36,649 nucleotides of DNA, from the NCBI GenBank assembly GCA_027021335.1, contig JALUUO010000071.1, forward strand, positions 1-36,649, written 5' to 3'. A program made the position numbers and the translations under genes. The notes below the pieces were generated by a model that saw only the letters and a program-made list of their open reading frames with translations, did no database searches and had not been told where the DNA came from. Positions 1 to 36,649 of this stretch are shown here, in pieces; within the stretch, counting starts at the first letter, position 1, and every line of letters begins with the position of its first letter. The DNA comes from Nitrospirota bacterium. GTDB lineage: Bacteria; Nitrospirota; Thermodesulfovibrionia; SZUA-242.

Positions 1-2
1 CT

Positions 3-890
3 CCCAACAATGCCGGAATAATTGAGGGAATAATTACTCCTCGTTCAGAGCTTGTGGGTAAGACATTGAGACAAATAAGGTTTAGAAGAACTTATGATCT
101 GAACCCGGTTGTGCTTTGCAGAAAGGGTGAATGTATTTTCAATGAAGTATCCGATCAGACGTTGCATCCAGGTGATGCACTGCTGTTATTCGGCAGATGG
201 GAAAAATTTCACCTGCTTAAGGGAAAACAGACATTCACCTTTACCACCGAGATAAAAGGCGAGATAATGCGGGCGGAAAAAGCAAAGCTGGCCCTTCTCT
301 GGCTTGCCGTGGCTCTGGGTCTTGTTCTTGGTTTTAACCCCTTAATGAAGGCTATCGGCTATCCTGACATGAAGTTGTCCCTGTCCGTATGTCTTCTTAC
401 CGGAGCTCTTGGCATGATTATAACGAAGGTCATGTCGGTTGACGAAGCATATGAGTCTGTCGACTGGATGACGGTGTTTCTGCTTGGAGGCTTGATTCCG
501 CTTGGCCTGGCGTTTCAAAAAACCGGAACAGCGGCATTTATTGCAACCGGAGTCATGAACCTGCTTGGTGATGTTCCGGTAATAATATTTCTGGCGGTTG
601 TAGGAGTAATGGCATCGTTCTTCACGCTTGTGGTCTCTAATGTGGGTGCAACGGTTCTTCTGGTGCCGCTTGCAATGAATATGGCTATTACGGCAGGAGC
701 CGACCCGCGTTTAACCGCTATGGTGGTGGCTCTTTCGGCCTCGAATACGTTTATTCTTCCTACGCACCAGGTTAATGCTTTGGTAATGAGGCCCGGCGGT
801 TATAGGACTGTTGATTACGTAAAAGCCGGCGCTGGTATGACCGTGCTGTTTTTAGCCGTGCTATTGACAATGCTTTACTTGTTTTATTAA
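3..890 (+). CDS. SLC13/DASS-type permease with RCK_C domain, 3' part
   Basis: The gene is cut by the window edge: the reading frame is open from base 3, so the GTG at 54 is internal rather than the start. The visible 295 residues begin with a TrkA-C (RCK_C) type segment of roughly 75 residues (EGIITPRSELVGKTL, then PGDALLLFG), followed by about seven hydrophobic segments with the SNVGATVLLVPLAM and SASNTFILPTHQVNA motifs typical of divalent anion:sodium symporters and the CitT/SLC13 branch. Family members carry two RCK_C domains between the two membrane halves, so the missing part should hold the first membrane half. It is an inner-membrane carrier for sulfate, dicarboxylates or a similar anion; the substrate cannot be read from the sequence. 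The family is fairly sure, the substrate unknown. Confidence 0.8.
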   Translation, partial: PNNAGIIEGIITPRSELVGKTLRQIRFRRTYDLNPVVLCRKGECIFNEVSDQTLHPGDALLLFGRWEKFHLLKGKQTFTFTTEIKGEIMRAEKAKLALLWLAVALGLVLGFNPLMKAIGYPDMKLSLSVCLLTGALGMIITKVMSVDEAYESVDWMTVFLLGGLIPLGLAFQKTGTAAFIATGVMNLLGDVPVIIFLAVVGVMASFFTLVVSNVGATVLLVPLAMNMAITAGADPRLTAMVVALSASNTFILPTHQVNALVMRPGGYRTVDYVKAGAGMTVLFLAVLLTMLYLFY

Positions 891-1075
891 TGCGTGGTGT
901 CGAGTTGTGAGTTTCTCGACTTGGGTATAAAAAGCGTAACTTTACCTGTTTAGGAGGAATCACTATTACTTTCCATAGAAAACTTCAGCGTATTGTTTCT
1001 AAGCCGATAAGAAGTAGATTAACGGTTTCTATGCCGCCAGTGGGTATAAATGGAAGTAAAAAGGAGGCAAGAAGA

Positions 1076-1324
1076 ATGCCTAAACAAGAAAGTAAGATAA
1101 AAACCGTAGAGAGTTTTCAAACAACGGATGGTAAAGTTCATAGAAATCTTAATGAGGCGAACCTTCATCAATCAAGGCTGGATGTAAGTGAATACATAGG
1201 CGGTGTTGTTGAAGAAAAAATTTCTTTTTCTTCTGAAGAAAAAGAAATTTTAAAAGAATTTCTCTTGGAGAATATCGAGGAAATATGTCAACAGGTACAT
1301 AAAATAAGGCTTAACTATATTTAA
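1076..1324 (+). CDS. Small hypothetical protein (82 aa)
   Basis: An 82-residue soluble, charged protein. The frame is open from an ATG at 1031, but the ATG at 1076 is preceded at 1060-1066 by a strong AAAGGAGG-type ribosome site at good spacing, so 1076 is chosen. The N-terminal half (ESFQTTDGKVHRNLNEANLH) resembles the short TDGK-x-F/H...A-x-x-H pattern seen in many small phage and plasmid proteins of unknown function. The C-terminal half is a probable pair of acidic/lysine helices (FSSEEKEILKEFLLENIEEI). It sits alone between the permease gene and a shared terminator. I do not recognise its function. Confidence 0.6.
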   Translation: MPKQESKIKTVESFQTTDGKVHRNLNEANLHQSRLDVSEYIGGVVEEKISFSSEEKEILKEFLLENIEEICQQVHKIRLNYI

Positions 1325-1356
1325 TAACTAATTCAAGATATTTTTTCGTTTGCTAT

Positions 1357-1392
1357 AAAAAAACAGGCCCTGGAAACAGGGCCTGTTTTTTT
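1357..1392. terminator. Bidirectional rho-independent terminator
   Basis: A perfect 16-bp inverted repeat: an A7 run, ACAGGCCCTG (to 1372), loop GAAA (1373-1376), then CAGGGCCTGT and a T7 run. Because A and T runs flank the GC stem it works in both directions, ending the small gene from the left and the cold-shock gene from the right. Confidence 0.9.
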
Positions 1393-1444
1393 AGTTCTAC
1401 CTTTTTCCTATGCATCTTTTAAATTTCAGGAATGCATTTTTTGC

Positions 1445-1645
1445 CTACAACTTAACCACATTAACCGCTTTCGGGCCCTTGTCGCCCTGCTCGGTATCGA
1501 AGCTGACTCTGTCACCCTCGGCAAGGGTTTTAAAACCGTCACCCTGGATGGCAGTATGGTGGACAAAAACATCGGGACCATTCTCGCTTGCAATGAAGCC
1601 GAAACCCTTCGAGTCATTAAACCACTTAACTGTTCCTTCAGCCAT
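1445..1645 (-). CDS. csp: CspA-family cold-shock protein
   Basis: A 66-residue single cold-shock domain, the normal family length. It binds single-stranded nucleic acid and acts as an RNA chaperone in the cytoplasm. RNP1 is KGFGFI (residues 13-18) and RNP2 is DVFVHH (25-30); the opening [11 protein letters not shown] is also typical. An AAGGAGGA ribosome site lies 8-9 bases before the ATG on the minus strand. It is monocistronic, with a shared terminator just downstream. The long upstream region (to about 2000) would fit the long 5' leader common in csp mRNAs, but no cold-box structure was proved. Which csp paralogue it is cannot be decided. Confidence 0.95.
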
Positions 1646-2012
1646 TCTACTATTCCTCCTTACTTATAGACTAAAGTTCCAGAACGACCCGACTATACTG
1701 TATAAGGGTACAAAGCTAAAAGTCTTCGCAGCCTTACCTGTTACAAACACTTCTGAAACTTCCTGCACAGGCTACCATGCATGATAACAATTAGTCAATA
1801 GTCTGCTTTTATTTATTTAGGATGCAGGATCAGGCAGTACACAGCATAGTATCTAATAGATTACAATACTTTTATTCCATGTGAACTTGCCGATATAGTA
1901 GTGAAGGGAGAAAATCTCTCTGAGTTGAGTTTGAAGGGCAAAGAATAAAGAAGCTATTGTTAAAAAAACGAGCAGTAGCGTTGTATGTTCTTTAATGAAA
2001 AGGAGATGTCCA
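1646..2012. other. Intergenic region between csp and the EAL-HDOD gene
   Basis: About 370 bp without a convincing gene. It holds the csp ribosome site and candidate promoter at its left end and the AAAAGGAGA ribosome site of the EAL-HDOD gene at its right end. A GCCGATAT octamer at 1889-1896 resembles a sigma-28 -10 box, but no TAAA lies 15 bp ahead of it. I see no repeat, RNA gene or riboswitch. Confidence 0.5.
1692..1720 (-). promoter_or_regulatory. Possible csp promoter
   Basis: On the minus strand TTTAGC (1715-1720) and TATAGT (1692-1697) are 17 bp apart, about 45 bp upstream of the csp start. The -10 is good and the -35 only fair. Confidence 0.3.
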
Positions 2013-3239
2013 ATGGAAGTATTTTTAGCAAGACAGCCTATCTTTGACAAGAACCTTAAAGTCTGCGCATATGAACTCCTGTTTAGAAGCAGCCTGGATA
2101 ACTACTTCAGCCATCCAAGTCGTGACCATGCCTCGTCCAAAGTTATTGCCGATAGCTTTCTTTTGTTCGACTTGGAAAGCCTGACCGGTGGTGAAAAGGC
2201 GTTTATTAACGTTACCGCAGATGTGCTTCTTAAGGAATTCGCTCTCCTTCTTCCTCAAAAGCTGACTGTTCTAGAAATACTTGAGAATGTGGAGCCTGAC
2301 GATGCTGTACTCGCCGCTTGCAGGGAACTGAAAAAGACAGGATATCTTCTTGCCTTAGACGATTTTGTTTACGAAGACAAGTATCGTCCTTTTGTAGACC
2401 TTGCAGATTATATAAAGGTTGATTTTCTCGAGTCAGACATGAATAGAAATAGAGATCTGGTAAGGCAGTTCGGTCACAAAGATATAAAATTTCTGGCCGA
2501 AAAGGTGGAAACAAAGGAAGTTCTTGATAAGGCCCTGTCTATTGGGTACGAGTATTTTCAGGGGTTCTTTTTCAGCAAGCCGGTCATAATATCCAACAGA
2601 GATGTTTCACCTTACAAGCTTCATTACCTGAAGGTTCTACAGGAAATTCACAAGCCTGACATGGATTTTGTTCAGCTCGAAACAATTGTTAAAAAGGACG
2701 TTTCCATGTCATACAAGTTGTTGAGATATATTAACTCGCCATTTTTCGGCACACGTTTTCAAATACATTCTATACAGCAAGCCCTTATGCTTCTTGGTGA
2801 GAAAGAGATAAGAAAATGGGCGACCCTTATTGCGCTGGCCACTATGGCTGATAACAAACCGGTGGAACTTGTAGTACATGCGATTATCCGGGCAAATATT
2901 TGTGAAGCCCTGGCCGCTAAAGCCGGAAAACCGGACCAGGCACAGGATCTTTTCCTGATGGGAATGTTTTCATTAATCGACGCGATTATGGACAGGCCTC
3001 TTGACGATATTCTCAGGGATGTGCCTATTGCGCCCGGTTTAAAGGATGCTTTACTTGGTAAGACCAACTGGCACCGGAAAATACTAGATGTAGTTCTGAA
3101 TCATGAAAAGGCTGACTGGAAAGCATTCTCCGAGTGCTGTGCTGAACTTAACATAGCAGAAGATGAGTTTCCTAAGATATATATTGATGCAATAAAGTGG
3201 GCGCAGGGAAGCTTCAGCAACGAAGCCCTGGGTAGCTGA
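2013..3239 (+). CDS. EAL-HDOD signalling protein (YuxH/CdgJ type)
   Basis: A 408-residue cytoplasmic protein with an N-terminal EAL-like domain (about 1-195) and a C-terminal HDOD domain (about 200-400, with the stretch YKLLRYINSPFFG and the block around ALMLLGEKEIRKW). The EAL signature reads ELLFR (21-25) and the DDF motif survives (LALDDFVY), but the usual residues around NLS, TES and ID are altered. Such YuxH/CdgJ-like proteins are often inactive or purely regulatory c-di-GMP proteins that influence motility. An upstream ATG at 1995 exists, but the AAAAGGAGA site at 1998-2006 fits the ATG at 2013. The neighbour on the opposite strand is an HD-GYP phosphodiesterase. Family assignment is firm; catalytic activity is doubtful. 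Confidence 0.88.
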   Translation: MEVFLARQPIFDKNLKVCAYELLFRSSLDNYFSHPSRDHASSKVIADSFLLFDLESLTGGEKAFINVTADVLLKEFALLLPQKLTVLEILENVEPDDAVLAACRELKKTGYLLALDDFVYEDKYRPFVDLADYIKVDFLESDMNRNRDLVRQFGHKDIKFLAEKVETKEVLDKALSIGYEYFQGFFFSKPVIISNRDVSPYKLHYLKVLQEIHKPDMDFVQLETIVKKDVSMSYKLLRYINSPFFGTRFQIHSIQQALMLLGEKEIRKWATLIALATMADNKPVELVVHAIIRANICEALAAKAGKPDQAQDLFLMGMFSLIDAIMDRPLDDILRDVPIAPGLKDALLGKTNWHRKILDVVLNHEKADWKAFSECCAELNIAEDEFPKIYIDAIKWAQGSFSNEALGS

Positions 3240-3324
3240 CGGCAACTTTTTACAGCATACTATACCCTAAAGTCGTAAAAGACATGAAGGTGGGTGATAT
3301 GATAGAAAGATCAAAGAAAAGAAG

Positions 3325-4968
3325 CTAGGCAGACTTATTTGCAGTATCTCTGGCCATATCAATTTCTCCATTATCATAAGCTGTTAAGAATGCCTTTACC
3401 ACTTCAGGATCAAATTGTGTGCCTGAACATCTTTTTAACTCCTTTAGAACCATTTTCCGGCCTAGTTTATCCCTGTAAGGCCTGGATGATGTCATTGCAT
3501 CATATGTGTCTGCAACAGCTATAATTCTGGCTATAAGTGGAATCTGTTTTTCTTTTAACCTCATGGGGTATCCATCCCCGTCGATTCTTTCATGGTGGTG
3601 CAGTATACCGGGAATAATGTCTTTCAACATCTTTACGTGCTTTAGTATTTCGGCACCGAATATTGGATGGTTTCTCATCATCTCGAACTCATTTTCGTCA
3701 AGAGACGCATTTTTTCTTAGCACCTTGTCGTCTATGGCTATTTTTCCGATATCGTGCAGAATAGCCGAGAGCCTTAACGTTTCATATAAATCTTCAGATA
3801 TATTAAGATGTTTTGCAATCGCCAGGCTGTAATTTAGGACACGCTTTGTGTGGCCTCCGGTATAGGGATCTCTTTTTTCTATCGCCTCTGCCAGAGCTTC
3901 GACAGTGGCGTAGAGTGTTTCCCGTATTTCCTCGTAAAGGTTTGCATTTTCCAGAGCAATAGCGACGTGGTTCGAAAAAAGTTGAAATAAATCCAGGTCA
4001 TCCTTATTAAACGTGCCGGTTTTTCTGTGCATGGCCTGAATCACACCCAAGATTTTACCCTTGATTTTAACCGGCACGCAGACCATGTTTTTAGTTTCGA
4101 ATTTAACCTTAGCATCAACTTTGGCCTGAAACCTTCTGTCTTTTGTTACATCAGGGATGAGCAGAGGTTTGCCGTGCTTTGCGACCCAGCCGGCTATTCC
4201 TTCTCCCATTTTCAACTTTAGAGCTTTTACATCTTCGCCTTTTTTACCGGTTGCAACTTCAAAATAAAGCTCATTTTTTTCTTTGTCCACAAGAAGAAGC
4301 GAACCTGCCTCTGCATACATAAGCTTGGTTATGGCTTCTATGACCAGTCGCCCGATAACTTTATGATCCAGGCTCGATACCAAAAGGTTGCCAACTTCGT
4401 TAAGCGTTGAAAACTGCTTAAACCGATACTTGAGTTCCTTACAGAGATTCACTCTGTCTATCAATCTGCAAAAATGGTTTGCTACGGATGTCAGCAGCTT
4501 TAAGTCGGTTTTTGTGAAATTCTCACCTTTGGCTTTGTTTATTACCTCGATGACACCGATAACATTTTTCTTTATCTTGAGCGGAACAGCCATCATATTT
4601 CTCTGTTCGTAACCTGTCTTCAGTCTTAACCATTGCTTGTCTTTATCAAGGTCGTCGCTTATGTAGGGTTTGCCGGTATTTGCCACGTATCCGGCTATGC
4701 CCTGATCACTGCGCATTCTTATCCCTTTTATCTTTTTATAGGCCGGTCCTTTAACCACCTCGAATACAAGCTCATTGTTCGGTTTATCAAGAAGGTACAG
4801 GGTTGCGGAGTCCGCTTCCAGCAATTGAAGAACAGTATCCATAAGACTGTCCAGTTTGGATTTGATATTGGGCTTTGTGAAGTCTATTTCACCTATTTTT
4901 CTGTAGAAATCAAGCTCAAGATCTATAGATTTTTTTTTGTTTTCAGAATGTTTAATGTTTTTTTTCAT
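3325..4968 (-). CDS. GAF-GAF-HD-GYP c-di-GMP phosphodiesterase
   Basis: A 547-residue soluble sensor-effector. Two tandem GAF domains (about 25-175 and 185-345) show the repeated GEGIAGWVA/DQGIAGYVA and KNMVCVPVKIKG/RNMMAVPLKIKK motifs. The C-terminal HD-GYP domain (about 355-535) has HDIGK, the paired HH in GILHHHERIDGDGYP, and ADTYDAMTS. All recognised metal and GYP residues are present, so it should hydrolyse c-di-GMP to pGpG or GMP under control of a ligand bound by the GAF domains. No membrane segment or signal peptide is seen. The start MKKNIKHSE lacks a clear ribosome site but agrees with where the domain begins. It stands alone, convergent with the EAL-HDOD gene and divergent from the transporter. 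Confidence 0.93.
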   Translation of the reverse strand: MKKNIKHSENKKKSIDLELDFYRKIGEIDFTKPNIKSKLDSLMDTVLQLLEADSATLYLLDKPNNELVFEVVKGPAYKKIKGIRMRSDQGIAGYVANTGKPYISDDLDKDKQWLRLKTGYEQRNMMAVPLKIKKNVIGVIEVINKAKGENFTKTDLKLLTSVANHFCRLIDRVNLCKELKYRFKQFSTLNEVGNLLVSSLDHKVIGRLVIEAITKLMYAEAGSLLLVDKEKNELYFEVATGKKGEDVKALKLKMGEGIAGWVAKHGKPLLIPDVTKDRRFQAKVDAKVKFETKNMVCVPVKIKGKILGVIQAMHRKTGTFNKDDLDLFQLFSNHVAIALENANLYEEIRETLYATVEALAEAIEKRDPYTGGHTKRVLNYSLAIAKHLNISEDLYETLRLSAILHDIGKIAIDDKVLRKNASLDENEFEMMRNHPIFGAEILKHVKMLKDIIPGILHHHERIDGDGYPMRLKEKQIPLIARIIAVADTYDAMTSSRPYRDKLGRKMVLKELKRCSGTQFDPEVVKAFLTAYDNGEIDMARDTANKSA

Positions 4969-5052
4969 CTTAGAATCATTTTAGGTTCATGAGCCATACA
5001 GTTCTTTTTATTCTTGTCTGTCTAAGTACGTACTAACTTTAGAATCCATTCC

Positions 5053-5097
5053 GAATTGAGACATAATTATTGAGTATCAATCATTATGTCTAAATTC
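5053..5097. repeat. Near-perfect 21-bp inverted repeat
   Basis: Arms 5053-5073 and 5077-5097 match at 19 of 21 positions around a 3-base centre (GTA). The core reads GACATAAT...ATTATGTC with an inner ATTGA-GTA-TCAAT. No T-run follows on either side, so it is not an ordinary terminator. It lies in the divergent region between the HD-GYP gene and aapM, about 40 bp upstream of the candidate aapM promoter, and could be an operator or a transcript hairpin. Confidence 0.75.
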
Positions 5098-5133
5098 AGG
5101 TATATAAAAGGCAGGGACGGCCTATATATTTTT

Positions 5134-5163
5134 TTGCCTCTATACCATGAACTGTTTCATAAT
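5134..5163 (+). promoter_or_regulatory. Candidate aapM promoter
   Basis: TTGCCT (5134-5139) and CATAAT (5158-5163) are separated by 18 bp. The -10 ends only 5 bases before the ATG at 5169, so initiation would fall at or next to the start codon, giving a leaderless mRNA. No Shine-Dalgarno sequence precedes this ATG. Confidence 0.4.
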
Positions 5164-5168
5164 AAACC

Positions 5169-6224
5169 ATGCCTGGAATTCGAAATAGTTATAAGTGGTT
5201 GCGCCTTAATTTGTTTTCATCCCCCATGAGTACCGTATTGACTCTGCTGGCCGTATATTTTCTATACCTGGTCGTTCCTCCGCTTGTAAAGTGGGCATTT
5301 ATTGACGCCGACTGGACCGGAACAAGCCGGCAGGACTGTACCGGCGGTGGAGCCTGCTGGGTTTTTATAACGGTACGTTTCAACCAATTTATTTACGGTT
5401 TCTACCCTGCCGGCCAGCAGTGGCGTGTGAACCTTGCTGTGATACTTCTTGCAGTAATGCTGGTAACACTATATTTTAAACGTGTTTCTTTGAAGTTTCA
5501 GGTAGTTACAGTTATCGCTCTTACCTATTCTCTTATTGTTTACATATTATTGGTTGGAGGCGTTTTAGGACTTGTTCCAGTGGATACCAGCCTTTGGGGA
5601 GGACTTATGCTGACCCTGATCATTGCCGGGACAGGTATTGCTGTCTCACTGCCCATTGGAATACTTCTTGCGCTTGGACGGCGTTCAGAAATGCCTGTTG
5701 TGCGTGCCCTTTGTGTGGCGTTCATCGAAATTTGGCGTGGTGTGCCATTGATTACGGTTCTGTTTATGGGGTCGGTTATGTTGCCGCTGTTTCTTCCTGA
5801 AGGGATGAATTTTAACAAGTTGCTGCGTGCCTTGATAGGAATTGTGCTTTTTCAGTCGGCCTATATGGCGGAAGTGGTGCGAGGGGGGCTTCAGGGTATT
5901 CCCAGGGGGCAGTACGAAGCAGCTGATGCCTTGGGACTTGGTTACTGGAAAAGCATGAGACTGATTGTGCTGCCCCAGGCGCTGAAACTGGTGATACCTG
6001 GTATCGTCAATACCTTCATAGCTCTTCTTAAAGACACGTCTTTGGTCCTTATCATCGGCCTGCTTGATCTTCTTGCTATTGTCCAAGCCGCATTTACCGA
6101 TCCGGATTGGCTGGGCTATGCGGTTGAGGGATATGTGTTTGCCGGCTTTGTATTTTGGCTCTTTTGTTTCAGCATCTCCCAATATAGCCGATATCTTGAA
6201 AGGAGGCTTTCTGTTGGAAGATAG
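5169..6224 (+). CDS. aapM: Polar amino-acid ABC transporter permease, AapM-like
   Basis: A 351-residue inner-membrane permease of the general L-amino-acid (Aap/Bzt) transporter. The N-terminal part, with [16 protein letters not shown], a first membrane helix and a GGGACWVFI loop before FIYGFYP, is diagnostic of AapM rather than of short GlnP permeases. The C-terminal half is a HisM/GlnP-type domain with the EAA loop ([16 protein letters not shown], about residues 257-272) that contacts the ATPase. In the normal system AapQ and AapM form the channel and AapJ binds the substrate. Neither lies next to this gene: the upstream neighbour is a divergent HD-GYP gene. The stop overlaps the aapP start by 11 bp. 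No ribosome site is visible before the ATG. The family is sure; substrate range is inferred. Confidence 0.88.
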
Positions 6225-6981
6225 GATCGGCAAAAAAGTTGTGATTGATATGCGTGGCATAAACAAATGGTTTGGTTCTTTACATGTGCTGAATGATATC
6301 AATCTATTGGTACGAGCTGGTGAGCGTATTGTGATCTGTGGCCCTTCCGGTTCCGGCAAGTCTACACTGATACGCTGTATAAACCGCCTTGAGGAACACC
6401 AGCAAGGTCGTATTATTGTGGATGGAACAGAACTGAGTGACGACCTTAAGAATATTGAGCAGGTACGCCGGGAGGTTGGAATGGTTTTTCAGCAGTTCAA
6501 TCTGTTTCCGCACCTTACAGTGTTGGAAAACTGTGTTTTGGCTCCGCTTTGGGTACGCAAGCTTTCCCGCAAGGATGCTGAGGAGACGGCAATGCAGTAC
6601 CTGGAGCGGGTGCATATTTCAGAGCAGGCGAAGAAGTATCCGGCCCAGCTTTCCGGTGGACAGCAGCAGAGGGTTGCGATTGCAAGAAGCTTATGTATGC
6701 ACCCTAAGATAATGCTGTTTGATGAACCGACCTCAGCGTTGGACCCGGAGATGATAAAAGAAGTATTGGATGTAATGATCGAGCTGGCAGAAGATGGTAT
6801 GACTATGCTCTGTGTCACTCACGAGATGGGTTTTGCAAGAAAGGTGGCGGACCGCATAATGTTTATGGATGGCGGAAGGATTATAGAAGAAAGCAACCCG
6901 CGGGATTTTTTCGAAAATCCACGATCGGAGCGGACGAAAATGTTTCTTAGCCGGATTTTATCCAGTGAAAAACTTTGTTAA
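6214..6981 (+). CDS. aapP: Polar amino-acid ABC transporter ATP-binding protein, AapP/GlnQ-like
   Basis: The 255-residue cytoplasmic ATPase that powers the transporter with AapM. Walker A is GPSGSGKST (43-51); the Q-loop region is [16 protein letters not shown]; the signature is LSGGQQQR; Walker B is [13 protein letters not shown]; the switch His is in THEMGFA. All match the polar amino-acid class. The frame is open well upstream, but a TTG at 6214 follows an AAAGGAGG site (6199-6206) with 7-base spacing and gives the normal family length. The start lies inside the end of aapM, so the two are translationally coupled. A hybrid kinase gene follows after about 120 bp and may be co-transcribed. 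Confidence 0.92.
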
Positions 6982-7102
6982 AAATTTTGTTGGCGGGAAA
7001 GAGTAAATTAAATGGTATTCCGCCGCTTGTCACTTTAATGATTTATGCTTTTTAGGAAAAAACCTACTTCCTGTTTGCCTGATAATCGTGAGGGGGCCGG
7101 CA

Positions 7103-9298
7103 ATGACGGATTCCAGTCCTAGGTACATTCGCAGGCTGGCGGCGTTTATTGCTGCTCTGTTTCTGTTTATTCTTGTTGCCGATATCATTTGGATATCGAA
7201 ACAGCGCGGCCTGTTTCTTCAGCAACTTAGAGAACATACGGGAGAAGAGCTTAAGCTTATAGGAGAGATCACTGCCGCATCTTTACTTAGGGGTGATTAT
7301 GACAATGCCGAGAAGTTCATTGTTAACTGGGGAAAGCAACATTCTGAGGTTATTGAACTCAAGGCTACCTCCAGTGATGGGATGGTTGTTGGCCACTATA
7401 GCCTTCAGAAGTCCTCGCCGGATATGCTGCAGATTACACGTGTGGTGCAATTTGCGGAGAAGGATATACTTTCCCTGGAGATTGTTGAGGATACCAGCCC
7501 TGTAAAACGATATTTACAACGCCTTGTTATCCAGCACCTAGCCACATCTTTTGTCTTTATAGTCATACTGACTATTCTTCTTTGGTATGCAATGCGAAAG
7601 ACAGCGTTTATACCAATGCTCAAAGAAATACGTGTTCTTAATGAGACCCTGGAAAACCGTGTTAAAGAGCGCACTCGTGAACTTGAAAAAACAAATGAAG
7701 CCCTTGCAAAGGAAATTACTGAACGAAATCGTGCAGAGGAAGAGCTGCGTGATGCCGTAACTAGGGCAACAGAAGCCAAAGCAAGGTCAGAGGCTATTCT
7801 AGCTGCCATTGGAGATGGTGTAAGTATCCAGGACAGGGATTTCAGGATATTGTATCAGAATCAGACACACAAAGAGCTTATGGGTGACCATGTTAGTGAA
7901 TATTGCTACGCTGCATTTGAAGGGAAGAGTAAAGTCTGCGCAGGCTGTCCTGTGGCTCGTACTTTTGCAGACGAAAAAATTCATACGGTAGAACGAAGGA
8001 CTGAAAGATCGGGGAAGGTGCTGTACCTGGAAATTACAACGTCACCTTTAAGAGATGCCGGAGGAAATGTCGTGGCAGGCATCGAGATGGCCAGAGACAT
8101 TACCGCCCGGAAACAGGCTGAGCAGGAGAAGCAAAGCCTGCAATCAAAGCTTGTCCAATCGCAAAAGATGGAATCCATCGGAAAATTGGCAGGTGGTGTG
8201 GCGCACGATTTTAATAATCTTCTATCAAGTATTATCGGTTACGGCGAGCTGGCTTTGATGAAAACTCCTGATGATTATCTCGTAAAAGAGTACATCGAAT
8301 TAATCTTGGAGGCAGGAGAAAAGGCTGCTGCTCTTACCCGCCAGCTTCTTGCCTTCAGCAGGAAGCAGGTCCTAGAAATGAAGGTTGTAAGTATTAATAC
8401 TGTAATAGAAAACATGCTAAACATGCTTGGCAGGATAATAGGCGAAGACATAGCTCTGGAACTTAATGTAAAAACGCCGGGAAAACGGATACTGGGTGAT
8501 TCCGGCCAGCTTGAGCAGGTACTTATGAATCTTGTCATAAACGCCCGCGACGCCATGCCTGATGGCGGACGCCTTACTATAGAAACTACGGATGCCGAAG
8601 TTGATGAGAAATCCGCCAAAGATCATGAAGGAGTTAAGGATGGACATTATGTAGTGCTTACAGTAAGCGACACAGGCGTTGGTATAAGCAAGAAAGTACA
8701 GAAACGAATCTTCGAACCGTTCTTTACCACAAAGGGCCTTGGCAAGGGAACAGGTCTTGGATTGTCAACAGTCTATGGGATTGTAAAACAGCACGGTGGG
8801 CAAATATTTGTATACAGCAAACCAAACAAGGGGACAACCTTCAAAATTTACTTGCCTGTAACCACGGCTCAGCCGGAGGACGAAACAGCGCCGGAAAAAG
8901 AGCCTGACATGCGTCTTGGAACAGAGACGATACTGGTAGTGGACGATGAACCCTCAATCTGTTCCCTGGTGATGGAAACACTTAAGCCGCTGGGTTATAA
9001 GATTATAGAGGCCTCCAGTGCGGAAGAGGCATTACAGCTTGGTGAATCGGCCGAAACTCGAATAGATTTACTCTTGTCCGATATGGTTATGCCTGGAATG
9101 AATGGTGGAGAACTGGCGGATATTCTTTTGGCCAAACATCCGGAAATGAAGGTTATATTGATGTCTGGTTACACTGACAATTCGCTTATCAAACGGTCTG
9201 TTCTGAGATCAAAGGTGCTTTTTTTGCAGAAGCCGTTGAGTCCTGCAAACCTGATGGGTAAGTTGCGCGAGGCACTCGATGGCGATATACAGCAGTAA
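7103..9298 (+). CDS. Hybrid sensor histidine kinase (PAS-HisKA-HATPase-receiver)
   Basis: A 731-residue membrane sensor. Order: a membrane helix (about 11-32), an extracytoplasmic domain of about 120 residues, a second helix (about 150-175), a coiled coil (NETLENRVKERTRELEKTNE), a PAS domain with a VCAGCP cysteine motif (about 230-345), a HisKA domain with phospho-acceptor His 368 in VAHDFNNLLSSI, a HATPase with NLVINARDAM, DTGVGIS and GKGTGLGLSTVYG, and a C-terminal receiver with Asp 660 (LLLSDMVMPGMNG) and Lys in FLQKP. The ATG at 7103 follows a GTGAGGGGG site. No separate output regulator is adjacent, so the phosphate acceptor beyond its own receiver is unknown. The location after aapMP suggests, but does not prove, that it senses the transporter or its substrate. 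Confidence 0.93.
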   Translation: MTDSSPRYIRRLAAFIAALFLFILVADIIWISKQRGLFLQQLREHTGEELKLIGEITAASLLRGDYDNAEKFIVNWGKQHSEVIELKATSSDGMVVGHYSLQKSSPDMLQITRVVQFAEKDILSLEIVEDTSPVKRYLQRLVIQHLATSFVFIVILTILLWYAMRKTAFIPMLKEIRVLNETLENRVKERTRELEKTNEALAKEITERNRAEEELRDAVTRATEAKARSEAILAAIGDGVSIQDRDFRILYQNQTHKELMGDHVSEYCYAAFEGKSKVCAGCPVARTFADEKIHTVERRTERSGKVLYLEITTSPLRDAGGNVVAGIEMARDITARKQAEQEKQSLQSKLVQSQKMESIGKLAGGVAHDFNNLLSSIIGYGELALMKTPDDYLVKEYIELILEAGEKAAALTRQLLAFSRKQVLEMKVVSINTVIENMLNMLGRIIGEDIALELNVKTPGKRILGDSGQLEQVLMNLVINARDAMPDGGRLTIETTDAEVDEKSAKDHEGVKDGHYVVLTVSDTGVGISKKVQKRIFEPFFTTKGLGKGTGLGLSTVYGIVKQHGGQIFVYSKPNKGTTFKIYLPVTTAQPEDETAPEKEPDMRLGTETILVVDDEPSICSLVMETLKPLGYKIIEASSAEEALQLGESAETRIDLLLSDMVMPGMNGGELADILLAKHPEMKVILMSGYTDNSLIKRSVLRSKVLFLQKPLSPANLMGKLREALDGDIQQ

Positions 9299-9393
9299 CT
9301 GTTAAACTTATAAACTCTTTGAGACAAACGTTCTAACCCCTTGTAAAGCTGTAATAAATTTTTTATCATGTAGTGTCGGGATGCTGTTTTGTG

Positions 9394-9420
9394 TAAGAAA
9401 GTTGGTTCTTCTGCCGATAT
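9394..9420 (+). promoter_or_regulatory. Possible sigma-28-like promoter
   Basis: TAAG (9394-9397), 15 bp, then GCCGATAT (9413-9420), close to the FliA pattern TAAA-N15-GCCGATAA with one mismatch in each box. It lies about 110 bp upstream of the GAF-GGDEF gene, which would fit a motility-linked regulon. Chance occurrence cannot be excluded. Confidence 0.22.
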
Positions 9421-9530
9421 GTTACTGTTTGAGGATGTTTTGATTCTGTATTTTTATATGGTTGAACTTTTTTTATAAAACAGGAGCATCTGCCGATTAA
9501 AGAAGAAGACATTGCTGTCATAGTTTTTTT

Positions 9531-10760
9531 ATGGAACTGCCAATTCAAATAGAGGGGCTCAGCCCGGAGATCTTGGGTCTTATAGGTGCGGTTATCGCCG
9601 CCTTTATCATTTACCGCATTGGTGTTTCGGTGGGACGCGGAAAGGTTGTCTCCAATACCAAAACCGGTGGTAAAGTACAGCCGAGCCGGGACCAGCAGGT
9701 AAGAAGCCTGCAGGCAAAGGTCAATCATCTTAACACACTTAATTCACGCTACTTGTCGTTTATGCTGAATGTTCCCATTGCTGTAAAGCGTCTTAACGCA
9801 ACTTTTGATTTTGACGAGATAATTTCATCCGTAACAAGGCTGGTCCGCGACATAACAAATACGGATAATGTAGATATTTATGTATTTGACGAAAAAGAAA
9901 AACTTCTGAAAAAAAGCTTTAACAAGTCCGCGTTTCTACCGAACAACCCTGTCTCTTTTGCTTTGGGGCAAGGGCTTGTGGGCAAAGCCGGCCAGGACCG
10001 TATTGTAAAAACCGCAAGTTATTCTGATAATGAATTGTTAGAGACAGATGTGGATGCCAAAGCCCACAGTCAGAAAGAACCATGGATTGCAGCTCCTATT
10101 ATCTTTAATAACCGCCTGCTAGGAGTTATTTCTATAACCAAACCGGGACTGGCCATAGGAAACGAGGCTAACCTGCTTGTGATGATAGCGGATATAGCAG
10201 CTACGGCTCTTAACAACCAGGCATACCTGGGCGGGGCAAAACAGGAGGCCAGTACGGATCCTCTTACCGGTCTTTACAACCGGAGATACTTCTTTGATAA
10301 AGCTGAAGAAGCGGTAGAGCAGGCCATTTTGGATAGTACACCTGTATCAATCTTTCTTTTTGATATTGACAACTTTAAAATTTATAACGATGTAAACGGT
10401 CATCCGGAAGGAGATAAACTTCTTAAAGGGCTTGCCGCACTTGTACGCAAATCCACGCGTGATAACTCTGTGTTTGCCCGTTATGGAGGAGAAGAGTTTA
10501 TTGTGCTTCTACCGGGGATAACAAAAGAAGGCGCATATTCATATGCAGACAGGGTCAGGCAGACCATTGCCAAACACCCTTTTGATCACAGGGAAAAGCA
10601 GCCGCTTGGTATTCTTTCAATAAGCGGTGGAGTAGCCAGTTTTCCTCTGGATGGTTCATCTCTCCAGGAGACAATCAGGTTGGCCGACGAAGCGCTGTAC
10701 AAGGCAAAGGAAGCAGGCAGAAACAGGGTAGTCAAGCACGAACCGTTCACGTTTTCGTGA
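9531..10760 (+). CDS. Membrane-anchored GAF-GGDEF diguanylate cyclase
   Basis: A 409-residue protein with one N-terminal membrane helix (about 12-32), a basic linker, a GAF domain (about 75-235) and a GGDEF domain (about 240-405). The active site reads RYGGEEF (GGEEF at 319-323), and FDIDNFKIYND supplies the metal-binding Asp, so it should make c-di-GMP from GTP. The inhibitory I-site position, five residues before GGEEF, reads RDNS instead of RxxD, so product feedback may be lost. The ATG at 9531 follows a T-run with no ribosome site; a stop lies only three codons upstream in frame, so no earlier start is possible nearby. The gene ends 10 bp from the convergent leuA. Confidence 0.92.
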   Translation: MELPIQIEGLSPEILGLIGAVIAAFIIYRIGVSVGRGKVVSNTKTGGKVQPSRDQQVRSLQAKVNHLNTLNSRYLSFMLNVPIAVKRLNATFDFDEIISSVTRLVRDITNTDNVDIYVFDEKEKLLKKSFNKSAFLPNNPVSFALGQGLVGKAGQDRIVKTASYSDNELLETDVDAKAHSQKEPWIAAPIIFNNRLLGVISITKPGLAIGNEANLLVMIADIAATALNNQAYLGGAKQEASTDPLTGLYNRRYFFDKAEEAVEQAILDSTPVSIFLFDIDNFKIYNDVNGHPEGDKLLKGLAALVRKSTRDNSVFARYGGEEFIVLLPGITKEGAYSYADRVRQTIAKHPFDHREKQPLGILSISGGVASFPLDGSSLQETIRLADEALYKAKEAGRNRVVKHEPFTFS

Positions 10761-10770
10761 TTCTGCTGCG

Positions 10771-12282
10771 TTACAGTTTTTTCGAGGCCAGCTTGTTTAG
10801 AGCGGAGATGTATGCCTTGGCGGCAGCCACGATAATATCGGTATCGGCTCCATGTCCCCGCACAGTCTCTTCGTCCTGCTCAACCATAGCCACAACTTCC
10901 CCCAATGCGTCAGTGCCTCCTGTTATTCCTTTGACTTCGAACTTCAAGAGCTTGCTGCATGTTCCTGTTATTAAAGCTATGGCGCGGTAAGCAGCATCTA
11001 CCGGACCATCGCCGGTACTGGTTTTCTCCCGTATGCCTTCCGGTGTGGAGATTCTCACAAGAGCTTCAGGTTTTTTATCAAGACCGCTCGATACGTCTAA
11101 AGCCTCCAGGCGGTAAACTTCATAATCAGAGGTAAAAACCTCATCCGAGATAAGCGCTTCTATATCTTCATCAAAAATATCCTTCTTCCTGTCGGCCAGT
11201 TCTTTAAAGCGTACAAAAGCCTTTTCCAGGTCTTTTTCAGCAAGTTCGTAACCCAACTCTTGGAGCCTGGTTTTGAAAGCATGCCTGCCTGAGTGCTTGC
11301 CCAGCACAAGTTTCATCTTCGAAAAACCCACAGATTCGGGTGTAATTATTTCGTAGGTGCTGCGTTCTTTCAGAAGTCCGTCGGTATGAATGCCGGCTTC
11401 ATGGGCAAAGGCGTTGGCGCCGACAATAGCCTTGTTCGGCTGAACAGGTATCCCGGTTATTTTTGTGACCAACCGGCTCGCTCTTACAAATTCCCCGGCA
11501 TTAATGTCGGTATCTGCCTGAAAAAAATCTTTACGGGTTCTTAATGCCATTACAACCTCTTCCATCGAGCAGTTTCCCGCCCGTTCGCCGATACCGTTTA
11601 TTGTGCATTCGACTTGTCCGGCACCGCTTTGCACGGCTGCGAGCGAATTAGCAACGGCAAGGCCGAGGTCGTTATGGCAGTGCATCGAGATTGTTGTTTT
11701 CTCTATGCCTGAAACTTTTGTCTTTATTGCATGATTAATCTTTTCGAATTCCCAGGGCAGGGCGTATCCAACAGTGTCCGGCACATTTACGGTTGTGGCT
11801 CCGGCCTTAATAACAGCCGTCATGACATCGCATAAGTAATCGATATCTGTTCTGGTTGCGTCCATTGCCGAAAATTCAACATCATCCACGAAACTTTTGG
11901 CAAGCTGCACCATCTCGGCAGAACGTTTCAGTGCTTCTTGAGGGCTTATCCTGAACTGGTATTTTAAATGTATGTCTGACGTGGAATGAAAAACGTGTAT
12001 GCGCCGTTTCGGAGCTTCCTGCAGTGCCTTCCAGGCACTTTTTATATCTGCTTCTCGGGCGCGGGCCAAGCTGCATATAACAGGACCTTCCACTTCGCCT
12101 GCTACTGTTTTTACAGCTTCGAAATCACCTTTGGAACTGTATGCAAAGCCGGCTTCGATAACATCAACTCCCAGGCGTGCAAGCTGGCGCGCTATAACCA
12201 CCTTTTCATCTATATTCATACTGGCCCCGGGCGACTGCTCGCCGTCCCGCAGCGTAGTGTCCATAATTTGAATCGTTCTCAT
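10771..12282 (-). CDS. leuA: 2-isopropylmalate synthase
   Basis: A 503-residue enzyme that condenses acetyl-CoA with 2-oxoisovalerate, the first committed step of leucine synthesis. The catalytic TIM barrel starts with IMDTTLRDGEQSPG, carries the metal-binding SMHCHNDLGLA (HxH), and includes the GNCSMEEV region. The C-terminal LeuA regulatory domain, which binds leucine for feedback inhibition, is complete (SGLDKKPEALVRI to the end). The ATG at 12282 overlaps the pssA stop as ATGA and has AGGAGC upstream; 21 further upstream codons in frame are pssA shadow. It is the last gene of the ilvC-psd-pssA-leuA operon. Confidence 0.97.
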   Translation of the reverse strand: MRTIQIMDTTLRDGEQSPGASMNIDEKVVIARQLARLGVDVIEAGFAYSSKGDFEAVKTVAGEVEGPVICSLARAREADIKSAWKALQEAPKRRIHVFHSTSDIHLKYQFRISPQEALKRSAEMVQLAKSFVDDVEFSAMDATRTDIDYLCDVMTAVIKAGATTVNVPDTVGYALPWEFEKINHAIKTKVSGIEKTTISMHCHNDLGLAVANSLAAVQSGAGQVECTINGIGERAGNCSMEEVVMALRTRKDFFQADTDINAGEFVRASRLVTKITGIPVQPNKAIVGANAFAHEAGIHTDGLLKERSTYEIITPESVGFSKMKLVLGKHSGRHAFKTRLQELGYELAEKDLEKAFVRFKELADRKKDIFDEDIEALISDEVFTSDYEVYRLEALDVSSGLDKKPEALVRISTPEGIREKTSTGDGPVDAAYRAIALITGTCSKLLKFEVKGITGGTDALGEVVAMVEQDEETVRGHGADTDIIVAAAKAYISALNKLASKKL

Positions 12283-13001
12283 TTCGCAGCTCCTGCCTTC
12301 TTTATACCTTTGGAAGCAAGATAGACGCTTTCTACAATGCCCCACAGCATATATGTTATACCAAATACAAAAAGAACAACCGGCGGATGCACAATAATAA
12401 GCGCAACCACAATAACAAATACAACCAGAATCCAGAAGGGCTTTCGTTTCCTGAAATCGATCTCCTTAATCGCATGGTAACGGAATGTGCTCACCATAAG
12501 AATCGCCAACACAAAGGCCAGGAACAGAAACAGAACGTTTTTTTCCGGCCACTCAGCCCATATCTCATGGTAAAAAAGAACAGTTGTGGCTACTATTCCT
12601 GCCGCTCCTGGTATAGGCATTCCAGTAAAAGACTTGCTTTCTGCGGATCCCCTTTGAACATTGAAGCGAGCCAGGCGAAGAGCTCCGCAAACCACATATA
12701 AAAACGCCGCAGACCAGCCGATACGACCAAATGGAACAAGGCTCCAACTATATATTAATACTGCCGGAGCCACGCCAAAAGCTATGAGGTCTGACAGGGA
12801 ATCAAGCTCAATACCGAACCTGGAGGTGGTGTTTGTCAACCTTGCGACCCAGCCGTCCAGGCCGTCGAATATACCTGCAATAATAATAGCCCAGGCAGCT
12901 GACTCGTAATTTGCGTTAAAAGAGGCAAGCACGGAGAAAAAGCCAAAAAACATGCCGCAGAGCGTCAGTCCGTTTGGCAGTAGATATACCCCTTTTCTCA
13001 C
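12279..13001 (-). CDS. pssA: CDP-diacylglycerol--serine O-phosphatidyltransferase
   Basis: A 240-residue inner-membrane enzyme making phosphatidylserine from CDP-diacylglycerol and serine. The CDP-alcohol phosphotransferase signature D-x2-DG-x2-AR-x8-G-x3-D-x3-D is complete, from FDGLDGWVARL through SRFGIELDSLSD. Several hydrophobic helices follow, ending in a basic tail. The start is GTG at 13001, overlapping the psd stop as GTGA; the stop overlaps leuA as ATGA. Its product is decarboxylated by the protein of the gene just upstream. Confidence 0.96.
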   Translation of the reverse strand: MRKGVYLLPNGLTLCGMFFGFFSVLASFNANYESAAWAIIIAGIFDGLDGWVARLTNTTSRFGIELDSLSDLIAFGVAPAVLIYSWSLVPFGRIGWSAAFLYVVCGALRLARFNVQRGSAESKSFTGMPIPGAAGIVATTVLFYHEIWAEWPEKNVLFLFLAFVLAILMVSTFRYHAIKEIDFRKRKPFWILVVFVIVVALIIVHPPVVLFVFGITYMLWGIVESVYLASKGIKKAGAAK

Positions 13002-13644
13002 CCCTTATTCCTCAAGTTAACTGCTCCGAGTATGGTTTCTCCTGCAGTGACACGGTCGTTAACCGCGACAGAGATACTTGTGCCTTTGGGGAGATATATG
13101 TCCAGTCGTGAGCCGAACTTAATCACACCGTATCGTTCTCCTCTTTTGAGCTGATCACCAGGTTTTACCCGGCAGACGGCTCTTCTTGCCAGAAAACCCG
13201 CTACCTGCCGCACTAAAATTCTGCCCAAATCCCCTTCCATCACCATGTTTATGTGTTCGTTGGCAAGCGAGGCCTCCTCCTTGAACGCCGCCATGAACTT
13301 ACCCGGCACATGAACCACATCCAGAACCACGCCGTCCATCGGAGCCCGATTGACATGTACATTAAAAGGTGACATGAATACAGAGATCATTACCGTGTCC
13401 GCTTTAAGGTACCGGTCTTCGTAGACTTCTTTAACTAAAACCACCTCACCGTCTGCCGGTGAGACAAAAACTCCGGCATCCTGCGGAACCATGCGTTCAG
13501 GATCCCGGAAGAAAAACAACATAAAACAGAGAAGCAAAACAGGAAAAATGGACAGCCATGGTCTAAGCACGACACCCGTGGCAATAGCCAGCAGTGCAAA
13601 CACGACAACAAACGGCCAGCCCTCCGGGGCTATCATAAATTTCA

Positions 13645-13645
<1 letters not shown>
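12998..13645 (-). CDS. psd: Phosphatidylserine decarboxylase proenzyme, short form
   Basis: A 215-residue pyruvoyl-dependent decarboxylase that converts phosphatidylserine to phosphatidylethanolamine in the inner membrane. It has two N-terminal hydrophobic segments (WPFVVVFALLAIATGVV and LSIFPVLLLCFMLFFF), FVSPADGEV, and the MSPFNVHVNRAP motif. Self-cleavage would occur at Gly-Ser in IKFGSRLD, with Ser 179 forming the pyruvoyl group. Its length fits the archaeal-type short family rather than the E. coli long form. The GTG start at 13645 shares one base with the ilvC stop; an ATG three codons later is possible. It is coupled to pssA downstream. Confidence 0.95.
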
Positions 13646-14676
<1,031 letters not shown>

Positions 14677-14750
14677 TTAAGTAGTTCAAATTATTGTAAT
14701 GCAAAACGTTCGCATCGTTAAACCTATCTAGTATACAGAATAAAGCGTAC

Positions 14751-14789
14751 AAAAACCGAGCGATCCCGGTCTTCAGGGGCTTGGCCCCT
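14751..14789 (-). promoter_or_regulatory. Attenuator-like hairpin pair in the ilvC leader
   Basis: Reading the minus strand, hairpin AGGGGC-CAA-GCCCCT (14789-14775) is followed by ACCGGG-ATCG-CTCGGT and a five-T run (14770-14751), a small intrinsic-terminator shape. It would lie between the candidate ilvC start site near 14803 and the gene. No leader peptide with branched-chain codons and no T-box core sequence was seen. Confidence 0.35.
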
Positions 14790-14818
14790 TGACTTATGAC
14801 AACTAAATTGATTATATA
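14789..14818 (+). promoter_or_regulatory. Candidate acsB promoter
   Basis: TTGACT (14789-14794), 18 bp, TATATA (14813-14818). Transcription would start near 14825, giving a leader of about 80 bases that includes a perfect palindrome TCATAATTATGA (14858-14869). Confidence 0.5.
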
Positions 14819-14840
14819 TACTTCCTTTAGCCGATAACAA
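14811..14840 (-). promoter_or_regulatory. Candidate ilvC operon promoter
   Basis: On the minus strand TTGTTA (14840-14835), 18 bp, TATAAT (14816-14811). It overlaps the -10 of the divergent acsB promoter, so the two could compete. Confidence 0.4.
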
Positions 14841-14903
14841 TCAGCCCGTTTTAAGTCTCATAATTATGATCCAAATAACGGATATTTTAAGGAGGATTCA
14901 CAT

Positions 14904-17105
14904 ATGTCTAAATTTATAGCCTCTGCTACTATACGCGCATCCCACGAGATGGTTACGCGGGCCGAGGAGTTGCTCAACAAGACTATTGCAGAAAAAGGAG
15001 AGGATTTAGAGTTCGAATTCCCTGACACCGCTTTCCAGCTCCCAATGATAAATGCTATGACCGGTTACCAGATAAAAACCCTTGGTCAGATGAAGGAGGG
15101 AATAAGATTTGCCAAGGAACTTCTGACGGAAGAGCCTTTGGATGAATCTTGGAAGCCTTATCTTGGTGAAGCTCTGGATGCCGGAATGGCCACGCTTTTT
15201 GCACAAGAGATATGGCTTGCCCTTCGGTATATCGCCGGGCTTGAGCCTGTCAAGGATGATGATCTGGGTATTACATATAATGGATTTATTACCGACACCA
15301 TACAGAGAAACCTGGGTATTCAACTTGTAGACGGCACAATGCCGGGTTTTGCAGCAATTATCGGTCCGGCTCCTTCAGACGAAATTGCGGAAAAAATAGT
15401 CAAGGAGCTTCAGGAAAAAAATATCCTTATATTTCTTTCAGGCGCTAATGCTGAAGGCAATTCTGTGACCAAACAGCTTGTAAGGCGTGGTGTACAGCTT
15501 GGCTGGGATACCAGGATCGTGCCTCTTGGGCCGGACACCGAGCATACGCTATATGCCCTGAACTGGGCTATCAGAGCCGCTCTTATATTTGGTGGTCTGA
15601 AGGCAGGAAATTTTAAAGAGATTTTGAAATATACCAAGGACAGGGTTTTCGCGTTCGCACTTGGCCTTGGCGGGTTGGATGAACTAAAGTGGGCCACAGG
15701 AGCTGGAGCCATAAACATGGGTTTTCCGGCAATCTGTGATACTGATGTTCCCGTTATACACCCTACAGGTGTCTGCACCTACGAAGAGGTCGATAAAGAA
15801 TTAGATCCCGATAAGATTGTGCAGAAAGCCATAGAGGTCAGAGGTCTTAAAATCACTGTTGAAAAGCCGCCGATTCCGGTCTCGTACGGACCTGCGTTCG
15901 AAGGTGAACGAATTCGCAAGGATGACACATTCATAGAGTTCGGTGGTCAACGGACTCCTGCTTTTGAGTGGGTTAGGATGAGAGAGCTTGATGAGATTGA
16001 GGACAACAAGGTAACGATAATCGGTACTGACTGGGAAAAACGTTTTGAAGCTGGTGGAAAGATGCCTTTAGGTATTGTGATTGACGTGGCCGGCCGTAAG
16101 ATGCAGAAAGATTTCGAGGCGGTAATCGAACGGAAAATTCACCACAATCTGAACGAGGCCCAGGGGATATGGCATATGGGACAGCGTGACATTAACTGGA
16201 TGAGAATCAGCAATAATGCCAAAAAGGATGGATTTACCCTTAAACATATGGGTGACATCCAGAACGCCATGTTTCACAACAGATTCAAGTCTATTGTAGA
16301 CAAGGTGCAGGTCACGCTTTACGTGGATGAGGAAGATGTGCTTAAAGTTCAGGAGGATGCAAGAGCGGCTTACAAAGAGAGGGACATGCGGCTCGGAAAC
16401 CTGACTGACGACTCTGTGGATACCTTCTACTCCTGCCTGCTATGCCAGTCGTTTGCTCCAAGCCATACATGTGTTATCACTCCAGAGCGTCTGGGCTTAT
16501 GCGGCGCCTACAACTGGCTTGACGGTAAGGCCGCCTACGAGATAGATCCGACAGGCGGAAACCAGCCGATTCCTAAGGGCGAGGTTCTGGACGAGTCCAA
16601 AGGACGCTGGTCCGGAGTGGATGAATATATACTGAAATCCACAGGTGGTGCTGTTGAGACCATGAACGCCTATACGATAATGGATAATCCCATGACCTCC
16701 TGCGGATGTTTCGAGGTTATATGTGCGATTCTGCCTGAAGCAAACGGGGTTATGCTTGTAAATCGTGGTTTTGCCGATATGACACCTATCGGTATGAAGT
16801 TCTCAACACTTGCCGGAACCGTGGGCGGGGGGTTGCAAACACCGGGCTTTATGGGTATAGGCAGGAATTTTGTTACAAGCAAAAAGTTTCTTTACGGCGA
16901 CGGCGGTCTCAGGCGTATAGTTTGGATGACAAAGGCGCTCAAAGAGGGCCTGAAAGATTCTTTTAATGCTATGGCTGCGAAAAACGGAGTGCCTGATCTG
17001 CTGGATAAAATAGCGGATGAAACCATTGCCACTGACTCTGAAAAGCTTGTTGAGTTTCTCACCTCAGTTGGTCACCCGGCTCTGGAAATGGAGCCTATGC
17101 TTTAA
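14904..17105 (+). CDS. acsB: Acetyl-CoA synthase (CODH/ACS beta subunit)
   Basis: A 733-residue cytoplasmic enzyme that joins CO, a methyl group from the corrinoid protein, and CoA to acetyl-CoA in the Wood-Ljungdahl pathway (or splits acetyl-CoA in reverse). The A-cluster ligands are complete: Cys 511, 514, 523 and 533 (C-x2-C-x8-C-x9-C in YSCLLCQSFAPSHTC...LGLC) for the 4Fe-4S cluster and C600-G601-C602 for the distal nickel. These sit exactly five residues later than the known Moorella positions 506/509/518/528 and 595/597. The N-terminal domain that meets CODH is present, so this is the full bacterial form, not the shorter archaeal CdhC. An AAGGAGGA site precedes the ATG. It has its own promoter and terminator, and no acsA, C, D or E lies in the window. 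Confidence 0.97.
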   Translation: MSKFIASATIRASHEMVTRAEELLNKTIAEKGEDLEFEFPDTAFQLPMINAMTGYQIKTLGQMKEGIRFAKELLTEEPLDESWKPYLGEALDAGMATLFAQEIWLALRYIAGLEPVKDDDLGITYNGFITDTIQRNLGIQLVDGTMPGFAAIIGPAPSDEIAEKIVKELQEKNILIFLSGANAEGNSVTKQLVRRGVQLGWDTRIVPLGPDTEHTLYALNWAIRAALIFGGLKAGNFKEILKYTKDRVFAFALGLGGLDELKWATGAGAINMGFPAICDTDVPVIHPTGVCTYEEVDKELDPDKIVQKAIEVRGLKITVEKPPIPVSYGPAFEGERIRKDDTFIEFGGQRTPAFEWVRMRELDEIEDNKVTIIGTDWEKRFEAGGKMPLGIVIDVAGRKMQKDFEAVIERKIHHNLNEAQGIWHMGQRDINWMRISNNAKKDGFTLKHMGDIQNAMFHNRFKSIVDKVQVTLYVDEEDVLKVQEDARAAYKERDMRLGNLTDDSVDTFYSCLLCQSFAPSHTCVITPERLGLCGAYNWLDGKAAYEIDPTGGNQPIPKGEVLDESKGRWSGVDEYILKSTGGAVETMNAYTIMDNPMTSCGCFEVICAILPEANGVMLVNRGFADMTPIGMKFSTLAGTVGGGLQTPGFMGIGRNFVTSKKFLYGDGGLRRIVWMTKALKEGLKDSFNAMAAKNGVPDLLDKIADETIATDSEKLVEFLTSVGHPALEMEPML

Positions 17106-17141
17106 AACCAGTCTAAAACTGCTGACAAAGGGGCCGAATGT

Positions 17142-17184
17142 GAAGGGCGAAGGGTGTTTTTTTAAAAAACCTTTCGCCCTTTTA
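17142..17184 (+). terminator. Rho-independent terminator after acsB
   Basis: A long imperfect hairpin pairs GAAGGGCGAA with TTCGCCCTTT, extended by GGT-T7 against A6-CC, and ends in TTTTATTT. It lies about 40 bp after the acsB stop. Confidence 0.8.
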
Positions 17185-17259
17185 TTTGCTCATGTCTGCC
17201 TGTTTTCATTGCCTGGTTTGGTTTTAATATCCCGTTTCTTGCAGTGTGAATTTTTTATC

Positions 17260-17289
17260 TTGCCCACCTGTAGCAGTCTGGGCTATAAT
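17260..17289 (+). promoter_or_regulatory. Candidate promoter of the receiver-PAS gene
   Basis: TTGCCC (17260-17265), 18 bp, TATAAT (17284-17289). The ATG at 17298 is 8 bases after the -10 box, so the mRNA would begin at or just before the start codon. No ribosome site is present. Confidence 0.45.
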
Positions 17290-17297
17290 GCGTCAAT

Positions 17298-18284
17298 ATG
17301 CTGATACTTCTTGTAGATGACAATGAAATGTCCCGGGCCGTTTTAAAAAAGATACTTGAGATATCAGGCTACGAGACTGTTTGCGCATCAGACGGAGATG
17401 AGGGCTTGATGTTGGCCAGACAGCACAGGCCTGACCTGGTAATTTCAGACATAATGATGCCGTTATCCGATGGTTACCAGTTTTGCAGAAACATGCGCAT
17501 GGATCCCACTCTTAAGGATACTCCCTTTGTTTTCTATTCGGCGGCTTTTACATCGGCTAAGGACGTGGATTTCGCTTATGATTTAGGCGCCACGCGTTTT
17601 ATACAGAAACCTCAGAGCCCTAAGAAGATACTGGAGCTTGTGGAAGAGCTGCTTTCTTCCAGGACGGAAAGCAGGTTTGATGGTCCGCCTTCCGAGTCGC
17701 TTATGGAACCGTCATTCCTGAAGCTGCACAGCCAGCGCGTAATTCAGAAGTTGGAAGAAAAAGTGGCTGAGCTCGAGCAGACACACGCCTTTCTGGAAAC
17801 TGTTCTGGACAGTATGGCCGAAGGCCTGATCGTAATCAGTAAAGACTATACCGTGCTTGATGCCAACTATGCGGCATGTACCCTTTTAAAACTCTCAAAA
17901 GAAGAGATAGTAGGCAAGAACTGTTACAACCTTTTGCACGGGCTCCAAAAGCCATGCAGCGCTGCCACTGCTGTCTGCCCGTTTCCACATGTATTCGAGG
18001 AGGGGAGGGCTACGGAGACAACCTATACTCACACCATACCCTGTGAGGGGCATATTCTTGAAGTCGTAGCCTCACCTGTTCGTGATTCAAAAGATAAAAT
18101 CACCTGCATGGTGCAGATAATAAGAGATGTGACTGAGCGCACAAAGCTCGAGGAAGAGGTGAACAACCGGATAAAAGAGCTTGAAGATTTCTATGATGCC
18201 TCAGTAGAAAAAGAACTAAGGCTCATAGAGCTCGAAAAGTATGTTGAAAATATTAAGAATAAAAAGCCGCAGCCGGAGGGGTGA
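17298..18284 (+). CDS. Receiver-PAS protein without output domain
   Basis: A 328-residue soluble signalling protein. A CheY-like receiver (1-122) has the acidic pair in LLVDDNEMS, acceptor Asp in DLVISDIMMP, and Lys in RFIQKPQSP. A coiled coil links it to a PAS domain (about 165-285), which carries cysteines in CYNLLHGLQKPCSAATAVCPF, a redox- or cofactor-type PAS variant. A second coiled coil (EELNNRIKELEDFYDAS-like) closes the protein. There is no kinase, GGDEF or DNA-binding domain, so it should act as a phospho-regulated partner of another protein. It stands alone after acsB; convergent with vanZ. Confidence 0.88.
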   Translation: MLILLVDDNEMSRAVLKKILEISGYETVCASDGDEGLMLARQHRPDLVISDIMMPLSDGYQFCRNMRMDPTLKDTPFVFYSAAFTSAKDVDFAYDLGATRFIQKPQSPKKILELVEELLSSRTESRFDGPPSESLMEPSFLKLHSQRVIQKLEEKVAELEQTHAFLETVLDSMAEGLIVISKDYTVLDANYAACTLLKLSKEEIVGKNCYNLLHGLQKPCSAATAVCPFPHVFEEGRATETTYTHTIPCEGHILEVVASPVRDSKDKITCMVQIIRDVTERTKLEEEVNNRIKELEDFYDASVEKELRLIELEKYVENIKNKKPQPEG

Positions 18285-18329
18285 AGCATCCAGGCTTTTT
18301 ATACATGTACATAAATTCTTTATATGGCC

Positions 18330-18653
18330 TTATTTATGTATGGCAACACTGCTGACTTTTGTGGAGTACCAAAAAAAGACGATCATTACACCAACGCAGT
18401 TAAACAAAATGTCTAAAAGCGAAAAACTGCGCCACTCGATAAAGTACTGTACAACTTCCATAAAAAGACCCAATGTCACGCTGAAAAGCGCAGCCGTCCG
18501 AATCCTTTTTATCCAGCGGTAGTACAAAAAAGTTGTAACAGCATACATGACCAGGTGGACCAGCTTGTCGGTCTGTCCGGCATCTATGCCTGATGAAACA
18601 GGCCAAACAGAAAGCAGTACAACGATAACAGTCCAAGCAGTTGCAAAAAACAT
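18330..18653 (-). CDS. VanZ-like membrane protein
   Basis: A 107-residue polytopic protein of about four helices with VanZ-family motifs: DKLVHLVMYAVTTFLYYRW, where the DK-x2-H pattern is typical, and GLFMEVVQYFIEWRSFSLLDILFNCVG. VanZ itself gives low-level teicoplanin resistance, but most small VanZ-like proteins have no known function. It starts 21 bp after the bioD stop on the same strand, so it is probably the third gene of the SDR-bioD operon. There is no obvious link to biotin. Only a weak ribosome site (GATAAG) is seen. Confidence 0.8.
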   Translation of the reverse strand: MFFATAWTVIVVLLSVWPVSSGIDAGQTDKLVHLVMYAVTTFLYYRWIKRIRTAALFSVTLGLFMEVVQYFIEWRSFSLLDILFNCVGVMIVFFWYSTKVSSVAIHK

Positions 18654-18674
18654 CTTATCTTATTCTACCTGCAA

Positions 18675-19376
18675 TTATAACTTCTTGGCGATTTCACGGG
18701 CGGCTAGCTCCAGATTCACCCTATTTATTTTCTTTACAAAAGGGAAAAAACCAAGAACAGGAACCTCTGTAAACCTGGAGACCAGAGCCGGACCTGTTTT
18801 TTCGGCAAGAGTGCGTCGCCTGCCGGGCCTGGTTTGGTTGAAGATGATTCCTAACACTTTCAGACCCCGGTTGCGGGCATGTTCCAAGCTTAAAAGCGTA
18901 TGATTAATTGTGCCTAACTCTGTGCCGGCTACCAGTATGACGGGAATCTCCAGTTCGGCCGCCATATCGGAAAACAGGTAGTCGTTTCGTATAGGCACCA
19001 TGATCCCGCCGGCGCCTTCCACCAGAACAACCTGGTATTTCCAGGAAAACTCCCTGTAGGCAGGTAGCCAGTCTTCCGTTTGAATATTAACATTTTCAAG
19101 CTCGGCAGCCGCCATGGGCGCAAGCGGATGTCGCAGTTTGACCGGACATATGGCATCTATCGGTTCTTCAATCTCCAGCATTTCGGCATGAAAAAGTGCG
19201 TCACTTGGCATAAGAACTCCATTTTTAAGCTTACAACCCGACTCAACAGGCTTTATTACTACTGTACTGACTCCTGTTCGTTTCAGAGCCAAGGCAACGC
19301 CGGCAGCGACAACTGTTTTACCCACGCCGGTGTTTGTGCCGGTAATAAAAAACCTTTTTTTAATAGAGCTGTTCAT
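18675..19376 (-). CDS. bioD: ATP-dependent dethiobiotin synthetase
   Basis: A 233-residue cytoplasmic enzyme that carboxylates 7,8-diaminononanoate to dethiobiotin, the penultimate step of biotin synthesis. The modified P-loop GTNTGVGKT is at residues 13-21; KPVESG supplies the catalytic Lys; VEGAGGIMVPI is the magnesium/carbamate region; the nucleotide-base region includes GIIFNQTRPG. The ATG overlaps the SDR stop as ATGA, indicating coupled translation. bioA, bioB and bioF are not in the window. Confidence 0.95.
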   Translation of the reverse strand: MNSSIKKRFFITGTNTGVGKTVVAAGVALALKRTGVSTVVIKPVESGCKLKNGVLMPSDALFHAEMLEIEEPIDAICPVKLRHPLAPMAAAELENVNIQTEDWLPAYREFSWKYQVVLVEGAGGIMVPIRNDYLFSDMAAELEIPVILVAGTELGTINHTLLSLEHARNRGLKVLGIIFNQTRPGRRRTLAEKTGPALVSRFTEVPVLGFFPFVKKINRVNLELAAREIAKKL

Positions 19377-20113
19377 AGAGGCCTTCCATCCAGGTTAAAT
19401 ACCTGGCCGGTAATATCCTTGTTTTCAGCAAGTTGAGCAATAAAGCGGGCCACTGAATGCGGATTGCCGTACCTGCAGAGCAGGTTTTCCGAAACAGCGG
19501 TTTTTCTGGCCTGCACGGAGGATTCAAGTCCCATGCGGGTCAACATAAATCCGGGCAGTACAACGTTTACCCTGATGCAGTCTCCGGCCAGTTCCCGGGC
19601 GGCAGAGAGGCTCAATCCTGAAAGGGCCGCCTTTGAGGCTGCGTACGCAGCAAGTCCGGAGCTTCCCTTGAAGGCCGTATATGATGAAATATTTATTATC
19701 TGTCCGCCCGAGCCCTTCTTCATAAGGGCCGCTCCAAACTTGATTAGATTGAAAGCTCCTTTCAGGTTTGTATTGATTACATTATCAAAGTCGGCAACCG
19801 TAGTTTTTACAATAAGTGCCTCGTGGGTTACGCCGGCACTGTTTACGATGAGGTCCAGGCGTCCTTTCCATTGCTCCACCCCTTCAATCATGCGCTTGAC
19901 GGACTCTGCACTTGAAACATCGGCAATAAACACCCTCCCGTGTTCGATGGTTCCGGCAAGGGTTTCGGCCGCAGCAGGGTTGTTTTGGCAGTGTAGAGCC
20001 ACGTGAAACCCAACTTTCGAAAGCTCTTTGGCAATCTCACCACCCAGGCCGCCACTGGCTCCGGCAACAAGTGCGACCGTTTCCAAGGAGTTATGAGGTA
20101 ATAAGTCATACAT
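19373..20113 (-). CDS. SDR-family oxidoreductase (FabG-like)
   Basis: A 246-residue short-chain dehydrogenase. The cofactor motif reads GASGGLG (18-24), NSAG is present, and the active site is the Ser in INISSY with Tyr and Lys in YAASKAALSG, so it should be catalytically competent; an acidic residue deciding NADH use is not obvious. It resembles 3-oxoacyl-ACP reductase (FabG). A GTG at 20128 would extend it by five codons; the ATG at 20113 is preferred because of the upstream GAAGGTG. It overlaps bioD by 4 bp. That position suggests a role in making the pimeloyl-ACP precursor of biotin or another acyl step, but this is inference from context. Confidence 0.85.
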   Translation of the reverse strand: MYDLLPHNSLETVALVAGASGGLGGEIAKELSKVGFHVALHCQNNPAAAETLAGTIEHGRVFIADVSSAESVKRMIEGVEQWKGRLDLIVNSAGVTHEALIVKTTVADFDNVINTNLKGAFNLIKFGAALMKKGSGGQIINISSYTAFKGSSGLAAYAASKAALSGLSLSAARELAGDCIRVNVVLPGFMLTRMGLESSVQARKTAVSENLLCRYGNPHSVARFIAQLAENKDITGQVFNLDGRPL

Positions 20114-20313
20114 AATAATAAATATCACCTTCAGGCAGGTATAGTTAGGTATAGTAAGAAACAGGGTAAGATTATGTCCAATATCAAACCCGCTTGAAAA
20201 TCACAACATAAGCCGTGCTTTCCGGTGAGCTCCTTGATGGATCGAGTTTTATTGTGGTAATTTTGAAGAGCCGTGTTGTTGTCGTGACCGGTAATTTTAT
20301 AAAAGGGCCTATA

Positions 20314-20901
20314 ATGTCATCTATTAACTACTCAATAAAAGAAATCAGCTGCAAGGTTGTATATTATGGTCCTGAGCTTTGCGGTAAGACGACAAACCTT
20401 CAATGTATTCATAGCCAGACAAAACCGGATCGTAAAGGTAAACTTATATCTCTGCCGACCGAAACAGACAGGACCCTTTTTTTTGATTTTCTTCCATTGG
20501 AGTTAGGGCAAATAAAGGGATTTAACGTCCGGTTTCATCTTTACACGGTGCCTGGCCAGGTTCTTTACGCAAATAGCCGGAAGCTCATTTTAAAAAATGT
20601 AGACGGGGTTGTTTTTGTAGCTGACAGCGACAGTAATCGCATCCAGGCTAATGTAGAAAGTATGCAGGATCTCTGGCAAAACCTTGCCGCACATGGATAC
20701 AACCCTGAACAGCTGCCATTAACTATTCAGTATAACAAGCGTGACCTGCCGGACATTACTCCTATTGAAGAACTTAACAGGCTTATTAATTCAAGAAATA
20801 TAACCTGGTATCAAAGTGTTGCAACCGAAGGCATAGGAGTGTTCGAAGCACTGAAGGACAATGTGAAAAAGGTTCTGCTGAAAATTGAAAAGACATATTA
20901 A
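20314..20901 (+). CDS. mglA: MglA-family small Ras-like GTPase
   Basis: A 195-residue cytoplasmic GTPase, the exact length of Myxococcus MglA, which sets front-rear polarity in gliding and twitching cells. It starts MSSINYSIKEISCKVVYYG and has the P-loop GPELCGKTT (19-27), the switch II-type TVPGQVLY, and the guanine-specificity motif NKRD. The frame is open for 33 codons upstream, but the ATG at 20314 matches the family start and has AAAAGGG ahead of it. The GTPase-activating partner MglB, often the neighbouring gene, is not in this window. The next gene is nadD, 41 bp downstream. Confidence 0.92.
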   Translation: MSSINYSIKEISCKVVYYGPELCGKTTNLQCIHSQTKPDRKGKLISLPTETDRTLFFDFLPLELGQIKGFNVRFHLYTVPGQVLYANSRKLILKNVDGVVFVADSDSNRIQANVESMQDLWQNLAAHGYNPEQLPLTIQYNKRDLPDITPIEELNRLINSRNITWYQSVATEGIGVFEALKDNVKKVLLKIEKTY

Positions 20902-20942
20902 GGCAATCCTTAACAGACCGGAACATTTTATAACTTTTATTT

Positions 20943-21623
20943 ATGCGCATTGGAATATTCGGAGGTGTCTTTAATCCCATACACTTCGGTCATCTGCGCG
21001 CTGCTGAGGAGGTTCGTACAGCGCTGGATATGGACCGCGTGATGTTTGTAACCGCGGCACGGCCGCCGCATAAGTCTTTGGAAATCGCTGCCGCTTCCGA
21101 TCGTTTGAAGATGGTGCAGGATGCCATAAGAGACAACCCTAACTTCATTTCCTCGAGCCTTGAACTTAACAGACCTGCCGCCTCCTTCTCTATTCATACG
21201 ATTGAGGAGTTAAGAGGAAATTATCCATCTGCCGAGTTCTGTTTTGTTATGGGTATAGATGCGTTTCTTGATTTCAGCACATGGCTTCAACCGGAGAAGA
21301 TCTTATCTCTTTCCGATATAGCAATAATTTCCAGGCCGCCGTTTGGGTTCGACCGTATAGCCGATTCTCCGTTTTTGACCAAGATAACCGGGGGGGAATT
21401 AGATAGCTTGAAGGATGGTAAAACCAGGATGATCAAGAAGAGCTCTACGGCAGGACGAAAGATATATTTAACCAATATAACTCCTCTTGGCATCTCTTCA
21501 ACTTTGATTCGAAAGCTTGTTAAAAATGGCGGAAGCATTAAGTATCTCTTGCCAGCAGCCGTGGAATCTTATATACTTTCCAATAAACTATACGGGGGCT
21601 CAATGGGCCATACTGGAGGATAA
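20943..21623 (+). CDS. nadD: Nicotinate-nucleotide adenylyltransferase
   Basis: A 226-residue enzyme that makes nicotinate adenine dinucleotide from NaMN and ATP in NAD synthesis. The start MRIGIFGGVFNPIHFGHL has the (H/T)xGH-type nucleotidyltransferase motif (HFGH), with RPPHKS and the C-terminal GISSTLIRKLVKNG (ISSTxIR) motif. The last dozen residues, after SNKLYG, extend slightly past the usual end. No ribosome site is clear before the ATG at 20943; TATAAC lies about 9 bases upstream. It begins the nadD-rsfS-rlmH cluster common in bacteria. Confidence 0.95.
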   Translation: MRIGIFGGVFNPIHFGHLRAAEEVRTALDMDRVMFVTAARPPHKSLEIAAASDRLKMVQDAIRDNPNFISSSLELNRPAASFSIHTIEELRGNYPSAEFCFVMGIDAFLDFSTWLQPEKILSLSDIAIISRPPFGFDRIADSPFLTKITGGELDSLKDGKTRMIKKSSTAGRKIYLTNITPLGISSTLIRKLVKNGGSIKYLLPAAVESYILSNKLYGGSMGHTGG

Positions 21624-21996
21624 CGTCTTAGACTCACTTAAAAAAACCCTTGTAGCTGCTAAAGCTGCCGCTGATAAGAAAGCTCATCGTATTATCATAC
21701 TCGATATGAGCTCAGTCTCTGCTTTTACTAATTATTTCGTGATCTGTCACGGCGGCAGCTCTTCGCAGATTCAGGCAATCACAAATAATATAGAGAAAAC
21801 TCTCAGGAACATTAAGGTACGGGCTGATCATATCGAGGGTGACGTATCAGCTGCCGCATGGATTCTTATGGACTACGGCGACTTTATTGTTCATATATTT
21901 AACGAGGCAAGCCGGGAGTATTACGGCCTTGAAAAATTATGGCTGGATGCGCCGCAGATAGATTTTGAGGAAGATACGCCTGATATGGGTAGGTAA
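21526..21996 (+). CDS. rsfS: Ribosomal silencing factor RsfS (start uncertain)
   Basis: Iojap/RsfS binds uL14 on the 50S subunit and blocks subunit joining when nutrients are poor. The conserved core is RIIILDMSSVSAFTNYFVI followed by GGSSSQIQAI, then WILMDYGDFIVHIFNEASREYYGLEKLW. The start is a problem: the only ATG upstream in frame (21526, reported here) or TTG (21517) would place about 30 codons inside nadD and give a non-family N-terminus. A good ribosome site GGAGG at 21614-21618 sits six bases before codon GTC at 21625, exactly where a GTG start would give the normal protein, and CTG at 21613 is another possibility. The gene identity is sure; the first 30 residues as called are probably not real. 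Confidence 0.88.
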   Translation: MAEALSISCQQPWNLIYFPINYTGAQWAILEDNVLDSLKKTLVAAKAAADKKAHRIIILDMSSVSAFTNYFVICHGGSSSQIQAITNNIEKTLRNIKVRADHIEGDVSAAAWILMDYGDFIVHIFNEASREYYGLEKLWLDAPQIDFEEDTPDMGR

Positions 21997-22420
21997 ATCA
22001 AAGGATAGCTTTATCCGGGATGGTGTCGATAAGTATCTAAAACTATTGAAGCCTTATGTCCGGGTCGAGCTTGTTGAAATTAAAGGGGCAAAAGACACCG
22101 GGCGGAAAACCTTAACGAACCGTGAGGGGTTGCGTATACTGGAAAAAACATCTTCCTTCATACTTCTGGATGAAGGAGGAACCGAGATGACGTCGCTTGA
22201 ATTTACCGGCTTCCTTGAAAAACATATTCTGTATGCTTCGTTGCCACGGGATTTTGTGATCGGAGGGGCTTACGGCGTATCTGAAGATGTCCGGCAGGCG
22301 GCCTGGAAAACACTGTCGCTGTCGCGCATGACGTTTACTCATCAGATGGTCAGGGTTGCCCTGCTGGAGCAGATCTACAGGGCGTTTACAATTATAAAAG
22401 GGAAAGCTTATCATTACTAA
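21965..22420 (+). CDS. rlmH: 23S rRNA (pseudouridine1915-N3)-methyltransferase
   Basis: A 151-residue SPOUT-class methyltransferase that modifies pseudouridine 1915 in helix 69 of 23S rRNA in assembled ribosomes. The start RKIRLIWVGKSKDSF, the SAM-knot segments LLDEGGTEMTSLEF and DFVIGGAYGVSEDV, and the ending MVRVALLEQIYRAFTIIKG with YHY are all diagnostic. The usual GGSDG loop is GGAYG here. Translation starts at TTG 21965, overlapping rsfS by 32 bp, which implies coupled translation. It follows nadD and rsfS in the standard order. Confidence 0.95.
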   Translation: MRKIRLIWVGKSKDSFIRDGVDKYLKLLKPYVRVELVEIKGAKDTGRKTLTNREGLRILEKTSSFILLDEGGTEMTSLEFTGFLEKHILYASLPRDFVIGGAYGVSEDVRQAAWKTLSLSRMTFTHQMVRVALLEQIYRAFTIIKGKAYHY

Positions 22421-22497
22421 ATGAATCTAATTGGAATTTTTTATGTGACGGCGGTCGATAATGCTGATTCTAGTGCTACAGCGGGGGGGGCATCCGC

Positions 22498-23814
22498 ATG
22501 AATTTGCTGGTTCTGCTGTTTTTAATCGCAATGCTGGCTGTCACGGCTATCCTTACATTTTTCAACATAGACCCTGTTAGCATTACTCTCTGGACCGACT
22601 ATAAGTATGAGCTGCCGAAAATAGCACTTATATTGATTCCGTTTGCTATTGGAGCTGTTTTTGTTTTCTTTTTATACGTTGTGCGCGATGCAAAAAAATA
22701 TATCAACGGCTGGAAAGAGGCAAGAACAAGAAAAAAAGAGTCCCGAATACAGGATCTTTACTCAAAAGGTGCCAATGCAGTGCTGGCAGGCCAGTCTAAT
22801 GATGCTCGTGATTATTTCAAAAAAATATTGAGTGAAGCGCCGGGTCATCCGTATGCCTTAATGCGGCTGGGCAATCTCGCCCTGAATGCGGATAATATCA
22901 GCGAAGCAATCGATTATTTTAAAAAAGCCCGTGATAATGATCCCAAAAACCTTGAAATCTTGTTCGCTTTGGCAGGCGGTTTTAAAGCCGCGGGCAGAGT
23001 GGAGGAATCTATGGGGGTTTTGGACGAGATTCTTCGTTTAGACGATGGAAATCTTGCTGCCCTAACAGGAAAGCGTTCTTTGTACGAACAACTAGACCGC
23101 TGGGATGAAGTTAACGAAATACAGCAGAGAGTGCTTAAGCTGCAATCAGATCCCAAGGAAAAGGAAATAGAGCAGAGCAATCTTTTTGGTTATAAGTATG
23201 AACTCGGACGATACTATCTTGAGGGCGGTAAGTTTGACAAGGCCATAAAGGCCTTCAGATCAGTGCTTAAGCTGGAGAAGAATTTTGTTCCAGCTTACCT
23301 GGGCGAGGCCGAAGCCTTGTTAAGGCAGGAAAAGGCGGATAAAGCTGTAGAAGTCCTGGAGAAGGGCTATGAAACTACAGACTCCCTGACAATACTTATT
23401 CGCCTTGAAGACCTGTTTTTGAACCTGGGTAACCCAAACCGTATAATGGCACTTTATCAAAAGGCTCTTGAGGGCGATCCATCGAATCCTAAAATTCAGT
23501 TTTTCCTTGGAAAACTCTATTACAGGTTGGAGATGCTGGATGACGCATTCGATACTTTATCGAGACTGGATACTGTTGAAGAGCACTATCCGGACCGTAA
23601 CAAGCTGCTTGGCAATATATACCTGCGGCGTGGTAACCCGGAGCAGGCTGCTGAAGAATTCAAGAAAGCCATGCATCTGCAACGTCTTGTAATGGTCCCT
23701 TACTGTTGCGCGGAGTGCGGCTACCAGAGCAATGAGTGGTCAGGCAGGTGTGATAAATGCGGCAGGTGGGATACGTTTACACTGGACCTTACTTATAAAA
23801 CATGTATCATCTAA
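22498..23814 (+). CDS. lapB: LapA-LapB fusion: membrane-anchored TPR protein with rubredoxin-type zinc domain
   Basis: A 438-residue protein. The N-terminus (1-70) is a LapA/DUF1049-like segment with two membrane helices flanking FNIDPVSITLWTDYKYELP. A TPR array follows (about 80-395, repeats such as GHPYALMRLGNLALN and SNPKIQFFLGKLYYR), and the C-terminus has a rubredoxin-type metal site, CAECGY...RCDKCG (C-x2-C...C-x2-C). In E. coli LapA and LapB (YciM) are separate adjacent genes; LapB recruits LpxC to FtsH to limit lipid A synthesis. Here they appear as a single chain. The last residues after RWDTFTLD extend a little beyond the family end. A G8 run before the ATG serves as ribosome site. 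Architecture is visible; the LpxC role is inferred from the family. Confidence 0.85.
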   Translation: MNLLVLLFLIAMLAVTAILTFFNIDPVSITLWTDYKYELPKIALILIPFAIGAVFVFFLYVVRDAKKYINGWKEARTRKKESRIQDLYSKGANAVLAGQSNDARDYFKKILSEAPGHPYALMRLGNLALNADNISEAIDYFKKARDNDPKNLEILFALAGGFKAAGRVEESMGVLDEILRLDDGNLAALTGKRSLYEQLDRWDEVNEIQQRVLKLQSDPKEKEIEQSNLFGYKYELGRYYLEGGKFDKAIKAFRSVLKLEKNFVPAYLGEAEALLRQEKADKAVEVLEKGYETTDSLTILIRLEDLFLNLGNPNRIMALYQKALEGDPSNPKIQFFLGKLYYRLEMLDDAFDTLSRLDTVEEHYPDRNKLLGNIYLRRGNPEQAAEEFKKAMHLQRLVMVPYCCAECGYQSNEWSGRCDKCGRWDTFTLDLTYKTCII

Positions 23815-23826
23815 GGAAAATACATG
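23801..23826 (-). terminator. Possible terminator of tRNA-Leu
   Basis: CATGTAT (23801-23807) and ATACATG (23820-23826) form a 7-bp stem with a 12-base loop. On the minus strand it follows the tRNA 3' end and is succeeded by GTTTTAT. It is AT-rich and weak, and lies across the end of the LapA-LapB gene. Confidence 0.35.
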
Positions 23827-23911
23827 GTGCCGAAGGGGAGACTCGAACTCCCACGGCCTTGCGGCCACTAGACCCTGAACCTAACGCGTCTACCAATTCC
23901 GCCACTTCGGC
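23825..23911 (-). tRNA. tRNA-Leu (anticodon CAG)
   Basis: 87 nt with CCA encoded. The acceptor stem GCCGAAG pairs with CTTCGGC; the D-arm contains GGCGGAATTGGTAGACGC; the anticodon loop is TTCAGGG with CAG; the long variable arm GGCC-GCAA-GGCC is typical of class II tRNAs; the T-arm has GGGAGTTCGAGTCTCCC. It reads CUG codons. It is transcribed toward the end of the LapA-LapB gene. Confidence 0.96.
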
Positions 23912-23929
23912 ACTGGCGTTTAATGATGT

Positions 23930-23958
23930 AGTATAAAATTGGGTTGTGTTTTTGTCAA
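23930..23958 (-). promoter_or_regulatory. Promoter of tRNA-Leu
   Basis: On the minus strand, consensus TTGACA (23958-23953), exactly 17 bp, TATACT (23935-23930). The start site would be about 10 bases before the mature tRNA end. This is the best sigma-70 promoter in the window. Confidence 0.85.
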
Positions 23959-23991
23959 ACAACCCAAAACTGCGAGTCGCAGTGATTTTCC

Positions 23992-24057
23992 TGTGCTGTA
24001 AGCGCCAAAGTCTTGTGCTGTAAGTGCCGAAGTCTTGCGCTGTAAGCGCCGAAAACA
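23992..24057. repeat. Three tandem imperfect 22-bp repeats
   Basis: Units 23992-24013, 24014-24035 and 24036-24057 each read about TGTGCTGTAAGYGCCRAAGTCT. The third contains a GCGCT-GTA-AGCGC palindrome. They end 26 bp before the ATG of the next gene, a GGDEF protein, so they could be regulator sites. There are no spacers, so this is not a CRISPR. A separate palindrome CTGCGAGTCGCAG lies just upstream. Confidence 0.75.
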
Positions 24058-24083
24058 TTACGTAGATGTAGAGGTGTTGCTCG

Positions 24084-25493
24084 ATGGCCAGGCTGCTCAT
24101 ATTAGATAACGACGAACCCCGTATTCTTCAACTTAAAAACTTACTGAAAAAGGCCGGTCATGTTGCTGTTGTTGTGAGTGAACCGGAAAAAAACGTTCTG
24201 CTTGATAACAGTGAGGCCGCCTCTGCCCCTGTTGATATGCTGCTTGTTGGAGAACGCAGGTTCTTAATGGATGCCGAAACACTTAGAAACCGGTTTGAAG
24301 GCGTTCCGGTTATTGCCATGGTGGATACTGAAAAAGGCTGGCTGGAGCATGTGGTGGACAGGGTCAAGCCTGACGATCTTGTCACTTCTCCCTTAAAAGA
24401 GCACGAGCTTCTTTTTCGTATAGGGCGGACGCTTGATAACTTTGAACATAATAAGTGGATGAAGCAGTACCAGCATGACCTTGAACGGGTTATAGATATT
24501 ACTTCCCGTGCATCTTCAATCCTTACTCCGCGTAAAATTCTTTACCATATTGTTAAAGAAATTTCTGATGTAATTCCGGTAACCCGCTGTTCTGTAATGC
24601 GGGTGGATAATGACCAGGGTAAAATTGTTGTGGTGAGCACTTTTGAAAACTCTAAAATTCATGACATTACGCTTGATCTTAAAAAATACCCTGAAATCCA
24701 TGAATCGGCTGTAAATATGGAGCCTGTTTTTGTACGGAACGTTAATGAAGATCCCCTTATGAGGAGTGAGAAGGAAGTTCTTGCTTCTATGGGAATCAGG
24801 TCCATTTTAGTATTACCCATAATGCGTCGTGACAAGATTGTGGAACAACTTTTTCTGCGAACATCACGTGCAAGCCGTCCCTTTAGTGATATGGAAGTGA
24901 GATTCAGCCATGCCATAGCAGATGCATCGGCAAATGCCATTCATAGGGCTTTTCTCTTTGATAAAGTAGATATGGAGAGAAAACACTTTCAACTCCTGGC
25001 GGTTACGGATCCCCTTACCGGTCTTTTTAACATACGTTATTTTGCCAGGCGTCTAGAGCAGGAATTCAGCCGGGCCGTACGGCATAATCTGCCTTTGTCT
25101 TGTATGATGTTCGACCTGGATAATTTCAAATATATAAATGATAAATATGGACATAAGTGTGGTGACCTGGTGTTGAAAGAGTTTTCATGGTTGTTGGAAG
25201 ACAATTTCAGAAAAAGCGATATAATTGCCCGTTACGGTGGAGATGAATTCATAGTATTAATGCCGCAGAGCGATATCACCGGCGGCGCCATCGAAGCCGA
25301 ACGTATTCGTAAAATCATAAAGAATCATCGCTTTGACGCTTTTGGCCGGGACGCATCCATATCTGTTAGTGTAGGGTTTGCGTCATTTCCTCATAAAAAA
25401 ATGAAGGTACCAACCGATCTGAGCGCTTGTGCAGATAAAGCTCTGCTTGATGCAAAAAACCGCGGAAGGGACCAGGTGGCTGTGTTTACCTGA
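24084..25493 (+). CDS. Pseudo-receiver-GAF-GGDEF diguanylate cyclase
   Basis: A 469-residue soluble protein. The N-terminal receiver-like domain (1-118) starts RLLILDNDEPRILQL, but the acceptor position reads DMLLVGERRF with Gly in place of Asp, so it is unlikely to be phosphorylated there. A GAF domain follows (about 140-300, ITSRASSILTPRKILYHI onward), then a GGDEF domain (about 310-465) with DLDNFKYINDKYGH and GGDEF at 385-389. The inhibitory site RKSD, five residues before GGDEF, is an intact RxxD, so product inhibition is expected, unlike in the cyclase at 9531. The tandem repeats lie just ahead of the gene. It converges on the cardiolipin-synthase-like gene after 9 bp. Confidence 0.92.
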   Translation: MARLLILDNDEPRILQLKNLLKKAGHVAVVVSEPEKNVLLDNSEAASAPVDMLLVGERRFLMDAETLRNRFEGVPVIAMVDTEKGWLEHVVDRVKPDDLVTSPLKEHELLFRIGRTLDNFEHNKWMKQYQHDLERVIDITSRASSILTPRKILYHIVKEISDVIPVTRCSVMRVDNDQGKIVVVSTFENSKIHDITLDLKKYPEIHESAVNMEPVFVRNVNEDPLMRSEKEVLASMGIRSILVLPIMRRDKIVEQLFLRTSRASRPFSDMEVRFSHAIADASANAIHRAFLFDKVDMERKHFQLLAVTDPLTGLFNIRYFARRLEQEFSRAVRHNLPLSCMMFDLDNFKYINDKYGHKCGDLVLKEFSWLLEDNFRKSDIIARYGGDEFIVLMPQSDITGGAIEAERIRKIIKNHRFDAFGRDASISVSVGFASFPHKKMKVPTDLSACADKALLDAKNRGRDQVAVFT

Positions 25494-25502
25494 CAGGCTT
25501 AA

Positions 25503-26657
25503 TCAGAGCCGGCGTCTGAAGAGGACGAAGAATCTCTCCTGTAGTTTTTCATGCATAGGCCGGCCGGACCATTGAGCTGGATTTATCCGGCGCGAATGCT
25601 CCAGGTCGTTTTTAAACATTCCGATCATCTGGCTTCCGAACTTTCTGCCTAAAACCCCCACATTTCCTTCATCATTGCGGCGCATTGAACGAAAATCCAG
25701 ATTTGAAGAGCCTATGATCGACCAGATCGAATCAAATACCGAGGTTTTGGCATGAAGTATCTCATTTTCATAGGTATGTATTTTTAGACCGGCCTTTAGA
25801 AGCCTGCTGAAGAAATACCGGCCGGCATAAAACGGAACTATCGAGTCGCTGCGGCCGGGCAGCAGCAGGTTTACATCGACTCCGCGTTGAACAGCGTCTT
25901 CCAGGGTTTTAATAAGGCGTTTGCTGGGTGTGAAATAAGCTGTTGTCATGTGTATGCTTTTTTTTGCGGAGTTTATGCTGTGGTAGAGGAGTTTACGAAA
26001 CCTTCTTCGCTGTTTTGCCGAGTTGGTAAATATTGGTATTGCGGACGAGCCGTTTTTTATACGTACCGGTGTGGCTGAATACAAAATAGGTTCACCTCCC
26101 CATTGGCTCCAGCTTTCCTTGAATATACCGTAAAGCTGGGCCGAGATAGGACCTTTCATGAAAATTCCGGTATCACGCCATGGTGACTTGCGGTGAATTA
26201 TTTTGCGGTATTCATCGCCTATATTTAAGCCGCCGGTAAAGGAGACTTCGCCATCAATCACTATAAGCTTTCTGTGATTTCTATGCAGGTAATGGCCGGG
26301 GGCCGACCATTTAAAAGGACGTGAAGCCCGCACCCTAACGCCGGAATCTTTAAGGGATTTCCAGAATGAAGACGGTGTGCCCAGACATCCAAAATGATCG
26401 TACCGCATATACACATCCACACCTTCTGCAGCTTTGCGTTTTAAAACCTCGGCCAGGGCCCAGCCGGTGGCATCGTTCCTGATTATGTAGAACTCCAGGC
26501 AGATAAAGCGCTTTGCCGCTTCAAGTGAACGGAATATAATATCAAAAGCCTCTGTGCCATGGCAGAGCAGTTTCAACGAGTTTCCATCACTGAAACGTTG
26601 TCCCAGGACATTTTCTATTGCACTGCGGGAATAATCATGGATAGATTCTGTCTGCAT
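25503..26657 (-). CDS. Phospholipase D-type cardiolipin synthase (ClsB-like)
   Basis: A 384-residue protein with two HKD motifs: HRKLIVID followed by GEVSFTGGLNIGDEY, and HAKTSVFD followed by SIWSIIGSSNLDFRS. Both H, K and D sets are intact, so it should carry out transphosphatidylation, most likely joining two phosphatidylglycerols or PG and PE into cardiolipin. It lacks the two N-terminal membrane helices of ClsA and so resembles ClsB (YbhO), a peripheral membrane enzyme. The ATG at 26657 opens MQTESIHDYSRS without a strong ribosome site. It is a single gene, divergent from the phosphorylase gene. Confidence 0.9.
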   Translation of the reverse strand: MQTESIHDYSRSAIENVLGQRFSDGNSLKLLCHGTEAFDIIFRSLEAAKRFICLEFYIIRNDATGWALAEVLKRKAAEGVDVYMRYDHFGCLGTPSSFWKSLKDSGVRVRASRPFKWSAPGHYLHRNHRKLIVIDGEVSFTGGLNIGDEYRKIIHRKSPWRDTGIFMKGPISAQLYGIFKESWSQWGGEPILYSATPVRIKNGSSAIPIFTNSAKQRRRFRKLLYHSINSAKKSIHMTTAYFTPSKRLIKTLEDAVQRGVDVNLLLPGRSDSIVPFYAGRYFFSRLLKAGLKIHTYENEILHAKTSVFDSIWSIIGSSNLDFRSMRRNDEGNVGVLGRKFGSQMIGMFKNDLEHSRRINPAQWSGRPMHEKLQERFFVLFRRRL

Positions 26658-26807
26658 GGTAATATTACAAGACTTAGAAATCGCGTGTCAGGATAACATA
26701 TGTAAATGAAAACCAGAAGGATACCTGTTTTTTATTTTCTGTCAAAATAACCACAGTGAGCTATTTGTTTATCATTATACTTGATACCCGGTACGAAAGG
26801 AGAAAGC

Positions 26808-27596
26808 ATGTTAAAGATAGGAATTATAGCAGGAAGCGGTCTTTACGAGATGGAAGGATTAACGGTAAAAGATACCCGGCATCTGCAGACCCCGTATGGC
26901 TGTCCTTCGGCCGGCTACCACCTGATCGAGATGGATGGCCTCGAAATTGTATTTCTGCCGCGCCATGGTTCGGTTCACCGTATCTCCCCTCACACGCTTA
27001 ACTACCGGGCCAATATTTTCGGGTTTAAGGATCTCGGTGTTGAGCAGGTCATTTCGATAAATGCCGTTGGTGGAATCAACCCTGAGTTAGACCCGGGCCT
27101 CTTTATTCTTCCGGACCAGGTAATAGACCTGACATCCGGCAGAGATGCATCCTTTTATAATGGGCCTGAGGTTGTACACATAGATTTCACTGACCCTTAC
27201 TGCCCGGAAATGAGATCCATACTACAAACCTCCACAAAAAAGACAGAAATAAGCATAAAACCGGCTGGGACTTATGTTTGTACAAACGGTCCGCGTCTTG
27301 AATCCAGAGCTGAAATCCGTATGTTTGCGGGCATGGGTGCTGATGTGGTGGGTATGACAGGTATGCCTGAAGCAGCACTTGCCAGAGAGCTGGAAATATG
27401 TTTTGTAAGCATATGTATCGTAACCAATTTTGCGGCAGGCGTAGGTGGAGCCGGGCTGACCACCAGCGAGGTTGTTGGGACTATGAATGCATCTATGTCC
27501 GAACTAAAACGGTTGCTTAAGGCTGCTTTCCCGGTTCTTGCTTCCAGAAAGCGCAGTTGCAAATGCGGTGAAGCATTAAAAGATGCAAGCATGTAA
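26808..27596 (+). CDS. mtnP: Methylthioadenosine/methylthioinosine-type nucleoside phosphorylase
   Basis: A 262-residue enzyme of the trimeric PNP/MTAP family that splits a nucleoside with phosphate. It has the phosphate loop IAGSGLY, PRHGSVHRISPHTLNYRAN, and the TNGPRLESRAEIRM and DVVGMTGMPEAALARELE motifs. Where adenine-specific MTAP has Asp residues (TDYD), this protein reads TNFAAG. An Asn there favours a 6-oxopurine, so it may be a methylthioinosine or purine-nucleoside phosphorylase rather than a true MTAP. AAAGGAGA precedes the ATG at 26808; the frame is open 9 codons further upstream. A single gene, likely in the salvage of methylthio-nucleosides. Confidence 0.85.
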   Translation: MLKIGIIAGSGLYEMEGLTVKDTRHLQTPYGCPSAGYHLIEMDGLEIVFLPRHGSVHRISPHTLNYRANIFGFKDLGVEQVISINAVGGINPELDPGLFILPDQVIDLTSGRDASFYNGPEVVHIDFTDPYCPEMRSILQTSTKKTEISIKPAGTYVCTNGPRLESRAEIRMFAGMGADVVGMTGMPEAALARELEICFVSICIVTNFAAGVGGAGLTTSEVVGTMNASMSELKRLLKAAFPVLASRKRSCKCGEALKDASM

Positions 27597-27606
27597 TAAC
27601 AGCGGG

Positions 27607-28563
27607 TTAAGTTAGCCCCAGGTACAAAAACATGGGTACTGTTGCCATTGATGCAATGTATTGGACAAGCAGGGCACGTGATGTCATTGTGGTGTCGCCA
27701 CCATATTTCCGGGCTACAACTATGTGATTCATTGCTGCCGGCATAGCAGCCTGAAGGATCAGTACAACCGCGAAGACATGGTTCATGGAGGTTATGCGTG
27801 TGAAAATAACTACCGCGGCCGGTATTACCACCATCTTCATGACTGCAGCCGGGTAGATCACGTTTACTCCACGACTGAAGCCTGCCTTGGTCTCGGCGAA
27901 TGACCCGCCGAGAATTATCAACACAAGCGGTATGGTGGTCTCTCCAACAAGTTTCAGCGTGTTCATGACGATCGGAATGGCATCGAACAATTCTTTTAAA
28001 AAAGGTATCAGAAACAAAAAGCCCAGAAGTATCGCTGTTATAGGAGGGTTAAATATCCTCCTCAGCGTCTCTGAGACGCCTGAGGCAGGCCGGTCGGATA
28101 CCAGGCTGACACCAAGGGTCCAGAGTATTATCCCCATAACAATCATGTATACAAATGTAAATAGCAGTCCCTGCTCTCTCAGGTTTTCAGGAAGGATAGC
28201 TGTAATCAGCGGTATGGGCAGGTATCCGGAATTCTGGATGGAAGACAGGGAGACAAACAGGCCGCTGCCGGGTTTTCCGGATTTTATGAAAAGCGGCCTT
28301 ACAGTTGTGGCCAGTAGAATGCCGAACAGGTTAAGCCCCAGGGCTGCTGCCGCACACAGAGCCATTGATCTAATAATATCGGGGTGGAGTACGCGTCCCA
28401 GGGTTGCTATGATCAGGCAGGGCAGGGTGATGTATATGACGAACCTGGAAAGAGCCTGTATAGTTTGGTTGTTGAGTATGCTTAAACGTACGCCCAGGTA
28501 TCCTGCCGTGCTTATCAGAAACAGTTTTAAGATGGCAGTGAACAGCAGATGTACGGGTATCAT
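27607..28563 (-). CDS. Auxin-efflux-carrier (AEC) family permease
   Basis: A 318-residue inner-membrane carrier with about ten helices. Typical features are the N-terminal LKLFLISTAGYLGVR, NNQTIQALSRFVIYITLPCLI with a helix-breaking proline, and the C-terminal VLILQAAMPAAMNHIVVARKYGGD. Bacterial members move malate, malonate or other small anions; the substrate is unknown here. A longer frame begins inside moeA, but the ATG at 28563 gives the family N-terminus, 32 bp after the moeA stop. It may be the last gene of a run with moeA. Confidence 0.88.
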   Translation of the reverse strand: MIPVHLLFTAILKLFLISTAGYLGVRLSILNNQTIQALSRFVIYITLPCLIIATLGRVLHPDIIRSMALCAAAALGLNLFGILLATTVRPLFIKSGKPGSGLFVSLSSIQNSGYLPIPLITAILPENLREQGLLFTFVYMIVMGIILWTLGVSLVSDRPASGVSETLRRIFNPPITAILLGFLFLIPFLKELFDAIPIVMNTLKLVGETTIPLVLIILGGSFAETKAGFSRGVNVIYPAAVMKMVVIPAAVVIFTRITSMNHVFAVVLILQAAMPAAMNHIVVARKYGGDTTMTSRALLVQYIASMATVPMFLYLGLT

Positions 28564-28595
28564 GCTATGAATGTATGAATGAACCGGTAGGCGGG

Positions 28596-30524
28596 TTACT
28601 GTTTGTAAACCACGCGTCCGCAATCCTGTAGATCGTATCCGCCTAAAGTCTCCACTGTTTTTCGGAATCTACCGTTTTCACGGATAATTTTAAGAAGTGT
28701 ACGTACTTTTTCGTCTTCCATCTGTGTCTCAGGGACTACAAGGTCGTACCTTTCGCTGGCAACCGGAATAAAATCCAGGTCCAGAGCCACTGCAGCGGCC
28801 ATAATCGCAAGCCCGGTATCCGCAACCCCGCTTGCCACAGCGGATGCAACGTTCATATGGGTATACTCTTCCCTGTCGTATCCGTTTACCTCTGCCGGCG
28901 TAATATCAAGCCTTTTAAGATGCATATCTGTAAGAAGGCGGGTTCCGGCGCCCCGCTGCCGGTTAATGAATTTTATCTCCGGCCGCGCCAGGTCTTTAAA
29001 ACCCTGTATGTTCTTTGGGTTTCCTTTTGGAACAAGAAGTCCTTGTTTGCGGTGAACGAGATTTACAAGTACGAGTGGAACTCCCTTAAGAAACCTTTTT
29101 ATAAACGGAATGTTATATTGCCCGGTATGTTCGTCCAGGAGATGTGTGCCTGCCAGATGCGCCTCGCCTCTTTTAATTGCCAGGATTCCTCCCATGCTGC
29201 CCACATGTGCCGATGACAGGCGGTACACTGGCCGCTGCCTGTGAAGCATATCGGAAAGTACGTCAAGGGTGTTGTCGTGGCTGCCGATAAATACCAGTGT
29301 GTTTTCGATCTCATCTTCACTCCGGAGCAGCTCGACGCTCACCCTGCTTCCTGCGCCGATTCCTTCGCTTCCTGCTGGTACTGTTATAATTCCGTCAGCC
29401 TGCACAAGTGACATAACTGCTCCTGCTCCGCGGCTTGCAGGCGTTGCCATCAGGTTGTCTCCTACGCGTCCAAGCTTTACGCGCACAAACTCCTCTACGC
29501 CCATCTTTGATGCCAGGGGCCGCGACAGCGTAGCAGTAAGACTGCCGGCCTCCTCCGGCTGGATCGCTTGGTACGCACTGATAAGATCGTGCAGAAAAAG
29601 ACGCATTGTGACGACTGCAGAGACGGGATAACCTGGAAGGCCGACTACCGGCTTTCCGTTTATTATGGCCAGTAGAACCGGTTTGCCCGGCTTGATGTTT
29701 ACTCCGTGGACGATTACCTTGCCGAGTTGACTTATGACTTCGTAGGTGAAGTCCTTGGAACCTGCGGATGCGCCGGCGTTTACTACCACCAGGTCGTAAT
29801 CCAATACAGCTTGCTTAATGGCCTGTTTCAGGCTTTCATGGTTGTCCGGTACTACCCGGCTCCGCACTGCCGAGGCTCCCCACTCCTTTAGGTATCCTGT
29901 AAGAATCCGTCCGTTGAATTCTATGATGTTACCTGGCCGCAATGGTTCGCCGGGTTGTACGACTTCGTTTCCGGTGGGAATCACTATTACCGAAGGTTTT
30001 CTCCTCACCTTAACCCGGTTGACCCCTGTGGCCAGCATAGCGCCCAGGTCTATGGGCCGTATACGATGTCCCTCGGTAAGGATCAGCTCAGTGGCCACAA
30101 TGTCTTCGCCTATGGTCCGGACATGTTTTAAGGGTGTAACAGGGTTGATAATCTCTACCTTTTCATCTCCAACCGGTTGTACGTCCTCGATCATGATCAC
30201 GGAGTCGAACTCCGCAGGCAGGGGATTACCGGTGTTTACGTATACGTACTGGGTCTGCTTTAACAGGACTATGGGCTTTGATTCGGTCGCTCCGATGGTA
30301 TCTTTGAAGCGTACGGCAATGCCGTCCATGGCAGAGGCATTGTAGAAAGGTGATGAACTATGAGCATAAACGGCTTCAGCAGTAATGCGGCCCAGCGAGT
30401 CATCAACCTGAATCTCTTCAGATGGCAGAGGTTCAAGGCAGCCGTGATTGTTAAGAGCGCTGTTCCAGAGCTTTATAGCCTCATCAAGCGGGGTGTTGTT
30501 TACAAATATGTTTCTTTTTCTCAT
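28596..30524 (-). CDS. moeA: MoeA molybdopterin molybdenumtransferase fused to a PBP-like domain
   Basis: A 642-residue fusion. Residues 1 to about 405 are a full MoeA: SSPFYNASAMDGIAV, VNTGNPLPAEFDSV, VVVNAGASAGSKDFTYEV, and VVGLPGYPVSA. MoeA inserts molybdate (or tungstate) into adenylated molybdopterin. Residues about 410-642 are a PBP-type substrate-binding domain (VFIGSHDNTLDVLSDML, NRQRGAGTRLLTDMHL, VASGVADTGLAIMAAA) like that of ModE- or LysR-linked proteins; fusions of this type are known in anaerobes. The domain could sense molybdate, tungstate or the cofactor, but this is not shown. No ribosome site is clear. A zinc dehydrogenase gene lies 156 bp upstream. Confidence 0.93.
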   Translation of the reverse strand: MRKRNIFVNNTPLDEAIKLWNSALNNHGCLEPLPSEEIQVDDSLGRITAEAVYAHSSSPFYNASAMDGIAVRFKDTIGATESKPIVLLKQTQYVYVNTGNPLPAEFDSVIMIEDVQPVGDEKVEIINPVTPLKHVRTIGEDIVATELILTEGHRIRPIDLGAMLATGVNRVKVRRKPSVIVIPTGNEVVQPGEPLRPGNIIEFNGRILTGYLKEWGASAVRSRVVPDNHESLKQAIKQAVLDYDLVVVNAGASAGSKDFTYEVISQLGKVIVHGVNIKPGKPVLLAIINGKPVVGLPGYPVSAVVTMRLFLHDLISAYQAIQPEEAGSLTATLSRPLASKMGVEEFVRVKLGRVGDNLMATPASRGAGAVMSLVQADGIITVPAGSEGIGAGSRVSVELLRSEDEIENTLVFIGSHDNTLDVLSDMLHRQRPVYRLSSAHVGSMGGILAIKRGEAHLAGTHLLDEHTGQYNIPFIKRFLKGVPLVLVNLVHRKQGLLVPKGNPKNIQGFKDLARPEIKFINRQRGAGTRLLTDMHLKRLDITPAEVNGYDREEYTHMNVASAVASGVADTGLAIMAAAVALDLDFIPVASERYDLVVPETQMEDEKVRTLLKIIRENGRFRKTVETLGGYDLQDCGRVVYKQ

Positions 30525-30680
30525 ATAGCAGAATATGTAGGCAAACAGGGTGTTATAAACATGATGAACGGCATTTAGTAATCAGTGTCGGTTTATTATT
30601 GTCACAATTCAGTCAGATAACTATATTACATTAGTATCAAATTAGCCTAAGAGTTTCCGCATGTTTAGTGGTAAACTGCC

Positions 30681-31634
30681 TTAATTGGGGGTTAGAATGA
30701 TTTTTAACACACCTGGTTTTGATGCATACTTAAATGCCTCTATGCCATCTTTAAGGGGAAAACTATCGCTGATAAGAGAGGTAAGATCGACTGTTTTGGA
30801 CTCTATGGATTTTATCGCGGGTTCAAAGGGGCCGCACCTGGATCCTGTTATGGTGATTTCATTAATAACTACGCTGTTTAAATCAATTTTACTCCTGCCA
30901 GCAGTTGTTGTCTTGATAATCAGGGTTCCCCTGGGCCTTACAATGTTAAGAGCTGACACAATACCTGACAAAGACCCTGTGCAGTCAATGACAATATCAA
31001 ATCTTCTTTCATCGGGAGATAAGTCTATCCCTGTTTCAATTCCCAGGTTTTTTAAAACGGAAAGTTTATTTTTATGCTTTCCAAACACAATAAGCTTACA
31101 GCCGGTTAAAGCGAGTACCTGAGCAGCAAGAAGAGCAAGTTTTCCATCACCTAATATACAGACCATGTCTGAGTCTTTGATGTCTACCTGCTCTGTAATT
31201 TCAAATGCTGCTGCCAGAGGCTCTACAAAAACCGCTTTTTCATCGGGGATGGAATCAGGCAGAATGTGGAGATTTCTAACGGGAAGGGTTATATATTCGG
31301 CAAAGGCTCCATCTTTGTTTAATATTCCAAGGACAGAACGATTTGTGCAGTGATTCCGCATCGAATTGCGGCAATACCGACATCTGCCGCAGCCGATATT
31401 AATCTCTCCGACAACCCTGGTTCCCTCTAAATCTTTTTTCTTGCATTCTTCGACAATGCCCACAAATTCATGGCCGGGAACCCCGTTAAATCCCATGTAT
31501 CCTTTTGTTATTTCAAGGTCGGTGTTGCAGATGCCGACGGCTGTAACTCTTATAAGAGCTTCATCTTCTGCAGGGATTGGCACAGGATAGTCTGTCCGGT
31601 AGCTAAGATCGTTATCAAAAACAAGGGCGCGCAT
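30681..31634 (-). CDS. Zinc-dependent medium-chain dehydrogenase
   Basis: A 317-residue MDR-family oxidoreductase, short for the family (usually 340-380). The catalytic zinc ligands are in GICNTDLE and GVPGHEFVG; the structural zinc site C-x2-C-x2-C-x7-C is complete in CGRCRYCRNSMRNHC. The cofactor fold is degenerate-looking at CILGDGKLALLAAQ, where GxGxxG is GDGKLA, as in threonine- and sorbitol-dehydrogenase-like members. The substrate is unknown. It lies between the ThyX pair and moeA on the same strand, with gaps of 123 and 156 bp, so it probably has its own transcript. Confidence 0.88.
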   Translation of the reverse strand: MRALVFDNDLSYRTDYPVPIPAEDEALIRVTAVGICNTDLEITKGYMGFNGVPGHEFVGIVEECKKKDLEGTRVVGEINIGCGRCRYCRNSMRNHCTNRSVLGILNKDGAFAEYITLPVRNLHILPDSIPDEKAVFVEPLAAAFEITEQVDIKDSDMVCILGDGKLALLAAQVLALTGCKLIVFGKHKNKLSVLKNLGIETGIDLSPDERRFDIVIDCTGSLSGIVSALNIVRPRGTLIIKTTTAGRSKIDLNSVVINEITITGSRCGPFEPAIKSIESKTVDLTSLISDSFPLKDGIEAFKYASKPGVLKIILTPN

Positions 31635-31757
31635 AGTAAATACCTGTTCTTGCTTATTTAATAGACGGATAAATTTCCGTTGCAGCGGATATCGTCTTTC
31701 TCCTCAACTAAACATCCAGGAGACTCCGGCAGAACCATTTACTTCTTTTAGATATTT

Positions 31758-31979
31758 TCAGAAGCAGCTGAGTTGGCATGCCGTGATCCTGATTCCAATT
31801 TGATCAGCCACCTTGCCTACTTCACGCGAAGAGATTTCAGGTCCGAGGGATTCGGCTATAGCCAGAGCATCGGCGCACTTTACGCGGCCGTTTTTTGCGG
31901 CGCTGCGAAGGCGTTTTTCGATCAGCTCCCTCTTTGCTTTTGAAGGCTCCTCATTGATTTTGTAAGTTTTGTTTAGCAC
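31758..31979 (-). CDS. Small cysteine-tailed hypothetical protein
   Basis: About 73 residues from GTG 31979, or 76 from TTG 31988; neither has a clear ribosome site. It overlaps the end of thyX by 7 or 16 bp, so it is probably translationally coupled to it. A charged helix (KAKRELIEKRLRSAAKN) is followed by ADALAIAESLGPEISSREVGKVADQIG, which has a helix-turn-helix-like rhythm, and the protein ends ITACQLSCF with two cysteines at C-x3-C spacing. I recall small uncharacterised proteins of anaerobes ending CQLGCF, but cannot verify a family. Function unknown; a metal or disulfide role for the tail is only a guess. Confidence 0.65.
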   Translation of the reverse strand: MLNKTYKINEEPSKAKRELIEKRLRSAAKNGRVKCADALAIAESLGPEISSREVGKVADQIGIRITACQLSCF

Positions 31980-32731
31980 TTTGTACAAGCTGTTTTTTTC
32001 TGCTTGACAACGCCGTATTTTTTTCTGACTTCTTTAGTCTTTCCGCAGGAATACTCGCCTTCCGGGCAGGGGCCGTAAAGGCAGCCGGGCCCGGATTGCT
32101 GGAAGATTATCGGTGCGGCTTTCTTTACGTATTTCAACATCAGTTCGGCCATTTCTCTTATCTCCCACTGTGCGCGGTTACAGCATCGCACTTTGAAGAA
32201 ATGAAGCAGCTCCCTGGCGTTCATGGTGACCATAATCTTGGTTTCGGCCGCGTTTGGAAGCAGGAACCTGGCGTCCTGATTGGCGGCCTCTCCCTTAATT
32301 CCCTTTTTGTTAAGCTCACTGATGATGTGATTGTATGCCTGCTGCGCTTCATCCATGAACCGGATAAAAGCTTTTCTTAGCTCACGATCCGAGCCAATAG
32401 AGGGAGGTATTACGTAGTCGAATCCATCGGCCTCGTTTACATAGCGTTGAGATTGTTGCGAGTAGCTTGCCAGGCGATGCCGTACAAGCTGGTGCGAGCA
32501 TGCCCTTGAGATTCCCTCGACCGCAAAGGTGAATGACACATGTTCCACAGGACTCATGTGTCCCATCTTCATAAGCCGTTCTACAAATTCTTTCTGACTT
32601 TTCCTGCCCACTTTTTTCTTCAAATCTTCAATATCCGATGGACTGTAGCAGAGCTTGGCGGCCATGGCCACAGCAGCCTCGGGATCAGGTGTGTGTGTAA
32701 GCAGAATTACCTTGAGCTTTGCTTTACGCAT
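31973..32731 (-). CDS. thyX: Flavin-dependent thymidylate synthase
   Basis: A 252-residue FAD enzyme that methylates dUMP to dTMP with methylene-tetrahydrofolate and NADPH. The ThyX signature RHR-x2-S-x3-SQR is present as RHRLASYSQQSQRYV, with HMSPVEHVSFTF ahead of it and MNARELLHFFKVRCC after. The C-terminal tail holds extra cysteines (GPGCLYGPCPEGEYSC, then CTKC at the end), a feature of several anaerobe ThyX proteins. AAAGGATG precedes the ATG. It starts 25 bp after the polyferredoxin gene and overlaps the small gene downstream. Confidence 0.96.
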   Translation of the reverse strand: MRKAKLKVILLTHTPDPEAAVAMAAKLCYSPSDIEDLKKKVGRKSQKEFVERLMKMGHMSPVEHVSFTFAVEGISRACSHQLVRHRLASYSQQSQRYVNEADGFDYVIPPSIGSDRELRKAFIRFMDEAQQAYNHIISELNKKGIKGEAANQDARFLLPNAAETKIMVTMNARELLHFFKVRCCNRAQWEIREMAELMLKYVKKAAPIIFQQSGPGCLYGPCPEGEYSCGKTKEVRKKYGVVKQKKTACTKC

Positions 32732-32756
32732 TATAGTTACATCCTTTATTGCTCCT

Positions 32757-34262
32757 CTAGCCCATACGCATGACCATGGGAAGGCTTAGCAGCCAGAGGT
32801 TTACGGCATTTACAAGTACTAACATAATAAGCGGAACCAGCCGGAATTTCCAACCCCGCTGCCGTTCAGGTATATTTTGTGGTGATGTGCGCATCACAAT
32901 TGCAGTGGCAACAGCCTGGCCTGCCAGCACAAAAAATACCTGGATAATGGCTGTTTTGTTATGGGATAACAGGGGGCTGAACTGCTTGGCCGCAGTGCCG
33001 AATATATTCCAGCCCCAGCCGAAGGGATCCGACAGGACAGGCAGAATATTGCCGCCTTCCATCAGAATATGCATCGAGTTGTGGGCCAGATGCATGAACA
33101 GGGCTATGGCAATAAGAGGGTAGGCCATCCATGCGAATATTTTTACGGTATCTGTTTTGACTAGAAGTTTTAGAAGTGCTGCGGAGATGATCAAAATCAG
33201 GGGAAGTATGCCTGCCGACATTATCATAAGTGCTGTAACAGCAGAATAACCTCTTAAAAAACCTGTCAGGTTTGACAGGCGCAGAAGCAGGGAATCCCAG
33301 ATGGGTGTCATACTGACGGCATGCAGCAGGGTTATCCCCATTATGACCTGAGCCAGCAGCGCCTCGTCAAGCCTGTGTTTGTGAAATTCCATGAGTTCCG
33401 CCGCAGGCGGCCTGAGATTGAAGGCCAGGTTGTCATGGGGGCAGGTTTTTATGCACTCGGTGCATAGTATGCAGTAGGTGTTATTCTGCATGGTGCCTGG
33501 GTATTCGTGTACAGGGCAACCGTACCCTTTTTCATTGCCCCGTATGCAGTCCTTGCCCCGGCAGCTCCGGCAGATCTGCCTGTCTTTAACCCGAAGTTCG
33601 GTAGGGGCTATTGTAGAGTAAAGGCCCATGAGACCGCCTACAGGGCACAGGTAGCGGCAGAAGGCTTTTTTCTCGAAAATAAGTCCCATGGCCACGGCCA
33701 GAAAGATCATCCCTATGGCCAGATAAGCGGTGTACATCGGGTTGGTGATAAGGCCGAAACGAAACTGAATCCAGGTAAACAGCAAAAAGGTCAAAGCAGG
33801 CGGGTAGAGGTTACGAAACATTGCCGGCCATTTCAGCCCCATGCTCAGTGTTTCTTCACGTTTTCCCCAGAAGGTCATCCGTTGCACCCAGTCGCCTATG
33901 GCGGCAAAAGGGCAGATCAGGCACCAGAACCGTCCCATCAGCAGAAAGGTGAAGATAATGCCTGTCCACCAGATGCTCCAGGTTATAACCGTTGCCGGGT
34001 TGCGGCTGGAATTTTGAACACCCCAGAGTCCTGCAGCTATGATTAGCAGGTATAGCAAAACAGCGGGAGCCTGCAATACAAACTGAAAAGGCCGCCGATT
34101 AACAGCCTGTTTAAGCCTTGACGAGGCCAGAAGATTTTTTCTCTTGGCCATCTGCTGCTGCCGAGGTCTGGAAAACAGCATGTAAAGTCCGGTGGTCAGA
34201 AGGACCAGAGCCATCCATGTCGCGTAAAGAACCTCTCTGGAGAATCCGCCCATCTGCATCAT
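32757..34262 (-). CDS. NapH/CcoG-like membrane polyferredoxin
   Basis: A protein of about 500 residues with roughly ten membrane helices and cytoplasmic iron-sulfur sites: FWCLICPFAAIGDWVQR and FCRYLCPVGGLMG (the paired CxxxCP motifs of NapH/RdxB proteins), then CRSCRGKDCIRG with GYGCPVHEYPG, and a classic ferredoxin motif CILCTECIKTCPHDN. The C-terminal third has HLAHNSMHILMEGG, with histidines in a membrane segment that could bind heme. It likely passes electrons from quinol or ferredoxin to an unknown acceptor. The frame is open to TTG 34343, which overlaps the preceding small gene; ATG 34262 (MMQMGGFSREVL) is preferred. Partner reductase unknown. Confidence 0.82.
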   Translation of the reverse strand: MMQMGGFSREVLYATWMALVLLTTGLYMLFSRPRQQQMAKRKNLLASSRLKQAVNRRPFQFVLQAPAVLLYLLIIAAGLWGVQNSSRNPATVITWSIWWTGIIFTFLLMGRFWCLICPFAAIGDWVQRMTFWGKREETLSMGLKWPAMFRNLYPPALTFLLFTWIQFRFGLITNPMYTAYLAIGMIFLAVAMGLIFEKKAFCRYLCPVGGLMGLYSTIAPTELRVKDRQICRSCRGKDCIRGNEKGYGCPVHEYPGTMQNNTYCILCTECIKTCPHDNLAFNLRPPAAELMEFHKHRLDEALLAQVIMGITLLHAVSMTPIWDSLLLRLSNLTGFLRGYSAVTALMIMSAGILPLILIISAALLKLLVKTDTVKIFAWMAYPLIAIALFMHLAHNSMHILMEGGNILPVLSDPFGWGWNIFGTAAKQFSPLLSHNKTAIIQVFFVLAGQAVATAIVMRTSPQNIPERQRGWKFRLVPLIMLVLVNAVNLWLLSLPMVMRMG

Positions 34263-34314
34263 AGTAACAACGCTGTCGGACAAAGTTGTTCGGGATTGAT
34301 GATTTCGACCAAAT

Positions 34315-34485
34315 TCAGGCCAGAAAACAGTCGTCGCAGACAAGGTCTATGCCGTTGTCGTTCATGGTGTCCCATGGGTGTATCTCTCCACACCTGATAC
34401 AGGCAACCAGTGACGCAGATTTTTCCGCTTCGGTCTTCTCCGGCTTAGTGGTACGGCTATCGGATTTTATGCTTTCTGTTGACAT
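34315..34485 (-). CDS. 56-aa double-CxxC protein
   Basis: A gene hidden by its size: ATG at 34485, TGA at 34315. The N-terminal half is charged and likely disordered (MSTESIKSDSRTTKPEKTE), and the C-terminal half is a compact putative zinc ribbon, CIRCGEIHPWDTMNDNG... then CDDCFLA, with two CxxC pairs 17 residues apart. A GAGG site lies five bases before the ATG. It directly precedes the polyferredoxin gene on the same strand (52 bp from its preferred start) and the two are likely co-transcribed. It may bind zinc or an iron-sulfur cluster and serve that protein; no function is known to me. Confidence 0.7.
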   Translation of the reverse strand: MSTESIKSDSRTTKPEKTEAEKSASLVACIRCGEIHPWDTMNDNGIDLVCDDCFLA

Positions 34486-34515
34486 GTTAACCTCGATCTC
34501 TTTATTTTTCTTAGT

Positions 34516-34800
34516 GGTGTATCCATTTCACTGGCCTTGATGCTCAGCATCAATAATTTTCTTGTACGGCACCGTTGAAATACATACCGCCTGTTCTAAA
34601 AGCCTGTAAAACAGTAATCCTCGAGCCTTTGATGTTCTCTGGGATTGAATCGAAAAGTGTATTCATCAAGATAGTAATTCAATGCAAACCAGGCATCGAA
34701 TTCTTGCAGTGTTTCCGGGTAATCAATTCGGGCAATTGGATGGGGTACAAAATTATTCATGCCCAATTATAACATTAGGCCGGCGAAGTTGATACCCGCC
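34516..34800 (-). mobile_element. Internally deleted IS1595-family relic
   Basis: A 285-bp segment bounded by imperfect inverted ends: 34516-34536 (GGTGTATCCATTTCACTGGCC) and the complement of 34778-34800 (GGCGGGTATCAACTTCGCCGG, inward), matching at about 15 of 21 positions. Inside lies only the two ends of a transposase gene. No clear 8-bp target duplication was found. It sits 30 bp upstream of the 56-aa gene, probably in its promoter region. Confidence 0.6.
34528..34760 (-). pseudogene. IS1595-type transposase remnant
   Basis: On the minus strand an ATG at 34760 opens MNNFVPHPIARIDYPETLQEF, the usual IS1595 N-terminus ((I/D)-(Y/F)-P-x-T-L-x-E-F) just ahead of the zinc ribbon. It runs straight into YLDEYTFRFN, the family's C-terminal motif, so the DDE core is missing. 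A frameshift follows; the tail continues in another frame as ARGLLFYRLLEQAV and ends at a TGA at 34528. The length of 233 nt is not a multiple of three. Family assignment rests on remembered motif similarity. Confidence 0.65.
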
Positions 34801-35157
34801 TTTTACATTATATCGGCACCAGCTAGTAACCGAAACTACTCGGCTTGCCGCCCATATTATAAAATGAAGTCAAGGGTTAAAAATATCAAGATGTGTCATC
34901 TGCGGACTTCCTTGTTTTACGAGAAAAACTTGGTCTTAAAACTTACAGGAAAATGGCCAAGAGAGATAGAGAAGAAAGAAGAATTATCTTTCTTTAAAAG
35001 AGTGTGATTCATTGAAAATATACGGTCAAGCCAATATAGAGTTTACACTAATTTCGACAAGCTTGTTTTTGCGGCGCTGTTATTTATGCAAATATAATGT
35101 TTTTCATATGATATAATGCCGGCTTTAGCACTTTAAACCGAAAGGAGACTTACTATT
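34801..35157. other. Gene-poor region upstream of yceI
   Basis: About 355 bp without a confident gene. It holds the candidate yceI promoter and leader at its right end. At 34864-34938 a plus-strand reading MKSRVKNIK followed, after a one-base shift, by CVICGLPCFTRKTW resembles the start of DUF2256 zinc-finger proteins, and may be a decayed copy. A plus-strand frame of 82 codons (34759-35007) crosses this and shows no family features. Confidence 0.4.
35069..35098 (+). promoter_or_regulatory. Candidate yceI promoter
   Basis: TTGCGG (35069-35074), 18 bp, TATAAT (35093-35098). A second TATAAT-like box lies about 20 bp further on without a good -35. The leader would be about 55 bases. Confidence 0.45.
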
Positions 35158-35760
35158 ATGAAACAGATGAAAGCAATTACTGTTTACACCCTGGTTACAC
35201 TGTTGTTCGTATGGGGCGGTTTATCAGTTCCCACTGTGGAGGCGGAAACCGCAGCCGCAGGCACTTACAAGATTGACCCGGAACATTCTTTTGTACTGTT
35301 CAGCGTAAGCCACTTGGGCATCAGCATCTCGGCAGGCCGCTTCAATGATTTTGAAGGCAATATAATCTTAGCCCCTGGAAAGAACTCAAAAGTTGAATTG
35401 ACTGTTAAAACCGCCAGCGTGGATACCTATATCGAAAAACGCGACAAGCACCTGCGCGGACCGGATTTTCTTGATACAAAGCAGTTTCCCATCATGCGAT
35501 TTGTCTCCAGTAAGGTCGAGTACAATGCTGCTGGCGAACCCGTAAAGTTGACCGGCGAGCTTTTCCTGCACGGCAAGACTAACACTGTGAGCTTCACAGT
35601 AAAACCCATAGGCGCCGGCAAAGACCCATGGGGTGGATACCGGGCCGGATACCAGGCAAACACCGTTATCAAACGCAGTGATTTCGGTATGAAGTATATG
35701 CTTGGTGGTGTCGGTGATGAAATTGATATTACGCTGAATATCGAGGCGATCAAGCAGTAA
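35158..35760 (+). CDS. yceI: YceI-family periplasmic lipid-binding-type protein
   Basis: A 200-residue exported protein. A signal peptide is clear: MKQMK, a hydrophobic core (AITVYTLVTLLFVWGG), and a probable cut after VEA near residue 29. The mature part is a YceI lipocalin-like barrel: GTYKIDPEHSFVLFSVSHLGIS, GRFNDFEGNI, DKHLRGPDFLDTKQFPIMRF, GELFLHGKTNTVSF and the ending GDEIDITLNIEAIK. Family members bind polyisoprenoids or other amphiphiles in the periplasm. AAAGGAGA precedes the ATG. A polytopic membrane gene starts 26 bp downstream, probably in the same operon; cytochrome b561, a frequent partner, is not seen. Confidence 0.94.
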   Translation: MKQMKAITVYTLVTLLFVWGGLSVPTVEAETAAAGTYKIDPEHSFVLFSVSHLGISISAGRFNDFEGNIILAPGKNSKVELTVKTASVDTYIEKRDKHLRGPDFLDTKQFPIMRFVSSKVEYNAAGEPVKLTGELFLHGKTNTVSFTVKPIGAGKDPWGGYRAGYQANTVIKRSDFGMKYMLGGVGDEIDITLNIEAIKQ

Positions 35761-35786
35761 AAAAACAGCGGCTCGGTGGTTCTACC

Positions 35787-36620
35787 GTGAACATGCAATT
35801 AGAACTCATTCTTTCCAGTCTGCTGTTGCCGCTTGTCCTTTCTCTCATCCTGGCCTCACTTACAGGGCATAGAGGCCGAAAGGGTGGGTGGAAGAGCGGG
35901 CTGGGCCTGCTGCTGGCATATCTGCCCTCTTACCTCTGGATTGCAGGAATTCCCTCGCTCCCACCTGCGCGGGCGCTCGGATGGATTGGGTTTATCGGGA
36001 TAGGTTCACTTGCCGTCATGGCTGTGATCAATCTCCCCAAATCCGGACCGGGTAAGCGGTTGATCGTTCTGGTTTCTGCTTTCAGCGCAAGCATAATTCT
36101 GCTTTCCCTGCCGATCCTTCGATACGGTTTCAGCCTGTTGCTGGCTGCTGAACTGGCCGTTTTTCTGGCTGTCTGGGTTGGTCTTGGACTGCTTGTACTT
36201 CAACCAACGGGCAATAAATCGGTTCCCCTATCCATTACCGGCGCCGGTTTTGCACTTGCCGCTGCCCTGGGTGGAAGCCTGCTTATCGGGCAGCTAACCG
36301 GAGCGCTGGCCGCTGCCCTGGGTGGATTCGCACTCCATGAACTTATAAGCCGAAAAGAGAGGCTAACTCTTAACGCGGAAGCCTCTCTTGTTTCGGTCAG
36401 CCTGCTGGGCTGTATCGTCTTGGTTGGATGGCAGTATGCTGAGATACCTTCTTTGCCATTGATCTCAATTTTTGTCGGCTCTGTAGCGGGTTTATTTATG
36501 TTTAAAAGGCATGGCAGGGGCTGGCGGTTTATTTCACTAAATGTTCTGGCTATGAGCATCCCAATGTTTTTCGGCCTGGTGTGGATGGTTATGACAAGTG
36601 ACAGCTCCGGCTATTACTGA
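35787..36620 (+). CDS. Polytopic membrane protein of unknown function
   Basis: A 277-residue, strongly hydrophobic protein with about eight to nine membrane helices, few charges, and no motif I recognise. The GTG at 35787 is seven bases after GGTGG; an ATG two codons on is possible. Two near-identical stretches, FALAAALGG and GALAAALGG, lie 17 codons apart in one membrane region, encoded by an identical 18-bp sequence at 36258-36275 and 36309-36326, a recent internal duplication or a helix-packing repeat. It follows yceI closely and may work with it. The gene appears complete, ending 29 bp before the window edge. Confidence 0.75.
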   Translation: MNMQLELILSSLLLPLVLSLILASLTGHRGRKGGWKSGLGLLLAYLPSYLWIAGIPSLPPARALGWIGFIGIGSLAVMAVINLPKSGPGKRLIVLVSAFSASIILLSLPILRYGFSLLLAAELAVFLAVWVGLGLLVLQPTGNKSVPLSITGAGFALAAALGGSLLIGQLTGALAAALGGFALHELISRKERLTLNAEASLVSVSLLGCIVLVGWQYAEIPSLPLISIFVGSVAGLFMFKRHGRGWRFISLNVLAMSIPMFFGLVWMVMTSDSSGYY

Positions 36621-36649
36621 GGGCTTGAGTAAAAAACTGCGAATTTATA

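Follow-up and report, generated by a model that had tools for sequence, protein, structure and literature searches.

A probable small gene with two CxxC pairs upstream of a NapH-like membrane ferredoxin gene in a Nitrospirota bacterium

The small frame and its neighbours

The window considered here, which is the whole stretch of 36,649 nucleotides analysed from contig JALUUO010000071.1 of a Nitrospirota bacterium, carries on its minus strand (34315..34485) an open reading frame of 56 aa. Its translation, from 34485 to 34315, is MSTESIKSDSRTTKPEKTEAEKSASLVACIRCGEIHPWDTMNDNGIDLVCDDCFLA, with cysteines at residues 29, 32, 50 and 53 that form a C-x2-C-x17-C-x2-C motif (residues 29-53); the first pair reads CIRCG and the second CDDCF, and three residues after the last cysteine the protein ends. 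The start codon is an ATG preceded, at a distance of five bases, by a GAGG Shine-Dalgarno-like site (34491..34494, minus strand), and the energy of the anti-Shine-Dalgarno duplex at this start (-7.5) is equalled or bettered by 4.8% of the 1261 ATGs of the window. An in-frame stop lies 14 codons upstream of the ATG, and the plus strand is closed in the same register (34315-34485).

The first-pass annotation had described a frame with a ribosome site and two CxxC pairs ahead of a polyferredoxin gene, and each of these features was recovered. The charged tail that it had also reported is instead an N-terminal feature, as the charge lies mainly in the first 25 residues (5 basic and 5 acidic), which look disordered; the C-terminal part is acidic and the pI of the whole protein is 4.5. 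To call the frame of unannotatable size was likewise an overstatement, since its 56 codons exceed the minimum of about 30 with which gene-calling programs commonly work.

The frame is followed, 52 nt from its stop and on the same strand, by a gene whose product of 501 aa, counted from an ATG at 34262 (32757..34262), shows Fer4_5 and weak Fer4 matches in Pfam. An alternative TTG start of this gene, at 34343, overlaps the small frame by 29 nt. Neither the ATG (-0.4) nor the TTG (-1.7) has a ribosome site, and alignments to homologues begin at residue 4-5 of the 501-aa form. The closest relatives of the protein are 39% identical, no PDB sequence is related to it at E up to 0.01, and its score against the NCBIfam NapH/MauN family (59.6 bits) is far below the cut-off of 213.05. 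The neighbour is a NapH/NosR-type membrane 4Fe-4S protein and not NapH itself. We also considered a frameshifted fusion of the small frame with the NapH-like protein and rejected it, as the two frames differ and such an N-terminus is absent from the homologues that were read. Among the homologues, one (L033:186-2129) has an N-terminal extension whose extra cysteines resemble, by eye, YHS/TRASH metal domains, and another (L007:43-2727) is an 894-aa frame that joins an N-terminal part resembling a regulator (by eye) to a NapH-like membrane part.

The next gene after the NapH-like gene is thyX (31973..32731, minus strand; Pfam Thy1, 5e-76), whose end is overlapped by a 76-aa TTG frame (31758-31988) that terminates in ITACQLSCF and matches no Pfam family above cut-off. 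Further downstream on the same strand (28596-30524), a MoeA-type protein is fused to a PBP-like domain. On the other side, a yceI gene lies at 35158 in divergent orientation, and the region between it and the small frame contains several short stretches that recall sequences found elsewhere. For instance, 129 nt (34863-34991), which look like a stray fragment, are 98% identical to C34:45828-45957 of the same genome, where the copy overlaps a 74-codon frame beside nucleotidyltransferase-like and VapC-like genes (by eye). About 50 nt (34754-34804) are 90% identical to the very end of another contig of this genome, C7, as a repeat that breaks assemblies would be. Additionally, a TTG frame, also of 56 aa (34596-34766), recalls a shortened transposase; Pfam and plasmid searches with it returned nothing. 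No structured RNA was recognised between 34200 and 35200 (nothing in Rfam at E up to 1), and a promoter reading was rejected, with 4 sites found against 2.3 expected.

Evidence that the frame is a gene

The frame, its start site, its codon usage and its motif are read directly from the DNA. According to a codon model trained on 23 long frames, all from the window itself, the small frame scores +5.2 while the other five frames are negative. Scores as low as this or lower are found in 28% of 397 true-gene windows, and scores as high or higher in 1.0% of 201 open wrong-frame windows. The motif is also unexpected by chance: the window has one ATG-started frame of 40-130 aa with CxxC-x17-CxxC, and 100 Markov simulations of the window had none, frames with two CxxC at any gap of 10-30 appearing at 0.07 per simulated window. 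Since its codon score fits those of genuine genes in the window, and chance would not be expected to yield the motif, the frame is probably a real gene.

It could be argued that this is not a gene, and that the leader of the NapH-like gene merely happens to be open in this frame. The stray gene fragments in the region upstream are consistent with such an idea, and so is the failure of the searches described below to find a homologue. Nevertheless, we consider it unlikely in view of the gene-like codon usage, the good ribosome site and the unexpected motif.

Search for relatives

Searches with the 56-aa protein found one positive genome among 61 relatives and one among 395 genomes of the phylum, in both of these overlapping sets the window's own genome. 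In a collection of genome contigs 174 stretches fitted the pattern, and in viral contigs 41 did, none of which was confirmed in either case. When plasmids and phages were searched by tblastn up to E 10, the best values were E 3 and 0.3. NCBIfam had no match, and the nearest PDB sequence was the ribosomal protein eL40 (E 1.1-1.4). The C-terminal 34 residues alone gave weak matches (E up to 0.5) in 38 of 230 genomes of the class, a count that includes the genome of the window. Beyond the window's own place there were 39 (E 0.04-0.5), and the 19 of these that were read proved to be frames open by chance or zinc-ribbon segments within larger proteins.

The surroundings of the NapH-like homologues led to a similar result. 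In 38 of 39 homologue loci (L040 gave none) the main gene could be chosen by its length and cysteine pattern, although for L034 the choice may have fallen on the wrong frame. None of these 38 analysable loci has a small double-CxxC frame upstream of the homologue, 8 of them holding less than 250 nt of upstream DNA; larger ferredoxin-type frames are found in this position in L034 and L066. When all small frames with two CxxC were collected from both strands of loci L001-L044 and L065-L088, the window's own copies were the sole relatives among them. In the literature consulted on small CxxC proteins with NapH or polyferredoxins and on unannotated zinc-ribbon proteins, the arrangement is unreported. 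The protein is, on these comparisons, best read as specific to its lineage.

These results bear on the proposal of the first-pass annotation that the protein might be a dedicated metal or electron-transfer partner. The data support a genuine small gene whose product probably has a metal site. They do not support a partner dedicated to the NapH-like protein, given that none of the 38 loci, 8 of them with less than 250 nt upstream, has the gene and that no relative was found; the spacing of the cysteines is, moreover, of a kind seen in zinc fingers. In its most explicit form, the proposal would have the protein deliver electrons or metal to the polyferredoxin and bind iron, in the manner of rubredoxin, or an Fe-S cluster. 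Although the two CxxC pairs and the position of the frame, directly before the polyferredoxin gene and in its orientation, would suit such a partner, neither the spacing of 17 residues nor the second pair, CDDCF, appears to agree with the rubredoxin motif, and the gene is missing beside the homologues (with the limited upstream DNA of 8 loci kept in mind). We therefore regard this reading as improbable. The link between the small frame and the polyferredoxin is one of adjacency only and, since none of the other genomes examined yielded the protein, partnership between the two is no more than a suggestion. Conservation of the cysteines in homologous loci, which had been put forward as a test, finds no support, as the small gene is absent from those loci.

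Resemblance to the FmdE finger and predicted fold

A parallel to the cysteine pattern was found in the C-terminal zinc finger of FmdE, in which the CxxC-x17-CxxC spacing, identical to that of the 56-aa protein, is present in 30 of 30 FmdE loci from related genomes, and which shares with it a G-E after the first cysteine pair. Two solved structures show this finger as a treble clef, and the cysteine numbers given for the Syntrophus protein imply a gap shorter than 17 (PMC2954224). By contrast with FmdE, the 56-aa protein has no core domain and has little helix after the last cysteine. It gives no Pfam FmdE match, and its score of 4.6 bits against an FmdE finger profile, built from 27 of 32 extracted fingers (L108, L109, L118, L123 and L096 were omitted as near or exact repeats), was matched by 37 of 500 cysteine-fixed shuffles, so that the similarity is not significant. 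Membership in the FmdE finger family is, consequently, not shown.

FmdE itself is present in 52 of the 61 relatives, including the window's own genome, where it lies on a different contig (C111). One may ask whether the small frame is the last portion still left of a larger gene, FmdE for example, that has decayed in a region of gene remnants. The shared spacing and the tblastn match with the genome's own FmdE (27 residues, 37% identical; E 0.21 in 843 nt) would be in accordance with such an origin, as would the 129-nt upstream fragment with its near-identical copy on another contig. However, the frame has its own ATG, a ribosome site and an in-frame stop 14 codons upstream, no FmdE core is encoded upstream, the genome holds FmdE elsewhere, and the profile score is inside the shuffle range. 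We find this origin hard to credit.

The single-sequence AlphaFold2 model of the protein is of moderate confidence (mean pLDDT 70). Its N-terminal part looks disordered, two short strands follow (26-28 and 35-37), and a short helix begins at the last CxxC. As the protein ends three residues past the last cysteine, this helix is short for a complete treble clef. The best Foldseek match to the model is the FmdE protein 2gvi, at a value that is not significant (E 1.1), with 3d00 at rank 14; among the other matches, zinc-binding domains (PHD, LIM, FYVE, p300/CBP) are prominent. VIA-align gave Z of at most 2.9. We conclude that the protein probably functions in the manner of a small zinc finger of the Cys4 type.

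Other small zinc-finger proteins

Other similarities are weak. The best Pfam match is DUF7685 (PF24734), with 12.9 bits against a cut-off of 27; the relatives have seven matches to this family, all below cut-off, and of the four that were read three fall within frames that resemble multihaem cytochromes (by eye) and the fourth within an FmdE finger. Similarly, phrog_7461 (E 0.0014) and phrog_36620 (E 0.0066) match the cysteine part weakly. Both are small phage proteins without an assigned function, and they differ from the 56-aa protein in lacking whole-length similarity to it. In 229 genomes of the class, phrog_7461 matched two places, one being the C-terminal zinc finger of an FmdE-like protein while the other overlaps the end of an FmdE-like frame in another frame. 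As it also matches the FmdE finger, this profile seems to detect fingers rather than mark a family.

In kind, the 56-aa protein is ordinary. The one-domain zinc-finger µ-proteins, of up to 70 aa, resemble it in having two cysteine pairs and little else in a short chain, and at 56 aa it lies within their size range. They carry two C(P)XCG motifs; CIRCG fits this pattern, CDDCF lacks its glycine, and many variants of it are on record (PMC6562870). Their hosts are haloarchaea, which the host of the 56-aa protein is not. In the same source, brz of Halobacterium, one of these one-domain zinc-finger proteins, is reported to activate the adjacent gene, bop (PMC6562870).

Proposed role

The explanation that we prefer, with modest confidence, is that of a genuine gene encoding a microprotein with a single Cys4 zinc-finger domain. 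In this view, residues 1-25 would form a charged, flexible tail, and residues 26-56 would make up a minimal treble-clef-like structure around a single zinc ion, with the two CxxC pairs, 17 residues apart, as its ligands. The gene is perhaps co-transcribed with the NapH-like gene that follows. By analogy with brz, the zinc-held C-terminal half may bind a partner or a nucleic acid and act on the following gene, so that the protein would be a small binding module that regulates the expression of its membrane iron-sulphur neighbour, or helps to assemble it, and not an electron carrier. An electron-transfer role appears less likely because the cysteine pairs are 17 residues apart and because the gene is missing next to the NapH-like homologues. 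Several observations count against the preferred explanation: no collection searched contains a homologue, so that cysteine conservation is without support; the Foldseek, VIA-align and pLDDT values are modest; the FmdE profile score is inside the shuffle range; little helix follows the last cysteine; and the nearest PDB sequences are those of eL40.

A bolder version, which we consider very doubtful, is that a lineage-specific zinc-finger microprotein controls its ferredoxin neighbour, and that metal- or redox-sensitive translation of the small gene could gate the production of the polyferredoxin. Such gating would be possible because the ATG of the neighbour has no ribosome site of its own and the alternative TTG is inside the end of the small frame.

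Because a second example was not found, we make no wider claim. If the zinc-finger microprotein is real and co-expressed with its neighbour, it would be one more small zinc-finger protein to which no function has been assigned, and its gene offers a concrete candidate for asking whether such proteins act on the adjacent gene, as brz does.
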